DNA of 64,000 nucleotides from the NCBI RefSeq assembly GCF_001854325.1, contig NZ_CP017754.1, positions 2,356,001 to 2,420,000 of the forward strand. Direction: 5' to 3'. The stretch's first letter is position 1; each line of letters begins with the position of its first letter. This DNA comes from Cupriavidus malaysiensis. Lineage in GTDB: Bacteria > Pseudomonadota > Gammaproteobacteria > Burkholderiales > Burkholderiaceae. Below the pieces are notes generated by a model. The model did not search any database, was not told the DNA's origin, and worked only from the letters and a program-made list of their open reading frames with translations. Of the stretch, positions 1 to 64,000 are shown piece by piece. A program made the translations under genes and the position numbers.

Positions 1-2
1 GT

Positions 3-1334
3 GACCACGGCGGCTGGATCGAAGAACTGCCCGACGGTTTCTCGATCGAGGACGCGGCGGGCCGGCTGCTGCAGGCAAACAGCCGGTTCCGCGGTATCTA
101 CGGGCTGCCCGCGGGGGCGGAGGTGGAGGGCCGCACGCTCGAGGAGATCGTCACCGCGGCGTGGCGGGCGCAGGCTTCCCGGCGCCACGGGCCGGGCGAG
201 GAGGCCGAACTGATCCGGGAGTGGAAACGCTTCGCGGGCGCGCCCTATGAGATTGCCTTGCCGCACGGGCGCTGGGTGCGCGTGATCGACGAACGGGCCG
301 GCAATGGATGGATCAAGTCGGCCCATTTCGACATCACGGTGTTCAAGCAGCAGCAGGCCAGCCTGATCGCCTCCGAGCGCACCGCGCGCGATCGCGAAGC
401 GCGCCTGCACGCCGTCATCGAGCAGTCGCCGTCCGGCGTCATGATCGTCGACCGCTACGGCCGCATCCTCGAGGCCAACCGGCTGCTGGCGTCGATGCTG
501 GGCACCAGCGCGGCGATCCTGGGCGGCGATACCTTGTTCCGCTACCTGCACGAAGATGACCTGCAGCCGGCGCGGCGGGCCCTGGAGGCGATCGCGGCGG
601 GCGAGCAGGCGACCTTCGAGCACGAAGGCCGTTTCCGTGCCGTGGACGGCACGTTTATCTGGGCCTTGAGCTCGATGGCGCCGCTGCAAACCCCTTCGAT
701 CGAAGGCATCGCCGCCATTGTCCAGGTGCAGGACATCCGCGCCCGCAAGCGCGCAGAAGCCGAACGCGACCAACTGCTGGTGCGCCTGGAGTACATGGCT
801 TTCCATGACGCGCTGACCGGGCTGGCCAACCGCGCCCGCTTCGACGAGGCGCTCGAAGACCTCGATGCCCTCGATGCGCCCGCCGGCGGCGATGCCAGGG
901 CGCATGCGATCTGCCTGATCGACCTCGACGGTTTCAAGCAGGTCAACGACGTCGGCGGGCATGGCGCCGGCGATGCGCTGCTGGCGGAGGTCGGCAGGGT
1001 CCTGCTGGCAGCGGAAGGGCGGCATGTGCTGCCGGCCCGGCTGGGCGGCGACGAGTTCGGCTTGCTGCTGGGTGCCGAGGCGGTGGCTGAGGCGCGCGCC
1101 ATCATCGAGCGGATCCTGGCCGGCATTGACGCGGTCCGCATCGGCCGCGACGGCCGGGTCTTCTCGGTCAAGGCGAGCGCCGGCATGGCACTGTTCAGGC
1201 CCGGCAGCGATGTCAAGCAGGTGCTGCGCGACGCGGATGCCGCCTGCTACCGGGCCAAGCGCAACGGCGGGGGCGGCGTGGTGATGGCGGATCCGGTGCC
1301 GGCGGCGGCGCAGGGTGGCCTGCCGGCCCGCTGA
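3..1334 (+). CDS. PAS/PAS-GGDEF diguanylate cyclase (5' partial)
   Basis: The reading frame is open from the left edge, so the N-terminus lies outside the window; 443 residues are visible. The first visible part is the end of a PAS-like sensor segment (WIEELPDGFSIEDAAGRLL). A complete second PAS domain follows (about residues 130-235: VIEQSPSGVMIVDRYGRIL), then a C-terminal GGDEF domain starting at FHDALTGLANR and carrying RLGGDEF. It should make cyclic di-GMP from two GTP in the cytoplasm in response to whatever the PAS domains bind. The four residues at the usual I-site position are GRHV rather than RxxD, so product inhibition at that site is probably absent. No transmembrane segment is visible in this part. 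The next gene is 537 bp away, so it is probably the last gene of its unit. Confidence 0.9.
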   Translation, partial: DHGGWIEELPDGFSIEDAAGRLLQANSRFRGIYGLPAGAEVEGRTLEEIVTAAWRAQASRRHGPGEEAELIREWKRFAGAPYEIALPHGRWVRVIDERAGNGWIKSAHFDITVFKQQQASLIASERTARDREARLHAVIEQSPSGVMIVDRYGRILEANRLLASMLGTSAAILGGDTLFRYLHEDDLQPARRALEAIAAGEQATFEHEGRFRAVDGTFIWALSSMAPLQTPSIEGIAAIVQVQDIRARKRAEAERDQLLVRLEYMAFHDALTGLANRARFDEALEDLDALDAPAGGDARAHAICLIDLDGFKQVNDVGGHGAGDALLAEVGRVLLAAEGRHVLPARLGGDEFGLLLGAEAVAEARAIIERILAGIDAVRIGRDGRVFSVKASAGMALFRPGSDVKQVLRDADAACYRAKRNGGGGVVMADPVPAAAQGGLPAR

Positions 1335-1871
1335 GGGCGCGAGAGCGCGGACGGCCACGCGCCGCCGACGGGCGCCAGCCCTGTCCCGAAAGAAAAGAGC
1401 CGACCGGGTGACGCCGGTCGGCCCCGCGCAAATGCGCTTGGGAATGGCAGCGGTTACTGCACCGGTATTTCATCATCTCGCGAGGGGAATAGTTGCGCGA
1501 AACAGATGTGATGTTTCCCACTATTTCGACTCTTGCATTCTCTTCGTTCCCTGGGCCGGGTCGTGCCGGCGCCGCGCACCGGCTGCGTTCATTGCGAGTT
1601 CATTGCAAGTTCAGTGCGAATGCGCTTGTCAAATCGAGTGATCATCAGCATGGCATCGCATGCACATACTGTGATAACTCAATGTATTCATCGAGAGACA
1701 ATGGGAGTGTGAAACTGCTCGCAAAATGCGCTGAATGTGCGTCGTTCTTTACACATCATCGTCTTTTTTCCGCATCCCCCTCATTGGTGGGGTGAGGGCT
1801 GGGGCAGGCCTGCCGTTAGCGCGCCCCAAGCTACCTCGTAGCGACCATTCATCCAGGGAAGGGAGAAGCGC
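1335..1871. other. Intergenic region without a supported gene
   Basis: 537 bp separate the diguanylate cyclase from the chemoreceptor. A 9-bp stem hairpin with a 6-nt loop lies at 1399-1422, but no T-run follows it on the + strand, so it is at best a weak terminator. The stretch 1560-1770 is clearly more AT-rich than its surroundings and probably holds the chemoreceptor promoter, although no convincing sigma-28 or sigma-70 pair was found. A 12-bp palindrome (ggcaggcctgcc) sits at 1803-1814. Short open frames here have no recognisable content. Confidence 0.6.
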
Positions 1872-3416
1872 ATGCGCAATAACCAGCCAGTGACGCAGCA
1901 CGAGTACGAGTTGCCGGACAACGCGACCCTGATGTCGACCACGGACGCCCACAGCCACATTGCCTACGCCAATGCCGCGTTCGTCGAGGTGAGCGGTTTT
2001 ACCCGCGAAGAGCTGCAGGGCCAGCCGCACAATATCGTGCGCCATCCCGACATGCCCACGGAGGCCTTCGCCGACATGTGGGCCACGCTCAAGCGCGGCG
2101 AGCCGTGGACCGCGCTGGTCAAGAACCGGCGCAAGGACGGCGACTACTACTGGGTGCGCGCCAATGCGATGCCGGTGGTGCGCGATGGCCGGCCGGTGGG
2201 CTACCTGTCGGTGCGCACCAAGGCCTCGCGCGAGGAGATCGGCGCCGCCGAGGCCTGCTACCGCGATTTCCGCGAAGGCCGTGCCAAGGGCTGGCGCTTC
2301 CACAAGGGACTGGTGCTGCGCGCGGGCTGGCTGGGCTGCCTGTCGCTGCCGCGCACCCTGCCGGTGCGCTGGCGCATCCGGCTCGGCCTGGCCGGCGTGC
2401 TGCCCGTGTCGCTGGCCGGCGCGCTGGCGCTGGGCGCCGGCGGCACAACGCTCTGGGGCGGCGGCGCGGTGCTCGCCGGCGCGCTGGGGCTGGCTTCGCT
2501 GTGGCTGGAGGCGCAGGTCTCGCGGCCGCTCGAGCGCATGCTGACGCAGGCGCTGCGCGTGGCCTCGGGCGAGAGCCAGAAGGTCGAGCACATGGACCGT
2601 GTCGATGAGATCGGCATGGCGCTGCGCACCATCAGCCAGCTCGGCCTGATGTTCCGCTGGCTGATCGACGACGTCAGCGAGCAGGTGCTGAGCGTGCAGA
2701 GCGCGAGCGGGGAGATCGCCCAGCGCAACAGCGACATGAGCGCGCGCACCGGGCGCGCCGCGGCGAGCGTGCAGGACACGGTGTCGTCGATGACGCAGGT
2801 GACCGAGGCGGTCCGCAACAATGCCGAGACGGCGGCCCAGGCCAATGCCATCTCGGGCGACGTCAGCCAGGCGGCGGCCAAGGGCGGGCAGGCCATGTCC
2901 GAGGTGGTGGCGACGATGGACGAGATCTCGGGCAGCTCGCACCGTATCGCGGACATCATCGGCGTGATCGACGGCATTGCCTTCCAGACCAATATCCTGG
3001 CCTTGAATGCCGCGGTGGAGGCCGCGCGCGCCGGCGAGCAGGGGCGCGGCTTCGCGGTGGTGGCGGACGAGGTGCGCCGGCTGGCGCAGCGCAGCGCCGG
3101 GGCGGCCAAGGAAATCAAGGCCCTGATCGATGCCAGCGCCGGCAAGGTCGAGCAAGGCACCCGCATCGTGCACGATGCCGGCGCGACCATGGACGATCTG
3201 GTCAGGCAGGTGCAGCGCGTCTCCGACCTGATCGCGGAGATCAGCGCCTCCACGGCCGAACAGTCGAGCGGGGTAGGCCGGGTTGGCCAGGCGATCGGCG
3301 AGATCGACCAGGTCACCCAGCAGAATGCCGAACTGGTCGGGCAGGGCGCGCAGGCCGCGCAGGCGCTGCGGCAGCAGGCGAACCGGCTGGCGGAGGCGGT
3401 CGGGGTGTTCTGCTGA
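1872..3416 (+). CDS. Aer-like PAS-containing methyl-accepting chemotaxis protein
   Basis: A 514-residue energy-taxis type receptor. The N-terminal PAS domain (about residues 15-120) has the Aer-type features: NATLMSTTD start, NIVRHPDMP, and a [15 protein letters not shown] segment. In E. coli Aer this fold binds FAD and senses redox state. Two hydrophobic helices (about residues 165-210) follow without a periplasmic domain, again as in Aer. The rest is the cytoplasmic MCP signalling domain with the hairpin tip [20 protein letters not shown], which docks CheA and CheW. The start is set by a purine-rich ribosome binding site (aagggagaag) just upstream. The C-terminus lacks a CheR-tether pentapeptide. 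FAD as the ligand is inferred from the family, not shown by the sequence. Confidence 0.92.
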
Positions 3417-4223
3417 GCGTGGCGCGCGCGGCGGTGCCGGCCCGGGATTACAATGCCGCCCTGACGGAACGGGCGGCAGGGGCGCCGGAGCCGCCGCGCG
3501 CGGTACGCCGCCCGGCCGGCCCGGGTGCGTACGGCCGCGCCGCCCTGATGCCCACGGGTCCGGGACGGGCCGGTCTTTGTCCTTCCAGGATCCAGGTATG
3601 CGGACAATCCTCTTGCTCGAGGATGAGAGCGAATTGCGCGACGAAATCGCCGCCTTCCTGCAGAAACGGCAGTGGGCGGTGCTGCAGGCGGGCAGCCTGG
3701 CCGAATTCGCGCCCTTGTGCGAACAGGCCGACATCGCGGTGATCGATGCCATGCTGCCCGATGGCTCCGGCTTCGACGCGGTGCGGGCCTTGCGCCGCCA
3801 GCGGCCCGGTTGCGGCATCGTCATGCTGACGGCGCGCGGCGAGACCCACGACAAGCTGCAGGGCTTCGACGGCGGCGCCGACCATTACCTGGTCAAGCCG
3901 GTCAAGCTGCTGGAGTTCGATGCGGTGCTGCGTGCCTTGAGCCGGCGCGTCGCCACCAGCTGGCGGCTGGACCGGCAGGCCGGCCGGCTCAGCTCGCCGG
4001 ACGGCGCCGCCATCGCCGTGTCCGTCAACGAAGGCAGCCTGCTCGAGCTGCTGGCGCGCCATCCCGGCCAGCCGGCGAGCCGCCGCGAGATCGTCGAGAG
4101 CTTCGGCGAGGACTGGCGGCACTACGACGAGCGCCGCCTCGAAACCCTGGTCAGCCGGCTGCGCCAGCGCTGGCGCGGCGAGACCGCCAGCGAACTGCCG
4201 CTGCGTGCCGCCCACGGCGTCGG

Positions 4224-6329
<2,106 letters not shown>

Positions 6330-6564
6330 CACCGTAAACGGGAGAAAAGAGCCAGGCCGGCACGTGCCGCATCGGAGGCGGCCGTCGGCATAGGGGGCGA
6401 TAGGAGCCAATCGGGGGCAGCAGAGGGCAAGACTATAGCCCAGCGCGGCCCGTTTTCCCGCCACGGCGAGGGGATGTCAGGATTTGTCAGCTTTACGCGC
6501 GCGATGTGCTGTAGCATCGCCGAAGCAATACTTGGACTTGGCCGACCACCCGCAGCCCGAACCC

Positions 6565-7623
6565 ATGCAACGCGACGAACTACTCAAGCGCCTGGCGCAG
6601 GGCGCGCGTCTCTACCTGACTTCCACGCCCTGGGGTTCACGTGTCCAGGGCGCGCTGCTGCGCGACGAGACGGCTCCCGACGGCCACCAGCTGATTCCCG
6701 GCAGCAAGGTCGAGCGCCTGCTGGAGATGCGGCTGCTGCGCCATGGTCCGGTGGACGAGCATGGCAATATCGACCTGATCCTGACCCGCATCGGGCTGGC
6801 GGCCGTCTATGGCCGTCGCGCGGTCGCGGCCGGGCTGCCGTTGGCGGCGAACGGTACCACCGGCGCCGCCGCCCCGGCAGCGCCTGCCGCCGCCGCTGTC
6901 CCCGCGCCGCGGCAGCCGGAGGCCGGGATTCCGGATTATTCCTTTGCCTTCCAGCCTATCGTCGACGTCGAGCGCGGCGCGGTGGTGGCCTACGAGGCGT
7001 TCGCGCGCCGGCGTGGCGACCGTTCGTCCGCCCACCTGATGCGTGCCTTGCCGACCGATGCCATCCATCGCTTCGACGATGAATGCCGCGTTGCGGCAAT
7101 GACCGTGGCAGAGCGGCTCGGCATCCGCCATCGCCTGCACGTCAACTGCTTCCTGCCGGAACAGGCGGAAACCCAGCTCTCGCTCGAGCAGACGGCGGCG
7201 GCGGCTCTCCGGCTCGGCTACCAGCGCGGCCGCCTGGTCCTGGAAAACAAGGCCGACGAGATCATCGACCGCCCCGAGGCCTACGCCGCGCGCATGCAGC
7301 CGCTGCGCGACCAGGGGCTCAAGCTGGCGCTCAGCGAGATCGGCGCCAGTTCGGCCGGCCTGAACCTGGTGGCGGCCATCCGGCCCGATATCGTCAAGCT
7401 GAGCCGCAAGACCGTGCACGGCGTGGGCAAGGACGGGCGCCAGCAGCGCTTCGTGCCGCAGGCGGTCCAGCTCTGCCGCAATCTCGGCATCGCCGTCATC
7501 GCGGAGTGCGTCGAGACCCTGGAGCAATACCGCTGGCTGCGCAACGCCGGCGTGCACCTGTTCCAGGGCAATCTGTTCGCCGCGCCGGCGTTCGAGGCGG
7601 CGCCGCCGGCACGGCTGCCCTGA
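6565..7623 (+). CDS. Degenerate EAL-domain protein
   Basis: 352 residues. The N-terminal 100 residues are a small unrecognised domain. They are followed by an Ala/Pro linker and then an EAL fold (about 125-345). EAL landmarks can be followed in order: QPIVD, YEAF in place of EAL, VNCF, LENKADE in place of EITE, ALSEIGAS in place of the metal-binding DDFG motif, IVKLS, AECVET and QGNLFAAP. Loss of the double Asp and of the second Glu in EITE argues that it does not hydrolyse cyclic di-GMP. It could bind the nucleotide or a protein partner, as YdiV-type proteins do. No clear ribosome binding site precedes any candidate start. It is divergent from the DISM kinase, and the 235 bp between them must hold both promoters. 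Confidence 0.8.
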   Translation: MQRDELLKRLAQGARLYLTSTPWGSRVQGALLRDETAPDGHQLIPGSKVERLLEMRLLRHGPVDEHGNIDLILTRIGLAAVYGRRAVAAGLPLAANGTTGAAAPAAPAAAAVPAPRQPEAGIPDYSFAFQPIVDVERGAVVAYEAFARRRGDRSSAHLMRALPTDAIHRFDDECRVAAMTVAERLGIRHRLHVNCFLPEQAETQLSLEQTAAAALRLGYQRGRLVLENKADEIIDRPEAYAARMQPLRDQGLKLALSEIGASSAGLNLVAAIRPDIVKLSRKTVHGVGKDGRQQRFVPQAVQLCRNLGIAVIAECVETLEQYRWLRNAGVHLFQGNLFAAPAFEAAPPARLP

Positions 7624-7939
7624 GCGCGGGCGGCCGGGCCGGCAGAACCGCCGGAGCGGGGGAAAAAAAGACGCCCCGGTGGTGGACTGGGGCGGTTGAT
7701 TTGGGAATGTGGGGCAAGGTGAGAGCCCCGGTACCCATGCTACGGCGGGTGCCGGCGGGCCACCATCCTCCCGACGGCTGACATCCCGATGGCTGATGCC
7801 GGCCGCACCCGGCCGCACCCGGCAGCGCGAGGCCGCGGCAGGGTGGCGTGCCAGCGCCTATGGTGGAAGCAGGGCCGGGCGCCTGCCTGCTGGAGCTGGC
7901 GCCACCGGGCAGCCGAGCCAGCCACGCCGAGGGGCCGCG
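7624..7939. other. Intergenic region with a weak terminator-like hairpin
   Basis: 316 bp between the EAL gene and the SRAP gene. An A-run (7662-7669) precedes a 6-bp stem hairpin at 7672-7694 (cgcccc/ggggcg) followed by a modest T-rich patch, a possible terminator for the EAL gene. The rest is GC-rich with no further recognisable element. Open frames upstream of 7940 lack family content and are treated as noncoding. Confidence 0.5.
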
Positions 7940-8905
7940 ATGTGCTATTCCGCCATGATCCGATCCGAACACCGCCGCTACGAGAGGGAGTACGGCGTGC
8001 AGGTGAGCCTGCGGCGCTATGTCGAACTGTTCTGGGAAAAGCGCCGCGATGGCGGCTGGCTGCGCATCCCCAAGGCGATGCGCGCCGATTTCGCCGAGGC
8101 ACGCACGCCGGCTGAACGGGAGCTGGCAGAACTCGCCGCCGCCGCCGACGGGGAGCAGGCCCGTATCCTCGAGGCCGAGCTGTTCCGTCAGAAGGCGCGG
8201 CTGGCGGAGGCCGAGCGCGCGCTGGCTGTGCGCGCCAGCCGCAAGGCGGAGGATGAGCAGCGCATCGCCACCGACAAGATCGCACGCGCCCAGCGCAACC
8301 TGGCGGACCTGCAGCGCAGCCACCTGATGCAGCGCGACGCCCGCATCTTTCCCGGCCACTATGCGCCGCTGATCATCTGGCAGGACGGGGGCCGCGTACT
8401 GGTGCCGATGCGCTACCAGTGCCGGCTGCCGGGCTGGAGCGAAGCGGACGAGCGCAGGCGGCCCGGTACCTACAATGCCCGGCGCGACAACCTGGGGCAT
8501 GCCTGGCGCAAGCTGTTCGGCCACCAGCACGGCGTGCTGGTGGTGACGGCCTTCTTCGAGAACGTGGCGCGCCACAAGCTGGAGCACCGGCCGCTGCCTG
8601 CGGGGGAGGCCGAGGAGAATGTGGTGCTGGAGTTCAGTCCGCAGCCGCCGGCCGACATGCTGCTGGCCTGCCTGTGGTCATACAGCCCGGGCGAGGGCGG
8701 CGGGCCCGGGCTCTACTCGTTCGCGGCCATCACCGACGAGCCGCCGCCCGAGGTCGCGGCCGCCGGCCACGACCGTTGCATCATTCCCCTGCGTCCCGGG
8801 CATCTCGACGCCTGGCTCCAGCCGGATCCCCACGACCTGGCCGCGCAGCAGGCCATCCTCGACGACCGCGCGCCGCTGCATTTCGCCCATCGGCTCGCGG
8901 CCTAG
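7940..8905 (+). CDS. SRAP-domain protein (YedK/HMCES family), DNA-protein crosslink factor
   Basis: 321 residues, beginning MCYS, so the catalytic Cys2 becomes N-terminal after Met removal. This fixes the start. Family landmarks follow: TYNARRDNL (active-site Asn), a downstream FFENV (Glu), AAITDEPP, and HDRCIIPL (active-site His). SRAP proteins protect abasic sites in single-stranded DNA by forming a thiazolidine crosslink through Cys2. The typical bacterial protein is about 220 residues. The excess here is a charged, Ala/Glu/Arg-rich insertion (about residues 50-130) that looks like a coiled coil. The usual HDRMP is HDRCIP-like, a mild deviation. No LexA-like box was found upstream. Confidence 0.88.
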   Translation: MCYSAMIRSEHRRYEREYGVQVSLRRYVELFWEKRRDGGWLRIPKAMRADFAEARTPAERELAELAAAADGEQARILEAELFRQKARLAEAERALAVRASRKAEDEQRIATDKIARAQRNLADLQRSHLMQRDARIFPGHYAPLIIWQDGGRVLVPMRYQCRLPGWSEADERRRPGTYNARRDNLGHAWRKLFGHQHGVLVVTAFFENVARHKLEHRPLPAGEAEENVVLEFSPQPPADMLLACLWSYSPGEGGGPGLYSFAAITDEPPPEVAAAGHDRCIIPLRPGHLDAWLQPDPHDLAAQQAILDDRAPLHFAHRLAA

Positions 8906-8968
8906 CGGCCTGGCGGCCCGAAGCGCTGGCCCTGAAGCGCTGAATCCTGGAACCACCGAAAGCGGTCG

Positions 8969-9373
8969 TCAGGTGCCGGACAGCAGGTCGCGCGCGTTCA
9001 GCAGCGCATAGGCGATCTCGGGCCGGGTTTCCATGCTGCGCCGGATCGCGGCCGGGATGGCCTGCCGTGTCTTGCGGCACAGGCCCGGCTGCTCCGCCAC
9101 CTGGATGGCGATGCCGCGCGTGGTGCGCACCTCGTTGGCACTGGGCGTGACGGTCAGCACGATGCCCAGTTGTTCGAACATGCGCTGTTCCATGCGCCGC
9201 AGGTCTTCCAGGCTGGCCAGGCTTTCGAGGCGGGCGATCAGCCGCTTTTCCTCTTCCCGTGTCAGCCGCAGGATGCGCAGGTCGGCCCGCGGATCCTCCA
9301 GCAGCGCATCGCGGCCGCAGATGCAGGCGCCGGGCGGGCAGCCGGTGCGGATCGGGAACGGTGGGGCGTTCAT
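8969..9373 (-). CDS. Conserved hypothetical protein with an N-terminal Cys cluster
   Basis: 134 residues, unrecognised. The N-terminus carries GCPPGACICGRD, three cysteines close together (C-x4-C-x-C), which could bind a metal. The middle is a charged helix (LTREEEKRLIARLESLASLEDLRRMEQRM, quoted in part as a likely coiled coil), and the rest is mixed alpha/beta. It lies convergent with the SRAP gene and divergent from the MFS transporter gene. Codon use matches the surrounding core genes. No function is proposed. Confidence 0.65.
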   Translation of the reverse strand: MNAPPFPIRTGCPPGACICGRDALLEDPRADLRILRLTREEEKRLIARLESLASLEDLRRMEQRMFEQLGIVLTVTPSANEVRTTRGIAIQVAEQPGLCRKTRQAIPAAIRRSMETRPEIAYALLNARDLLSGT

Positions 9374-9610
9374 GTCGTGGAGGGGGCGGGCGCGTCCGGC
9401 GCGGGATGCGTGGCGCTGCCGGCAATCATAAACCAGGCGGCGCCGCCTTCGCCCGGCCGGCGCGGCCGGAGGCCGGCCGGGTTTACGCCGATGTCGAGCA
9501 CCTTGTCACCTCCTTATTATCTGTTCCTTAGGAGAACGTGAGTTCTTATGGCGAACAATCGGGCCGGCAGCAGGATGATCCGGCCTCGGCGCAAACCGGC
9601 AGGAGACAGC

Positions 9611-11002
9611 ATGCAAGATCCCGCAGCAACCCGCGTCGTCGACGTCCAGGCCTTTATCGACGGCCAGCGTTTTTCCGCTTACCAGTGGCTGATCCTGCTG
9701 CTGTGCTTCCTGATCGTGGCGATCGACGGCTTCGATACCGCGGCGATCGGCTATATCGCTCCCGCGCTGGTGCAGGACTGGGGCATCGACAAGGCCACGC
9801 TCGGCCCGGTCATGAGCGCGGCGCTGTTCGGCCTCGCTGGCGGCGCTATCTTTGCCGGGCCGCTGGCCGACCGGGTCGGCCGCAAGGCGGTGCTGGTGCT
9901 GTCGGTGTTCTTCTTCGGCGCCTGGAGCCTGGCCACCGCCTTCGCCGGCTCGCTCGAATCGCTGACGGTGATGCGTTTCCTGACCGGCCTGGGCCTGGGC
10001 GCGGCCATGCCCAACGCGGTCACGCTGATGTCCGAGTTCGCCCCGGCGCGGCGCCGCGCGGTGCTGGTCAACACCATGTTCTGCGGGTTCCCGCTGGGCT
10101 CCGCCGCCGGTGGCTTCGTGGCCGGCTGGATGATCCCGCACTACGGCTGGCACAGCGTGCTCGTGCTCGGCGGCGTGGTGCCGCTGGTGCTGGCGGTGCT
10201 GCTGGTGCTGCTGCTGCCGGAGTCGGTGCGCTATATGGTGATGCGCGGCCAGCCGGCCGGGCGGATCCGCCGGGTGCTGGCCCGCCTGACCGGCTCGGTC
10301 ATCGACCCGGCGCTGCGCTTCACGCTGGACGAGGCGGCGCCGCGCGCGGGCTCGGCCATCGGCACGGTGCTGTCGCGACGCTACCGCCTGGGCTCGGCCA
10401 TGCTGTGGCTGACCTACTTCATGGGCCTGGTGATCTTCTACCTGCTGACCAGCTGGATGCCCACGCTGATGAAGGACGCCGGCTTCAGCATCGAGCGCGC
10501 CGCCTTCCTGACCGCACTGTTCCCGCTCGGCGGCGGCGTCGGCACCATCCTGGCCGGCTGGCTGATGGACCGCATGAATCCCAACAAGGTGATCGCCTTC
10601 ACCTATGCGCTGACCGGCGTGCTGGTCTATGCCGTGGGGCGGGGCAGCGGCGGCCCGCTGCTGCTGCTGGGCGTGCTGATCTTCCTCGCCGGCACGGCGA
10701 TGAACGGTGCGCAGTCGTCGATGCCCTCGCTGGCCGCGGGCTTCTACCCGACCCGGGGGCGCGCCACCGGGGTGGCCTGGATGCTGGGCATCGGCCGCTT
10801 CGGCGGCATCGCCGGCGCGTTGCTGGGCGCCGAGCTGATGCGCCGCCACCTGAGCTTCGACGCCATCTTCACCTTGCTGGCGGTGCCCGCGCTGGTGGCC
10901 GCGGTGGCGCTGGTCGTCAAGCACCTGGGCGAGGCCGGCCGGCCGCGGGCGGACGAGGACGGCGATGCACCGGCGGGGGCGGGCATGGTTTCCGGGCACT
11001 GA
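9611..11002 (+). CDS. MFS transporter, aromatic acid:H+ symporter (AAHS) family
   Basis: 463 residues with 12 predicted transmembrane helices. The N-terminus VDVQAFIDGQRFSAYQWLI...DGFDTAAIGYIAPAL is characteristic of the AAHS subfamily (PcaK, BenK, MhpT). The DGFD in helix 1 is the acidic motif needed for substrate movement in PcaK. The MFS loop motif is GPLADRVGRKAV. The protein should import an aromatic or hydroxylated aromatic acid with protons across the inner membrane. The start has an aggagac ribosome binding site 4-10 bp upstream. A second aggaga lies 80 bp earlier before a GTG in another frame, and an upstream in-frame ATG at 9548 would add 21 basic residues. No catabolic genes adjoin it, so the substrate cannot be assigned. 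Confidence 0.9.
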   Translation: MQDPAATRVVDVQAFIDGQRFSAYQWLILLLCFLIVAIDGFDTAAIGYIAPALVQDWGIDKATLGPVMSAALFGLAGGAIFAGPLADRVGRKAVLVLSVFFFGAWSLATAFAGSLESLTVMRFLTGLGLGAAMPNAVTLMSEFAPARRRAVLVNTMFCGFPLGSAAGGFVAGWMIPHYGWHSVLVLGGVVPLVLAVLLVLLLPESVRYMVMRGQPAGRIRRVLARLTGSVIDPALRFTLDEAAPRAGSAIGTVLSRRYRLGSAMLWLTYFMGLVIFYLLTSWMPTLMKDAGFSIERAAFLTALFPLGGGVGTILAGWLMDRMNPNKVIAFTYALTGVLVYAVGRGSGGPLLLLGVLIFLAGTAMNGAQSSMPSLAAGFYPTRGRATGVAWMLGIGRFGGIAGALLGAELMRRHLSFDAIFTLLAVPALVAAVALVVKHLGEAGRPRADEDGDAPAGAGMVSGH

Positions 11003-11093
11003 TCGCCGATCCCGGGCGGCGGCGAGGGCCGCCGGGCAAGCGGCTTCATGCCGAATTTGCATGAGGCCGCGCGCCAGGCTGTGAAAGAATGAC

Positions 11094-11140
11094 GAGGATG
11101 GCACAAGCGGCTGAGGCCGCGGCGCCATCCTCTTTTTTTT
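11094..11140 (+). terminator. Strong intrinsic terminator after the MFS gene
   Basis: A 9-bp outer stem (gaggatggc / gccatcctc) encloses an inner 5-bp stem (gcggc-tgag-gccgc) and is followed directly by eight T residues. It lies 92 bp after the MFS stop and 53 bp before the aminotransferase start. Confidence 0.92.
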
Positions 11141-11192
11141 GGGGCGGCACCGCCACCCCACGTTTCCGCTCCCGAGCGCAGCCCCAGCCACC

Positions 11193-12041
11193 ATGCAAGA
11201 CGCTACCGTTTACCTGAACGGCGAATTCACGCCGTTGTCCGAAGCCCGTATCTCCGTCCTCGACCGCGGCTTCATCTTCGGCGATGGCATCTACGAAGTC
11301 ATTCCCCTTTACGGCGGCAAGCCGTTCCGTGCCGCGCAGCACCTGGCGCGGCTGGCGCGCAGCCTGGAGGCGATCGGCATGCGCAATCCGCATGACGAGG
11401 CCGGCTGGATGGCGCTGATCGGACGGGTGGCCGAGGCCAACGGCGCGCGCGCCGACCAGATGATCTACCTGCAGGTGACGCGCGGCGTGGCCAAGCGCAC
11501 CCATGCCTTTCCGCGCGAGGCCGAGCCCACCGTGTTCATCATGAGCAGTCCGATGGCGCTGCCGCCGGCCCAGGCGCGTGAACGCGGCGTGGCCTGCGTG
11601 ACGATGGAAGACCGGCGCTGGCTGCACTGCCACATCAAGTCGACCTCGCTGCTGGGCAATGTGCTGGCGGCGCAGTATGCCGCCGAGCAGGAAGTCACCG
11701 AGGCGATCCAGTTCCGCGACGGCTGGCTGACCGAGGCTTCCTCGTCCAACGTCTGGATCGTCAAGGATGGCACGGTCAGCGCGCCGCCCAAGGATGCGCT
11801 GATCCTGGAGGGCATCCGCTATGGCCTGATCGAGGAGCTGTGCGCGGCGGCGGACATTCCCCTGGTGTCCCGGCGCATCGCGCGCGAGGAAGTCTTTGCT
11901 GCGGACGAGGTGCTGCTGTCATCGGCGAGCAAGGAGATCCTGCCGGTGGTCTCCATCGATGGCAAGACGGTCGGGGCGGGCGTGCCCGGCCCGGTATTCG
12001 CCCGCCTTTACGCTGGCTACCAGGCAGCCAAGGCGGCCTGA
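11193..12041 (+). CDS. dat: D-amino-acid aminotransferase (class IV)
   Basis: 282 residues of the fold-type IV PLP aminotransferase family. The N-terminus YLNGEFTPLSEARISVLDRGFIFGDGIYEV is typical of D-alanine transaminases and branched-chain aminotransferase relatives. Lys149 in HCHIKSTS is the PLP lysine, and LTEASSSNVWIV and ILEGIRYG are conserved cofactor and substrate-site motifs. The expected reaction is D-alanine + 2-oxoglutarate to pyruvate + D-glutamate, feeding peptidoglycan precursors. The start lies at the family N-terminus; an ORF start 18 codons earlier falls just after the T-run of the upstream terminator and is unlikely. 4-amino-4-deoxychorismate lyase was considered, but the Lys region and N-terminus fit Dat better. 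Confidence 0.85.
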   Translation: MQDATVYLNGEFTPLSEARISVLDRGFIFGDGIYEVIPLYGGKPFRAAQHLARLARSLEAIGMRNPHDEAGWMALIGRVAEANGARADQMIYLQVTRGVAKRTHAFPREAEPTVFIMSSPMALPPAQARERGVACVTMEDRRWLHCHIKSTSLLGNVLAAQYAAEQEVTEAIQFRDGWLTEASSSNVWIVKDGTVSAPPKDALILEGIRYGLIEELCAAADIPLVSRRIAREEVFAADEVLLSSASKEILPVVSIDGKTVGAGVPGPVFARLYAGYQAAKAA

Positions 12042-12172
12042 GCCGCGCTCCCGCCCGCACGGCCTGACGCACCGGCGCGCCAGGGTCTATGCTTCGGGGG
12101 CGGCCGCTGGCCGTCCCGGCATCCTTCCCGGCAGGGAGGCGCCGGCCACGACAGGCAAGAGGAGGATCAGCC

Positions 12173-12679
12173 ATGTCTCTGCCGATGTACGACGTTTCCA
12201 TCCCGGCCTTCCTGCGCGGCTTCCGCAACCTGCGCGCCGTGCTCGACAAGGGCGTGGCGCATGCGGAATCGACCGGATTCAATCCCGCGGAACTGCTGCA
12301 GGCCCGGCTCTACGTCGATATGTATCCGCTGGTCGGGCAGGTGCAGCGTGCCAGCGATACCGCCAAGGGATGCGCCGCGCGGCTGGCGGGCATCGAGGCG
12401 CCGGCCTTTGCCGACAACGAAGCGAGCCTGCACGATCTGCACGCGCGCATCGACAAGACGGTCGCCTTCCTCGAAAGCGTGACGCCGATGCAGCTGGAGG
12501 GCAGCGAGGAGCGCATCATCGAACTGAAGCTGCGCCCCGAGCCGGTGCGTTTCAGCGGCAAGGCCTATCTGCTGGAGTTCGCGCTGCCGAACTTCTATTT
12601 CCACCTGACCACGGCCTACGACATCCTGCGCCACCGGGGCGTGCCGCTCGGCAAGCGCGATTATCTCGGGCTGCAGTAG
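12173..12679 (+). CDS. DUF1993 family protein
   Basis: 168 residues. Begins MSLPMYDVSIPAFLRGFRNL and ends with FYFHLTTAYDILRHRGVPLGKRDYLG, both characteristic of DUF1993, a helical family related to the DinB/YfiT-like four-helix bundles. The function is not established. A ggagga ribosome binding site stands 7 bp before the ATG, fixing the start. It follows dat by 131 bp on the same strand and may share its transcript. A perfect 15-bp hairpin follows the stop, so the unit probably ends here. Confidence 0.85.
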   Translation: MSLPMYDVSIPAFLRGFRNLRAVLDKGVAHAESTGFNPAELLQARLYVDMYPLVGQVQRASDTAKGCAARLAGIEAPAFADNEASLHDLHARIDKTVAFLESVTPMQLEGSEERIIELKLRPEPVRFSGKAYLLEFALPNFYFHLTTAYDILRHRGVPLGKRDYLGLQ

Positions 12680-12711
12680 TCTGGGCGGCATCAACCGCGC
12701 GTGGCGTACGC

Positions 12712-12749
12712 GGCGCCTGTGCCGGCGAAGCCCCGCCGGCACAGGCGCC
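12712..12749. terminator. Perfect 15-bp hairpin after the DUF1993 gene
   Basis: Arms 12712-12726 and 12735-12749 are exact inverted repeats with an 8-nt loop, starting 32 bp after the DUF1993 stop. Only a short 'tta' follows, so termination may be partial, but the position is right for the end of the dat-DUF1993 unit. Confidence 0.65.
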
Positions 12750-12762
12750 TTACCGGCCCCTC

Positions 12763-12771
12763 TGGTATACT
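12763..12771 (+). promoter_or_regulatory. Extended -10 promoter for queE
   Basis: TGG followed by TATACT is an extended -10 element and needs little -35 contact; no good -35 hexamer is seen. Transcription would start near 12778, leaving about 150 nt of leader before the queE ATG at 12931. Confidence 0.6.
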
Positions 12772-12793
12772 CTCTGCCTTCGCAGCGATCGGA

Positions 12794-12897
12794 GGCGACC
12801 GGCGCATGCCGAGGAAACGCCCCACGGCAAGGCCCTGGCGTGCCGCGCTGCCATTCTCCGACGATCACCGAGGACCGCCGCCCTGGCGCCGGTCGCC
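12794..12897 (+). ncRNA. Candidate structured leader RNA upstream of queE
   Basis: A perfect 12-bp stem pairs 12794-12805 with 12886-12897 and closes about 80 nt of internal sequence. Inside, 12807-12811 can pair with 12825-12829 (tgccg/cggca), and an alternative pairing of 12817-12821 with 12837-12841 (acgcc/ggcgt) crosses it. The element lies between a probable promoter and the queE start. It does not match the short preQ1-I aptamer or any riboswitch consensus I know. It could be a cis-regulatory element or a small RNA. Covariation has not been tested. Confidence 0.4.
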
Positions 12898-12930
12898 GAC
12901 AACACGTGACGGCCCTGCGGGCCGCTAAGC

Positions 12931-13566
12931 ATGACCTACGCTGTCAAGGAAATCTTCTATACGCTGCAGGGCGAAGGCGCCAATGCGGGCCGCGCGGCGG
13001 TGTTCTGCCGTTTCGCGGGCTGCAATCTCTGGAGCGGCCGTGAAGAGGACCGCGGCAGCGCCGTCTGCCAGTTCTGCGACACCGATTTCGTCGGCACCGA
13101 CGGCACGCTCGGCGGCAAGTACCGCGATGCCGCAGCGCTGGCCGCGGCCGTCGCCTCCGAATGGCCGCAGGGCAAAGGCGGGCGGCCGCTGGTCGTCTGC
13201 ACCGGCGGCGAGCCGCTGCTGCAGCTGGACGCGCCGCTGATCGCCGCGCTGCATGCGCAGGGCTTCGAGATCGCCATCGAGACCAATGGCACCATCGCCG
13301 TGCCGGACGGTATCGACTGGGTTTGCGTCAGCCCCAAGATGGGTTCGGAACTGGTCGTCACGCGCGGCCACGAACTCAAGGTGGTGATCCCCCAGGACGG
13401 CCAGGATTTCGCGGCATACGAGCGGCTGGATTTCCAGCATTATCTGGTGCAGCCGATGGACGGCCCGCTGGCGAGAGAGAATACGGCCGCCGCGGTGGCG
13501 TTCTGCCAGCGGCATCCGCGCTGGCGCCTGTCGCTGCAAACGCATAAGCTGCTCGGCATCCGCTGA
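12931..13566 (+). CDS. queE: 7-carboxy-7-deazaguanine synthase QueE
   Basis: 211 residues, radical-SAM family. It converts 6-carboxy-tetrahydropterin to 7-carboxy-7-deazaguanine, the second step from the QueD product towards preQ0 and queuosine in tRNA. The N-terminus YAVKEIFYTLQGEGANAGRAAVF is diagnostic. The cluster-binding cysteines are in the CX14CX2C pattern (CNLW...AVCQFCDTD) found in the proteobacterial subtype rather than CX3CX2C. TGGEPLLQ is the SAM-binding GGE motif, and ETNGT and SPKM follow. It is 66 bp from queD, so the two are probably co-transcribed with tadA. Its long leader contains a candidate structured RNA. Confidence 0.95.
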   Translation: MTYAVKEIFYTLQGEGANAGRAAVFCRFAGCNLWSGREEDRGSAVCQFCDTDFVGTDGTLGGKYRDAAALAAAVASEWPQGKGGRPLVVCTGGEPLLQLDAPLIAALHAQGFEIAIETNGTIAVPDGIDWVCVSPKMGSELVVTRGHELKVVIPQDGQDFAAYERLDFQHYLVQPMDGPLARENTAAAVAFCQRHPRWRLSLQTHKLLGIR

Positions 13567-13632
13567 GCGCCGCCCCTGGATCGCTGGCGCGGGCCGCGCC
13601 GCGACCGGGTCGCGGCCAAGTCCCAGGAACCC

Positions 13633-14109
13633 ATGAACAAGCAAGTCTCGATCACCCGCCGGCTGGAATTCGATTCCGGCCACCGCATTCCCAACCACTG
13701 CGGGCAATGCCGCAACATCCACGGGCACCGCTATCGCCTCGACCTCACGCTGTCGGGCGAGGTCCTGCATCGTGAAGGCGCGTCGGACGACGGCATGATC
13801 CTGGATTTCGGCGACATCAAGACGCTGGCCAACGAGCATCTGGTGTCTCAATGGGACCACGCCTTCCTGATCTACCGCGGCGACACGGCCCTGCTGAATT
13901 TCCTGCAGTCGATGGAAGGCCACAAGACCGTGGTGCTGGACGCCATCCCGACCGTGGAGAACCTGGCCCAGATCGCCTTCGACATGCTCGCCCCGGTGTT
14001 CAAGGACTGCTTCGGCCATCACCTGCAGCTGACGCGCCTGGTCCTGTTCGAGACGCCGAACTGCTGGGCCGAGGTGACCGCGGCGATCAGCCTGCCGGCG
14101 CAGGACTGA
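13633..14109 (+). CDS. queD: 6-carboxy-5,6,7,8-tetrahydropterin synthase QueD
   Basis: 158 residues of the PTPS/QueD family. It turns 7,8-dihydroneopterin triphosphate into 6-carboxy-tetrahydropterin, the substrate of QueE. Zinc ligands are the His in FDSGHRI and the two His in NIHGHRY; the nearby CGQC contains the active-site Cys. WDHAFLI and the C-terminal FETPNCWAEV (Glu that holds the pterin) complete the family pattern. It sits between queE and tadA, 12 bp before the latter, so the three genes form a tRNA-modification unit. Confidence 0.95.
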   Translation: MNKQVSITRRLEFDSGHRIPNHCGQCRNIHGHRYRLDLTLSGEVLHREGASDDGMILDFGDIKTLANEHLVSQWDHAFLIYRGDTALLNFLQSMEGHKTVVLDAIPTVENLAQIAFDMLAPVFKDCFGHHLQLTRLVLFETPNCWAEVTAAISLPAQD

Positions 14110-14845
<736 letters not shown>

Positions 14846-15808
14846 ATGAGCATGCCCGACATCACGCCGCATACTGAAGTCAGACTGATCGCCTCCTCGG
14901 GATATCCGCACGACGTGGCCATCGCCGCGCGCGGCTGCGCCTGGCTCAAGGCGCACGGCTACCATGTCGGCAATCCCGATATCCTGGCGCGCCGCTACCT
15001 GCGTTTCGGCGGCACCGACGAGGAGCGTCTGGCAGACCTGCACGCGATCGGCACCGGCGCCGCCGGTGAACTGACGCTGGCGGTGCGCGGCGGCTACGGC
15101 ATCGCGCGTCTGCTCGACCGCGTCGATTTCACCCGCATCGCCGCGCAGGCGGGCGCCAGCGGCACGCCCATCGTCGGCCACAGCGACTTCACCGCATTCC
15201 AGCTGGCCTACCTGGCCCGCACCGGCGGCGTGACCTTCGCCGGCCCGATGCTGCTGGCCGATTTCGGCGGCGAGCAGGTCGACCCCTTCATGTGGCGCCA
15301 CTTCGAGGGCGTGCTGCACGACCCGGCCTATCGCATCGAGGTGGCCGCGCCCCAGCATCAGCCCCAGGGCCAGGCCTTCACCGGCAGCGTGTCGGGCATG
15401 CTGTGGGGCGGCAACCTCGCCATGCTGTGCAGCCTGCTCGGCACGCCCTACATGCCGGCGGTGCAAGGCGGCATCCTGTTCCTGGAGGATGTGAACGAAC
15501 CGCCTTACCGCGTCGAGCGCATGCTGATCCAGCTGATGCAGGCCGGCGTGCTGGGGGCCCAGCGGGCCGTGCTGCTGGGCGACTTCTCCAACTATCGCGT
15601 GACCGACTACGATAACGGCTACGACATGCCCGCCGTGGTGTCCTACCTGCGTGAGCAGCTGGCGCTGCCGGTACTGACCGGATTGCCCTTCGGTCACTGC
15701 GCGCGCAAGCTGACCCTGCCGGTCGGCGGGCAGGCGACGCTGGAGGCGGGTGCCGAGGGCTTCACCCTGTCGCTGTCGGACTATCCGACCCTGGCGCCGC
15801 GGGCCTGA
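14846..15808 (+). CDS. ldcA: Muramoyltetrapeptide (LD-) carboxypeptidase, S66 family
   Basis: 320 residues. It removes the terminal D-Ala from cytoplasmic murein tetrapeptides during peptidoglycan recycling. The S66 features are the N-terminal VRLIASSGYPHD, the RGGYGIARLLD loop, the nucleophile Ser in VGHSDFTA, a Glu in LFLEDVNEPPYRVERML, and the triad His in FGHCARK. The start at 14846 (MSMPD) could equally be the second Met two codons on. It follows tadA by 79 bp that contain short tandem repeats. There is no signal peptide, consistent with a cytoplasmic recycling enzyme. Confidence 0.92.
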   Translation: MSMPDITPHTEVRLIASSGYPHDVAIAARGCAWLKAHGYHVGNPDILARRYLRFGGTDEERLADLHAIGTGAAGELTLAVRGGYGIARLLDRVDFTRIAAQAGASGTPIVGHSDFTAFQLAYLARTGGVTFAGPMLLADFGGEQVDPFMWRHFEGVLHDPAYRIEVAAPQHQPQGQAFTGSVSGMLWGGNLAMLCSLLGTPYMPAVQGGILFLEDVNEPPYRVERMLIQLMQAGVLGAQRAVLLGDFSNYRVTDYDNGYDMPAVVSYLREQLALPVLTGLPFGHCARKLTLPVGGQATLEAGAEGFTLSLSDYPTLAPRA

Positions 15809-16064
15809 GCGCTCGGCACGGGCAGCGTTCCGGTTCCCGCCGCCGCCCGCCACTGCTCGCCATTGGCCGCCGGACACCTGCGTCCCGCGTCCGGCAATGG
15901 TAGAATTACAGGTTGTTCTTCATATGCCGCTATCCGGCGCGCCAGGTTGCTGAACCGGCCGTCCGATCGGCGTGGCCGCCGGCGGTGCGACGCGCGCACC
16001 GCCCATTCCGGCAGGCCAGGCAAACCAGGCGCCGCGCGCCATCTCTCCCTACAAGGTTCCAGAC

Positions 16065-17687
16065 GTGCTCTCTACCGCAAACATCACCATGCAGTTCGGC
16101 CCCAAGCCGCTGTTCGAGAATATCTCGGTCAAGTTCGGCGAAGGCAACCGATACGGCCTGATCGGCGCGAACGGTTGCGGCAAGTCCACCTTCATGAAGA
16201 TCCTGGGCGGCGACCTCGAACCCAGCTCGGGCAACGTCATGCTCGAGCCGGGCGTGCGCCTGGGCAAGCTGCGCCAGGACCAGTTCGCCTATGAAGACAT
16301 GCGCGTACTGGACGTGGTGATGATGGGCCATACCGAGATGTGGGCCGCCGCGCAGGAGCGCGACGCCATCTACGCCAATCCGGAAGCCACCGACGAAGAC
16401 TACATGAAGGCCGCCGAGCTGGAAGCCAAGTATGCCGAGTATGACGGCTACACGGCCGAAGCGCGTGCGGGCGAGCTGCTGCTGGGCGTCGGCATCCCGA
16501 CCGAGCAGCACCAGGGCAAGATGAGCGGGGTCGCGCCGGGCTGGAAGCTGCGCGTGCTGCTGGCACAGGCCCTGTTCTCGAACCCGGACGTGCTGCTGCT
16601 CGACGAACCGACCAACAACCTGGATATCAACACGATCCGCTGGCTGGAGACCGTGCTCAACGAGCGCAACTCCACCATGATCATCATCTCCCACGATCGC
16701 CACTTCCTGAACTCGGTCTGCACCCACATGGCCGACATGGACTACGGCACGCTCAAGGTCTACCCGGGCAACTACGACGACTACATGGAAGCGTCGATGC
16801 AGGCCCGCGAGCGCCAGATGGCCGCCAACGCGCGCGCCAAGGAGCGCATCAGCGAACTGCAGGACTTCGTGCGCCGCTTCTCGGCCAACAAGTCCAAGGC
16901 GCGCCAGGCGACCTCGCGTGCCAAGCAGATCGAGAAGATCAAGGTCGAGGACATCAAGCCGTCGTCGCGCCAGAACCCCTTCATCCGCTTCGAGTTCGAG
17001 AAGAAGCTGCACAACCTGGCAGTGGAGGTGGAAGGCATCACCAAGTCCTACGATCGCAAGATCATCGACAACCTGTCGATGGCGATCCAGGCCGGCGAGC
17101 GCGTGGCCATCATCGGCGAAAACGGCGCGGGCAAGACCACGCTGCTGCGCAGCCTGCTGAACGGCGCCGTCCAGACCGGTGTGCAGCGTGGCGTCGAAGT
17201 CGATCGTGGCGCGGTCAAGTGGGCCGAGAACGCCAATGTGGGCTACATGCCGCAGGACACCTACGAGGAATTCCCCGAGGACCGCGACGTGATGGACTGG
17301 ATGAGCCAGTGGACGCAGGCCGGCGACGACGAAACCTCGCTGCGCGGCACGCTCGGCCGCCTGCTGTTCTCGGCCGACGACATCAAGAAGTCGGTCAAGG
17401 TGCTGTCCGGTGGCGAGAAGGGCCGCATGATCTGGGGCAAGCTGATGCTGGGCCGCCACAATGTGCTGGCGCTGGACGAGCCGACCAACCACATGGACAT
17501 GGAATCGATCGAGTCGATGCAGATCGCGCTGGACAAGTTCCAGGGCACGCTGATCTTCGTCTCGCACGACCGCGAATTCGTCAGCGGCCTGGCCACGCGC
17601 GTGATCGAAGTGCGCACCGACGGCACGCTGACCGACTACCTGGGTACGTATGACGAGTACCTGGAGTCGCAGGGTATCAACGGCTGA
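16065..17687 (+). CDS. ybiT: ABC-F family ATPase, YbiT type
   Basis: 540 residues, two ABC domains and no membrane segment. ABC-F proteins act on ribosomes. Domain 1 has GANGCGKST, a degenerate signature around [15 protein letters not shown] and Walker [12 protein letters not shown]. An ABC-F linker (about 240-300) follows, and domain 2 has [17 protein letters not shown] and [11 protein letters not shown]. The unusual first signature ([10 protein letters not shown]) and VGIPTEQH match E. coli YbiT almost position for position. The GTG at 16065 was chosen because [12 protein letters not shown] aligns with the YbiT N-terminus; an ATG 31 codons upstream would add an unrelated Ala/Pro-rich stretch. 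A strong terminator follows. Confidence 0.92.
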
Positions 17688-17741
17688 GCGCGGGGCCGCA
17701 CGATCTGCCGCTGGTCCGGCGGATCGCCGCCGCAAGAAGAA

Positions 17742-17766
17742 GGGTCGCCTCGGGCGGCCCTTTTTT
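17742..17766 (+). terminator. Intrinsic terminator after ybiT
   Basis: An 8-bp stem (gggtcgcc/ggcggccc, one G-T pair) with a 3-nt loop is followed by six T residues. An AAGAAGAAG run precedes it, so it may also work on the opposite strand for the convergent gene ending at 17849. Confidence 0.92.
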
Positions 17767-17848
17767 CATGGCTTCGCTACAATCGCGGACACGCCCGCCA
17801 CCCCGTCCGTGGCAGCGCGGCCTGCGCTGCCTTGCCGAGGGGCCGGCG

Positions 17849-18409
17849 CTAGCCGCCGGATGGCGGCGCCACGCCGACGGCCAGCAGGCGGTCCAGCTCC
17901 GCCATCAGTGCCAGCGCGGCCGGCGCGCCGCGCGCCTTCTCCAGCGCGACGTGGAACGGCTCGCGCAGGGCGGCCAGTTCCTGCAGGTTGGCCGCCTTCT
18001 CCACCTTGACCTGCAGCAGATAGCCGCGCAGGCCCAGTTGCTGGCCGATGGTCTCGGTGTAGAAGCGGTAGAGGCGGCGATAGCCGTCGGCGGCGGCCGG
18101 TTCGCTGCCGGCATGCGCCGCGGGCCTGGCCGCGGCGACTCCGGGGACCGGCGGGTTCGCGGGCGGGATGTCAGGGGCAGGGTCCGGGGCGGGGTCCGGC
18201 GCGGCGGGCGCGATCAGGCCGGCTTCGAGCAGCGCGGCGAGGGCGCCGGCATCGATGCCGAGGCTGCCCAGCTGTGCCAGCAGTTCGCTGCGCGGCCGCT
18301 GGCCGTTGACCAGCAGCAGCAGCGCGCGCAGCCTGTGCTCCAGCCGGCGCTCCCTGGTACGGATCTCGTCGTGCCCCGCGGCGGTCTTGAGGTAGACCGG
18401 ATCATCCAT
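17849..18409 (-). CDS. Hypothetical protein with a winged-helix-like N-terminus
   Basis: 186 residues, not assigned to a named family. The N-terminal 70 residues (VYLKTAAGHDEIRTRERRLEHRLRAL, then LLLVNGQR, LLAQLGSLGI, LEAGLI) resemble a small helix-turn-helix module seen at the start of several betaproteobacterial proteins. A Pro/Ala/Asp linker containing DPAPDPAPD follows, then a helical C-terminus (YRRLYRFYTETIGQQLGLRGY). An aaggaga ribosome binding site 8 bp before the ATG at 18409 decides the start. It converges on ybiT and shares its terminator. Function unknown. Confidence 0.65.
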   Translation of the reverse strand: MDDPVYLKTAAGHDEIRTRERRLEHRLRALLLLVNGQRPRSELLAQLGSLGIDAGALAALLEAGLIAPAAPDPAPDPAPDIPPANPPVPGVAAARPAAHAGSEPAAADGYRRLYRFYTETIGQQLGLRGYLLQVKVEKAANLQELAALREPFHVALEKARGAPAALALMAELDRLLAVGVAPPSGG

Positions 18410-18661
18410 GCCGGCGTCTCCTTCGGCGTTGAGTCTGGCGGCCTCGCCGGGCGGTGCGGGCAAGCCCGGGCTTGCCGTGCCATCCGGGGGCGGAATTCTG
18501 TTGTTCGATAACCGGCTGCCTGCGCACGTCGGAGTGCTTTTTGATTATCTTATGGGGCTGGCGCGCCGGAAAATCCGAACGGCTTTCCGCTCTACAATGA
18601 GGTGCTCCATAAAAGTAACAAAGATTGCGATCGCCGATTCACTTACCTGAGAACTGTGGCC

Positions 18662-20095
18662 ATGCAACAACGAGACAAACTCTTCATCAATGGTAAATGG
18701 GTGGCCCCGCACGGCGCGGGCCACATCGATGTCATCCATTCCGCCACCGAGGCGGTGATGGGCCGGATTCCCGAAGGCAGCACCCGTGATGCCGAGGACG
18801 CCATCCTGGCGGCCCGTGCCGCGTTCGATGGCTGGGCCGCCACGCCGGCGGCGGTGCGCGCCGAGTACATCCGCAAGATTGCCGAGGGCCTGAAGGCCCG
18901 CAGCGAGGAACTGGCGCAGCTGATCGCCGGCGAGGTGGGCATGCCGATCAAGATGGCGCGCGCGATCCAGGTCGGCGGCCCGGTCTACAACTGGGGCCAG
19001 GCGGCCAAGCTGCTAGAGAACTTCCACTTCGAGGAGGAGGTCGGCAATTCCCTGGTGGTGCGCGAGCCGGTCGGTGTGGTGGCGGCGATCACGCCGTGGA
19101 ACTACCCGCTCAACCAGATCACGCTGAAGGTCGCACCGGCGCTGGCGGCGGGCTGCACGGTGGTGCTGAAGCCGTCCGAGGTGGCGCCGCTCAACGCCTT
19201 CGTGCTGGCCGAGGTGATCGAGGCCGCCGGCCTGCCGCCGGGCGTGTTCAACCTGGTGACCGGCTTCGGTCCGGTGGTCGGCGAGGTGCTGGCCAGCCAC
19301 CCGGAAGTCGACATGGTGTCCTTCACCGGTTCCACCCGCGCCGGCAAGCGCGTGTCGGAACTGGCCTCGCAGACGGTCAAGCGGGTCGCGCTGGAGCTGG
19401 GTGGCAAGTCGGCCTCGGTGATCCTGGACGATGCCGACCTGGCGGCCGCGGTCAAGGGCAGCGTCAGCGCCTGCTTCCTGAACTCCGGCCAGACCTGTTC
19501 GGCCCACACCCGCATGCTGGTGCCGCGCGCCCGCTACGAAGAGGCCAAGACCATCGCCAAGCAGGTGGCCGAAGCCTTCACCGTGGGGGATCCGCTGCAG
19601 GAAAGCACCAAGCTCGGACCGCTGATCTCCGCCACGCAGCGCGAGCGCGTGACCGGCTACATCCGCCGCGGCGTCAACGAAGGTGCCGAACTGGTGACCG
19701 GCGGTCCGGATGCGCCGGCGGGCCTGGACAAGGGCTTCTACGTCAAGCCGACGGTCCTGGGCAACGTCGATCCGCGCGCGACCGTGGCACAGGAGGAAAT
19801 CTTCGGACCGGTGCTGTCGATCATCTGCTACGACACCGAGGAAGAGGCCGTGCGCATCGCCAACGACAGCATCTACGGCCTGGGCGGCGGCGTGTGGTCG
19901 GGTGACGAAGCGCGCGCCGTGCGCGTGGCGCGCCGCATCCGTACCGGCCAGGTCGACATCAACGGCGGCCCCTTCAATATGTCGGCGCCGTTCGGCGGCT
20001 ACAAGCAGTCGGGCAACGGCCGCGAGGCCGGCAAGTATGGCCTGGAGGAGTTCCTCGAGTACAAGTCGCTGCAATTCAAGAAGCCGGCGGCCTGA
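18662..20095 (+). CDS. NAD(P)-dependent aldehyde dehydrogenase
   Basis: 477 residues, ALDH superfamily; oxidises an aldehyde to the acid. Motifs in order: TPWNYPLNQ (cofactor), [18 protein letters not shown], the general base Glu in ALELGGKSA, catalytic Cys279 in [11 protein letters not shown], and [17 protein letters not shown] after the Cys is the variant found in a subgroup annotated as broad-range aldehyde dehydrogenases. The substrate cannot be read from the sequence. The start lacks a strong ribosome binding site, but the N-terminus [13 protein letters not shown] is that of the family. A terminator follows; there is no metabolic partner nearby. Confidence 0.9.
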
Positions 20096-20159
20096 GTCCC
20101 GCCCCGGGGACGCGGGTGTGCCGCCCCGGCGGCGCGTCCGCCGTGCCCCTCCCGCTCCG

Positions 20160-20184
20160 ATGCCCGGCTTGTCCGGGCATTTTT
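20160..20184 (+). terminator. Intrinsic terminator after the aldehyde dehydrogenase
   Basis: An 8-bp stem (atgcccgg/ccgggcat) with a 5-nt loop runs into five T residues, 64 bp after the stop codon. Confidence 0.88.
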
Positions 20185-20299
20185 CCTGGACCGGGCCTGG
20201 GCGATAATGCGCGGACGAGAAATAGTGTCCCGATTCTGCAATTCGTCAACGAACTTGTGATTCAGGACATCGAACAGGTCCGCAAGGGGAGGGCGATCG

Positions 20300-22762
20300 A
20301 TGCGCTGGTGGAGACGGCTGGGCTGGCTGATGCTGGCGATGGTGGTGCTGGGCCTGGTCGGGGCGCTGTGCGCCTATGTCTGGTACCGGCAGGCCTCGCA
20401 GCCGCAGGTGGCGGGCACGCTGCGCCTGCCCGGCCTGCGCGACACCGTCAGCATCGTGCGCGATCGCCATGGCGTGCCCCATATCGAGGCCGCCGATTCC
20501 CTCGATGCCTACTTCGGGCTGGGCTACGCCCATGCGCAGGACCGCCTGTGGCAGATGCAGATGAGCAAACGCATCGTGGCCGGCCGGCTGGCCGAGGTGC
20601 TGGGCCCGTCGGCGCTGGATACGGACCGCTTCCTGCGCACGCTGGGCGTGCGCCGCAACGCGGAAGCCATCCTGGCGCAGAGTTCCGCGCCCACCCGCGC
20701 CGCGCTGCAGGCCTATGCCGATGGCGTCAATGCGTTCATCGACCACGGCAAAGGGCCGCTGCCGCCCGAGTTCCTGATCCTGCGCACCCGCCCGGAGCAC
20801 TGGGAGCCCGCCGACAGCCTGGGCTGGCAGACCATGATGGCCTGGGACCTGGGCGCCAACTGGACGCAGGAAGTCCTGCGCATGGGGCTGTCGCAGGCCT
20901 TGCCGGTCTCGCGCATCAATGAACTGCTGGCCCCCTATCCCGGCGAGGCGCCGCTGCGCACGCTCGACTACGGTGCGCTGTACCGCCGCCTGGCGCCGCT
21001 GCAGAGCGCCATGGCGTCGGTGGTCGCGCGCGCGCCGGCCGGCTTCGTGGAGGGGATGGGATCGAACAACTGGGTGGTGTCCGGCGCCCACACGCGTTCG
21101 GGCAAGCCGCTGCTGGCCAATGACCCGCATCTCGGCCTGCAGGCGCCCGCCCTGTGGTACCTGGCCCAGCTGCGCGCGCCCGGCCTCGACGTCAGCGGGG
21201 CCACGCTGCCCGGGGCCCCGGTGGTGGTGCTGGGCCACAACCAGCGCATTGCCTGGGGCTTCACCAATACCGCGCCGGACGTGCAGGACCTTTATATCGA
21301 ACACGTCCAGCCGGGGGACCCGGGCCGCTACCAGACTCCGACCGGCTGGGCCGAGTTCGACAAGCGGCAGGAAGTGATCCACGTGAAGGGCGCGGCGGAT
21401 GTCGTGCTGACCGTGCGCACGTCGCGCCACGGCCCGGTGATCTCCGACGTGGCCGAGCCGCTGGCCACGGCCGCGGCGCCGCTGGGCGCTCAGTTCGTGG
21501 TGGCCATGCAGTGGACCGCGCTGCGCCCGGACGACCGCACGCTGCAGGCCGGCCTTGCCATCAATACCGCCAGCGACTGGAACGGCTTCGTCAATGCGCT
21601 GCGCGACTTCCACTCGCCGCAGCAGAACATCGTCTATGCCGACGTGGACGGCAATATCGGCTTCATCGCGCCGGGACGGGTGCCGATCCGCCGGCCCGAC
21701 AACGACCTGCATGGGCTGGCGCCGGCACCGGGATGGGACCCGCGCTATGACTGGGTCGGCTTCATCCCCTTCGACAAGCTGCCGCGGCGCTACAACCCGC
21801 CCGAGGGCGTGATCGTCACCGCCAACCAGAAGATCGTCGAGCCGGACTATCCGTACTTCATCACCAGCGAATGGACCGTGCCCTACCGCGCCCAGCGCAT
21901 CCGCACGCTGCTCGATGCCACCGCGCGGCATACGCCTGACAGCTTCGCGGCGATCCAGAAGGACCAGGTCTCGCTGGCGGTGCGCGATGCGCTGCCGCTG
22001 CTGCTGGCCTCGCGCGCGGCCACCGATGCCTGGCGCGTGCCGCGCGAACGCGCGCTGCTGGACGCGCTGCGCAAATGGGATGGCGACATGCAGGCGGACC
22101 GTGCCGAGCCGCTGGTGGCGACGGCCTGGATGCGCGAGCTGTCGCGCGTGCTGTTCGAGGACAAGGTAGGCCAGGCCCTGTTCCGCCGCCTGTGGGAGCA
22201 ACGCAACGTGCAGCAGGCCACGCTCAATATCCTGCGCGATCCGGAAGGCCTGGGCGCGTTCTGGTGCGATGCCGTCGCCAGTCCCGAGAGGCAGAGCTGC
22301 GACGACGCGATCTCGACCGCCTGGCAGCGCGCGATCGACGATCTGGACCGGCGCTACGGCGACAAGCCGGAGCGCTGGCAATGGGGCATCGCGCATACGG
22401 CGCGCGCCGAACACCGGCCGTTCGGCAAGGTGCCCTACCTGGCCGACCTGTTCGATATCAAGGTGCCGACCGGCGGCGACACCTATACGGTCAATGTCGG
22501 CCGCCACAGCCTGCGCAACGAGGCTGCGCCCTTCGAGAGCGTGCACGCGGCGAGCCTGCGCGCCATCTACGACCTGTCCGACCTGGGCGCGGCGCGTTTC
22601 ATCGATTCGACCGGCCAGTCGGGCAATGTGCTGTCGCGGCACTATCGCGACTGGACCGACAAGTGGGCAGCGGTGCAGTACATCTCGCTGGACCCCGGCC
22701 AGTTCAAGCGCGGCAGCACGGCCTTCGATACCTTGATCCTCAAGCCGGAGGCGCGCCGCTGA
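20300..22762 (+). CDS. Penicillin acylase family protein (Ntn hydrolase)
   Basis: 820 residues. An uncleaved or signal-type hydrophobic helix (about 5-30) exports the protein. The alpha-chain region has VRDRHGVPHIEA and FGLGYAHAQDRLWQM. Autocatalytic cleavage should occur before Ser255 in EGMGSNNWVV, making Ser255 the N-terminal nucleophile of the beta chain. ANDPHL and GHNQRIAWGFTN follow as expected. The family hydrolyses amide bonds of penicillins, acyl-homoserine lactones or other N-acyl compounds; which one is not visible. Length is in the family's range. A ggggaggg ribosome binding site precedes the ATG. It ends convergently 90 bp from an amidase. Confidence 0.92.
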   Translation: MRWWRRLGWLMLAMVVLGLVGALCAYVWYRQASQPQVAGTLRLPGLRDTVSIVRDRHGVPHIEAADSLDAYFGLGYAHAQDRLWQMQMSKRIVAGRLAEVLGPSALDTDRFLRTLGVRRNAEAILAQSSAPTRAALQAYADGVNAFIDHGKGPLPPEFLILRTRPEHWEPADSLGWQTMMAWDLGANWTQEVLRMGLSQALPVSRINELLAPYPGEAPLRTLDYGALYRRLAPLQSAMASVVARAPAGFVEGMGSNNWVVSGAHTRSGKPLLANDPHLGLQAPALWYLAQLRAPGLDVSGATLPGAPVVVLGHNQRIAWGFTNTAPDVQDLYIEHVQPGDPGRYQTPTGWAEFDKRQEVIHVKGAADVVLTVRTSRHGPVISDVAEPLATAAAPLGAQFVVAMQWTALRPDDRTLQAGLAINTASDWNGFVNALRDFHSPQQNIVYADVDGNIGFIAPGRVPIRRPDNDLHGLAPAPGWDPRYDWVGFIPFDKLPRRYNPPEGVIVTANQKIVEPDYPYFITSEWTVPYRAQRIRTLLDATARHTPDSFAAIQKDQVSLAVRDALPLLLASRAATDAWRVPRERALLDALRKWDGDMQADRAEPLVATAWMRELSRVLFEDKVGQALFRRLWEQRNVQQATLNILRDPEGLGAFWCDAVASPERQSCDDAISTAWQRAIDDLDRRYGDKPERWQWGIAHTARAEHRPFGKVPYLADLFDIKVPTGGDTYTVNVGRHSLRNEAAPFESVHAASLRAIYDLSDLGAARFIDSTGQSGNVLSRHYRDWTDKWAAVQYISLDPGQFKRGSTAFDTLILKPEARR

Positions 22763-22852
22763 CCTGGCGCGTGCGCGCCGCGGCCTGCCTGGCGCCGATT
22801 GCCTGGCGCCCAGGCGGCCCCAGGCTGCGCTCGCGCAGCGCTCAGGCGGCGC

Positions 22853-24277
22853 TCAGGCGGCATACAGGCGCGGACGGCGCTCGCGCCAAGGCATCGCCTG
22901 TTCCAGCGCGGCCGCCACCTGCAGCAGCGTGGCTTCATCGCACATCGGCGCGGCAAACTGCACGCCGAGCGGCAGCCCGCCCGACATGCCGAGCGGCAGC
23001 GACAGCGCCGGCGTGCCGGTGACATTGAACAAGGGCGTGAAGGGGCAGTAGTCGAACACCTTGTCACACCAGCCGCGCGCATCGAGCGTGGCATCGTCCT
23101 GGTCCAGGTAGCCGAGCGGCACGGTCGGCACGCGCGTGACGGGGGTGACCAGCAGGTCGTAGCGCTCGAAGAAGCCGCCGAGCGCGCGAGAAACGGCGTT
23201 CATGCCGGCCAGGGCCAGTTCCAGGTCGAGCGCCTTCAGTGCCAGGCCGTGCTCGATGCAGGCGCGCGTGCAGGCTTCCACGCCGCTGCCGTCGTAGGGC
23301 CGGCCGATGGCCTGGCCGGTGCCTAGCGCCGCGGCGGCCAGGAACGACGTCCAGGCCGTCCGGTTGGCGCTGGCCAGTGATTCCGCACAGTACTCCGGGC
23401 TGGCGAACTCCACGTGGTGGCCCATCGATTCCAGGGTACGCGCCGCTTGCAGCGTGGCGGCAATGCAATCGGGGTGGGTTTCGGCGCTGCCCGGGAAGCG
23501 CGTCGAGACGGCGACGCGCAGGCGCCGCAACGGGGCGGCAATGGCGTCCGCGTAGGGCAGCGCCGGTGCTTCGATGCGGAACGGCGCGCCGCTGTCAGGT
23601 CCGCTCACGGCATCGAGGACCGCGGCGCAGTCGCGCACGGTGCGCGTCAGCACGAACTCGATGCCCAGGCCCAGCAGGGGCAGGCCGTAGTCGGGCCCGG
23701 CGGGCGTGCGCCCGCGCGAGGGTTTGAGACCGACCAGCCCGCAGGCGGCCGCCGGGATGCGGATCGAGCCGCCACCGTCATTGGCGTGCGCCACCGGGAC
23801 GATGCCGGCGGCCACGGCGGCGGCCGCGCCACCGCTGGAGCCGCCCGCGCTGTGCCCGGGTTCCCAAGGATTGCGGGTGGGGCCGTGCAAGCGGCATTCG
23901 GTGGTGGCATTGAAGCCGAACTCCGGCGTGGCGGTGCGGGCGAAGGCAGCGAAGCCGGCGCGGCGGAAGCGCGCCATCAGCTCGGAATCGGTGGCCGGGA
24001 CGATGCCCCCGCCCGTCATGCGCGAACCGCTGTCGCAGGGAATGCCGCGCGCATGCAGCACCAGGTCCTTGAGCAGGAAGGGGACGCCGGCGAAGGGGCC
24101 CTCGCTCGCATGTTCCAGCGCGGCGGGGAAGATGTCGATCAGGGCGTTGAGCGCTGGATTGAGCTGCCGGGCCGCGGCCCGCGCCGCTTCCATGACTTCG
24201 CTTGCGGACACATGTCCGGCACGGATCTGCTGCGCGAGCGCGGTCGCGTCCAGGCTTGCGTAGTCGCTGATTTGCAT
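22853..24277 (-). CDS. Amidase (amidase signature family)
   Basis: 474 residues. The Ser-cisSer-Lys machinery is visible: Lys in PFLLKDLV, then [21 protein letters not shown] with the cis-Ser and nucleophile Ser, and [11 protein letters not shown]. The family hydrolyses amides or nitrile-derived amides in the cytoplasm; the substrate is unknown. The start at 24277 is preceded by ggagg; an upstream start would add 30 Arg-rich residues. The gene encoding a LuxR-type regulator lies directly upstream on the same strand (132 bp), which suggests regulation of this amidase by that protein. Confidence 0.92.
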
Positions 24278-24409
24278 TGGGTGTCGCCTCCAGTCGTTGT
24301 CGTGAGCGGGCCGGTGCGGCCGCCGCAGGCATTGAAGCAGCGCGGCGCGAGGGCGCCTACCGTTCAATTGGAGGAGGGAGGGCCGGCCCGGCCGGCGCAG
24401 CGGCGGCGG

Positions 24410-25444
24410 TCAGCCCAGCAGGCGCGAGGCGAGGGCGCCCTTGTCCGATACCTCCAGCTTGGCGTAGGCCTGGCGCAGGTGGTGCCTGACCGTGGTCGGC
24501 GCGATGCCGAGCCGGCGCGCGACTTCCTTGTGCGACAGCCCGCTGCCGAACAGGCGCGCCACCGCCAGCTCGCGCGGTGCCAGCAGGTCGCCGGGCGCCG
24601 GTGGACTGGCGCGCATCAGCAGCAGGTCGCCTTCCGGCTCCCAGCTGAGCCGGATGCGCGCGTTGGCCAGGTGGCCGCCGGTGCCCGGCTGCAACCGCAG
24701 CCGCAGCGGCTCTGGCAGGGCGGCCCCGTGCCACCCCGGCCACGCCTGCTGCAATTGCGCGAGGAAGCTGGCATCCGCATGCAGGATGCGGCCCCAGGCA
24801 TCCGCCAGCGCTGCCGCCTGTGGCACCGCGGCCGTATCGTGCACGGCGCGCATGGCACGCAGGCGGCATTGGCGATTGTGGTCGAGCGCGGCGTCCAGGT
24901 GGCCGATCACGCAAGCCACCAGGCGCACATCGCGTTCGGCGTAGGGCCGGCGGCCCGGCGCGCGGTAGAGCGACAGATGCGTGGCGCGGCGCGCCGGCAG
25001 CGCGACCTGCGCGCCGCACAGCACGTGGCGGATGCGTTGGCGCGCGCACAGGATCCGCATCGGCGCCGGCAGGGGCGCGTGGCGCACGCACAGCGCGACC
25101 GCGTGGCCGGCATGTCCGGCATGCCCGCCAGGCCCTGCGGCGAGCGCGACCAGCGGGTCGTCGGCCTTGCATTGCTCCCACTCGGCCACGAAGTCCGGCG
25201 CGGTGTCCAGCGTCTGGCTGCTGTGCAGCGACGGCCCGCCCGGCGTGAGGGTCGAACAGCCCAGCCAGGCGCTGTCGAAATCGATGAACTCGCGCAACAA
25301 GCCCAGCACCTGCCGTTCGAAGGCACCGATCGGCTCGTGCAGGGCCAGGCGGTAGAGCGGCAGCAGCAGGCGGCTGACACTCGCGGCAAGCCGCAGCTCG
25401 CGCGAGGTTTCACCAACGGCCGGGCCGGCAGGGTGCTGGATCAT
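24410..25444 (-). CDS. LuxR-family transcriptional regulator
   Basis: 344 residues. The C-terminal GerE/LuxR helix-turn-helix (about 280-340) reads LAPRELAVARLFGSGLSHKEVARRLGIAPTTVRHHL, quoted over two helices. The N-terminal 250 residues are a divergent sensor region with no receiver Asp and no clear autoinducer-binding Trp/Tyr/Asp set, so this is neither a NarL-type response regulator nor a typical quorum sensor. A short GHAGHAGHA repeat (about 25110-25130) lies in the middle. It is upstream of an amidase on the same strand and likely controls it or itself. Confidence 0.85.
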   Translation of the reverse strand: MIQHPAGPAVGETSRELRLAASVSRLLLPLYRLALHEPIGAFERQVLGLLREFIDFDSAWLGCSTLTPGGPSLHSSQTLDTAPDFVAEWEQCKADDPLVALAAGPGGHAGHAGHAVALCVRHAPLPAPMRILCARQRIRHVLCGAQVALPARRATHLSLYRAPGRRPYAERDVRLVACVIGHLDAALDHNRQCRLRAMRAVHDTAAVPQAAALADAWGRILHADASFLAQLQQAWPGWHGAALPEPLRLRLQPGTGGHLANARIRLSWEPEGDLLLMRASPPAPGDLLAPRELAVARLFGSGLSHKEVARRLGIAPTTVRHHLRQAYAKLEVSDKGALASRLLG

Positions 25445-25745
25445 CGTGGTCTCCGGCAGGCACTCGCTCGGTGCCGCTTGGTCATGGTGCGTGGGCGGCT
25501 GGCACGGAACGGCGGGCGTTCAACAAGCGGTGCGCGCCGCGGGCCCTGCCGGAACGGCGCTCCCGCATGCCGGCCGGCGTCGACGCCGGTGGCACCACCG
25601 GGCGGCGTCTATGCCGTTTCCCACTGGCAGGATTCTGCCGCATCCGGCGGTGGCGCATACCGTTTTCGGCACGATGACGGTGCCAGCGCGCAGCTGGGCG
25701 CCGGCCGGGCCGCCGCGCGCAGGGGGGCGCGGCGACGGAGCCGGC

Positions 25746-26000
25746 TCAGCGCGGGCGGAAGCGCCGTGCGGTGCCCTCACGCGTGATGCGCTCCCACACC
25801 ACCTGCTTTTCCCCGTCGCTCAGGAAGACCCAGTTGCTGACCTCGGCGGCGGTCCGTCCGCAGCCCTGGCAGATCTCGTCGAACAGGGTCGAGCAGATGC
25901 CGATGCACGGACTGTCCGGCCGGTCGAACAACTGCTCGTCACCCGCGGCGTGCGGAGCGACGGGGGAAAGCGGCTGGAGATCTTGTGAGTCGGACGGCAT
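25746..26000 (-). CDS. DUF1289 family small cysteine-rich protein
   Basis: 84 residues. The core SPCIGICSTLFDEICQGCGRT is the DUF1289 signature, with four cysteines in C-x3-C-x8-C-x2-C spacing that probably bind an Fe-S cluster or zinc, followed by the conserved WVFLSDGEKQVVWERI helix. The family's role is not established. A longer start at 26045 was rejected because a TATAAT -10 box overlaps it. It is divergent from a hotdog thioesterase gene. Confidence 0.88.
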   Translation of the reverse strand: MPSDSQDLQPLSPVAPHAAGDEQLFDRPDSPCIGICSTLFDEICQGCGRTAAEVSNWVFLSDGEKQVVWERITREGTARRFRPR

Positions 26001-26043
26001 GCGGAAGACGGGGAGGGCGGGTGCCGGAGTGGATCGGGGGCAC

Positions 26044-26049
26044 ATTATA
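26044..26049 (-). promoter_or_regulatory. Consensus -10 box for the DUF1289 gene
   Basis: A perfect TATAAT on the minus strand, 44 bp before the chosen ATG at 26000. No good -35 hexamer was found at the standard spacing, so strength is uncertain. Confidence 0.5.
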
Positions 26050-26217
26050 CGTGCCCCGGCGTCAGGGGCCGCCTCGCGCAGGGCAGGACAAGCCCGAGCC
26101 AGGCGCGGCCAGGGGCACCGGTCCGCGCCGTCCGGCGGGATGACTTCGCGGGTAATTGAGAGCAGTTCGGGGCAGGCCTAGGCTGTAGCCATCCGCCAAG
26201 CCAACCTGGAGACACAC

Positions 26218-26673
26218 ATGCCCCACGATTCCGCCGCGATCGATGCCGCGCCAGCCGTCGACGACCGCATCCGCTCCGTGGTCGACACCGTCCTGCTGGG
26301 CTCGCCGGTGGCGCGCGCCCTGGGCGTGCGGCTGCACCGGCTGGAAATCGACCACGTGGAACTGCTGCTGCCGTTCCATGCCGACCTCGTCACCCATGGC
26401 GATACCGTGCACGGCGGCGTGATCGCCACGCTGGTGGACATCTGCGGCGCCGCCGCGGCCGGCTCCGGCGCCGATGCCGGGACGCTGCAGGGCGGGGCGA
26501 CCAGTTCGCTGGCGCTGCAGTACCTGGCGCCAGCGCGCGGCACCGACCTGCTGGCGATCGCGCGGGTGCTGCGCCGTGGCCGCAAGCAGGTCGCCACCGA
26601 TATAACGGTCCATGCGGGCGGCAGCGACGGCGAACTGGTGGCGAAGGCGCTGATGGGCAGCGTGCTGTTCTAA
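26218..26673 (+). CDS. PaaI-type hotdog thioesterase
   Basis: 151 residues, single hotdog domain. The active-site segment is HGDTVHGGVIATLVDICGAAA: the HGG motif with the Asp on the central helix is as in PaaI/YdiI acyl-CoA thioesterases. The C-terminal strand pattern (SLALQYLAPARGTDLLAIARVLRRG) fits. It hydrolyses an acyl- or aroyl-CoA; the substrate is not specified by context. The N-terminal 20 residues are a flexible Asp/Ala-rich stretch. Confidence 0.88.
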   Translation: MPHDSAAIDAAPAVDDRIRSVVDTVLLGSPVARALGVRLHRLEIDHVELLLPFHADLVTHGDTVHGGVIATLVDICGAAAAGSGADAGTLQGGATSSLALQYLAPARGTDLLAIARVLRRGRKQVATDITVHAGGSDGELVAKALMGSVLF

Positions 26674-27043
26674 CCCGACGCCCGCGTGGCCTCCGCTCGG
26701 CGGCCACCGCTCGGAGCCTCTCGATTTCGCATATTAAGCAATTAACGGCCAGGCTTTTTTCAACACATCGGAAACGGCTACGCCGGGGCTCACAGACAAG
26801 GCAGGGCAGGATCAGGCCGGGTTTTGGGGAAGCTTGGGGAAGGTTGGGACACTGTTAGAGCGGGCATCGGCCGCTCTCCGGGCGCGAATGGCGCCGGTGG
26901 CCGTCACCGGCTGTCCCGGATGGGGGCAGTCGGCCGCGAACGGCTATCAGTCAGCAAGCGTTCGCGGCCATGTCCGGCCTGCGCCGGGGCCTGGCCTCAG
27001 GCCCGCCAGCCGCCCTCGAGGCAGGCGAGGGCGGCCGCTACGA
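26674..27043. other. Intergenic region between convergent genes
   Basis: 370 bp between the thioesterase stop and the asparaginase stop. Contains a direct repeat of ccgctcgg inside an imperfect hairpin (about 26689-26717), an AT-rich patch with a six-T run (26750s), and three near-copies of ggggaagcttgg/ggttgggg around 26823-26850. A perfect 10-bp stem hairpin at 27009-27035 is listed separately. No gene is supported. Confidence 0.55.
27009..27035 (-). terminator. Hairpin downstream of asparaginase
   Basis: A 10-bp perfect stem (gccgccctcg/cgagggcggc) with a 7-nt loop, 9 bp beyond the asparaginase stop. No T-run follows on the minus strand, so it may be a partial or Rho-assisted terminator. 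Confidence 0.5.
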
Positions 27044-28264
<1,221 letters not shown>

Positions 28265-28293
28265 TTACAGGAGCCGGTCCGCGCGGAGCCGGA

Positions 28294-28323
28294 ACTATAC
28301 GGGAGCAGGGGCAAATGTGTCGA
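28294..28323 (-). promoter_or_regulatory. Promoter of ansB
   Basis: On the minus strand TCGACA (28318-28323, five of six matches to the -35 consensus) and TATAGT (28294-28299, five of six to -10) are separated by 18 bp. The start codon is about 115 bp downstream. Confidence 0.6.
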
Positions 28324-28329
28324 CATTTG
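28312..28329. promoter_or_regulatory. Palindromic operator-like site overlapping the ansB -35 box
   Basis: CAAATGT-gtcg-ACATTTG is a perfect 7-bp inverted repeat with a 4-nt spacer. It covers the -35 hexamer of the ansB promoter, the position expected for a repressor. It is not an FNR or CRP consensus. The regulator is unknown. Confidence 0.5.
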
Positions 28330-28715
28330 GTAACACGGGGTTTTCCCGTAAAGATGTCGGCGGGGATTGTCGCGCCCGTGGGCGCGGCGCCGACTGTCGG
28401 CGCGCCGGTCGCGTCGGCGGCGGCCCGTCATTCGATCCCATCGCGCCATGAGCGATCCCTGCTTCCGCCTCGCCGTGCCGGACGGCCTCGAACCGCTGTT
28501 GTGCGGCGCACAGCGGGATACCGCGCACCGGTTTACCTGGCAACGGGCTTCGATGAGGACAGGGCGAGGCTTCGTCAAAGCGAGCCGAGCCCAAGGCTAT
28601 CTATCGCAACTCCTGGCCAATAGCGAGCAGTCCTGTCGAGCCTAGGGAGGTGGTGGAAGGATTCGCGGTGGCGGCAGGTCTGATTCCAGAGAGTCGTGTG
28701 GGCGCCTGCGGCGAC
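28330..28715. other. Region without a supported gene, end of the accessory patch
   Basis: 386 bp between the ansB operator and the frameshifted gene. Short frames exist on both strands but none shows recognisable content. Base composition is mixed, with a GC-rich part (28360-28440) next to a less GC-rich part. It may contain the boundary of the Rhs-associated insertion. Confidence 0.5.
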
Positions 28716-29130
28716 TCAAAGAGCCTCGACCGTCGGCTCGCCGACAGCAAGCACGTCGACACACAGTGTCTCGGTGATGACGGCGAAGTGCTGCAAGCCG
28801 TCGAACTGCCGACAGGTATCCGCGGCGAAGCGAGCGAGATATTCAGATTGTCGAACGCGATAGAAGCAGCCGCGGCCGAGTCCAGTGGACCGGGCGGCTT
28901 CGCCGTCGAGATCGCTCTCGTCACGTCGCTGATAGGCCGCGGGCGATGCGAAGGCAAGACGCAGGATGCGGTCGATCTCATGGTTGCGCAGCAGCAGACG
29001 AAATCCTTCCCAGTCTTCGAGAACGCTTTCGATGGATACGCGGGGGGAGCCATCGGGAAGGATCTCCCAAAACTCATACCTTTGCTGCGTGGCCGTCCTT
29101 TCAGAGATGGCGAATCTTGAACACCTTCAT
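28716..29130 (-). pseudogene. Frameshifted small gene coupled to the second immunity-like gene
   Basis: ATG at 29130 overlaps the stop of the upstream immunity-like gene as ATGA, the classic sign of translational coupling. The frame opens MKVFKIRHL and hits TGA after nine codons. In the next frame a protein-like sequence runs on without a stop to TGA at 28716 (segments SERTATQQRYEFWEILPDG, SIESVLEDWEGFRLLLRN, GCFYRVRQSEYLARFAA, LQHFAVITETLCVDVLAVG). The break falls in CATCTCTGAAAG; restoring one lost CT unit (CTCTCT) would join the two parts into 138 residues. The protein family is not recognised. It could be another immunity or accessory gene. A sequencing error or programmed frameshift is possible. 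Confidence 0.55.
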
Positions 29131-29579
29131 ATCAGCTTGCGTGGTGGAGGGCGATCGTACTCCGGATAAGCGTGGCGCCAGTCCGCCCCGCCAACACGCT
29201 TGCCCTCTTCCATGATCATGAGCGTATTCCCAGGCTTCGGATACGCAGTGAGTGGGCGCCCGTCCATTCGATCGATATCAAAGATATCGATCAGGTAGGC
29301 CGTGGGCGTCTTCATCAGGATCGCATAGATGAGGACTGGTATGCCCTGATCCAGGGCGATCAGATCCCGTCCGAGCGTGATGGCGTCGCAGCCGCTTTTC
29401 TCAGTTGCTTCATCATGAACGACCGCAAGATAGTAGGAATCTCCAATTTCACGTACTCGGCAGGTTTTGATCGGTGCTCGCCATTGCAGCGTCCGCTTCC
29501 CGTATAGGGGCTCGCAGACTTCAATCAGGAAGTCCAACAGGGCGCGCTCGTGGGGAGCCAGGGGGCGAGAAAGTGCCAT
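29127..29579 (-). CDS. Probable immunity protein, copy 2
   Basis: 150 residues, about 85% identical to the neighbouring copy at 29723-30175 by eye. Shared blocks include LLDFLIEVCEPLYGKRTLQW, KTCRVREIGD, YYLAVVHDEATEKSGCDAIT and DIDRMDGRPLTAYPKPG. Differences cluster at the N-terminus (MALSRPLAPHER vs MSQPRPLAPHEF) and the C-terminus (ADWRHAYPEYDRPPPRKLI vs ADWSRFYQDTVLAPPRKLL). I do not recognise the family. Its place directly downstream of an Rhs gene with a variable tip, its small acidic nature and its duplication suggest immunity to the Rhs toxin. Its stop overlaps the start of the next, frameshifted gene. GC content is visibly lower than in the core genes. Confidence 0.75.
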   Translation of the reverse strand: MALSRPLAPHERALLDFLIEVCEPLYGKRTLQWRAPIKTCRVREIGDSYYLAVVHDEATEKSGCDAITLGRDLIALDQGIPVLIYAILMKTPTAYLIDIFDIDRMDGRPLTAYPKPGNTLMIMEEGKRVGGADWRHAYPEYDRPPPRKLI

Positions 29580-29722
29580 TCAGATTCCTGAGACAGAGGT
29601 AGTCGGATAGAGCCGACGCGGACCCGCGGGGATTCCGGAGGTGCGGTCCCTGGCTTCCTCGGCAAGAGCGTGCGTCCGCGTGGTCTGCCACGGCTTGTCA
29701 TGTCAATCGGGCAACGTCTGAA

Positions 29723-30175
29723 TCAAAGCAGCTTGCGGGGTGGGGCGAGAACAGTGTCCTGATAGAAGCGACTCCAGTCTGCCCCGCCGACACGCTTGCC
29801 CGCTTCCATGATCATCAGGCTATCGCCCGGCTTCGGATAGGCCGTGAGTGGGCGCCCGTCCATTCGATCGATATCGAAGACATCGATCAGGTAGTCGGTT
29901 GGCGTCTTCATCAGAGTCGCATAGATGAGGACTGGCACGCCCTGATCCACCGCAATCAGATCCCGTCCGAGGGTGATGGCGTCGCAACCGCTTTTCTCAG
30001 TTGCTTCATCATGAACGACCGCAAGATAGTAGGGATCTCCAATTTCACGTACTCGGCAGGTTTTGATCTGTGCTCGCCATTGCAACGTTCGCTTTCCGTA
30101 TAAGGGCTCGCAGACTTCGATCAGGAAGTCCAGTAAGGCAAATTCGTGCGGAGCTAGAGGTCTAGGTTGTGACAT
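29723..30175 (-). CDS. Probable immunity protein, copy 1
   Basis: 150 residues, begins 12 bp after the Rhs stop on the same strand, so the two are surely co-transcribed. It is the near-duplicate of the gene at 29127-29579. It has no signal peptide or membrane segment, so it would act in the cytoplasm, where an imported Rhs tip toxin would have to be neutralised. The family is unrecognised; 'immunity' is an inference from position next to the Rhs tip. The region of high DNA similarity covers nearly the whole gene, pointing to a recent tandem duplication. Confidence 0.78.
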   Translation of the reverse strand: MSQPRPLAPHEFALLDFLIEVCEPLYGKRTLQWRAQIKTCRVREIGDPYYLAVVHDEATEKSGCDAITLGRDLIAVDQGVPVLIYATLMKTPTDYLIDVFDIDRMDGRPLTAYPKPGDSLMIMEAGKRVGGADWSRFYQDTVLAPPRKLL

Positions 30176-30187
30176 ATCAGGTCAGCT

Positions 30188-32512
30188 TCATTGGCGCGGT
30201 GGTCGTATCGATCCGACACGAATCTCACCTGCTGAAGGTCTATACGACGAATACTCGATCGGAATGCCGTCGACTAAAACCGTGAAGGTCTTCCCGTCGC
30301 CGCCGATCGGTAACTGATGTCCATTTTCCTCCAGGTCTTTCTCGATCGCTCGCTTGACCGGTTCTCTGGGGATACCTTTCGCATCAAGGTGGCGGTATGT
30401 GTGATTGATCTGATTGGCATTCCGCCCCCAATTGACCTCGAACCCCTTGTTCGGCGCCGGCTTGCACTTGCTGCCCGCCATTGCGGCGATGCCCCAGGCG
30501 GCGCCGACGATCGGGCGCAGGCCTGGAACCATGCACTCGAGGCATACCGGGTCAAGTCCGGCTTCCGTCGGGCGCTCCCGTTGCAGCCCGTCCCGTTGAA
30601 GGAGCGGTGGCGCCCGGGCTGGATGCCGGTCGTCTAGTGGTTGCCAGAACCAGCCATCCAGCGCCTCGCGCGACACGGGCTGCGGCGGCCCCCCCTTGAG
30701 GGAGACCATCGCCTTACGCGACACCACGCGCCCATCCGGTGCGAACGCATAGTCCACCGTCAGCTTGTAGCCGAGTCCGAAATACTGGAACTGGCTGACG
30801 CGGCCACGCGCATCGTAGGCAAGGCGGACTTCGTCATCGAAGCCGTTGAGCAGGTGCGTGATGCGCTGCGCCGCATCCCTGGACAGGACACGGATGGGCC
30901 AGAATTCCGAAGGCTGGCGCTCATGCAGTAGACGCAGGTTCCCTGCTTCGTCGTACCGGAATACGGAGTACTTGGTCCACGCGTCGTTAGCTGCGTCTAG
31001 CTGGGATGAAACGCGGCCGTTGGCATCGTAGGACCATCCGAGCGTCGTCTTGGACCCGGTGGACTGCGCGCCGAATCCCTTCGCCCCGGTCGGATCATCC
31101 GTCGCCAGGTCGCTGAAGCCACCCAGGCGACCCTGCTCGTCATAGGCATAGGCGCGCAAGGCGCCCGGTGCGGCGATCAGCGCCGGACGGTCGCTGCCCG
31201 CCTGCGCGTACTGGAAGCTGGTGCGCCGCGCTCCATCGGTCGCGCTGGTGTAGACCTGGGTGATGACACGGCCGAGGGCATCGTATTGGTAGTCAGTGCG
31301 GGCGCCACCGGCATCGGTCTCGCTGGTGATGCGGCCTGCCGTGTCGTACACCGTACGGGTGGTTTCGCCGCTGCTTGCGCTGCTGCCGGTCGGGCGCAGC
31401 TGTCCGGCGATCTTGCTGAAGCGGAGCGTCGTGCTGCTGCGGCTGTCGGTCAGCGTCGTGGTGCCATGGCCATAGCTGAACTGGACGTTGCGAGCACTGT
31501 CCGGGTGGCTGACCGCGATGGCGCGGCCCTGCATGTCGTACGTATAGCTGGCGATGCGCAGGCCGCTCTCATCGATGACGCCGGTCAGCACATAGGGGAA
31601 GCGGGCATCGCCATATTCGAAGCGCCGCACATAGCCATCCGGCCAAGTCACCGTGACGAGATTGCCGCGTGAGTCATAGCCATAGCGCGTGGCCGCGCCA
31701 CCAGGGCTGGTCATCTGTGCCAGCCGGTTCTGGCCGTCGTAGGTGAATTGCAGCGTGACGCCGAACCCGTCAGTCAAGGCGACCAACAGGCCCGGCGAGG
31801 TATTGCTGTACTGCAGTGTGGTGGTGCGCCCGGCGCCGTCCGTGACCGACTCAAGCCGGCCGGAGGCCGTATAGGATTCGGTCTCTCCGCTGATGCGGTC
31901 GTACAGTGACCAGCCGCCTCCGCCCGCGGCCGGAGAGAGCGTCAGCGGCTCCCCGCCGCTGGTACGCCACGCGCCGCCGGCCTGTTCGAACGTCGCGCGC
32001 TTGCCATCCGGCCGATAGGCTTGGACTCGCGCGGGATTCGACGTTGCCCTTGACAGCCCGAGCTGGCGCTGCCACGGATGCATCCAGTTCGGCCCGAACC
32101 CGCTCTGCGGGCGGACATAGGGCGCGGAGCGGAAGGTGCGCGTAAACCGCAGCGGCACGTCGCTACCGCTGGTGAAGTCTGTTTCGGTAAGCGTGACCAC
32201 CCCGCTGGCCGGATAGACCGGGTCGGCCACGGGGCAGCTCGATTCCGTGTCGCCAGCCGCAGGCGCACCGCAGTACTGGTCGATGAGCTCCCGCCGGTTC
32301 GGGCAATGGTAGCTGCCCATCCCGACCGGCGTGTTGCCGGCGACGTCCAGGGGACAATTTCGCGAACCCGGGATGGCGCCCGAGAGCGGATAGAGGGCAA
32401 AGCAGGTGTCCTCGGCACGCGCAGCGGTGACGGCCATCAGAAGCGCGAGGACGGCGAAGATGCGCAGCAGTGCGTTGCGCCCCGAAACTAGGCGCGGGAA
32501 GGAAAACCCCAT
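30188..32512 (-). CDS. Small Sec-exported Rhs/YD-repeat protein with a C-terminal toxin-like tip
   Basis: 774 residues. A signal peptide (LLRIFAVLALLMAVTAARA) is followed by a Cys-rich N-terminal segment, a DUF6531-like start (DPVYPASGVVTLTETDFTSG, FTRTFRSA) and YD repeats from about 210 to 600 (YGYDSRGNLV, YQYDALGRVI, YAYDEQGRLG, WSYDANGRVS, FRYDEAGNLR). It is about half the length of a classical Rhs and lacks the usual PxxxxDPxGL core end. After about residue 640 comes a different tip: LECMVPGLRPIVGAAWGIAAM and then a basic module with NQINHTYRHLDAKGIP, VKRAIEKDL and IRVGSIRPPR. GC falls in the last 400 bp, as expected for an exchanged tip. Start set by an aggaggt-like ribosome binding site. 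The toxin role is inferred. Confidence 0.85.
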   Translation of the reverse strand: MGFSFPRLVSGRNALLRIFAVLALLMAVTAARAEDTCFALYPLSGAIPGSRNCPLDVAGNTPVGMGSYHCPNRRELIDQYCGAPAAGDTESSCPVADPVYPASGVVTLTETDFTSGSDVPLRFTRTFRSAPYVRPQSGFGPNWMHPWQRQLGLSRATSNPARVQAYRPDGKRATFEQAGGAWRTSGGEPLTLSPAAGGGGWSLYDRISGETESYTASGRLESVTDGAGRTTTLQYSNTSPGLLVALTDGFGVTLQFTYDGQNRLAQMTSPGGAATRYGYDSRGNLVTVTWPDGYVRRFEYGDARFPYVLTGVIDESGLRIASYTYDMQGRAIAVSHPDSARNVQFSYGHGTTTLTDSRSSTTLRFSKIAGQLRPTGSSASSGETTRTVYDTAGRITSETDAGGARTDYQYDALGRVITQVYTSATDGARRTSFQYAQAGSDRPALIAAPGALRAYAYDEQGRLGGFSDLATDDPTGAKGFGAQSTGSKTTLGWSYDANGRVSSQLDAANDAWTKYSVFRYDEAGNLRLLHERQPSEFWPIRVLSRDAAQRITHLLNGFDDEVRLAYDARGRVSQFQYFGLGYKLTVDYAFAPDGRVVSRKAMVSLKGGPPQPVSREALDGWFWQPLDDRHPARAPPLLQRDGLQRERPTEAGLDPVCLECMVPGLRPIVGAAWGIAAMAGSKCKPAPNKGFEVNWGRNANQINHTYRHLDAKGIPREPVKRAIEKDLEENGHQLPIGGDGKTFTVLVDGIPIEYSSYRPSAGEIRVGSIRPPRQ

Positions 32513-32850
32513 CGGAACCTCCCTTGTCTGGTTGACTGGCCTGTCATTACAGGCGGGCAACCGGGAGGCTGTGAATCAGCTGCGTCTGATTTTCTGCAAC
32601 AGAGTGTGCCGTCTGGCCTCAACGTGCCGGGAAGCGCAGGGCGGCGGGATCGATTGCTGATTTAATGGGGGAGACAGCAGACGTTTCGTCTTGCGAGGGG
32701 CGGTGATGCCGAGGCAACGGTGAGGAAGGAAGCTGTGCGGGCATACGAGACATGCCGGTGCAGCGAAGGCGCCCCAGCCGCCGGCACCTTGCATGCCGGC
32801 AGCTTCGATTCTGGCGCCTCGCGATTCCGCCCCGGGGCAGGGGCGGTGCG

Positions 32851-32877
32851 GCACCGGCCCGCAACAGGGGCCGGTGC
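32851..32877 (-). terminator. Hairpin after prpF
   Basis: A perfect 10-bp stem (gcaccggccc/gggccggtgc) with a 7-nt loop lies 16 bp beyond the prpF stop. There is no T-run on the minus strand, so it is a probable but not classical terminator of the prp operon. Confidence 0.5.
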
Positions 32878-32892
32878 GCCATGGGCAATCGC

Positions 32893-34083
32893 TTAGAACG
32901 CGTCGCCCGGCACGCGCACCCAGCCTTCCATCAGCACGCGCGCGCTGCGGCTCATGATGGCCTTGGTCACGACCCATTCGCCGTCGACCTGGCTGGCTTC
33001 CGCGCCCACGCGCAGCGTGCCGGAGGGGTGGCCGAAGCGCACCGCGTTGCGCTCGCCGCCGCCGGCGGCGAGGTTGACCAGCGTGCCGGGGATGGCGGCA
33101 GCGGTGCCGATGGCGACGGCGGCGGTGCCCATCATGGCGTGGTGCAGCTTGCCCATCGACAGCGCGCGCACCAGCAGGTCGACGTCGCCGGCGGCCACGC
33201 GCTTGCCGCTGGAGGCGGTGTAGTCCTTGGGCTTGGAGACGAAGGCGACCTTGGGCGTGTGCTGGCGCTTGGCCGCTTCGCTGATGTCCTGGATCAGGCC
33301 CATGCGCACCGCGCCCCAGGCGCGGATGGTCTCGAAGCGGGCCAGTGCCTTGGCGTCGCCGTTGATGTCGTCCTGCAACTCGGTGCCCTGGTAGCCGATC
33401 GCTTCGGCTTCGAGGAAGATGGTCGGGATGCCGGCGTTGATCATGGTGGCCTTGAAGGTGCCCACGCCGGGCACTTCGAGGTCGTCGACCAGCTTGCCGG
33501 TGGGGAACATGGCGCCGCCGGCGCCTTCTTCCTCGGCGGCCGGGTCCATGAACTCGAGCTGCACCTCGGCGGCGGGGAAGGTCACGCCGTCGAGTTCGAA
33601 GTCGCCGGTTTCCTGCACTTCGCCATTGGTGATGGGCACGTGGCCGATGATGGTCTTGCCGATATTGGCCTGCCAGATGCGCACGGTGGCGACGCCGTTG
33701 TGCGGGATGCGGGCAGGGTCGACCAGGCCGGCGCTGATGGCGAAGGGGCCGACCGCGGCGGACAGGTTGCCGCAGTTGCCGCTCCAGTCGACGAAGGGCT
33801 GGTCGATGGCGACCTGGCCGAACAGGTAGTCGACGTCGTGATCGGGCCGGCTGCTCTTGGCGATGATCACCGTCTTGCTGGTGCTGGAGGTGGCGGCGCC
33901 CATGCCGTCGATCTGCTTGCCGTAGGGATCGGGGCTGCCGATCACGCGCATCAGCAGTTTGTCGCGTGCCGGGCCGGGCACCTGGGCTGCCTCGGGCAGG
34001 TCCTGCAGGCGGAAGAACACGCCCTTGCTGGTGCCGCCGCGGATGTAGGTGGCGGGAATCTTGATCTGGGGTACGTGGGCCAT
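32893..34083 (-). CDS. prpF: 2-methylaconitate cis-trans isomerase PrpF
   Basis: 396 residues. In the acnD-type methylcitrate cycle PrpF isomerises the 2-methylaconitate made by AcnD so that an aconitase can complete hydration to 2-methylisocitrate. The N-terminus PATYIRGGTSKGVFFRLQDLP, the SGNCGNLSAAVGPFAI block with a catalytic Cys, and the C-terminal GTLVNLAAGGGERNAVRFGHPSGT are characteristic of PrpF. No signal or membrane segment. It follows acnD by 141 bp that contain an intrinsic terminator-like hairpin, so it may be expressed less than the upstream genes. Confidence 0.95.
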   Translation of the reverse strand: MAHVPQIKIPATYIRGGTSKGVFFRLQDLPEAAQVPGPARDKLLMRVIGSPDPYGKQIDGMGAATSSTSKTVIIAKSSRPDHDVDYLFGQVAIDQPFVDWSGNCGNLSAAVGPFAISAGLVDPARIPHNGVATVRIWQANIGKTIIGHVPITNGEVQETGDFELDGVTFPAAEVQLEFMDPAAEEEGAGGAMFPTGKLVDDLEVPGVGTFKATMINAGIPTIFLEAEAIGYQGTELQDDINGDAKALARFETIRAWGAVRMGLIQDISEAAKRQHTPKVAFVSKPKDYTASSGKRVAAGDVDLLVRALSMGKLHHAMMGTAAVAIGTAAAIPGTLVNLAAGGGERNAVRFGHPSGTLRVGAEASQVDGEWVVTKAIMSRSARVLMEGWVRVPGDAF

Positions 34084-34099
34084 GGAATGGGTATCCTGG

Positions 34100-34130
34100 A
34101 AAAACGGGCGGTGCGTTGCCGCACCGCCCG
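34100..34130 (-). terminator. Attenuator-like terminator between acnD and prpF
   Basis: Read on the minus strand, an 11-bp perfect stem (cgggcggtgcg/cgcaccgcccg, 34105-34130) with a 4-nt loop is followed by five T residues (34104-34100). It stands within the operon, 17 bp before the prpF start, and could set a lower prpF level. Confidence 0.75.
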
Positions 34131-34224
34131 ATAGATTACGCCTGGGATGACGCGCGCAATGATGCCTGCGCCAGCGCCTGGAGTGGCGCCTGCGCGCCGG
34201 CGCGGTCCCGGCGCATGCGCATGC

Positions 34225-36822
34225 TCAGGCCGCGGCCTTGGAAGACTCGAGGAAGTCCTGCGCGAAGCGCTGCAGCACGCCGCCGGCTTCGTAGATCGAG
34301 ACTTCTTCGTCGCTGTCCAGGCGGCAGGTCACCGGCACTTCGACGCGCTCGCCGTTCTTGCGGTGGATGACCAGGGTCAGGTCCGCGCGCGGCTTGCGCG
34401 CGCCGATCACGTCGTAGGTCTCGGTGCCGTCCAGGCCCAGCGTCAGGCGGTTCACGCCCGGCTTGAACTCCAGCGGCAGCACGCCCATGCCGATCAGGTT
34501 GGTGCGGTGGATGCGCTCGAAGCCTTCCGCCACGATGGCTTCCACGCCGGCCAGGCGCACGCCCTTGGCGGCCCAGTCGCGCGAGGAGCCCTGGCCATAG
34601 TCCGCGCCGGCGATGATGATCAGCGGCTGCTTGCGGTCCATGTAGGTCTCGATGGCCTCCCACATGCGCACCACCTTGCCTTCCGGCTCGATGCGCGCCA
34701 GCGAACCCTTCTTGACCTGGCCGTCGACCACGGCCATTTCATTGATCAGGGTCGGGTTGGCGAAGGTCGCGCGCTGTGCCGTGAGGTGGTCGCCGCGGTG
34801 GGTCGCGTAGGAGTTGAAGTCCTCCTCCGGCAGGCCCATCCTGGCCAGGTACTCGCCGGCCGCGCTGTTGGCCAGGATGGCGTTGGACGGCGACAGGTGG
34901 TCGGTGGTGATGTTGTCGCCCAGCACCGCCAGCGGGCGCAGGCCCTGCAGCGTGCGCTCGCCGGCCAGCGCGCCTTCCCAGTACGGGGGGCGGCGGATAT
35001 AGGTGCTCTGCGCGCGCCAGTCGTACAGCGGGCTGGTCTGCGGGCCGGACTCGACGGCGAAGCTGAACATCGGGTCGTAGACCTTGCGGAACTGCTCCGG
35101 CTTGACGCTGCGCGCGACGATGGCGTCGATTTCCTCGTCGCTCGGCCAGATGTCCTTCAGGTAGACCGGCTTGCCGTCCTGGTCGGTGCCCAGCACGTCC
35201 TGCTCGATGTCGAAGCGGATGGTGCCGGCGATGGCGTAGGCGACCACCAGCGGCGGCGAGGCCAGGAAGGCCTGCTTGGCATACGGGTGGATGCGGCCAT
35301 CGAAGTTGCGGTTGCCGGACAGCACCGCGGTGGCGTACAGGTCGCGCTCGATGATCTCCTGCTGGATCTTGGGGTCCAGCGCGCCCGACATGCCGTTGCA
35401 GGTAGTGCAGGCAAAGGCGACGATGCCGAAGCCGAGCGCCTCCAGGTCGGGCAGCAGGTCGGCTTCTTCCAGGTAGAGCTGCACCGCCTTCGAGCCGGGC
35501 GCGAGCGAGCTCTTGACCCAGGGCTTGCGCGCCAGGCCGCGTGCCTTGGCATTGCGCGCCAGCAGGCCGGCGGCGATCACGTTGCGCGGGTTGCTGGTGT
35601 TGGTGCAGCTGGTGATGGCGGCGATGATGACGGCGCCGTCGGGCATCTGCCCCGGCACTTCCTCCCACTTGCCGGCGATGCCGCGCGCGGCCAGGTCGGA
35701 GGTGGGCAGGCGCTTGTGCGGATTGGACGGGCCGGCCATGTTGCGCACCACGCTCGACAGGTCGAACTTGAGCACGCGCTCGTACTCGGCGTCCTTGAGC
35801 GTGTCGGCCCACAGGCCGGCGGTCCTGGCGTAGGTCTCGACCAGCTTGACCTGTTCGTCGTCGCGGCCGGTCAGGCGCAGGTAGTCGAGGGTCTGGCCGT
35901 CGATGAAGAACATCGCGGCGGTGGCGCCATACTCGGGCGCCATGTTGGAGATGGTGGCGCGGTCGCCCAGGGTCAGGCTGGCGGCGCCTTCGCCGCGGAA
36001 TTCGAGGTAGGCGCCGACCACTTTTTCCTTGCGCAGGAACTCGGTCAGGGCCAGCACGATGTCGGTGGCGGTGATGCCGGGCTGGCGGCGGCCGCTCAGC
36101 TCGACGCCGACGATGTCGGGCAGGCGCATCCACGAGGCGCGGCCCAGCATCACGTTCTCGGCTTCCAGGCCGCCCACGCCGATGGCGATCACGCCCAGCG
36201 CGTCCACGTGCGGGGTGTGGCTGTCGGTGCCGACGCAGGTGTCGGGGTAGGCCACGCCGTTCTGCGCCTGGATCACCGGAGACATCTTCTCCAGGTTGAT
36301 CTGGTGCATGATGCCGTTGCCCGGGGGGATCACGTCGACGTTCTGGAAGGCCTTCTTGGTCCAGTTGATGAAGTCGAAGCGGTCTTCGTTGCGGCGGTCC
36401 TCGATGGCGCGGTTCTTGGCGAAGGCATCGGGGTCGAAGCCGCCGCATTCCACCGCCAGCGAGTGGTCGACGATGAGCTGCACCGGCACCACCGGGTTGA
36501 CCTTGGCGGGATCGCCGCCCTGGTCGGCGATGGCGTCGCGCAGGCCGGCCAGGTCGACCAGCGCGGTCTGGCCGAGGATGTCATGGCACACCACGCGGGC
36601 GGGGAACCAGGGGAAATCGAGGTCGCGGCGGCGCTCGATCAGCTGCTTCAGCGAATCGGTCAACGTGGCCGGATCGCAGCGGCGCACGAGGTTCTCGGCC
36701 AGCACGCGCGAGGTGTAGGGCAGTTTGTCGTAGGCACCCGGCTGGATTGCCTCGACCGCGGCGCGCGCGTCGAAGAAGTCCAGCTTGGTGCCCGGCAGAG
36801 GTTTGCGGTTTGCAGTATTCAT
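34225..36822 (-). CDS. acnD: 2-methylcitrate dehydratase (Fe-S dependent) AcnD
   Basis: 865 residues, aconitase-A type. It dehydrates 2-methylcitrate to a methylaconitate isomer that needs PrpF for further use. The 4Fe-4S ligands are in SCTNTSNPRNV and the CTTCNGMSG pair. GTDSHTPHVDALGVIAIGVGG and the C-terminal swivelling domain (GDNITTDHLSPSNAI, GADYGQGSSRDWAAKG) are intact. The N-terminus MNTANRKPLPGTKLDFFDARAA is that of AcnD rather than of housekeeping AcnA, and the linkage to prpB, prpC and prpF settles the assignment. Cytoplasmic. Confidence 0.95.
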   Translation of the reverse strand: MNTANRKPLPGTKLDFFDARAAVEAIQPGAYDKLPYTSRVLAENLVRRCDPATLTDSLKQLIERRRDLDFPWFPARVVCHDILGQTALVDLAGLRDAIADQGGDPAKVNPVVPVQLIVDHSLAVECGGFDPDAFAKNRAIEDRRNEDRFDFINWTKKAFQNVDVIPPGNGIMHQINLEKMSPVIQAQNGVAYPDTCVGTDSHTPHVDALGVIAIGVGGLEAENVMLGRASWMRLPDIVGVELSGRRQPGITATDIVLALTEFLRKEKVVGAYLEFRGEGAASLTLGDRATISNMAPEYGATAAMFFIDGQTLDYLRLTGRDDEQVKLVETYARTAGLWADTLKDAEYERVLKFDLSSVVRNMAGPSNPHKRLPTSDLAARGIAGKWEEVPGQMPDGAVIIAAITSCTNTSNPRNVIAAGLLARNAKARGLARKPWVKSSLAPGSKAVQLYLEEADLLPDLEALGFGIVAFACTTCNGMSGALDPKIQQEIIERDLYATAVLSGNRNFDGRIHPYAKQAFLASPPLVVAYAIAGTIRFDIEQDVLGTDQDGKPVYLKDIWPSDEEIDAIVARSVKPEQFRKVYDPMFSFAVESGPQTSPLYDWRAQSTYIRRPPYWEGALAGERTLQGLRPLAVLGDNITTDHLSPSNAILANSAAGEYLARMGLPEEDFNSYATHRGDHLTAQRATFANPTLINEMAVVDGQVKKGSLARIEPEGKVVRMWEAIETYMDRKQPLIIIAGADYGQGSSRDWAAKGVRLAGVEAIVAEGFERIHRTNLIGMGVLPLEFKPGVNRLTLGLDGTETYDVIGARKPRADLTLVIHRKNGERVEVPVTCRLDSDEEVSIYEAGGVLQRFAQDFLESSKAAA

Positions 36823-36900
36823 GGCGTGGGGAGGGTGCAGTGCGGTGACCGGTGGCCCGAGGGCCGGCCCGGCATGGCGCCGGGTCGGCCTGGCTGCGTA

Positions 36901-38055
36901 TCAGCGCTTCTCGATCGGCACGAACTTGAGGTTATCCGGCCCGGTGTAGTTGGCGCTGGGGCGGATGATCTTGTTGTCGATGCGCTGCTCGATGATGTGC
37001 GCGGCCCAGCCCGAGGTGCGCGCGATGACGAACAGCGGGGTGAACATGGCGGTGGGCACGCCCATCATGTGGTAGCTGACGGCGCTGAACCAGTCCAGGT
37101 TGGGGAACATCTTCTTGATGTCCCACATCACGGTCTCCAGGCGCTCGGCGATGTCGAACATCTTCATCGAGCCGGCGTCCTTGGACAGATTGCGCGCGAC
37201 TTCCTTGATGACCTTGTTGCGCGGGTCGCCGATGGTGTACACCGGGTGGCCGAAGCCGATCACCACTTCCTTGTTCTCCACGCGGCGCGTGATGTCGGCC
37301 TGGGCCTCGTCGGGGGTGTCGTAGCGCTTCTGGATCTCGAAGGCCACTTCGTTGGCGCCGCCGTGCTTCGGGCCGCGCAGCGCGCCGATGGCGCCGCAGA
37401 TCGACGAGTACATGTCCGAGCCGGTGCCGGCGATGACGCGGCCGGTGAAGGTCGAGGCGTTGAACTCGTGCTCCGCGTACAGGATCAGCGAGGTGTGCAT
37501 GGCGCGCTCCCACAGGGCCGAGGGCTTCTCGCCGTGCAGCAGGTGCAGGAAGTGGGCGCCGATGGAGTCGTCGTCGGTCTCGACCTCGATGCGGCGGCCG
37601 TTGTGGCTGTAGTGGTACCAGTACAGCAGCATCGAGCCGAGGCTGGCCATCAGGCGGTCGGCGATGTCGCGCGCGTCGGGGGAGTTGTGGTCGTCCTTCT
37701 CGGGCAGCACGGTGCCGAGCACGGACACGCCGGTGCGCATCACGTCCATCGGGTGGGCGCTGGCGGGCACCCATTCGAGGGCGGCCTTGACGTTGGCGGG
37801 CAGGCCGCGCAGGGCCTTGAGCTTGGTCTTGTAGGCGCGCAGCTCGGCCTTGGTGGGCAGCTTGCCGTGCACCAGCAGGTGGGCGATCTCCTCGAATTCG
37901 CAGGCATCGGCGATGTCGAGGATGTCGTAGCCGCGGTAGTGCAGGTCGTTGCCGCTGCGGCCGACCGTGCACAGCGCGGTGTTGCCGGCGGTCACGCCGG
38001 ACAGGGCCACGGACTTCTTGGGCTTCGGAGCGACTTGCGGTTGCGCTTCGGACAT
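36901..38055 (-). CDS. prpC: 2-methylcitrate synthase PrpC
   Basis: 384 residues, citrate synthase family. It condenses propionyl-CoA with oxaloacetate to 2-methylcitrate. Active-site residues are in [11 protein letters not shown] (His), [13 protein letters not shown] (His) and an Asp further on. The N-terminus [20 protein letters not shown] and the short length without the N-terminal domain of GltA mark it as PrpC. The start at 38055 follows an aaggag ribosome binding site; a longer frame would add 36 unrelated residues. It lies 122 bp downstream of prpB and 78 bp upstream of acnD in the prp operon. Confidence 0.95.
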
Positions 38056-38177
38056 GTTGTGGGTCTCCTTGGTTTCCTGGTGCGGGAATGTCTGGTGCGG
38101 GAATCGTCCGGGAACCGCCGCCGCGCCATCGCGCGGCACGCCGGCCCCCCGGAGCGGATACAAGCGGATATGAGAGC

Positions 38178-39086
38178 TTACTTGGCCTTGCCTTGGGCGA
38201 ACAGGGCGTCGAGCTTCTGCTCGAAAGCATGGTAGCCGATGCTCTCGTACAGTTCAGCGCGCGTCTGCATGGTGTCGACCACGTTTTTCTGGGTGCCGTC
38301 GCGGCGGATGGCCAGGAAGACGTTCTCGGCGGCCTTGTTCATGGCACGGAAGGCCGACAGCGGGTAGAGCGCCATGGCGATGCCGACGCCGCGCAGGTCG
38401 TCCACGGTGAACAGCGGCGTGGCGCCGAACTCGGTCAGGTTGGCCAGCACCGGCACCTTCACCGCCTCGACGAACTGCCGGTACATGCCCAGCTCGGTCA
38501 TGGCTTCCGGGAAGATGGCGTCGGCGCCGGCTTCCACGCAGGCCACGGCGCGCTCGATGGCCTTGTCCAGGCCTTCCACGGCGAGCGCGTCGGTGCGGGC
38601 CATGATGACGAAGTTGGGGTCGGTGCGGGCGTCGACGGCGGCCTTGATGCGGTCGACCATCTCGCCCTGGCTGACGATTTCCTTGTTGGGACGGTGGCCG
38701 CAGCGCTTGGCGCCGACCTGGTCCTCGATGTGCATGGCGCCGGCGCCCGCCTTGATCAGGGAGCGGGTGGTGCGCGCCACGTTGAAGGCCGAGGAGCCGA
38801 AGCCGGTGTCGACGTCGACCAGCAGCGGCGTATCGCACACATCGGTGATGCGGCGCACATCGGTCAGCACATCGTCCAGGCCGGAAATGCCGAGATCGGG
38901 CAGTCCCAGCGAGCCCGCGGCCACGCCGCCGCCCGACAGGTAGATGGCGCGGTAGCCGGCGCGCTTGGCCAGCAGGGCGTGGTTGGCATTGATGGTGCCG
39001 ACGATCTGCAGCGGCTGCTCGTCGGCCAGGGCCTGGCGGAAGCGGGCGCCGGCGGAGCGGGCCAGTTCGGAAGCGGTGAAAGTCAT
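38178..39086 (-). CDS. prpB: 2-methylisocitrate lyase PrpB
   Basis: 302 residues, isocitrate-lyase/PEP-mutase superfamily. It splits 2-methylisocitrate into pyruvate and succinate, completing propionate breakdown. The catalytic Cys lies in [16 protein letters not shown] (KRCGH where the family consensus is KKCGH). LVDVDTGFG holds the Mg-binding Asp residues and [12 protein letters not shown] follows. It is the first gene of the operon; a near-perfect sigma-54 promoter lies 70-84 bp upstream of its ATG. The divergently encoded PrpR should activate it when 2-methylcitrate is present. Confidence 0.96.
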
Positions 39087-39155
39087 GGGCGGTTGCCTGG
39101 GTTGCCTATTGGGACGGAACGATATGTACGAATCTCGGCGAGACACCCATCTAGC

Positions 39156-39170
39156 GCAAAGCCTGTGCCA
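39156..39170 (-). promoter_or_regulatory. Sigma-54 promoter of the prp operon
   Basis: On the minus strand TGGCAC (39170-39165), five bases, TTGC (39159-39156): an exact match to the -24/-12 sigma-54 core (TGGCAC-N5-TTGC). It points at prpB. This agrees with PrpR being an AAA+ sigma-54 activator with an intact GAFTGA motif. Confidence 0.9.
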
Positions 39171-39300
39171 GGGCCGTCCACGGCGCTGCGGGAATACCCG
39201 CCAGCCCTTGCCGGTGCTGGGTTGGCGCCATTGCGGGTGGGCTCGCGGGACGCTCCGGGCGAGCGCGGATGCCATCTCCGGCATTGCAAGCTGGAAATTT

Positions 39301-39320
39301 GCATTTCAATATTGAAATGC
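39301..39320. promoter_or_regulatory. 20-bp perfect palindrome, likely PrpR enhancer site
   Basis: GCATTTCAATATTGAAATGC reads the same on both strands. It lies about 130 bp upstream of the prpB sigma-54 core, a usual enhancer distance, and just in front of prpR, where it could also mediate autoregulation. A half-like GCATTGCAA lies nearby at about 39280. Confidence 0.75.
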
Positions 39321-39346
39321 CGGAGGGCAAGGCGGACAATGGCCGC

Positions 39347-41398
39347 ATGCAGCCGCCTTCCGGACCCGCCATGAGCAGCATCCTTCCCCCCAACGCCCGC
39401 CCGCGCATCTGGGCCATCGGCATCAGCCGCCTGTCGCGCGCCTTCGCCGACCTGATCCCCGCCTATGCCGGCCGGGCCGAGTTCCGCATCGTCGGCAAGG
39501 GCTACGAGGCCGCCGCCAGCGCCATCGTCCGCGAGGCACGCGAGGGCCGGCTCGACGCGGTGGTGGCGGGCGGCTCCAACGGCGCCTACCTGCGCCAGCA
39601 CGTCGACGTGCCGGTGGTGCTGGTCAAGGTGACCGGATTCGATGTGATGAGCGCGCTGGCCACGGCCCGCCGCATCTCGCCCCAGGTGGCGCTGGTGACG
39701 CATGCCTCGACCTACGCCGAGGTCGACGAGTTCGTGCGCGCCTTCTCGCTCTCGATCCCGGCCTACACCTACCTGACCGAAGACGACGCCACGGCGCGCG
39801 TCAAGGCCCTGCGCCAGGAAGGCATCAAGGTGGTGGTGGGGCCCGGCCTGGTCACCGACCTGGCTGACAAGCACGGCCTGGTGGGCGTGTTCCTGTACTC
39901 GGGGGTATCGGTGCGCGGTGCGCTGGAAGATGCCATCGAGGCTGCCCGGCTGCGCCGCATCGAGGCGGCCCGTCGCGACTATGTCAACACCATCCTGGCG
40001 CACCTGAACGAAGGCGTGGCCGCGGTCGACGCGGAAGGGCGCATCCAGTCCTTCAACCCGGCCATGGAGCGTTTCCTCGGCACGCCGGCCGGCAACGCGG
40101 TGGGACGCCGGCTGCAGCTGCTGGCGCCGGGCTTGTCGCTGGACGGTGTGATGCACAGCGGCGAAAAGGAGCTGGAGGCCATCCACAAGCTCGGCGACAA
40201 GATGGTGGTGGTCAACCGCATCCCCATCGCCGGCGAGGGCGGGGTGACCGGCGCGGTGCTGACCATCCAGGATGCCAATGCGATCCAGCGGGTCGACCGC
40301 AACCTGCGCTCGCGCAACCGCGCGCGGCCGGTCGGCGTGCGCTACAGCCTTGACGACCTGGCCGGCGCCTCGGCCGCCATGCAGCACCTGCGCGAGCTGG
40401 CGCGCCGCTACGCGGTGGTCGACTCCACCGTGCTGATCGGCGGCGAAAGCGGCACCGGCAAGGAAGTGCTGGCGCAAGGCATGCACGATGCCAGCCCGCG
40501 CCGTGCCTTTCCCTTCGTCGCGGTCAACTGCGCGGCCTTTCCGGAAGCCTTGCTCGAAAGCGAGCTGTTCGGCTACGAGGAGGGCGCTTTCACCGGCGCG
40601 CGGCGCGGCGGCAAGGCCGGCCTGTTCGAGTCGGCCCACAACGGCACGCTCTTTCTGGACGAGGTGGGCGACATGCCGCCTTCGCTGCAGACGAGGCTGC
40701 TGCGCGTGCTGCAGGAAAAGCAGGTGCTGCCGATCGGCGGGCTGGAGCCGGTGCCGGTCAATGTGCGGGTGATCGCCGCCACCCACCGCGACCTGGCCGC
40801 GATGGTGCGGGAAGGGGGCTTCCGCCAGGACTTGTACTACCGGCTCAATATCCTGCGCATCGAGATGCCGCCGCTGCGCGCGCGTGCCGGCGACCTGCCC
40901 GAACTGGCGGAACTGCTGTACCGCCGTGCCCAGGAGCGCCTGGGCCTGGCGCATCCGGGCGCGCTGCCCGCGCCGGTGCGGGCGCGCCTGGCGCACTACG
41001 GCTGGCCGGGCAATATCCGTGAGCTGGAGAACGTGACCGAGCGCATCGCCGTCCTGGTCGGCGGCCGCCGCCTGGCGGCCGGCGAACTGTTGCATGAGCT
41101 GCAGGGCGCGGTGCCCGAACTGTTCGCCGGGGTGGACGTGGCCGCCCGGTCCGGCGCCGCCGCGCCCGCCGTGCCGGTCGAGGCGCTGCCGCCCGCCGCG
41201 CCCGCGCGGGTGGAGCGTCAACGGCAGGCGCCGCCGCAGTCGCTGGCGGGCGTGGCGCGCGCCAGCCAGGCCGAGCATATCCGCCAGGTGCTGGCCCAGT
41301 GCGGCGGCAATCGCACGCAGGCCTGCCACCTGCTCGGCATCAGCCCGACCACGCTCTGGCGCCGCCTGCGCGACGCGCCGGCGGACGAGGCTGCCTAG
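39347..41398 (+). CDS. prpR: Sigma-54-dependent propionate regulator PrpR
   Basis: 683 residues. The N-terminal PrpR_N domain (about 20-195: FADLIPAYAGRAEFRIVGKGYEAA, VVAGGSNGAYLRQ, HASTYAEVDEF) senses 2-methylcitrate in characterised homologues. A PAS domain follows (about 205-310). The AAA+ domain (about 345-570) has Walker A GGESGTGKE, GAFTGA at residues 413-418 for sigma-54 contact, and FLDEVGD. A Fis-type helix-turn-helix ends the protein (GGNRTQACHLLGISPTTLWRRL). The start is uncertain: ATG at 39317 overlaps the palindrome and 39371 is also possible; 39347 is a compromise. Confidence 0.93.
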   Translation: MQPPSGPAMSSILPPNARPRIWAIGISRLSRAFADLIPAYAGRAEFRIVGKGYEAAASAIVREAREGRLDAVVAGGSNGAYLRQHVDVPVVLVKVTGFDVMSALATARRISPQVALVTHASTYAEVDEFVRAFSLSIPAYTYLTEDDATARVKALRQEGIKVVVGPGLVTDLADKHGLVGVFLYSGVSVRGALEDAIEAARLRRIEAARRDYVNTILAHLNEGVAAVDAEGRIQSFNPAMERFLGTPAGNAVGRRLQLLAPGLSLDGVMHSGEKELEAIHKLGDKMVVVNRIPIAGEGGVTGAVLTIQDANAIQRVDRNLRSRNRARPVGVRYSLDDLAGASAAMQHLRELARRYAVVDSTVLIGGESGTGKEVLAQGMHDASPRRAFPFVAVNCAAFPEALLESELFGYEEGAFTGARRGGKAGLFESAHNGTLFLDEVGDMPPSLQTRLLRVLQEKQVLPIGGLEPVPVNVRVIAATHRDLAAMVREGGFRQDLYYRLNILRIEMPPLRARAGDLPELAELLYRRAQERLGLAHPGALPAPVRARLAHYGWPGNIRELENVTERIAVLVGGRRLAAGELLHELQGAVPELFAGVDVAARSGAAAPAVPVEALPPAAPARVERQRQAPPQSLAGVARASQAEHIRQVLAQCGGNRTQACHLLGISPTTLWRRLRDAPADEAA

Positions 41399-41416
41399 GC
41401 TGCCTGGACCGCTGAC

Positions 41417-42418
41417 TCACCAATCCGGCGCGGCCCCGCTGGCCGGCGGCGGCTCGAGGCCCTTCGCGGCCAGCCATTCGGCATTGAACAGGCGGCCGAA
41501 GTACAGGTCGCCACGGTCGCACAGCAGGGTCACGATGGTGTGGCCGGGCCCCATCTGGCGCGCCAGCGCCACCGCCGCCGCCACATTGATGCCAGACGAG
41601 CCGCCGACGAACAGGCCTTCCTCGCGCAGCAGCCGATAGACCATGTCCACGCAGGCGCGGTCGTCGACGCGGATGGCGTCGTCGATCGGCGTGCCCTCCA
41701 GGTTGGCGGTGACGCGGCTCGAGCCGATGCCCTCGGTGATCGAGCTGCCTTCGACCTTGATTTCGTGGTGCTTGACGTAGTGGTAGAGCCCGCTGCCATG
41801 GGGGTCGGCCAGCACGATGCGCACATGCGGGCTGCGCTCCTTCAGGTAGCGCGCCACGCCGGCCAGGGTGCCGCCGGTGCCGGTGGCGCAGACAAAGGCG
41901 TGCAGGTGGCCGGCGGTGGCCTGCCAGATCTCGGGACCGGTGGTCTCGTAGTGGGCCTGGCGGTTGGCCAGGTTGTCAAACTGGTTGGCCCAGATGGCGT
42001 TCTCGATCTGCGCTGCGAGCCGCCCGGCGATCTTCTGGTAGTTGTCGGGGTCGGCATAGGGCTTGGCCGGCACGGCCCGCACCTCGGCGCCGAGCAGGCG
42101 CAGCCGCGCCATCTTCTCCGGCGACTGGGTGTCGGGAATCACCACGATGCAGCGGTAGCCGCGCGCCGCGCAGAGGTGGGCCAGGCCGATGCCGGTATTG
42201 CCGGCCGTGCCTTCCACCACGGTGCCGCCGGGGCGCAGCGTGCCGCGGTGCTCGGCGTCGCGCAGGATGTAGAGCGCGGCGCGGTCCTTGACCGAGCCGC
42301 CCGGATTGAGGAATTCCGCCTTGCCGAGGATATCGCAGCCGGTCTCGGCGCTGAGGCTTGCCAAGCGGATCAGCGGTGTATTGCCGATGGTGCCGACGAA
42401 GCCGTCCCTGACGCCCAT
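41417..42418 (-). CDS. PLP-dependent cysteine synthase family protein
   Basis: 333 residues, fold-type II. The N-terminus FVGTIGNTPLIRLASLS, PLP Lys44 in NPGGSVKDRAA, the substrate loop EGTAGNTGIGLA (where CysK has TSGNTG), and the phosphate-binding GTGGTLAG are visible. It makes L-cysteine from an activated serine (O-acetylserine or O-phosphoserine) and sulfide or another sulfur donor. The EGTAGNTG loop marks a subgroup distinct from CysK and CysM; substrate preference is unknown. There is a C-terminal extension of about 20 residues. No sulfur genes adjoin it. Confidence 0.88.
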   Translation of the reverse strand: MGVRDGFVGTIGNTPLIRLASLSAETGCDILGKAEFLNPGGSVKDRAALYILRDAEHRGTLRPGGTVVEGTAGNTGIGLAHLCAARGYRCIVVIPDTQSPEKMARLRLLGAEVRAVPAKPYADPDNYQKIAGRLAAQIENAIWANQFDNLANRQAHYETTGPEIWQATAGHLHAFVCATGTGGTLAGVARYLKERSPHVRIVLADPHGSGLYHYVKHHEIKVEGSSITEGIGSSRVTANLEGTPIDDAIRVDDRACVDMVYRLLREEGLFVGGSSGINVAAAVALARQMGPGHTIVTLLCDRGDLYFGRLFNAEWLAAKGLEPPPASGAAPDW

Positions 42419-42565
42419 GATGCACTCCCGGGCACGCCCGATGCGCGCCGTCCTCAGTGTGTGATAGGCGGCGGACCGGGCCTTGACAAGGGCGAGGTGG
42501 CGCGGGCGGGTGCCTGGGAGAGACGACGTGCGGAGGAAAGGCGGCGCGCGGCGGGCGGGCCTGCC

Positions 42566-42859
42566 TCAGGCGGCCTGCAGCCAGCGGAAATGGATGTCGC
42601 CATCCAGGTAGTCGTCGCGCATGGCGTGGAAGTCACGCACATACTCGCTGTTCAGGTGGGATTCGAGCGCCCGCTTGGAATCCCACACCATGTAGAGCAC
42701 GAAGACTTCGTGGTCTTCCGCGTCCTGGCCGACGTGGTAGCGCAGGCAACCGGGTTCGCTGGCCCCGCGCTGGCGCATCGAGGTCAGCTTGTCGACCAGC
42801 ACTTCCCGGCGGTTGGCCTTGGCGCGGGCGATACCGACGAGCGTATAGGTTCCGGACAT
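42566..42859 (-). CDS. Antibiotic biosynthesis monooxygenase (ABM) domain protein
   Basis: 97 residues, single ABM ferredoxin-like domain. It begins YTLVGIARAKANRREVLVDKL, continues with EPGCLRYHVGQDAEDHEVFVLY, and has the conserved W and H of MVWDSKRALESHLNSEYVRDF. YgiN-like members act on quinols; many are uncharacterised. Works as a dimer without a cofactor in the family. It stands alone, 148 bp from the cysteine synthase gene on the same strand. Confidence 0.85.
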   Translation of the reverse strand: MSGTYTLVGIARAKANRREVLVDKLTSMRQRGASEPGCLRYHVGQDAEDHEVFVLYMVWDSKRALESHLNSEYVRDFHAMRDDYLDGDIHFRWLQAA

Positions 42860-43029
42860 GGTGGGTCAGCGGGCTATCCAATCTCAGGGCGGCCGATTGT
42901 AGCGCCGCCGCCGCCTGCCGGTCCAATGCCCGAGGCCGGCGAACGGACATTGTGCAGAGCGCCTTGACAAGGCGCCGGCGCGGCGTTCCGGCACCGGAGT
43001 GCCGTCGGCGCCGCAGCGGGGGTGGCGGC

Positions 43030-43175
43030 GCGGGCCCTCTCAGGCCGCTTCCATCCACCGTGACGCAGGCCTGGCGGATGAAGGCGCCGTAGTGCGTGCG
43101 ATCGGCGCGCTGGCGCTCGGCGAAGGCGCCGACAGGCATCGGCGCCAGGGCATCCTGCCGGAGCCCGCCGGACGC
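43030..43175 (-). pseudogene. Possible C-terminal remnant of a Bug-type substrate-binding protein
   Basis: In the 474-bp gap before the HD-GYP gene, one minus-strand frame reads LRQDALAPMPVGAFAERQRADRTHYGAFIRQACVTVDGS in two adjacent pieces. This resembles the end of tripartite-tricarboxylate (Bug) binding proteins, which finish with a helix containing R-x-D-x3-Y/W and an A-G-I-like strand. No start, signal peptide or body of the gene is present. The rest of 42860-43333 shows nothing recognisable. The assignment is tentative. Confidence 0.35.
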
Positions 43176-43333
43176 GGCTGGAGCCGCTGCGGCACGTTAC
43201 CGCTTGAAGTGCCGCGCCCCACCGCGCCGCCGCGCTTGCGAGGCTAAAGACCGCATGCATCCTGCCGTTAATCGAGACCGGCGAAAACCACATGAAATGC
43301 CGGTTTGCCAGCAGATAGCCTAGGGGAGCATGC

Positions 43334-44581
43334 ATGCTGAAACGGATCAGGGCGGAGCAGTTGGGGGTCGGGATGTTCGTCGCCAGGCTCGGCGGCCCGT
43401 GGATCAACCATCCATTCTGGCGCTCGCGCTTCCTGATCACCGAGGAAGATCAGATCCAGCAGATCGTCGGCGCGGGCGTGCAGGACGTCTGGATCGATAT
43501 CCTCAAGGGGCGCAACGTGACGGCCGCCGAAGCACCGCCACCGCCACCGCCGACGCCGGTGACGGCGCCGGTGACGGGCGGCGAGAGCAGGGCGGTGCCA
43601 CTGGAAGCCGAACTGGCGCGGGCACGCGAGATCGTCGCCAACGGCAAGTCCGTGGTCGGCTCCATGTTCGCCGCGGCGCGCATGGGCAAGGTGATGGAAG
43701 TGAGCGGCGCGCTGCTGCTGGTCGATTCGGCCTCCAGTTCGCTGTCGCGCCACGCGCAGGCGCTGATCGCGCTCGCCCGGCTCAAGACCAGGCATGACTA
43801 CACCTATCTGCACTCCTTCGCCGTCTGCGCCCTGATGATCGCCACCGGCCGCGCGCTGGGCCTGCCGGATGCCGAAGTGCGCCAGCTCGGCCTGGGCGGA
43901 CTGGTGCACGACATCGGCAAGGTCGCCGTGCCGGACACCATCCTGAACAAGACCGCGGCGATGACGGCGGCCGAGGAGGAGACCATGCGCCGCCATCCAT
44001 CCGCAGGCTACCGCATCCTCAACGAGGCGCGGCTCTACACCCACATCCCGCTCGACGTCTGCATCCATCACCACGAGCGGGTCGACGGCCGGGGTTATCC
44101 TTTTGGCCTAGCCGCCCATGAGATCAGCCTGCACGCCAAGATTGCCGCGGTCTGCGACACCTACGATTCGCTGACCTCCAACCATCCCGGCCACCAGGCC
44201 TGGTCTCCGGCCCGCGCGATGGAGTACATCGCGGTGCGGGTCGATACCTTGTTCGACCGTACCGCCTTCCAGGCCTTTGCACGCTCGGTCGGCATCTATC
44301 CGGTCGGCACCGTGCTGCGCCTGGCGTCGAACCGGCTGGCCGTCGTGTGTGAGCAGAACCCCGCGGCACCGCTGCAGCCGGGCGCCATCGTCTTCCACTC
44401 GATCGCCGACGCGGCACCGCTGCCGGCGGAGCGCATCGAGCTGATCGACGGCAACGACAGCGTGCTGGCCTTCGAGAATGCGCGCGATTGGGGCTACACC
44501 GACGAGCAGATGCTGGCGCTGTGCGCCGATCCCGCGGGCGGCGCGCTGGGGCGCGAGCTGGCCGAGATCGCCGGGGGCTGA
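43334..44581 (+). CDS. HD-GYP cyclic di-GMP phosphodiesterase with DUF3391
   Basis: 415 residues. The N-terminal DUF3391 domain (about 1-130; IRAEQLGVGMFVARLGGPWINHPFW) is followed by a Pro-rich linker (PPPPPPTP). The HD-GYP domain (about 150-330) has His192/Asp193 in LVHDIGKVAVPD, HPSAGYRIL, HHHERVDGRGYP (the GYP motif is GRGYP) and CDTYDSLTSN. All metal ligands are present, so it should hydrolyse cyclic di-GMP to pGpG or GMP. A beta-rich tail (about 335-415) follows. An aggggagc ribosome binding site precedes the ATG. It is the only intact c-di-GMP hydrolase in a window with three cyclases. Confidence 0.93.
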   Translation: MLKRIRAEQLGVGMFVARLGGPWINHPFWRSRFLITEEDQIQQIVGAGVQDVWIDILKGRNVTAAEAPPPPPPTPVTAPVTGGESRAVPLEAELARAREIVANGKSVVGSMFAAARMGKVMEVSGALLLVDSASSSLSRHAQALIALARLKTRHDYTYLHSFAVCALMIATGRALGLPDAEVRQLGLGGLVHDIGKVAVPDTILNKTAAMTAAEEETMRRHPSAGYRILNEARLYTHIPLDVCIHHHERVDGRGYPFGLAAHEISLHAKIAAVCDTYDSLTSNHPGHQAWSPARAMEYIAVRVDTLFDRTAFQAFARSVGIYPVGTVLRLASNRLAVVCEQNPAAPLQPGAIVFHSIADAAPLPAERIELIDGNDSVLAFENARDWGYTDEQMLALCADPAGGALGRELAEIAGG

Positions 44582-45521
44582 CGTCCGGGGTCCACGAACT
44601 TATGATGCGGGGCACCGGCGTCCCACCGCCATCATCGGCGTCGCCCCTGCGGATGGGCAGGCGCGTCTGGCCTCCCGCATCATGACCGGCGTGTGACAGG
44701 CACAGGGGCAGGGCCGCTGCCGTGCCGCGTGCCGGGACGGCGGCCCGCGCTCCCTCGGGCTGGCGGGCCCGCCGCAGCGCGGGCGCGACGGGTGCGCGCG
44801 CGAGAACTTTTCCCCACCAAAGCGTGGCACCTACCGAAGCAGGGTAACGCCGGATTCCCCGGCACTCAATAATCCACACCAGCAAGCGTTGACCCCTTGC
44901 TACTTCCCGGTAGGGTGTAGGCACTCCCCGCGCCTACACCCTCTTTTTTCGCGGTGATCGCACCTTTCTCACCTGGTGCGCGAAGACCGCGCGGAAGACT
45001 GCCGCTACGCGCTGCGGGCGGCATTGGCACGGATCGACGCCGTCTTGTCTCGTGCGCATTCTCTCGCTGACCTACCCCGCTTGAGAAGGGAAAAGGTGCG
45101 GGCATCGATCCCCCAAAAGAGGGGAGCGATGAAATCTATTCTCACGCAGAATCTTCGACCGCCTAGCAAGTGTTTCGCGCATACGCGATCCGTTACGCGA
45201 TCAGTCGATTCGGATCCTGGTCCCGCGCCGGCAGCGGTCCGGCGCCGTCCTCCCTGGGATTCACCGATGCGGATCGACTGGTTCCAGGCTTTCCCCGCCA
45301 TCGGCGAAGGGATTTCCGGCGCGGCCTGCCGCCGCCCCCGCCAGGGCGCACTGCGGATATCGCGGAGTTTGGGATTGCCAGCGAATGCTGCTTGTTCTTG
45401 TTGCCGTTCTACCCATCATTGTTGTGCCGATGCATTTGCGGGTATCTCACCGCCCGCGGCGCAGCCGGGGCCTTGGGTTCCGATGCGAGGGCATCTCAAG
45501 TTCCACCAAGCGGTAAAAGGT
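44582..45521. other. Gene-poor 940-bp region
   Basis: No convincing gene is seen. It holds a strong terminator (44912-44949) with a second hairpin before it, listed separately. Frames that run through to the downstream gene have no protein-like content. The GC content is uneven: 44590-44830 is very GC-rich, while 45360-45620 is markedly AT-rich. On the minus strand a short frame ends AYTLPGSSKGSTLAGVDY, with no identifiable origin. The composition and lack of genes suggest a site of past insertion or deletion. Confidence 0.6.
44881..44949 (+). ncRNA. Candidate small RNA 3' end with terminator
   Basis: The terminator has an 11-bp perfect stem (44912-44922 with 44932-44942) and six T residues (44944-44949). 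It is preceded by a smaller hairpin (agcaag 44881-44886 with cttgct 44896-44901). The nearest upstream gene ends 330 bp earlier, too far for an ordinary gene terminator, so a separate short transcript ending here is plausible. No clear promoter was located. The 3' structure is certain; the RNA gene is inferred. Confidence 0.4.
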
Positions 45522-46298
45522 ATGGAAATAGAACAGAAGATAATATTCTCTGGTGAGCAATTGGATGTTTATTTTGCTTCTTATGTGGGTATGGAAGGGG
45601 GTAATCCCGCTGCGGCGATCTGGTTTTGCGATAGCACACCGCATCCCTGGACCGAATCGCTGCTGGCACCGCTGATTCCACGGCGGCATCCCGGCGCATG
45701 GGATGCCGCATTCCGCGCGACTAACCGCGAAGCCATGGAACGCTGGCAGTCGCACCAGAAGGTGGCGCGCATCATGTGCGCCGCGCGCACCCAGGTCCTG
45801 GGCCCGTCCCGAGAAATCAGCAGTTGGCAGGACTACTACGCCAACCATCTCTATGCACCGGGTGGCGCCGAATTCAAGCTGAGCCTGTTCCCGTTGCCGG
45901 CTCATCTGGTCGGCGACCAGCCCTGGTCGAAGGCCTTCCGCGGACAGCCCGAACTCGTGCCCAAGCAGCGCTACCTGGAGCGCTGCCGCAACGGCGGGCG
46001 TTTCCGCTTCATCAGCGAGATCCGGCGACGCTGGCGGCCCAAGCTCGTGGTCTGCCTGGGCGAGCGGCACCGTGAGGATTATGTGCGCGCCTTCGGCCTC
46101 GAGCGCGCCAGCGCACGCGACTACGTGCTGCAGCCCGCCGACCTGGCCAAGACCTTGCGCCTGTTCGAGGCCGACGGCACCACCTGGGTGATCTGTCCGG
46201 CGCTGGCGGGCGCGTCGGGGCTGACCTCGGATGTGCTGCTCGAGGCCATGGGCCGCTATATCGCGCGCTGGCTCGAGCCGGGCGATTTTCCGAACTGA
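45522..46298 (+). CDS. Unrecognised protein
   Basis: 258 residues. The ATG at 45522 has an aaaagg ribosome binding site; an in-frame extension to 45129 exists but is Arg/Ser/Cys-rich and unlike protein. The sequence contains AAAIWFCDSTPHPWTESLLA, CAARTQVLGPSREISSWQDYY, KLSLFPLPAH, PKLVVCLGERHREDYVRAFGL and WVICPALAGASGL. The arrangement (early hydrophobic strand, later VVCLGERH, late Pro/Ala loop) recalls uracil-DNA-glycosylase-fold proteins, but the catalytic motifs cannot be identified, so no function is given. The first 100 bp are AT-rich compared with the rest of the gene. Confidence 0.7.
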   Translation: MEIEQKIIFSGEQLDVYFASYVGMEGGNPAAAIWFCDSTPHPWTESLLAPLIPRRHPGAWDAAFRATNREAMERWQSHQKVARIMCAARTQVLGPSREISSWQDYYANHLYAPGGAEFKLSLFPLPAHLVGDQPWSKAFRGQPELVPKQRYLERCRNGGRFRFISEIRRRWRPKLVVCLGERHREDYVRAFGLERASARDYVLQPADLAKTLRLFEADGTTWVICPALAGASGLTSDVLLEAMGRYIARWLEPGDFPN

Positions 46299-46355
46299 CG
46301 GCCGAACGGCGGCCGGCCCCGGCTCGCGGGACTGTCCGCCGCCGGCGCGCTGCGC

Positions 46356-46811
46356 TCAGTCGGGGGCTTCGCTGCGGATCAGCAGCACGGGCTTGCCGCT
46401 CTTGTGCAGTACGCCTTCGGCCACGCTGCCCATCACCAGGCGCTTCACGCCGCGTCGGCCGTGGGTGCCGAGCACCAGCAGGTCGGCATCCCAGCGCACA
46501 GCCTCCTGGATGATGGTGTCGGAAATCATGCCGGGACCCACCGGCTTGTCGATCAGCCTGGTGCTGTGGCGCACGCCCTCGGCGGCAAGGCGCGCCGCGG
46601 CAGCCGACAGCGCTTCGTTGCCGGCAGCCATGATGCTGTCCATGATCTTGGACGGGTCGAAGTAGCCGACGTCGAAGAACAGATCGCTGTTGTCGGCGAT
46701 GAAGATCGCCTCGACCTCGGCGCCGGTGGCCTTGGCGACCGTGATGGCCTGGCTCAGGGCCAGATCCGAGGAACGGCTGCCGTCGACGGCAAGCAGGATG
46801 CGCTGGTACAT
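46356..46811 (-). CDS. Universal stress protein (UspA family)
   Basis: 151 residues. YQRILLAVDGSRSSDLALSQA at the start and the ATP-binding motif G-x2-G-x9-G-S (GTHG...GSVAE) near the C-terminus mark it as an ATP-binding Usp. Usp proteins of this type are often induced in low oxygen under FNR-type control. A ggaga ribosome binding site precedes the ATG. It lies 157 bp downstream of phaB on the same strand and probably belongs to the phasin-phaB transcript driven by the FNR box at 48377. Confidence 0.93.
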   Translation of the reverse strand: MYQRILLAVDGSRSSDLALSQAITVAKATGAEVEAIFIADNSDLFFDVGYFDPSKIMDSIMAAGNEALSAAAARLAAEGVRHSTRLIDKPVGPGMISDTIIQEAVRWDADLLVLGTHGRRGVKRLVMGSVAEGVLHKSGKPVLLIRSEAPD

Positions 46812-46968
46812 GGCAAGTCTCCAGGAAACGGGCAGGTTGTTGGGGGCGGGGCATCCCCGTGCCCCAAGGTTAGGTGATCGGGCGGCTGGCACATTGATGC
46901 CCGTCAAGACCGGCGGGGCCCGCCCGGGCGGACAAGCGCTTGCGCCGGCGAGATGCCGGCGCGTGCGG

Positions 46969-47724
46969 TCATTGCATATGCTGGCCGCCGTTGATGGCGA
47001 TATTGGCGCCGGTCACGTAACCGGCGTCATCGGAGCACAGGTAGGCGATCAACGCCGCCACTTCGTCCGGGCGCCCCAGGCGCCCGACCGGGATCTGCGG
47101 CAGGATCTTGGCCTGCAGGATCTCGGCCGGCACATCGGTCACCATCTTGGTCGCCAGGTAGCCCGGTGACACCGTGTTGACGGTCACCCCCTTGCCGGCC
47201 AGTTCCAGCGCCAGGGATTTCGTGAAGCCATGCATGCCCGCCTTGGCCGCGGCGTAGTTGGCCTGGCCGAAGGCACCCTTGGAACCGTTGACCGAAGAGA
47301 TATTGATGATCCGTCCCCAGCCGCGTGTGCTCATGCCGTCGGTGAAGGGCTTGGTCATATGGAAGACCGAATCCAGGTCGGTGCGCAGCACGTCGTCCCA
47401 CTCCGCCTTCTCCATGCGCTTGAAGGTCCGGTCGCGCGTGATGCCGGCATTGTTGACGAGGATGTCGACCGTGCCGAAGCGCGCCAGGATCTCGCTGGCG
47501 CAGCGCTGGCAGTCGTCATAGTCGGCCACGTCGACACCGAAGGCGGCGAAGTCGCGGCCCTCCGCGCGCTGGCCGTCCAGCCACGCCTGCACGTGATCGT
47601 TGCCGGGCGAGTGGGTCACGATGACGCGGTGGCCGGCGGCATGCAGGCGGGCGGCGATGGCCTCGCCGAGGCCGCCCATGCCGCCCGTCACCAGGGCGAT
47701 ACGCGCATTCCGCTCATTCGCCAC
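46969..47724 (-). CDS. phaB: Acetoacetyl-CoA reductase (PhaB-like SDR)
   Basis: 251 residues, short-chain dehydrogenase. It reduces acetoacetyl-CoA to (R)-3-hydroxybutyryl-CoA with NADPH for polyhydroxybutyrate synthesis. The cofactor motif is VTGGMGGLGEAIA, the catalytic Ser/Tyr/Lys are in ISSVNGSKGAFGQANYAAAKAG, and SPGYLATKMV and GYVTGANIAINGGQHMQ match PhaB proteins closely. The start is GTG at 47724 with an aaggag ribosome binding site; it overlaps the end of the phasin gene by 11 bp, so translation is coupled. It is probably a second, oxygen-responsive phaB copy, as no phaC or phaA is nearby. Confidence 0.92.
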   Translation of the reverse strand: MANERNARIALVTGGMGGLGEAIAARLHAAGHRVIVTHSPGNDHVQAWLDGQRAEGRDFAAFGVDVADYDDCQRCASEILARFGTVDILVNNAGITRDRTFKRMEKAEWDDVLRTDLDSVFHMTKPFTDGMSTRGWGRIINISSVNGSKGAFGQANYAAAKAGMHGFTKSLALELAGKGVTVNTVSPGYLATKMVTDVPAEILQAKILPQIPVGRLGRPDEVAALIAYLCSDDAGYVTGANIAINGGQHMQ

Positions 47725-48235
47725 GGCGGCTCCTTGCGCGCGCCGCCGCTTCGTGGCCGGCCGCGCCGTTGCCATGCGCCGCGTTCGGCTGCAGGAAGGC
47801 ATTGGTCAGCACCGAATTGAACTGGCCGAAGCGGTCGAACCACTCCTGCACCGGCGCGGGCATCGGCATCGCGAACTGCGGGCCGGCGGTGGCATTGCCC
47901 TGCAGTTTCTGCCAGCTATCGCCGGCTTCGCGCAGATGCTCGGCCAGTTCGGCCTGGTTGTGGCTGGCCAGCGCCGTGTATTCCTCGCAGAGGCGCGTGT
48001 ACTGCTCGGTCTGCTGGCGCATCAGCGCCGCCGGCAGCGCCGCCAGGTCGGCGACGGTGCCGGCGTGCGATACCTCGTTGACGATTTCCTTCGAGCCGGC
48101 GATGGCCTGGTCGACCGCCTTGAGCTGGAACGCCAGCAGGCGCTGCTGGCGCTCCAGCATCAGCAGGGTGCCGCGTAGCGCAGCCTGCATGCCGGTGCGG
48201 AATACTTCCAAGGGAATGTCGTTGGGATTTGCCAT
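47714..48235 (-). CDS. Phasin family protein
   Basis: 173 residues. PLEVFRTGMQAALRGTLLMLERQQRLLAFQLKAVDQAIAG and EQYTRLCEEYTALASHNQAELAEHLREA (given in part) are long amphipathic helices typical of Phasin_2-type proteins that coat polyhydroxyalkanoate granules. PAPVQEWFDRFGQFN follows. The C-terminus is a basic Ala/Arg/His tail overlapping phaB. An aggagg ribosome binding site precedes the ATG. It is the first gene of the phasin-phaB-usp unit, with its own class II FNR promoter. Confidence 0.88.
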   Translation of the reverse strand: MANPNDIPLEVFRTGMQAALRGTLLMLERQQRLLAFQLKAVDQAIAGSKEIVNEVSHAGTVADLAALPAALMRQQTEQYTRLCEEYTALASHNQAELAEHLREAGDSWQKLQGNATAGPQFAMPMPAPVQEWFDRFGQFNSVLTNAFLQPNAAHGNGAAGHEAAARARSRRGE

Positions 48236-48349
48236 GGAGGCCTCCTGGTTGGCTTGGCGACGTGGACGGGGCATTGCGCGGCGGCGATGCCGCCGTGGCG
48301 CATGGCCGCATGCCCCGGAGGGCGCGGGCCGCGTGGTAAGGAATGACTC

Positions 48350-48390
48350 ATTCTAGGCAGTGTGGCCGGCGGCGGATTGATACGTATCAA
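48350..48390 (-). promoter_or_regulatory. FNR-dependent promoter of the phasin-phaB-usp operon
   Basis: A perfect FNR/Anr box TTGAT-acgt-ATCAA at 48377-48390 and a -10 element TAGAAT (minus strand, 48350-48355). The predicted transcription start near 48343 puts the box centre at about -41, the class II activator position. Confidence 0.85.
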
Positions 48391-48526
48391 TTTCATTGCC
48401 AAGGAGCGGCACCGCACGGCGTGGCAAGGCGCGGATCGCGGCAGAAGGCGCCGCCAGCCCGAAGAAAGAGGGGAATGCCACAAGCTACGCGGCAAGGTGC
48501 GGCGAGGTGCGGGGGCGTCGGCCGGC
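48391..48526. other. Spacer between divergent FNR promoters
   Basis: 136 bp between the two FNR boxes with no further recognisable element. The whole intergenic region between the phasin and flavodoxin start codons is 445 bp and otherwise gene-free. Confidence 0.6.
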
Positions 48527-48567
48527 TTGATGTGTATCAAGCTCGTGCCGGGCGCAATGCCTAGACT
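48527..48567 (+). promoter_or_regulatory. FNR-dependent promoter of the flavodoxin gene
   Basis: A second perfect FNR/Anr box TTGAT-gtgt-ATCAA (48527-48540) and a -10 element TAGACT (48562-48567). The start near 48574 places the box at about -41. The gene start is at 48681, leaving a leader of about 105 nt. Confidence 0.85.
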
Positions 48568-48680
48568 ATCGGCAAGGTGCGCGCCGCGCAGGTAAGGTTC
48601 CGCCCGTCCCGGGCCGCGCGCCGGTTGCAGCCACCCGCGTTGCGGCCACTTATCCAACGCTTCGGCAAGGCAGGACAGAC

Positions 48681-49208
48681 ATGGAAAACACCGTCATCGT
48701 CTTCTACTCGCGCACCGGTACCACGCGCCAGGTGGCCGAGCAGCTGGCGGCCCAACTCGGCGCCGAGGTCCATGAGGTGCGTGACGTGCGCAGCCGCGCC
48801 GGCCTGGCGGGAGACGTGCGCTGCGTGGTCGATAACCTGCTGCAACGCCATGTCGCCTACGCCTACGACGGCCGGCCGCTCGCGGCTTATGACCAGGTGG
48901 TGCTGCTCACGCCGATCTGGATCGGCCGGCTGGCCGCGCCGATGCGCAGTTTCCTCGCCGACCAGGGGCGCGTGCAGGGACGGCTCGCGGTGGTCTGCCT
49001 GATGGCCTCGCGCGGCGCTTTCAACGCCATCGAGGAAGTGGCGCGGCTGAGCGGCAAGGTGCCGCAGCCGGTGCTGGCCCTGCTGCAACGCCAGGTGCAG
49101 ACGGGCGAGGCGCGCGAGATGCTGGATGGCTTCGTCGGCCAGATCGCGGCCGCCGCGCAGGCGGACGGCGGCGCACGGCGCGCCTGGCTGTCGCCGCACG
49201 AGGCCTGA
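48681..49208 (+). CDS. Flavodoxin family protein
   Basis: 175 residues. The FMN phosphate loop is VFYSRTGTTRQVAEQLA, followed by VVLLTPIWIGRLAAPMRSFL, the position of the isoalloxazine-stacking aromatic. It should carry electrons as an FMN protein or act as a flavodoxin-like reductase in the cytoplasm. Downstream by 41 bp on the same strand is a beta-CASP nuclease-like gene, probably co-transcribed. The FNR box upstream indicates induction in low oxygen. Confidence 0.88.
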   Translation: MENTVIVFYSRTGTTRQVAEQLAAQLGAEVHEVRDVRSRAGLAGDVRCVVDNLLQRHVAYAYDGRPLAAYDQVVLLTPIWIGRLAAPMRSFLADQGRVQGRLAVVCLMASRGAFNAIEEVARLSGKVPQPVLALLQRQVQTGEAREMLDGFVGQIAAAAQADGGARRAWLSPHEA

Positions 49209-49249
49209 GCCTGGCGCCGGCCTGACCGCCGCGGCCTCCCTTCGCACGG

Positions 49250-50614
49250 ATGGCGATGCAACTCCGCTTCCTCGGTGCCACCGATACCGTGACCGGCTCG
49301 AAGTATGTGCTGGAAGCGGGTGATCGCCGCGTCATGATCGACTGCGGCCTGTTCCAGGGCTACAAGGCGCTGCGCCTGCGCAACTGGGACCCGCTGCCGC
49401 TCGACCCTGCGAGCCTGGACGCGGTGGTGCTGACCCATGCCCACCTGGACCACAGCGGCTACCTGCCGTTGCTGGTGCGCCGGGGTTTCCGCGGACGTGT
49501 CTACTGCACCGAAGGCACGGCACGGCTGTGCGAGATCCTGCTGGCAGACAGTGCGCGGCTGGCCGAGGAAGACGCGCACGACGCCAACCGGCACGGCTAC
49601 TCCAAGCACAAGCCGGCGCTGGCACTGTATGGTATGGCCGACGCCGCGCGCGCGCTGCGGCATCTGCAGCCGACCGGATTCGGCGCGCGCTTTCCCGTCG
49701 CACGGGGGATCGAGGTGGAATTCCGCCATGCCGGCCACATCATCGGCGCCGCCATCGTCGTGCTCCACGTCGACGGCCGGCGCCTGGTGTTCTCCGGCGA
49801 CCTCGGCCGCCAGCACGACGTGGTGATGCAGGCGCCGGAGACCGTGGGCGAAGGCGACTGCCTGCTGGTCGAATCCACCTACGGCAACCGCCAGCACAGT
49901 ACCGAGGACCCGCTCGACACCATCTCGCGCATCGTCGAGCGCACCGCCGCCCAGGGCGGCACGCTGCTGATCCCGACCTTCGCGGTCGGGCGCGCGCAGA
50001 GCCTGCTGTACTGCCTCCACCGCCTGCAAGTGCAGGGCCGCCTGCCCGACGTGCCGGTCTACCTGAACAGCCCGATGGCGCGCGACGCCACCCAGGTGTT
50101 CTGGCTGCATCAGGACGAACTGCGCATCGGCCGGGCCGAATGCAATGCGGCCTGCTCGCTGCCCATCTATGTGCGCAGCGTGGAAGAGTCGATCCGCCTG
50201 AACGAGAATCGCGCCGCCAAGATCATCCTGGCCGGCAGCGGCATGGCGACCGGCGGACGCATCCTGCATCACCTGGAGGCTTTCGGGCCGGACCCGCGCA
50301 ACTGCATCCTGCTGTCAGGCTTCCAGGCCGGCGGCACGCGCGGGGCGGCGCTGGCCGGCGGCGCCCGCTTGCTGCGCATCCACGGCAAGGAAGTGCCCAT
50401 CAACGCCAATGTCGAGCAGTTGACCAGCCTGTCCGCGCATGCCGATGCCGACGAGATCCTGGCCTGGCTGCGCGGCTTCGCCAGGGCACCGCGGCGCACC
50501 TTCATCGTCCATGGCGAGCCGGATGGCGCCGATGCGCTGCGCCAGCGCATCGAACACGAACTAGGCTGGCCCGTGACGATGCCCGAATACCGGGGCGTCT
50601 ATCCGCTCGAGTGA
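49250..50614 (+). CDS. Metallo-beta-lactamase/beta-CASP RNase-like protein
   Basis: 454 residues. The metallo-beta-lactamase motifs are MIDCGLFQG, THAHLDHSGYLP (His63-His68 region), a His in FRHAGHIIGAA and FSGDLGR. The beta-CASP part (about 190-330) has ESTYGNR and IPTFAVGRAQSLL, and the C-terminal RNA-metabolism segment has SLSAHADADEIL and FIVHGE. This is the architecture of RNA-processing or exonuclease beta-CASP proteins, close to CPSF73-type bacterial members. Similar genes occur in low-oxygen clusters with Usp and phasin genes in Burkholderia. The start could be 49250 or 49256. Converges with a cyclase gene, overlap 16 bp. Confidence 0.9.
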   Translation: MAMQLRFLGATDTVTGSKYVLEAGDRRVMIDCGLFQGYKALRLRNWDPLPLDPASLDAVVLTHAHLDHSGYLPLLVRRGFRGRVYCTEGTARLCEILLADSARLAEEDAHDANRHGYSKHKPALALYGMADAARALRHLQPTGFGARFPVARGIEVEFRHAGHIIGAAIVVLHVDGRRLVFSGDLGRQHDVVMQAPETVGEGDCLLVESTYGNRQHSTEDPLDTISRIVERTAAQGGTLLIPTFAVGRAQSLLYCLHRLQVQGRLPDVPVYLNSPMARDATQVFWLHQDELRIGRAECNAACSLPIYVRSVEESIRLNENRAAKIILAGSGMATGGRILHHLEAFGPDPRNCILLSGFQAGGTRGAALAGGARLLRIHGKEVPINANVEQLTSLSAHADADEILAWLRGFARAPRRTFIVHGEPDGADALRQRIEHELGWPVTMPEYRGVYPLE

Positions 50615-51783
50615 GCCAAGGTGCCCGGCGCCGCATCGAGCGTCGAGGCGACAGCGTTGCGGCCGCCGCGCTTGGCCGCGTAGAGCAGGGCGTCGGTGCG
50701 CTTGAGCAGCGCATCCAGTCCTTCGCCGTCCTCGAGCGCGGCCACGCCGAAGCTGGCCGTCACGCGCTCCGACGCCGGCAGCATGGGCCACGGCATGGTT
50801 TCGAACGCGCGGCGCAGCCGCTCGGCCAGGCTGCCGGCGCCCGCGGCGTCGGTGTCCGCCAGCAGCACGGCGAACTCCTCTCCGCCGATGCGGGCGGCGA
50901 CGTCGCGCTGGCGCACGCATTGGGCGATGACCGCGCCGAAGCCCGCCAGCACGGCATCGCCGGCGGTGTGGCCGTAGGCATCGTTGATGCGCTTGAAGTG
51001 ATCGATGTCGGCCAGCACCAGGCTCAGCGGCCGGCCGCCGCGCGGCGGGATGGCCTGCCGCGCCAGGTTCTCGAAGCCGCGGCGGTTGCGCAGTTGGGTC
51101 AAGGCGTCGGTGTCGCGCTCGCTGCGCAGCGCATCGAAGACGTCGGACACCGCTGCCGCGAAGATGGCCAATGACAGCGCCACATTGAGCAGAGCCTGGC
51201 CCAACAGGAAGAAGAGCCAGTACGGCGCCTGGCTGAAGGCGCAGGGATCCTTCCCGATCGGTGACAACAGGTTCAGCACCAGGCGCGGCACGAAGCTGAA
51301 GGCGAACAGCAGGAAGATCCAGTACAGCACGCGGTCGACCTGACGGCCATGGCGCAGCTTGCCGAGCCGGGCCGCGCCGCTCAGCAGGACCAGGGCTGCG
51401 GCACCGTTGTGGATGTAGGTGCGCGCCACCACGTGGGGATCGATGAAGTGGAAATAGGCCAGGGCGGCAAGCTGCAGCAGCGCCACCGCCAGCACCGGCA
51501 CCGCATCGAAGCGTGCCCCGGCGCGCAACAGCATGCCCCGTTGCAGCAGTACCGTGCTGCAGGCATAGAGCAGGCCCGCGGGCATGGTGTTCCAGGCGAA
51601 GTCGCGCGGCGGCCAGAATACCTGGGAGGTGGCGGCCAGTCCGTAGAGGAAGAAGGCAGCGCACACCGACAGCAGATAGCGGTGCGTGCGCTGGCAGGCC
51701 CACGCCACCAGACAGCATGAGGAGAAGATCAGCGCGACCGCTGGATTCCCGAGCGCCAGAGCCTGGCCGGTGCAAAGCAACAC
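50599..51783 (-). CDS. Membrane diguanylate cyclase (GGDEF)
   Basis: 394 residues. Six to eight hydrophobic helices occupy about 1-215 without a recognised sensor domain. The GGDEF domain (about 225-385) has DTDALTQLRNRRGF, DIDHFKRINDAYGH, ARIGGEEFAVLL, and an I-site RxxD (RQRD) five residues upstream of GGEEF, so it should be active and product-inhibited. The start is uncertain: GTG at 51783 has a gggag ribosome binding site and puts the first helix near the N-terminus; an ATG at 51930 would add 49 Arg-rich residues. Confidence 0.85.
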   Translation of the reverse strand: MLLCTGQALALGNPAVALIFSSCCLVAWACQRTHRYLLSVCAAFFLYGLAATSQVFWPPRDFAWNTMPAGLLYACSTVLLQRGMLLRAGARFDAVPVLAVALLQLAALAYFHFIDPHVVARTYIHNGAAALVLLSGAARLGKLRHGRQVDRVLYWIFLLFAFSFVPRLVLNLLSPIGKDPCAFSQAPYWLFFLLGQALLNVALSLAIFAAAVSDVFDALRSERDTDALTQLRNRRGFENLARQAIPPRGGRPLSLVLADIDHFKRINDAYGHTAGDAVLAGFGAVIAQCVRQRDVAARIGGEEFAVLLADTDAAGAGSLAERLRRAFETMPWPMLPASERVTASFGVAALEDGEGLDALLKRTDALLYAAKRGGRNAVASTLDAAPGTLAHSSG

Positions 51784-52443
51784 GATGGCTCCCGTCCCCG
51801 TATTCCCGAATTTCCGTTGACCCGTATTTGTGCGCGCGTTGGCGCGTCTGTTCTGCTCGCCCGGCTTGCGGCTGCCGGGCGAGAGGTCGATCCGGTACGT
51901 GCGCGGTGCCGCCCGGTCTCGGCCATGCACGGCATTCTAGCGGCATGTGCCACTTCCGTTGCACCACCTCGGCGCCGGAACGGTAAGGAATGGCAAACGA
52001 TGGTAAGAGCCGGGCGCGAAATTGCTTGTTTTACCCCCGTTTGGAGGGGTATGCAATGGATGGGACCGGCGCAGCGACGGCTGCCGGCGTCCGATGACTG
52101 GCTACCAGCGCGACAGCTTGGCCAGGATGGAAGCTGGAAGCGCGGATATTGTCGACGTGCCCGGCCGTGCGCGCCGCGGCATCGGCGGTGTCGCCGCGCG
52201 AGAGCGCATCGATCATGGCGAGGTGTTCGCGGCAGACCGGCTCCAGCCGGCGCTCCAGCCGCTTGAGCGAGAACATGCGGGTCTTGCGCCGCAGCTCGGC
52301 GATGCTGGCGGGGCCGCGCATCGTCCATAATCCCATGCCAAACGCGGCGCGCCCGGGCCGCAGCGCATCCGACCATTGTTCCGGCCACCGGTCGACAAGC
52401 CATCCGATCACCTATCCGACAACCAGAACGAGGATCCTCCAGC
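51784..52443. other. 660-bp region with a regulator remnant
   Basis: Apart from the GntR remnant listed separately, this stretch shows no gene. 51931-52030 is noncoding with a mild AT-rich patch near 52010-52040. The VOC gene promoter should lie near 52330-52430; no consensus pair was found. Confidence 0.5.
52031..52330 (-). pseudogene. Remnant of a GntR/FadR regulator (C-terminal FCD part)
   Basis: A minus-strand frame reads RGPASIAELRRKTRMFSLKRLERRLEP, then VCREHLAMIDALSRGDTADAAARTAGHVDNI. The H-x3-I-x-A-L-x2-G-D pattern is the last helix pair of the FCD ligand-binding domain of FadR-type GntR regulators, where the His is a metal ligand. The winged helix and most of the FCD domain are missing, and the sequence after VDNI degenerates. 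The upstream side abuts the VOC gene promoter. It is a fossil of a larger regulator gene. Confidence 0.55.
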
Positions 52444-52857
52444 ATGCAATCCGTCTTCCATCTCGCCTTCAACGTCACCGATCTCACCGAGGCACGCCGC
52501 TTCTACGGTGACGTGCTGGGCTGCCGCGAAGGCCGCAGCACCGAGACCTGGGTCGACTTCGACTTCTTCGGCCACCAGATCTCGCTGCACCTGGGCCAGC
52601 CTTTCCAGACCGCGCGCACCGGCCACGTCGGCGACGCGCTGGTGCCGATGCCGCACTTCGGCATCATCCTGCTGCTGCCTGACTGGCAGGCACTGGCGGC
52701 GCGCCTGCAGGCGGCCGGCACCGACTTCGTGCTCGCGCCGCAGGTGCGTTTCGAAGGCGAGCCGGGCGAACAGTGGACCATGTTCTTCACCGATCCCTTC
52801 GGCAACCCGATCGAGGTCAAGGGCTTCCGCGACTGGGAGGCGGTGTACGCGCACTGA
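52444..52857 (+). CDS. VOC family (glyoxalase-fold) protein
   Basis: 137 residues. Paired beta-alpha-beta modules: VFHLAFNVTDLTEARRFYGDVLGC at the start and FFTDPFGNPIEVKGF at the end, with a His in the first strand and a Glu in the last (IEVK) as probable metal ligands. WVDFDFFGHQISLHLG contributes another His. The family includes dioxygenases, glyoxalase I and resistance proteins; none can be chosen. A gaggatc ribosome binding site precedes the ATG. It lies between two gene fossils. Confidence 0.88.
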   Translation: MQSVFHLAFNVTDLTEARRFYGDVLGCREGRSTETWVDFDFFGHQISLHLGQPFQTARTGHVGDALVPMPHFGIILLLPDWQALAARLQAAGTDFVLAPQVRFEGEPGEQWTMFFTDPFGNPIEVKGFRDWEAVYAH

Positions 52858-53528
52858 AACCCTGGCGGCGGGCAGCGCCGGCATTGCTTGATGCCGCGCG
52901 CCAGGCGCGCGCTGTTCTCGGTCACCACGTCCCATGACACCGACCTGGTGTCGATCATGGCGCGGATCTTGGCCACCTGCGGATCGCGGTGTCCTCATGG
53001 ACATGGATGCCGCTTTCCTGTGCGAAGGGCTTGAGCCATGCCGCGCGGATCGCATTCTGGTAGGCACCGCCCCAGCTGGCGAAATTGAGATCGGCGGCGT
53101 GTGCCGCCAGCGGTACGCAGAGGATGCGGAGGAGGCTGTGCGATGCCGGGCACGCCGCCTCGCACTGGTCCCAGCGCCCCGGAGGGCCTTGAGCCGCCTG
53201 CCGCTGCGCCCGGCGGGCGCGTGTAGAAGCGGCAAGCCGGCGTGGCGTGCGGACGGTGCGCGCACGTCCCGCGGCATGGCGCTGACACCGCCCGGCACGC
53301 ACCGTGCTGCGCGCGCCGATGCACCGAAGCGCGGCCGGAGGGCCGGGGCAGATCGATCCTGGTGCGTAGGTCCGCGATGCCGTGCGCCGGCCTGCGCCCC
53401 GAACTCGCGGCATCCTGCTTCGGTGGGGGAGGCGCCGGCGGCGGGGCCGGGCCGCGGAGTGCGGTGGTAAGCTCTCCGGCAGACGCGGCCCTCGCCGGAC
53501 GCGTGTCGTGCCAACCCCCCCGAGCTGC
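52858..53528. other. 671-bp region with a binding-protein remnant
   Basis: The remnant at 52868-53155 is the only recognisable content. 53156-53528 is very GC-rich, has no supported gene, and must include the promoter and leader of the following cyclase. No clear promoter was found. Confidence 0.5.
52868..53155 (-). pseudogene. Remnant of a PotD/PotF-like ABC transporter binding protein
   Basis: One minus-strand frame reads LLRILCVPLAAHAADLNFAS and WGGAYQNAIRAAWLKPFAQE, ending SGIHVHEDTA; this is the end of a signal peptide plus the mature N-terminus of polyamine-type binding proteins. A shift at about 52985 continues in another frame as DPQVAKIRAMIDTRSVSWDVV and TENSARLARGIKQ, which is the following segment of the same family. 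The gene then stops being recognisable next to the VOC stop. The start codon and the remaining 250 residues are missing. Confidence 0.65.
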
Positions 53529-55055
53529 ATGCTGAAACCGATTGTCAACAAGCCCAAGCGGCTGATCGGCGTCGCCCTGTCCTTCTCGCTCGCCGTCACG
53601 GCCGGGGCGGCCATCTCCCTCTACGAAATGCGTGTGGATGCCTTCGAGCGGGCCCGGGAGGCGGCGTCGAACATGACGGAAGTCATCGAGTACGACGTCA
53701 CGCGCAATCTCGACCTTTATAGCGCGGCGCTGGAGACCGTGGCACAGCGGCTGGCGGATCCCGAGGTGGCGACGCTGTCCGACCACGTGCGCCGCATGGC
53801 GCTGTTCGGCGGCATGATCCGCGCCGAGGATCTCGGGTCCATCCTGGTATCGGACCGGCAGGGCCAGGCCATCCTGGACTCCAGGGCGGAGCCGCCGCGC
53901 CCGCTCCATTTCGGCGACCGCGACTATTTCCTGGTCCATGCGCGCGGGCAGGCCAAGGGCCTTTACGTCAGCAAGCCGTTCCAGGTGCGCACCGGATTCG
54001 GCCCCGCCATCGCGCTCAGCCTGGGTCTGAAGGATGCCGGCGGGCAGTTCGCCGGCGTGGTGGTCGGCGGCCTGCGCCTGAGCTATTTCGACCGGCTGTT
54101 CGCGCGCATGTCCCTGGGCACCCATGGCACGGTGGCGCTGCTGTATGCCGACGGCAGCGTGGTCGCGCGCCGTCCGGCGATCCCGCTGGACAGTCCCGCC
54201 GCGACGCGCAGCGTGCAGGCGGACATGCTGGCCAGGAACACGCAAGGGATCTACCTCGGACGCTCCGTGCGCGACGGCGTCGAGCGCCTCTACGTCTACC
54301 GCCGCATCGGCGCCTACCCGCTGTTCGTCGCCGTCGGGGCGGCCACCGGGGACATCTATGCCAGCTGGAAGGCCAGGGCCTGGGCGATCGGCGTACTCGG
54401 CGTCCTGTTCAACCTCGCCACGCTGGCGACGGCCTGTCTGTTCGCCAGGCAGCTCGAAGGACGGCTGGCGGAGCAGCGCCGGCATGCCGAGCTCGCGGCC
54501 ACGGACGGGCTGACCGGCCTGGCGAACCGGCGCGCCCTCGACGAGCGGCTGGCCCAGGAGACGCGGCGCGCCGCGCGCGGGCAGCACTCGATCGCCGTGC
54601 TGATGGTCGATGTCGACCATTTCAAGGCCTACAACGACCACTACGGCCACCTGCGCGGGGACAGCGCCCTGCGCGCGGTCGCCGAGTGCGTGCGCGCCAA
54701 TGTGCGCCGGCCGGGCGACCTGGCCGCCCGCTACGGCGGCGAGGAGTTCTGCGTGGTGCTGCCCGACACCGACCTCGCCAGCGCAGGCGTGGTGGCGGAG
54801 AACATCCGCCGTGCCATCCAGGCGCTGGCCCTTCCGCACGCGCGCAGCCCTGTCGGCATGCTGACCGTCAGCATCGGTGGCGCCGCCGGCACACCGCGCC
54901 CCGGCGACGATACCTATATGGAGGCGTTGGCCGCGGAGGCCGACGCCCAGCTCTACCGCGCCAAGGCACTGGGACGCAACCGCTGCATGCCGCAGCCTGC
55001 CACCGCCGAGGCCGGCGCCCCGCCATGTGTGCCTGTTGCACCACCCGAGGGATAG
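53529..55055 (+). CDS. Cache-type sensor diguanylate cyclase
   Basis: 508 residues. A first transmembrane helix (about 12-33), an extracytoplasmic double-Cache-like domain (about 40-285; DYFLVHARGQAKGLYVSKPF is the typical pocket strand), a second helix (about 290-312), then a GGDEF domain (about 330-490) with ATDGLTGLANRRAL, DVDHFKAYNDHYGH and ARYGGEEFCVVLP. An I-site RPGD lies five residues upstream of GGEEF. It should make cyclic di-GMP in response to a small periplasmic ligand. No ribosome binding site of note; the start fits the first helix. Confidence 0.92.
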   Translation: MLKPIVNKPKRLIGVALSFSLAVTAGAAISLYEMRVDAFERAREAASNMTEVIEYDVTRNLDLYSAALETVAQRLADPEVATLSDHVRRMALFGGMIRAEDLGSILVSDRQGQAILDSRAEPPRPLHFGDRDYFLVHARGQAKGLYVSKPFQVRTGFGPAIALSLGLKDAGGQFAGVVVGGLRLSYFDRLFARMSLGTHGTVALLYADGSVVARRPAIPLDSPAATRSVQADMLARNTQGIYLGRSVRDGVERLYVYRRIGAYPLFVAVGAATGDIYASWKARAWAIGVLGVLFNLATLATACLFARQLEGRLAEQRRHAELAATDGLTGLANRRALDERLAQETRRAARGQHSIAVLMVDVDHFKAYNDHYGHLRGDSALRAVAECVRANVRRPGDLAARYGGEEFCVVLPDTDLASAGVVAENIRRAIQALALPHARSPVGMLTVSIGGAAGTPRPGDDTYMEALAAEADAQLYRAKALGRNRCMPQPATAEAGAPPCVPVAPPEG

Positions 55056-55098
55056 CGGGCTGCATAGCGGGATGCATACGGGCTGCATTACGGGCTGC
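55052..55098. repeat. Four imperfect 12-bp tandem repeats
   Basis: Units atagcgggctgc, atagcgggatgc, atacgggctgc and attacgggctgc follow each other across the cyclase stop codon. The remaining 280 bp of the 321-bp gap to the next gene contain no recognisable element besides the ribosome binding site at about 55362-55369. Confidence 0.75.
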
Positions 55099-55376
55099 CA
55101 TCGCATGGTCACGGTTCCGCGTTAAGCTCGCCCATCGAGGCGTGCATCCGCCGCGCCCGCGCCACCGCCCGGAAGCCATGCCCGCCGGCACTGCGCTTGC
55201 CCGCCGCCAGGCGCCCGCGTCGACGCGTCCCGGATGCACGGATCTGGTGCGCAGCGAAGCATCGTGGTGCCGGTCGGCGGCGCCGGCGGGCGGCGGACAA
55301 GGCATGCTCCTTGCTCAAGCCTCTTTACGCCGGCCCGGCACAGACGATGCCGCGTCCAATAAGAAGGAGAGACGCA

Positions 55377-56792
55377 ATGAAGCCATTCGATGAGATGCTG
55401 CAATCCGGCGACTTGGTGCGGGCGCCTTACGAGCGCCTGAAGCGATGGCTCGACGTACAGGATCCCGCGAGCCTCGCCAGCAAGGCCCTGGAGGCGGAGA
55501 ACGTATTCCGCCGCACGGGTATCACCTTCGCTGTCTATGGCGATGAAGAAGCCGCCGAACGGCTGATTCCGTTCGATATCGTGCCCCGCATCCTGTCGGG
55601 GCAGGAGTGGACCCGGCTGTCGCAGGGCATCGAGCAGCGCGTGATGGCGCTCAATGCCTTCCTCGACGACATCTACCACCGGCAGGAGATCGTGCGCGCC
55701 GGCATCGTGCCGAAGCACCTGATCGCGCAGAACGGTGCCTTCCTGCCGGAGATGATCGACTTCCGGCCGCCTGGCAATGTCTATACGCACATCATCGGCG
55801 TCGACATCGTGCGCACCGCCGAGAACCAGTTCTACGTGCTGGAAGACAATGCGCGCACGCCCTCTGGCGTGTCCTATATGCTGGAGAACCGCGAGACCAT
55901 GATGCAGCTCTTCCCGGAGCTGTTCCAGCAGGTCAAGGTGCGCTCGGTGGAGAACTACCCGCAGATGCTGCGCCAGTCGCTGGCCGCGGTCTGCCCGCCG
56001 GGCGGCAATGCCGACAACCCGACGGTGGCGGTGCTGACGCCGGGCATCCATAACTCCGCCTACTACGAGCATGCCTTCCTGGCCGACCAGATGGGCGTGC
56101 ACCTGGTCGAGGGGCGCGACCTGCAGGTGATCGACGGCCGCGTCGCCATGCGCACCACCGAAGGCTTCCAGCCGATCGACGTGCTCTACCGGCGCCTCGA
56201 CGATGCCTTCCTCGATCCGCTGACCTTCCGCGCCGACTCGGTGCTCGGCGTGCCCGGCATCATGGACGTGTACCGCGCCGGCAATATCACCATCGCCAAC
56301 GCGCCGGGCACCGGCATCGCCGACGACAAGGCGATCTACTCCTACATGCCGGACATCGTCGAGTTCTATACCGGACGCGCCGCGCTGCTGGAAAACGTGC
56401 CGACCTGGCGCTGCGCCGAGGCCGACAGCCTGCAATACGTGCTGGAGCACCTGGAAGAGCTGGTGGTCAAGGAAGTGCACGGCTCCGGCGGCTACGGCAT
56501 GCTGGTCGGCCCGGCTGCCTCGCGCGCGGAGCGCGAGGCCTTCGCCGCCAAGCTGCGCGCGCGCCCGTCGAACTACATCGCCCAGCCCACGCTGGCGCTG
56601 TCGACCACGCCCATCCTGACCGAGCGGGGGCTGGCACCGCGCCACGTCGACCTGCGCCCCTTCGTGCTGGTCTCGGACCGCATCCGCATCACCCCCGGCG
56701 GCCTCACGCGCGTCGCGCTCAAGGAGGGCTCGCTGGTGGTCAACTCCAGCCAGGGAGGAGGAACCAAGGACACCTGGGTCCTGGCCGACTGA
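55377..56792 (+). CDS. Circularly permuted type 2 ATP-grasp protein
   Basis: 471 residues (COG2308-like, DUF404/DUF407). The sequence runs FDEMLQSGDLVRAPYERLKRWL, FDIVPRILSGQEWTRLSQGIEQR, VYTHIIGVDIVRTAENQFYVLEDNARTPSG (in part), TPGIHNSAYYEHAFLA, VDVLYRRLDDAFLDPL and VVKEVHGSGGYGMLVGP, with a permuted ATP-grasp core. Predicted to be an ATP-dependent peptide ligase in gene-neighbourhood studies of amidoligases. First gene of a cluster: alpha-E gene 92 bp on, then two transglutaminase-like genes and a second ATP-grasp gene. An aaggaga ribosome binding site fixes the start. The substrate is unknown. Confidence 0.92.
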   Translation: MKPFDEMLQSGDLVRAPYERLKRWLDVQDPASLASKALEAENVFRRTGITFAVYGDEEAAERLIPFDIVPRILSGQEWTRLSQGIEQRVMALNAFLDDIYHRQEIVRAGIVPKHLIAQNGAFLPEMIDFRPPGNVYTHIIGVDIVRTAENQFYVLEDNARTPSGVSYMLENRETMMQLFPELFQQVKVRSVENYPQMLRQSLAAVCPPGGNADNPTVAVLTPGIHNSAYYEHAFLADQMGVHLVEGRDLQVIDGRVAMRTTEGFQPIDVLYRRLDDAFLDPLTFRADSVLGVPGIMDVYRAGNITIANAPGTGIADDKAIYSYMPDIVEFYTGRAALLENVPTWRCAEADSLQYVLEHLEELVVKEVHGSGGYGMLVGPAASRAEREAFAAKLRARPSNYIAQPTLALSTTPILTERGLAPRHVDLRPFVLVSDRIRITPGGLTRVALKEGSLVVNSSQGGGTKDTWVLAD

Positions 56793-56884
56793 GCGCAGGC
56801 GTACATCGCACCGCACATCGCACGCAAGGAGTGCGGGCGCCCGCGCGGCGCCCCGCCAACGATAACGATCGGAATGGAAGAGAT

Positions 56885-57826
56885 ATGCTTCTTGGACGGA
56901 CGGCAAGCGGACTCTATTGGATGTACCGCTACATCGAGCGCGCGGAGAACACAGCGCGCATCGTCGACGTGGGCCTGCGCATGGCCCTTACGCGCGCCGA
57001 CGACGCACCGGCGGAATGGTCGTCGGTGCTGGTCAGCTCCGGCGCCGACGAAGGATACCGGCAGAAGTACGAGCAGTTCTCGGTGGAGAGCGCGATCGAC
57101 TTCCTGCTGCGCGACCGCGACAACGGTTCCAGCGTGCTGTCTTGCATCGAGCACGCACGCGCCAATGCGCGCATGGTGCGCACGGCGCTGACGCGGGAGA
57201 CCTGGGAGAGCATCAATTGCGCCTGGCTGGAGCTCAGGCGCGGGCTGGCCCAGCCGCTGGTGCAGAGCGAGCTGCCGGCGCTGCTGGACCGCATCAAGCG
57301 CGAGACCGCGCTGATCGTGGGCAGCTTCTACAGCACCATGCTGCGCAACGAGATCTTCGACTTCGCGCAGATCGGCGCCTTCATCGAGCGCGCCGACAAC
57401 ACCGCGCGCATCCTCGACGTCAAGTACCACCTGCTGCTGCCGTCGGTGTCGCATGTCGGCACCATCCTCGACAATTATCAGTGGGAGGCCATCCTGCGCT
57501 CCGTCGCCGCGCACCGTTCCTACCGCTGGGTCTATGACGTGCAGTACAAGCCCATCCACATCGCCGACTATCTCATCCTCAACGGCCGCATGCCGCGTTC
57601 CCTGCGCTTCGCCTGCGGCCGCGTGGTCACCAGCCTGCAGCACCTGGCCGACGACTACGGCCTCACGCACGCTTGTCATGAAACGGCTGCCAGGATCCAG
57701 CGCACGCTGGCCGACAGCACCGTCGAACGGATCTTCAAGAGCGGCCTGCATGAATTCCTGACGGACTTCATCCACCGCAACAACAGCCTCGGCATCGAGA
57801 TCGCCAACGCGTACAACTTCGACTGA
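56885..57826 (+). CDS. Alpha-E domain protein
   Basis: 313 residues, all alpha-helical. MLLGRTASGLYWMYRYIERAENTARIVDVGLRM and, in the second half, IGAFIERADNTARILDVKYHLLLP are the two internal copies of the alpha-E signature E-R-A-E/D-N-T-A-R. The family (DUF403) occurs beside circularly permuted ATP-grasp and transglutaminase genes and is thought to be a partner of the ATP-grasp ligase. The start at 56885 has ggaagag upstream; a longer frame adds only Arg/Asn-rich residues. The next gene begins 9 bp after its stop. Confidence 0.92.
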   Translation: MLLGRTASGLYWMYRYIERAENTARIVDVGLRMALTRADDAPAEWSSVLVSSGADEGYRQKYEQFSVESAIDFLLRDRDNGSSVLSCIEHARANARMVRTALTRETWESINCAWLELRRGLAQPLVQSELPALLDRIKRETALIVGSFYSTMLRNEIFDFAQIGAFIERADNTARILDVKYHLLLPSVSHVGTILDNYQWEAILRSVAAHRSYRWVYDVQYKPIHIADYLILNGRMPRSLRFACGRVVTSLQHLADDYGLTHACHETAARIQRTLADSTVERIFKSGLHEFLTDFIHRNNSLGIEIANAYNFD

Positions 57827-57835
57827 GATCCCATC

Positions 57836-58840
57836 ATGCGCCTTGCCATCCGCCATATCTCGCGCTTCCAGCTCGACGACCACGCAGCCTACGCGCTGCA
57901 ACGCCTGCACCTGCGGCCGCAGAGCGGCCCGGGCCAGACGGTGCGAGCGTGGCAGGTCACCATCGACGGCATCGAGCCGATGCTGACCTATGCGGACGGG
58001 CTGGGCAACCAGACCGACCTGGTGCGGCACGAAGGCGACAAGCCCGAGGTCGTGATCGTCGCCGCCGGCGTGGTCGAGACCCACGACTGCGCCGGCGTGC
58101 TGGGGCAGGGCGATTCCTATGCCCCGCCCTGGCTGTTCGAGCGCGAGACCGAGCTGACCCGTGCCGGCGACGCGGTCGCCGCGCTGGCCGCCGAGGTGCC
58201 GGGCGAAACGCCGGGCCTCGAAGTGCTGCACTGGCTGATGACGGCCATCCACGGCCGCGTTGCCTACACGCCGGAGCGTGCCGCCGAGGCGCCGGCCGAT
58301 GCCGAGGCGGCGCTGGCCAGCGGCGAAGGCTCGAGCCGCGACTACGCGCACGTGTTCATCGCCGCGGCGCGCGCGCTCAAGATCCCGGCCCGTTTCATCT
58401 CGGGCTACCTGATGACCGACAGCCCGGCGCGCCGCCTGGCGGAATCCCTGCGGCTGCCCGCCGGTGCGCTGGAAGCAGCCGCCGAGGCCGGCCGGCGGCA
58501 GCCGGCGGAGCAGGACGGCGAGGTCGCGGTCGAGGATGAGGACGAGGCGGAAACGGGCGGCACGCCGCCCGCCACGCGGGATGCCGCCGGCGAGGCGCCC
58601 GCACGGCAGCGGCCGGCGGCGGCGGTGGCGCAGCCGCCCTCGGCCCACGCCTGGGCGGAAGCCTTTGTCGAAGGACTGGGCTGGGTCGGCTTCGACCCCT
58701 TCCTGAACCGTTGTCCCGACGAGCGCTATGTGCGCATCGCGGCCGGGCTCGACTACCGCGATGCCATGCCGGTGATGGGGCCGGGCGCGCGGGCGGTCGG
58801 TGTCGAGATCAGTGTGATCCCGGCGCCCGAACTGGTCTGA
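57836..58840 (+). CDS. Transglutaminase-like protein with Ser in place of the catalytic Cys
   Basis: 334 residues. The N-terminal transglut_N beta domain (LAIRHISRFQLDDHAAYALQRLHLRPQ) is followed by the papain-like core. Where active family members have G-x-G-x-C-R/Q-D-F-A-H, this protein has GEGSSRDYAH, with Ser167 at the Cys position. IPARFISGYL follows as usual, His271 in SAHAWAEAFVEGLGWVGFDP and the Asp in FDP are kept. Between the SGYL block and the His lies an 80-residue low-complexity acidic/Ala insert (about 200-265: EVAVEDEDEAETGG) absent from typical members. It is 9 bp after the alpha-E gene. Confidence 0.9.
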   Translation: MRLAIRHISRFQLDDHAAYALQRLHLRPQSGPGQTVRAWQVTIDGIEPMLTYADGLGNQTDLVRHEGDKPEVVIVAAGVVETHDCAGVLGQGDSYAPPWLFERETELTRAGDAVAALAAEVPGETPGLEVLHWLMTAIHGRVAYTPERAAEAPADAEAALASGEGSSRDYAHVFIAAARALKIPARFISGYLMTDSPARRLAESLRLPAGALEAAAEAGRRQPAEQDGEVAVEDEDEAETGGTPPATRDAAGEAPARQRPAAAVAQPPSAHAWAEAFVEGLGWVGFDPFLNRCPDERYVRIAAGLDYRDAMPVMGPGARAVGVEISVIPAPELV

Positions 58841-59004
58841 GCCGCCGGCGCTCCGCTGCCCGCTCCGGCGGACGGCGGAGGGACCGGCCCCTTGCCTGGC
58901 CGCTTGCCCCCAACGACCCTTTACCTGCGTACCCGCTTACCTGTTTGCCAGTTTGAACGTTTGACCGTCCGCCTTTCCGATCTTCCGTAACGCACGGCCA
59001 CGCT

Positions 59005-62000
59005 ATGCCCATTCACGTCGCGCTCCACCACGTCACCCGCTACCGCTACGACCGCTCCGTCCGCCTCGGGCCCCAGGTCGTGCGCCTGCGGCCCGCCCCG
59101 CACTGCCGCACGCCGATCCTGTCGTACTCGCTGCGCGTCGAGCCGGCGCAGCATTTCGTCAACTGGCAGCAGGACCCCTTCGCCAACTACATGGCCCGGC
59201 TGGTGTTCCCGGAGCCGACACGCAGCCTGGAGATCACCGTCGACCTGGTGGCGGAGATGTCCGTCTACAACCCCTTCGACTTCTTCCTCGAAGAGAGCGC
59301 GCAGACCTTCCCGTTCCGCTACGACGAGGCCCAGCGGCAGGAGCTGGCACCGTACCTGGCCTGCGATTCCGCGACGGGGGGGGCGCCAGCGTTCCGTGCC
59401 TACCTCGACAGCATCGACCGCGAGCCCGCCCGCACCATCGATTTCCTGGTGGCGCTGAACCAGCGGCTGCAGCACGACATCCGCTACCTGGTGCGGATGG
59501 AGCCGGGCGTGCAGACGCCGGAGCAGACGCTGCAGCTCGCCTCCGGCTCCTGCCGGGACAGCGGCTGGCTGCTGGTGCAGTTGTGCCGCCACCTCGGGCT
59601 GGCGGCCCGCTTCGTCTCCGGCTACCTGATCCAGCTCACGCCGGACGTGAAGTCGCTCGACGGTCCCAGCGGCACCGAGGTCGACTTCACCGACCTGCAT
59701 GCCTGGTGCGAGGTCTACCTGCCGGGCGCCGGCTGGATCGGGCTCGACCCCACCTCGGGCCTGCTGGCGGGCGAGGGGCATATTCCGCTTGCCTGTACGC
59801 CGCATCCCAGCAGCGCGGCGCCGGTGGACGGGCTGATCGATGAATGCGAGGTGGAGTTCGAGCACGAGATGCGCGTCACCCGCATCTACGAGTCGCCGCG
59901 CGTCACCAAGCCCTATACCGAGGAACAATGGCAGCAGGTGCTGGAGCTCGGTGGCCAGGTCGACGAGGCGCTGGTGAGCGGCGACGTGCGCCTGACCCAG
60001 GGCGGCGAGCCGACCTTCGTCTCGATCGACGACCGCGAAGGCGCCGAGTGGAACACCGACGCCCTCGGGCCCACCAAGCGCGGCTATGCCACCGCGCTGG
60101 TGCAGAAGCTGCGCGCCGAGTACGGCGACGGCGGCTTCCTGCATTTCGGCCAGGGCAAGTGGTATCCGGGTGAACAGCTGCCACGCTGGGCGCTGTCGGT
60201 GTTCTGGCGTGCCGACGGCGAGCCGGCCTGGCTCGACCCCGCGCGCTTCGCCGACGAGCGCGAGCCGGGCACCTGCACCAGCGCCGACGGCGAGCGCTTC
60301 CTGCGCGCGCTGGCGCAGCGCCTCGGCCTGGCCACCGATTACATCCAGGCCGGCTACGAGGATGTCTGGTACTACCTGTGGCGGGAACGCCGCCTGCCGG
60401 TCAATGTCGACCCGTTCGACGCGCGCCTCGACGACGAAATGGAGCGCGCGCGGCTGCGCAAGGTGTTCGGGCAGAAGCTCGACACGGTGGTCGGGCACGT
60501 GCTGCCGATCAAGGTCAGCGAGGGGGCCGCGGCGCTGGCCGGCAGCCGCTGGGAGACCGGGCCCTGGTTCTTCCGCGACGAGCGCATGTACCTGATGCCG
60601 GGCGACTCGCCGATGGGCTACCGCCTGCCGCTCGACTCGCTGCCGTGGGTCAGCCGGGCCGACTACCCCTACCTGGTCGAGCGCGATCCCTTTGCGCCGG
60701 CGGAGCCGCTGCCGAGCGCGGCCGCGCTGCGTGCACGCCATGCCGGTGCCGGCGTGGCCGCGCAGGCCGGCTATCCATTCCCCGCCTATGCCTATGCGGC
60801 GGCGGCCGGCGGTCCGGCGCCGCTGGCGCTGCAGCCGCCGCGGCTGCGCGCGGCCCCCGGCCGCGACGGCAGCGGCGGGGCGGCCGCCTCGGCGCCGCCG
60901 TCGCACGCGGCCGCCGACCGCTTCCCCGACCGCTTCGAGTCGGCCGCCTGGATCACCCGCACTGCCTTGTGCGTGGAGGCGCGCCAAGGCGTGCTCTATG
61001 TCTTCATGCCGCCGCTGGCGCTGCTGGACGACTACCTCGACCTGCTCTGCGCGATCGAGCAGACCGCCGCGGCGCAGGGTGTCAAGCTGGTGCTGGAAGG
61101 CTACCCGCCGCCGCGCGACGCGCGCCTGAAGATGCTGCAGGTCACCCCCGACCCGGGCGTGATCGAGGTCAACATCCATCCGGCGCACGACTTCGCCGAG
61201 CTGGTGCAGCACACCGAGTTCCTCTACGACGCCGCCTGGCTGTCGCGCCTGTCGAGCGAGAAGTTCATGGTCGACGGCCGCCATGTCGGCACCGGCGGCG
61301 GCAACCACTTCGTGCTGGGCGGCGCCACGCCGGCCGACAGCCCCTTCCTGCGCCGGCCCGACCTGCTGGCCAGCCTGATCGGCTACTGGCACAACCATCC
61401 CTCGCTGTCCTACCTGTTCTCCGGGCTCTTCATCGGCCCGACCAGCCAGGCGCCGCGGGTGGACGAGGCGCGCAACGACCAGGTCTACGAGCTCGACGTG
61501 GCCTTCGCCGAGATCCACCGCAACAAGCTGCTGTACGGCCAGGACATGCCACCGTGGCTGGTCGACCGGGTACTGCGCAACATCCTGATCGACGTCACCG
61601 GCAACACCCACCGCAGCGAGTTCTGCATCGACAAGCTCTACTCGCCGGATTCCGCCACCGGCCGCCTGGGGCTGCTGGAACTGCGGGCCTTCGAGATGCC
61701 CCCGCATGCGCGCATGAGCATCGTGCAGCAGTTGCTGCTGCGCGCGCTGGTGGCGCGTTTCTGGCACGCCCCCTACACCACGCCGCTGACGCGCTGGGGC
61801 ACCGAGCTGCATGACCGCTTCATGCTGCCCACCTTCCTGCGCATGGATTTCGACGACGTGCTGGAGGAAATGGGCGAGGCCGGCTTCGCCTTCGACCCGG
61901 CCTGGTTCGGCCCGCATTTCGAGTTCCGCTTCCCGCGCTATGGCGAGGTGTCGGCACGCGGCATGCAACTGACCCTGCGCGGCGCGCTGGAGCCGTGGCA

Positions 62001-62469
62001 CGTGATGGGCGAGGAGGGGGCGGCCGGCGGCACGGTGCGCTATGTCGATTCCTCGCTGGAGCGGCTGGAGGTCCACGTCACCGGTCTCAACGACAACCGC
62101 CACGTGGTCACGGTGAACGGCGCGCCGCTGCCGCTGCAGCCGACCGGCACGGTCGGCGAATACGTGGCCGGGGTGCGCTACAAGGCATGGTCGCCGGCCT
62201 CGGCGCTGCATCCGACCATCGGCGTGCATGCCCCGCTGACCTTCGACATCGTCGATACCTGGATGGAGCGCTCGCTGGCCGGCTGCCGCTACTACGTCGC
62301 GCATCCGGGCGGGCGCAACTACGACACCTTCCCGGTCAATGCCTATGAAGCGGAGAGCCGCCGGCTGGCGCGCTTCGCCGCGCTCGGGCACACGCCGGGC
62401 CGGATGCGCGTGGCGCGCGCCCAGCCGAGCCGGGAGTTCCCCTTCACCCTGGACCTGCGGCGGACCTGA
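59005..62469 (+). CDS. Transglutaminase-DUF2126 fusion protein
   Basis: 1154 residues. N-terminal transglut_N (HVTRYRYDRSVRLGPQVVRL), transglutaminase core with Cys183 in SGSCRDSGWLLV, His232 in TDLHAWCEVYLPG and Asp in GLDPTSG, so this copy keeps its triad. From about 300 onwards it is a large DUF2126 region (GGEPTFVSIDDREGAEWNTD, GKWYPGEQLPRWAL, GTGGGNHFVLGG, WHNHPSLSYLFSGLF, NTHRSEFCIDKLYSP). The family's position beside ATP-grasp/alpha-E genes suggests protein or peptide crosslinking or cleavage. A 100-residue Ala/Pro-rich segment (about 575-645) links the two halves. No signal peptide. Confidence 0.92.
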   Translation: MPIHVALHHVTRYRYDRSVRLGPQVVRLRPAPHCRTPILSYSLRVEPAQHFVNWQQDPFANYMARLVFPEPTRSLEITVDLVAEMSVYNPFDFFLEESAQTFPFRYDEAQRQELAPYLACDSATGGAPAFRAYLDSIDREPARTIDFLVALNQRLQHDIRYLVRMEPGVQTPEQTLQLASGSCRDSGWLLVQLCRHLGLAARFVSGYLIQLTPDVKSLDGPSGTEVDFTDLHAWCEVYLPGAGWIGLDPTSGLLAGEGHIPLACTPHPSSAAPVDGLIDECEVEFEHEMRVTRIYESPRVTKPYTEEQWQQVLELGGQVDEALVSGDVRLTQGGEPTFVSIDDREGAEWNTDALGPTKRGYATALVQKLRAEYGDGGFLHFGQGKWYPGEQLPRWALSVFWRADGEPAWLDPARFADEREPGTCTSADGERFLRALAQRLGLATDYIQAGYEDVWYYLWRERRLPVNVDPFDARLDDEMERARLRKVFGQKLDTVVGHVLPIKVSEGAAALAGSRWETGPWFFRDERMYLMPGDSPMGYRLPLDSLPWVSRADYPYLVERDPFAPAEPLPSAAALRARHAGAGVAAQAGYPFPAYAYAAAAGGPAPLALQPPRLRAAPGRDGSGGAAASAPPSHAAADRFPDRFESAAWITRTALCVEARQGVLYVFMPPLALLDDYLDLLCAIEQTAAAQGVKLVLEGYPPPRDARLKMLQVTPDPGVIEVNIHPAHDFAELVQHTEFLYDAAWLSRLSSEKFMVDGRHVGTGGGNHFVLGGATPADSPFLRRPDLLASLIGYWHNHPSLSYLFSGLFIGPTSQAPRVDEARNDQVYELDVAFAEIHRNKLLYGQDMPPWLVDRVLRNILIDVTGNTHRSEFCIDKLYSPDSATGRLGLLELRAFEMPPHARMSIVQQLLLRALVARFWHAPYTTPLTRWGTELHDRFMLPTFLRMDFDDVLEEMGEAGFAFDPAWFGPHFEFRFPRYGEVSARGMQLTLRGALEPWHVMGEEGAAGGTVRYVDSSLERLEVHVTGLNDNRHVVTVNGAPLPLQPTGTVGEYVAGVRYKAWSPASALHPTIGVHAPLTFDIVDTWMERSLAGCRYYVAHPGGRNYDTFPVNAYEAESRRLARFAALGHTPGRMRVARAQPSREFPFTLDLRRT

Positions 62470-62644
62470 TGGCGGCCACCACCGGCACCGCGGCGTGGGC
62501 GGGCGCACCCGGCGCGGCGCCGGTGCGGCCGCCCGATGATAGGATGCGCGAGGGGCGGCGCGGGCCGGGCGCAGATCCGCGCGCCTGCCGGCCGCCCCGG
62601 GCAGAAGCGATATCGTGATTCCTATTTCCCAAGACTCCCCGGCC

Positions 62645-64000
62645 ATGGGTGACGCCGCACAGACGCCGCCTTCGCCACAGACACCGCCGACGCTGTTCGA
62701 CAGCGGTGCCGACGCCGCCGAACTGGGCGCCGCGCTGGCGGCGCCCGCGGTGGCGGGCCGCTACGACGAGATGCGCGGCGCCGCCGCCGTGCTGCAATCG
62801 GCCGCGCTCGCGCCTGCCTGGCGCGAGTTCTTCAACTGGCTGGGCAGTGTCGGCTTCGCCGACCTCGACCGCCGCGCCGACGCGCTGCAGCGGCGCATGC
62901 GCGAGAACGCGCTGGCCTACCAGCTCCATGACACGCAGAAGCAGGGCGCGGCCACGCCGCCGTGGTCGCTCGACCTGCTGCCGCTGATCCTCGGCGCGCA
63001 GGACTGGAGCGTGATCGAGCACGGCGTGCTGCAGCGCATGCGCCTGCTCAACGCCGTCCTGCGTGACGTCTACGGCCCGCAGGAGGTGCTGCGCCGCGGC
63101 CTGCTGCCGCCGGCGCTGGTCACCGGCCATCCGGGCTACCTGCGGCCCATGTGCGGCGCCCGCGTCGCCGGCGACACCTGGCTGCACGTGGCGGCCTTCG
63201 ACCTGGCGCGCGGCCCCGACGGCCAGTGGTGCCTGCTGGCCCAGCACACCCAGGGCCCGTCCGGCCTCGGCTACCTGCTCGAGAACCGCGTGATCGTCTC
63301 GCGGCTGTTCCCGCGCGCCTTCCGCGGCCTGCGCGTGCAGCGCCTTGCCGCCAGCTACCGCGCGCTGCTGGAAAGCCTGCAGGAGATGTCCCCGGCGGGG
63401 CGCAACGCGCGCATCGTGCTGCTCACGCCCGGCCCCTACGCCGCCACCTATTTCGAGCATGCGTACCTGGCGCGCTACCTGGGCCTGACGCTGGTCGAGG
63501 GCGGCGACCTGACCGCGCGCGACAACCACGTCTACCTGAAGACGCTGCGCGGCCTGGAGCCGGTGCACGGCATCCTGCGCCGCGTCGACGACGACTGGCT
63601 GGATCCGCTCGAGCTGCGCTCCGATTCCGTGCTGGGCGTGCCCGGCCTGCTGCAGGCGGTGCGCGCCGGCAATGTACTGCTGGCCAACGTGCCCGGTTCC
63701 GGCTTCCTGGAGTCGCCCGGCGTGCTGGGCTTCCTGCCCGGACTGGCGCAGGCGCTGCTGGGCGAGACGCTGGCGCTGCCGGCGGTGCATTCCTGGTGGT
63801 GCGGCGAGCAGGCCGCCTGCAACGAGGCGCTGCCCCTGCTCGGGCGCAGCATCATCCGGCCGACCTATCCGGCCAGCGTGCAGGCCGGTGGCAGCTTCGA
63901 CCCGGTCATCGGCGCGCGGTTGACGCCACAGCAGCTCGCCGACTGGCGCGCCCGCATCGCCGCGCAGCCGGCGCACTACACCATCCAGGCCGACCTGCCG
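62645..64000 (+). CDS. Second circularly permuted ATP-grasp protein (3' partial)
   Basis: Runs off the right edge; 452 codons are visible without a stop. MGDAAQTPPSPQTPPTLFDSG opens with a Pro-rich stretch. ARPAVAGRYDEMRG-like sequence, HGVLQRMRLLNAVLRDVYGP, GYLLENRVIVSRLFP, LLTPGPYAATYFEHAYLARY, LRRVDDDWLDPLELRSDSVLG and ANVPGSGFLESPGVLGFLP parallel the first ATP-grasp gene block by block. Family members of this length usually continue into a C-terminal alpha-E domain, so the missing part may be one. It follows the DUF2126 gene by 175 bp. It is the second, diverged ligase of the cluster. Confidence 0.9.
   Translation, partial: MGDAAQTPPSPQTPPTLFDSGADAAELGAALAAPAVAGRYDEMRGAAAVLQSAALAPAWREFFNWLGSVGFADLDRRADALQRRMRENALAYQLHDTQKQGAATPPWSLDLLPLILGAQDWSVIEHGVLQRMRLLNAVLRDVYGPQEVLRRGLLPPALVTGHPGYLRPMCGARVAGDTWLHVAAFDLARGPDGQWCLLAQHTQGPSGLGYLLENRVIVSRLFPRAFRGLRVQRLAASYRALLESLQEMSPAGRNARIVLLTPGPYAATYFEHAYLARYLGLTLVEGGDLTARDNHVYLKTLRGLEPVHGILRRVDDDWLDPLELRSDSVLGVPGLLQAVRAGNVLLANVPGSGFLESPGVLGFLPGLAQALLGETLALPAVHSWWCGEQAACNEALPLLGRSIIRPTYPASVQAGGSFDPVIGARLTPQQLADWRARIAAQPAHYTIQADLP

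What the first reader, a model, noticed from the sequence alone, without database searches (positions are those of the whole stretch)
28716..32512. Rhs-type exported protein with tandem immunity-like genes: a compact polymorphic toxin unit
The sequence shows a 774-residue YD-repeat protein with a Sec signal peptide, no VgrG/PAAR or type VI partner nearby, no classical Rhs core end, and a short basic tip (NQINHTYRHL, VKRAIEKDL) in lower-GC DNA. Two 150-residue genes follow, the first only 12 bp away. Such tip-plus-small-gene order is the hallmark of toxin/immunity pairs. The short length, Sec signal and unrecognised tip and immunity families make this an unusual variant worth testing.
Basis: partly seen in the sequence, partly recalled or inferred. 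Interest (0 to 1): 0.72.

Follow-up and report, generated by a model that had tools for sequence, protein, structure and literature searches.

The report
Rhs toxin with twin immunity genes
A bacterium carries a compact, probably secreted weapon protein whose last 90 residues look like an RNA-cutting toxin, followed by two protective genes; it belongs to a family of such proteins that carry different toxin ends and may hold them with disulfide bonds.

Summary
The finding is real and its reading holds. The 774-residue Rhs protein (30188-32512, minus) has a Sec-type signal; its C-terminal ~91 residues are a variable module and the two 150-residue genes its likely immunity paralogues. In 79 of 80 related carriers the core ends at CxxC and the end varies. 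Tip type predicts the next gene: window-type tips 7 of 7 with this family, sister tips 6 of 6 with a DUF6984 family, Colicin E5 RNase tips 3 of 3 with a third. The same tip occurs on classical Rhs and haemagglutinin-repeat carriers, with a DUF6984 gene next in 6 of 6; the 150-residue family is their distant relative by profile. The tip model has a RelE/ParE-like arrangement at middling scores, so a cytosolic RNase is the best guess. A relic of a second tip precedes the second immunity gene. The unit is absent at this site from 46 genus relatives. New variant of a known kind; toxicity, binding, export and redox steps are untested.

The parts
32414..32512 (-). Sec-type signal peptide, residues 1-33
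   Evidence: sequence, by eye; a simple hydropathy + AxA rule, not SignalP, passes 78 of 82 carrier rows; two of the four misses lack an N-terminus in their frame
32225..32413 (-). N-terminal five-cysteine domain (C37, C53, C70, C81, C93)
   Evidence: the five cysteine columns are kept in 75-79 of 79 rows; window numbering
30653..32224 (-). short YD-repeat core, with DUF6531 at its start (residues 97-175)
   Evidence: Pfam and NCBIfam; no cysteine in this stretch in 38 of 38 non-E1 carriers
30533..30544 (-). CxxC that ends the conserved core (C657, C660)
   Evidence: both cysteines in 81 of 82 aligned rows, the 82nd (L096) being a truncated frame
30464..30532 (-). variable neck, rich in hydrophobic residues, ending in the single pre-toxin cysteine C683 (SKCKP)
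   Evidence: exactly one tip cysteine, in this place, in 38 of 38 non-E1 tips; in CKP in 30 of 38
30191..30463 (-). toxin module, residues 684-774
   Evidence: relatives on other carriers begin at about this place; AlphaFold2 model pLDDT 84.5, RelE/ParE-like arrangement
29723..30175 (-). immunity gene 1 (150 aa), 12 bp after the toxin gene
   Evidence: its family follows window-type tips in 7 of 7 loci
29582..29644 (-). relic of the last codons of a second tip (..RVGSIR..)
   Evidence: RVGSIR occurs at 2 places in six frames of the whole window, the tip and here; 3 of 200000 base shuffles of the spacer hold it
29127..29579 (-). immunity gene 2 (150 aa), paralogue, probably of the displaced cassette
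   Evidence: 84% identical; dN 0.092, dS 0.439
28716..29126 (-). third open frame, relative of a 124-aa family, without a usual start codon; possible further immunity relic
   Evidence: 16 proteins listed, alignment; partner toxin unknown

Best explanation
A polymorphic toxin-immunity unit on a short, Sec-exported Rhs carrier. The protein is exported with a signal peptide, folds in the periplasm around a cysteine-free YD shell, and is held by disulfides between a five-cysteine N-terminal domain, a CxxC at the end of the core and one cysteine at the neck of the toxin. It leaves the cell, most likely by type II secretion, and its ~91-residue C-terminal module reaches the cytosol of a competitor, where it cuts RNA with a BECR-type fold. 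The two 150-residue proteins stay in the cytosol and block the module; the second answers to a related toxin whose gene has been displaced. Shown by sequence: carrier family, variable end, tip-partner linkage, module shared with other carriers, relic of a second tip, absence from relatives at this site. Inferred: toxicity (about 0.9), RNase activity (0.65), type II export (0.45), disulfide latch (0.4).
Confidence: 0.86

Rival explanations
1. The module is a toxin but not an RNase: it uses the same small fold for another task (for example gyrase poisoning like ParE, or another attack).
Against: His23 of the module is kept in 13 of 13 rows of the wider set and 11 of 11 of the set that includes other carriers; a sibling tip on the same carrier is an RNase domain.
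Confidence: 0.25
2. The protein is cargo of the type VI system that the genome also encodes, and the signal-like N-terminus is incidental.
For: The genome has five VgrG and four PAAR places.
Against: No VgrG or PAAR within about 78 kb; the Rhs-associated core is found in 0 of 44 carriers although the same library finds it on classical carriers of the same tip; signal-like start in 78 of 82 rows; fixed, even cysteine sets.
Confidence: 0.06
3. The variable end is a recognition or adhesion part and the small proteins are chaperones, with no toxin involved.
For: YD proteins can have surface roles (general knowledge, recalled).
Against: Sibling tip is a colicin RNase domain; the same module ends a haemagglutinin-repeat frame; partners track tips; immunity genes without tips and a tip relic.
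Confidence: 0.05

Closest known systems
Sec/T2SS class of RHS polymorphic toxins (Zhang et al. 2012, PMC3482391, passages seen)
   Same: signal peptide, RHS repeats, variable C-terminal toxin, immunity gene, homogeneous tandem immunity genes
   Different: short core without the Rhs-associated core; CxxC and single pre-toxin cysteine; tip and immunity families unnamed in Pfam, NCBIfam and PADLOC as scanned
Bcn-A of Xanthomonas perforans (PMC7259588, passages seen)
   Same: RHS-family bacteriocin of a Gram-negative with its own immunity gene; activity lost in an xpsD (type II secretion) mutant
   Different: 1398 residues with further genes reported as needed; here 774 residues and no accessory gene noticed
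Bacterial teneurin-like protein BiTLP (PMC13018210, passages seen)
   Same: YD shell, small variable toxic end, a disulfide (C719-C2216) tying the toxin end to an N-terminal plug
   Different: that protein has the aspartyl autoprotease site and is far longer (residue numbers above 2200)
CdiA/CdiI contact inhibition
   Same: a relative of the tip ends a 2983-aa haemagglutinin-repeat frame in a genus relative, followed by a DUF6984 gene
   Different: carrier and presumed export route differ in the window
DUF6984 (PF22480)
   Same: next gene after this tip on six other carriers
   Different: window proteins are longer and below Pfam detection (0 of 20 members)

Membership tests
Rhs/YD polymorphic toxin | YD/RHS repeat core | tested here: met
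   RHS_repeat 9.9e-38, YD repeat 2.3e-27
Rhs/YD polymorphic toxin | conserved core with exchangeable C-terminal tip | tested here: met
   close cores L086/L088 and L089/L091/L092 bear different tips, though tips mostly follow core lineage
Rhs/YD polymorphic toxin | cognate immunity gene directly downstream | tested here: met
   12 bp gap; same family next in 7 of 7 window-type tips
Rhs/YD polymorphic toxin | toxic tip neutralised by the partner | not testable with these tools
   needs expression in cells
Classical type VI Rhs effector | Rhs-associated core (TIGR03696), site of autocleavage | tested here: not met
   0 of 44 carriers including the window protein; the same library finds it in L172, L173 and L168 above cut-off and in L167 below it
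Classical type VI Rhs effector | PAAR domain or VgrG/PAAR neighbour | tested here: not met
   no PAAR at E up to 0.001 in 44 carriers; nearest genes 78 kb or more from the window's ORF; neighbours of the other carriers not checked
BECR-fold ribonuclease | N-terminal helices followed by a strand meander | tested here: inconclusive
BECR-fold ribonuclease | RNA cleavage with mapped catalytic residues | not testable with these tools
   only conservation known: G15, N19, Q20, H23 of the module in 11 of 11
DUF6984 immunity family | match above Pfam cut-off | tested here: not met
   0 of 20 members at E up to 1
DUF6984 immunity family | remote homology by profile-profile | tested here: met
   93.2%, E 2.9e-07 over 111 columns; 89.3% against four members only; control 0.2%
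Homogeneous polyimmunity locus | tandem paralogous immunity genes kept under selection | tested here: met
   84% identical pair, dN/dS about 0.21
Sec/T2SS-exported toxin | dependence on the type II machinery | not tested
   only signal peptide and precedent

The most novel reading that the evidence does not exclude
This is a class of short Rhs weapons of Burkholderiaceae that has replaced the autoproteolytic release of classical Rhs proteins by a redox latch. Five N-terminal cysteines, a CxxC at the end of the core and one cysteine at the toxin neck make eight; since the N-terminal set is odd, a fully oxidised protein must have at least one disulfide joining the N-terminal domain to the C-terminal side. 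Oxidised outside the cell, the toxin stays tethered; reduced in the victim's cytosol, it is let go.
Probability: 0.35. Interest if true: 0.72.

Novelty: new variant of a known kind. Interest (0 to 1): 0.52.

Why it matters
It adds a toxin module and an immunity branch that the libraries scanned do not name, ties the unannotated domain DUF6984 to immunity, and points to a family of Gram-negative Rhs proteins that seem to work without type VI parts or the usual self-cleavage. How such Sec-exported Rhs proteins leave the cell and release their toxin is open as far as the passages seen go, and the fixed cysteine pattern makes one answer directly testable.

Tried and rejected

Not done: complex prediction of tip with immunity protein (the tool folds one chain); folding of the whole carrier (both jobs went to tip and immunity protein); neighbours of the other carriers were not searched for secretion genes.

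Full report
What is there. On the minus strand the window holds a 774-residue YD-repeat protein (30188-32512), a 150-residue gene 12 bp downstream (29723-30175), a 143-bp spacer, a second 150-residue gene (29127-29579, 84% identical) and a third open frame ending at 28716. GC is 0.51-0.63 over the tip and the small genes. Pfam sees only DUF6531 and RHS repeats above cut-off; tip and small proteins match nothing in Pfam, and NCBIfam and PADLOC name neither. The window lies in a three-contig genome of 7.95 Mb.

The unit is absent from relatives at this site. Of 60 genomes of the genus, 58 match PrpF and 56 the asparaginase. Both lie on one contig in 47 by my tally: the gap is 4724 bp here and 123-1743 bp in the other 46. 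The immunity family occurs in 10 of 398 family genomes, in two of 25 genera. In 60 genomes of the window's genus, matches to the Rhs protein at E up to 1e-60 other than the protein itself are 32-40% identical and end at residue 527-584.

A family of carriers with variable ends. The relative P0022 (796 residues, Paraburkholderia solisilvae) finds matches in 53 of 144 genomes of that genus, up to seven in one genome. Of the 111 matches listed, 59 end at query residue 680-682, 80 at 680-695, 13 reach the end, 15 are shorter and three lie between. I fetched 80 of these regions. Aligned with the window and P0022, the core ends at CxxC in 81 of 82 rows, the 82nd (L096) being truncated. Leaving out P0022 (the same protein as L086) and six rows with short or broken ends, 75 tips fall in seven groups by their last 70 residues: E1 37, E2 18, E3 13, E4 3, E5 2 and two single ones. 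The window tip is E3. Four of the named loci (L013, L015, L016, L019) are the same places as L089, L097, L086 and L090 by tip sequence, so they are not counted twice.

Tip type predicts the next gene. Within E3, seven loci (window included) carry the window's immunity family and six another family, and the two sets are also two tip subtypes, about 20% identical. E2 is followed by one family in 18 of 18, E4 in 3 of 3, E5 in 2 of 2; E1 has two partner families (19 and 16) and two loci with no shared partner. Of 830 pairs of loci with the same tip group, 484 share the next gene; in 10000 label shuffles the maximum was 223 (72 loci). These loci are related and the partner was chosen as the most shared family near the stop, so this is a guide, not a probability. 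The E4 tip is a Colicin E5 ribonuclease domain (1.7e-28; 3 of 44 carriers). Tip types change 11 times on a core tree of 74 labelled carriers, the minimum for ten types being nine and the shuffled mean 46: tips mostly follow their core, with some exchanges, for example between the close cores L086 and L088 and among L089, L091 and L092. I tell this because it is weaker than free swapping.

The module on other carriers. A profile of five tips finds, besides the window, four places in 399 genomes of the order, and a wider profile two more outside the short carriers, plus a sister tip on a short carrier, in 398 genomes of the phylum. One is the end of a 2983-residue frame with haemagglutinin repeats in a genus relative (L170; Fil_haemagg_2 3.2e-13). 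Others follow an Rhs-associated core (L172 3.3e-19; L173 2.8e-21, a weak tip match of 4.8e-07; L167 1.8e-05, under cut-off); in L168 that domain lies downstream of the tip and the tip's own carrier runs off the contig, and in L169 the tip frame is cut off from an Rhs-like frame. In 6 of 6 the next gene is a DUF6984 protein (E from 1.3e-31 to 2.4e-10), and in 4 of 4 tested of the six E3-sister loci also (5.7e-12 to 4.7e-06). The window's own immunity family does not reach DUF6984 in Pfam (0 of 20) but aligns with these proteins by profile at 93.2% over 111 columns, against 0.2% for the third frame's family.

History in the spacer. The 143 bp before the second immunity gene contain a frame ending PRVRVGSIRLPLSQES, matching the tip's end EIRVGSIRPPRQ; RVGSIR is found at exactly these two places in six frames of the window, and in 3 of 200000 base shuffles of the spacer. 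So the second immunity gene probably once stood behind a second toxin of this kind, most of which is gone. Both immunity genes have evolved under constraint since they split (dN 0.092, dS 0.439). Six of 11 named Paraburkholderia loci have a tip or part of one plus immunity, five have immunity without a detected tip in the DNA held, and L014 has three tandem immunity copies, the first broken.

The cysteine pattern. Seven cysteines are fixed in the core: five near the N-terminus (78, 78, 75, 79 and 79 of 79 rows) and the CxxC (79 of 79); three broken rows were left out. In 38 of 38 non-E1 tips there is exactly one more, at the neck just before the toxin, in CKP in 30. The ~570-residue YD stretch has none in 38 of 38. 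The total after the signal is 8 in 38 of 39 non-E1 rows (P0022 and L086 being the same protein); the exception, L136, lacks its N-terminal part in the frame used. E1 carriers have 12 or 14 in 36 of 37 and 9 in one. The Rhs-associated core, which holds the autocleavage site of classical Rhs proteins, is absent in 44 of 44 scanned of the carriers. An odd N-terminal set means that full oxidation needs a bond to the C-terminal side. A bacterial teneurin-like protein has such a bond between its plug and toxin end (PMC13018210, passages). For export, an xpsD mutant lost the activity of the RHS bacteriocin Bcn-A (PMC7259588, passages). Latch and route are inferences.

Verdict. It is a new variant of a known kind: a toxin and immunity family without names in the libraries used, on a short carrier class with a fixed cysteine neck. 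No toxicity, binding or secretion was shown.

Noticed in passing
window 30905-31006 (residues 503-536): A near-identical protein (P0020) differs from the window's at 14 of 774 residues, all in this stretch, which is also the most variable part of the YD core across the family: a local diversifying patch, perhaps target recognition or gene conversion.
   Followed up: partly
window 28716-29126: Third open frame: a 124-aa family (16 proteins), without a usual start codon here; an intact 98% relative (P0023) lies on a contig of the same length as the Cupriavidus immunity relative P0002. Two of 398 family genomes match, one of them the window's own.
   Followed up: partly
group E1 among L094-L165: Half of the tips (37 of 75) are cysteine-rich, mostly 121-127 aa, with partner genes of about 75-150 aa; 14 of 19 partners of the first family begin 16 bases before the end of the Rhs stop. 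Two tips tested plus one more gave no Pfam family.
   Followed up: no
L170 1-2126: A genus relative ends a 2983-aa haemagglutinin-repeat frame with a relative of the toxin module, then a DUF6984 gene.
   Followed up: partly
L088: A core close to L086 bears a different tip (E6), with a gene of the window's immunity family 529 bp further on: perhaps a displaced cassette.
   Followed up: partly
G000:C3:19026-23999: Two further Rhs frames (889 and 934 aa), 39-40% identical in the core, on the third contig.
   Followed up: no
prpF-asparaginase gap in genus relatives: The gap is about 1.7 kb in 14 of 46 other genomes and 123-849 bp in the other 32, so something else may be inserted at the same place.
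   Followed up: no
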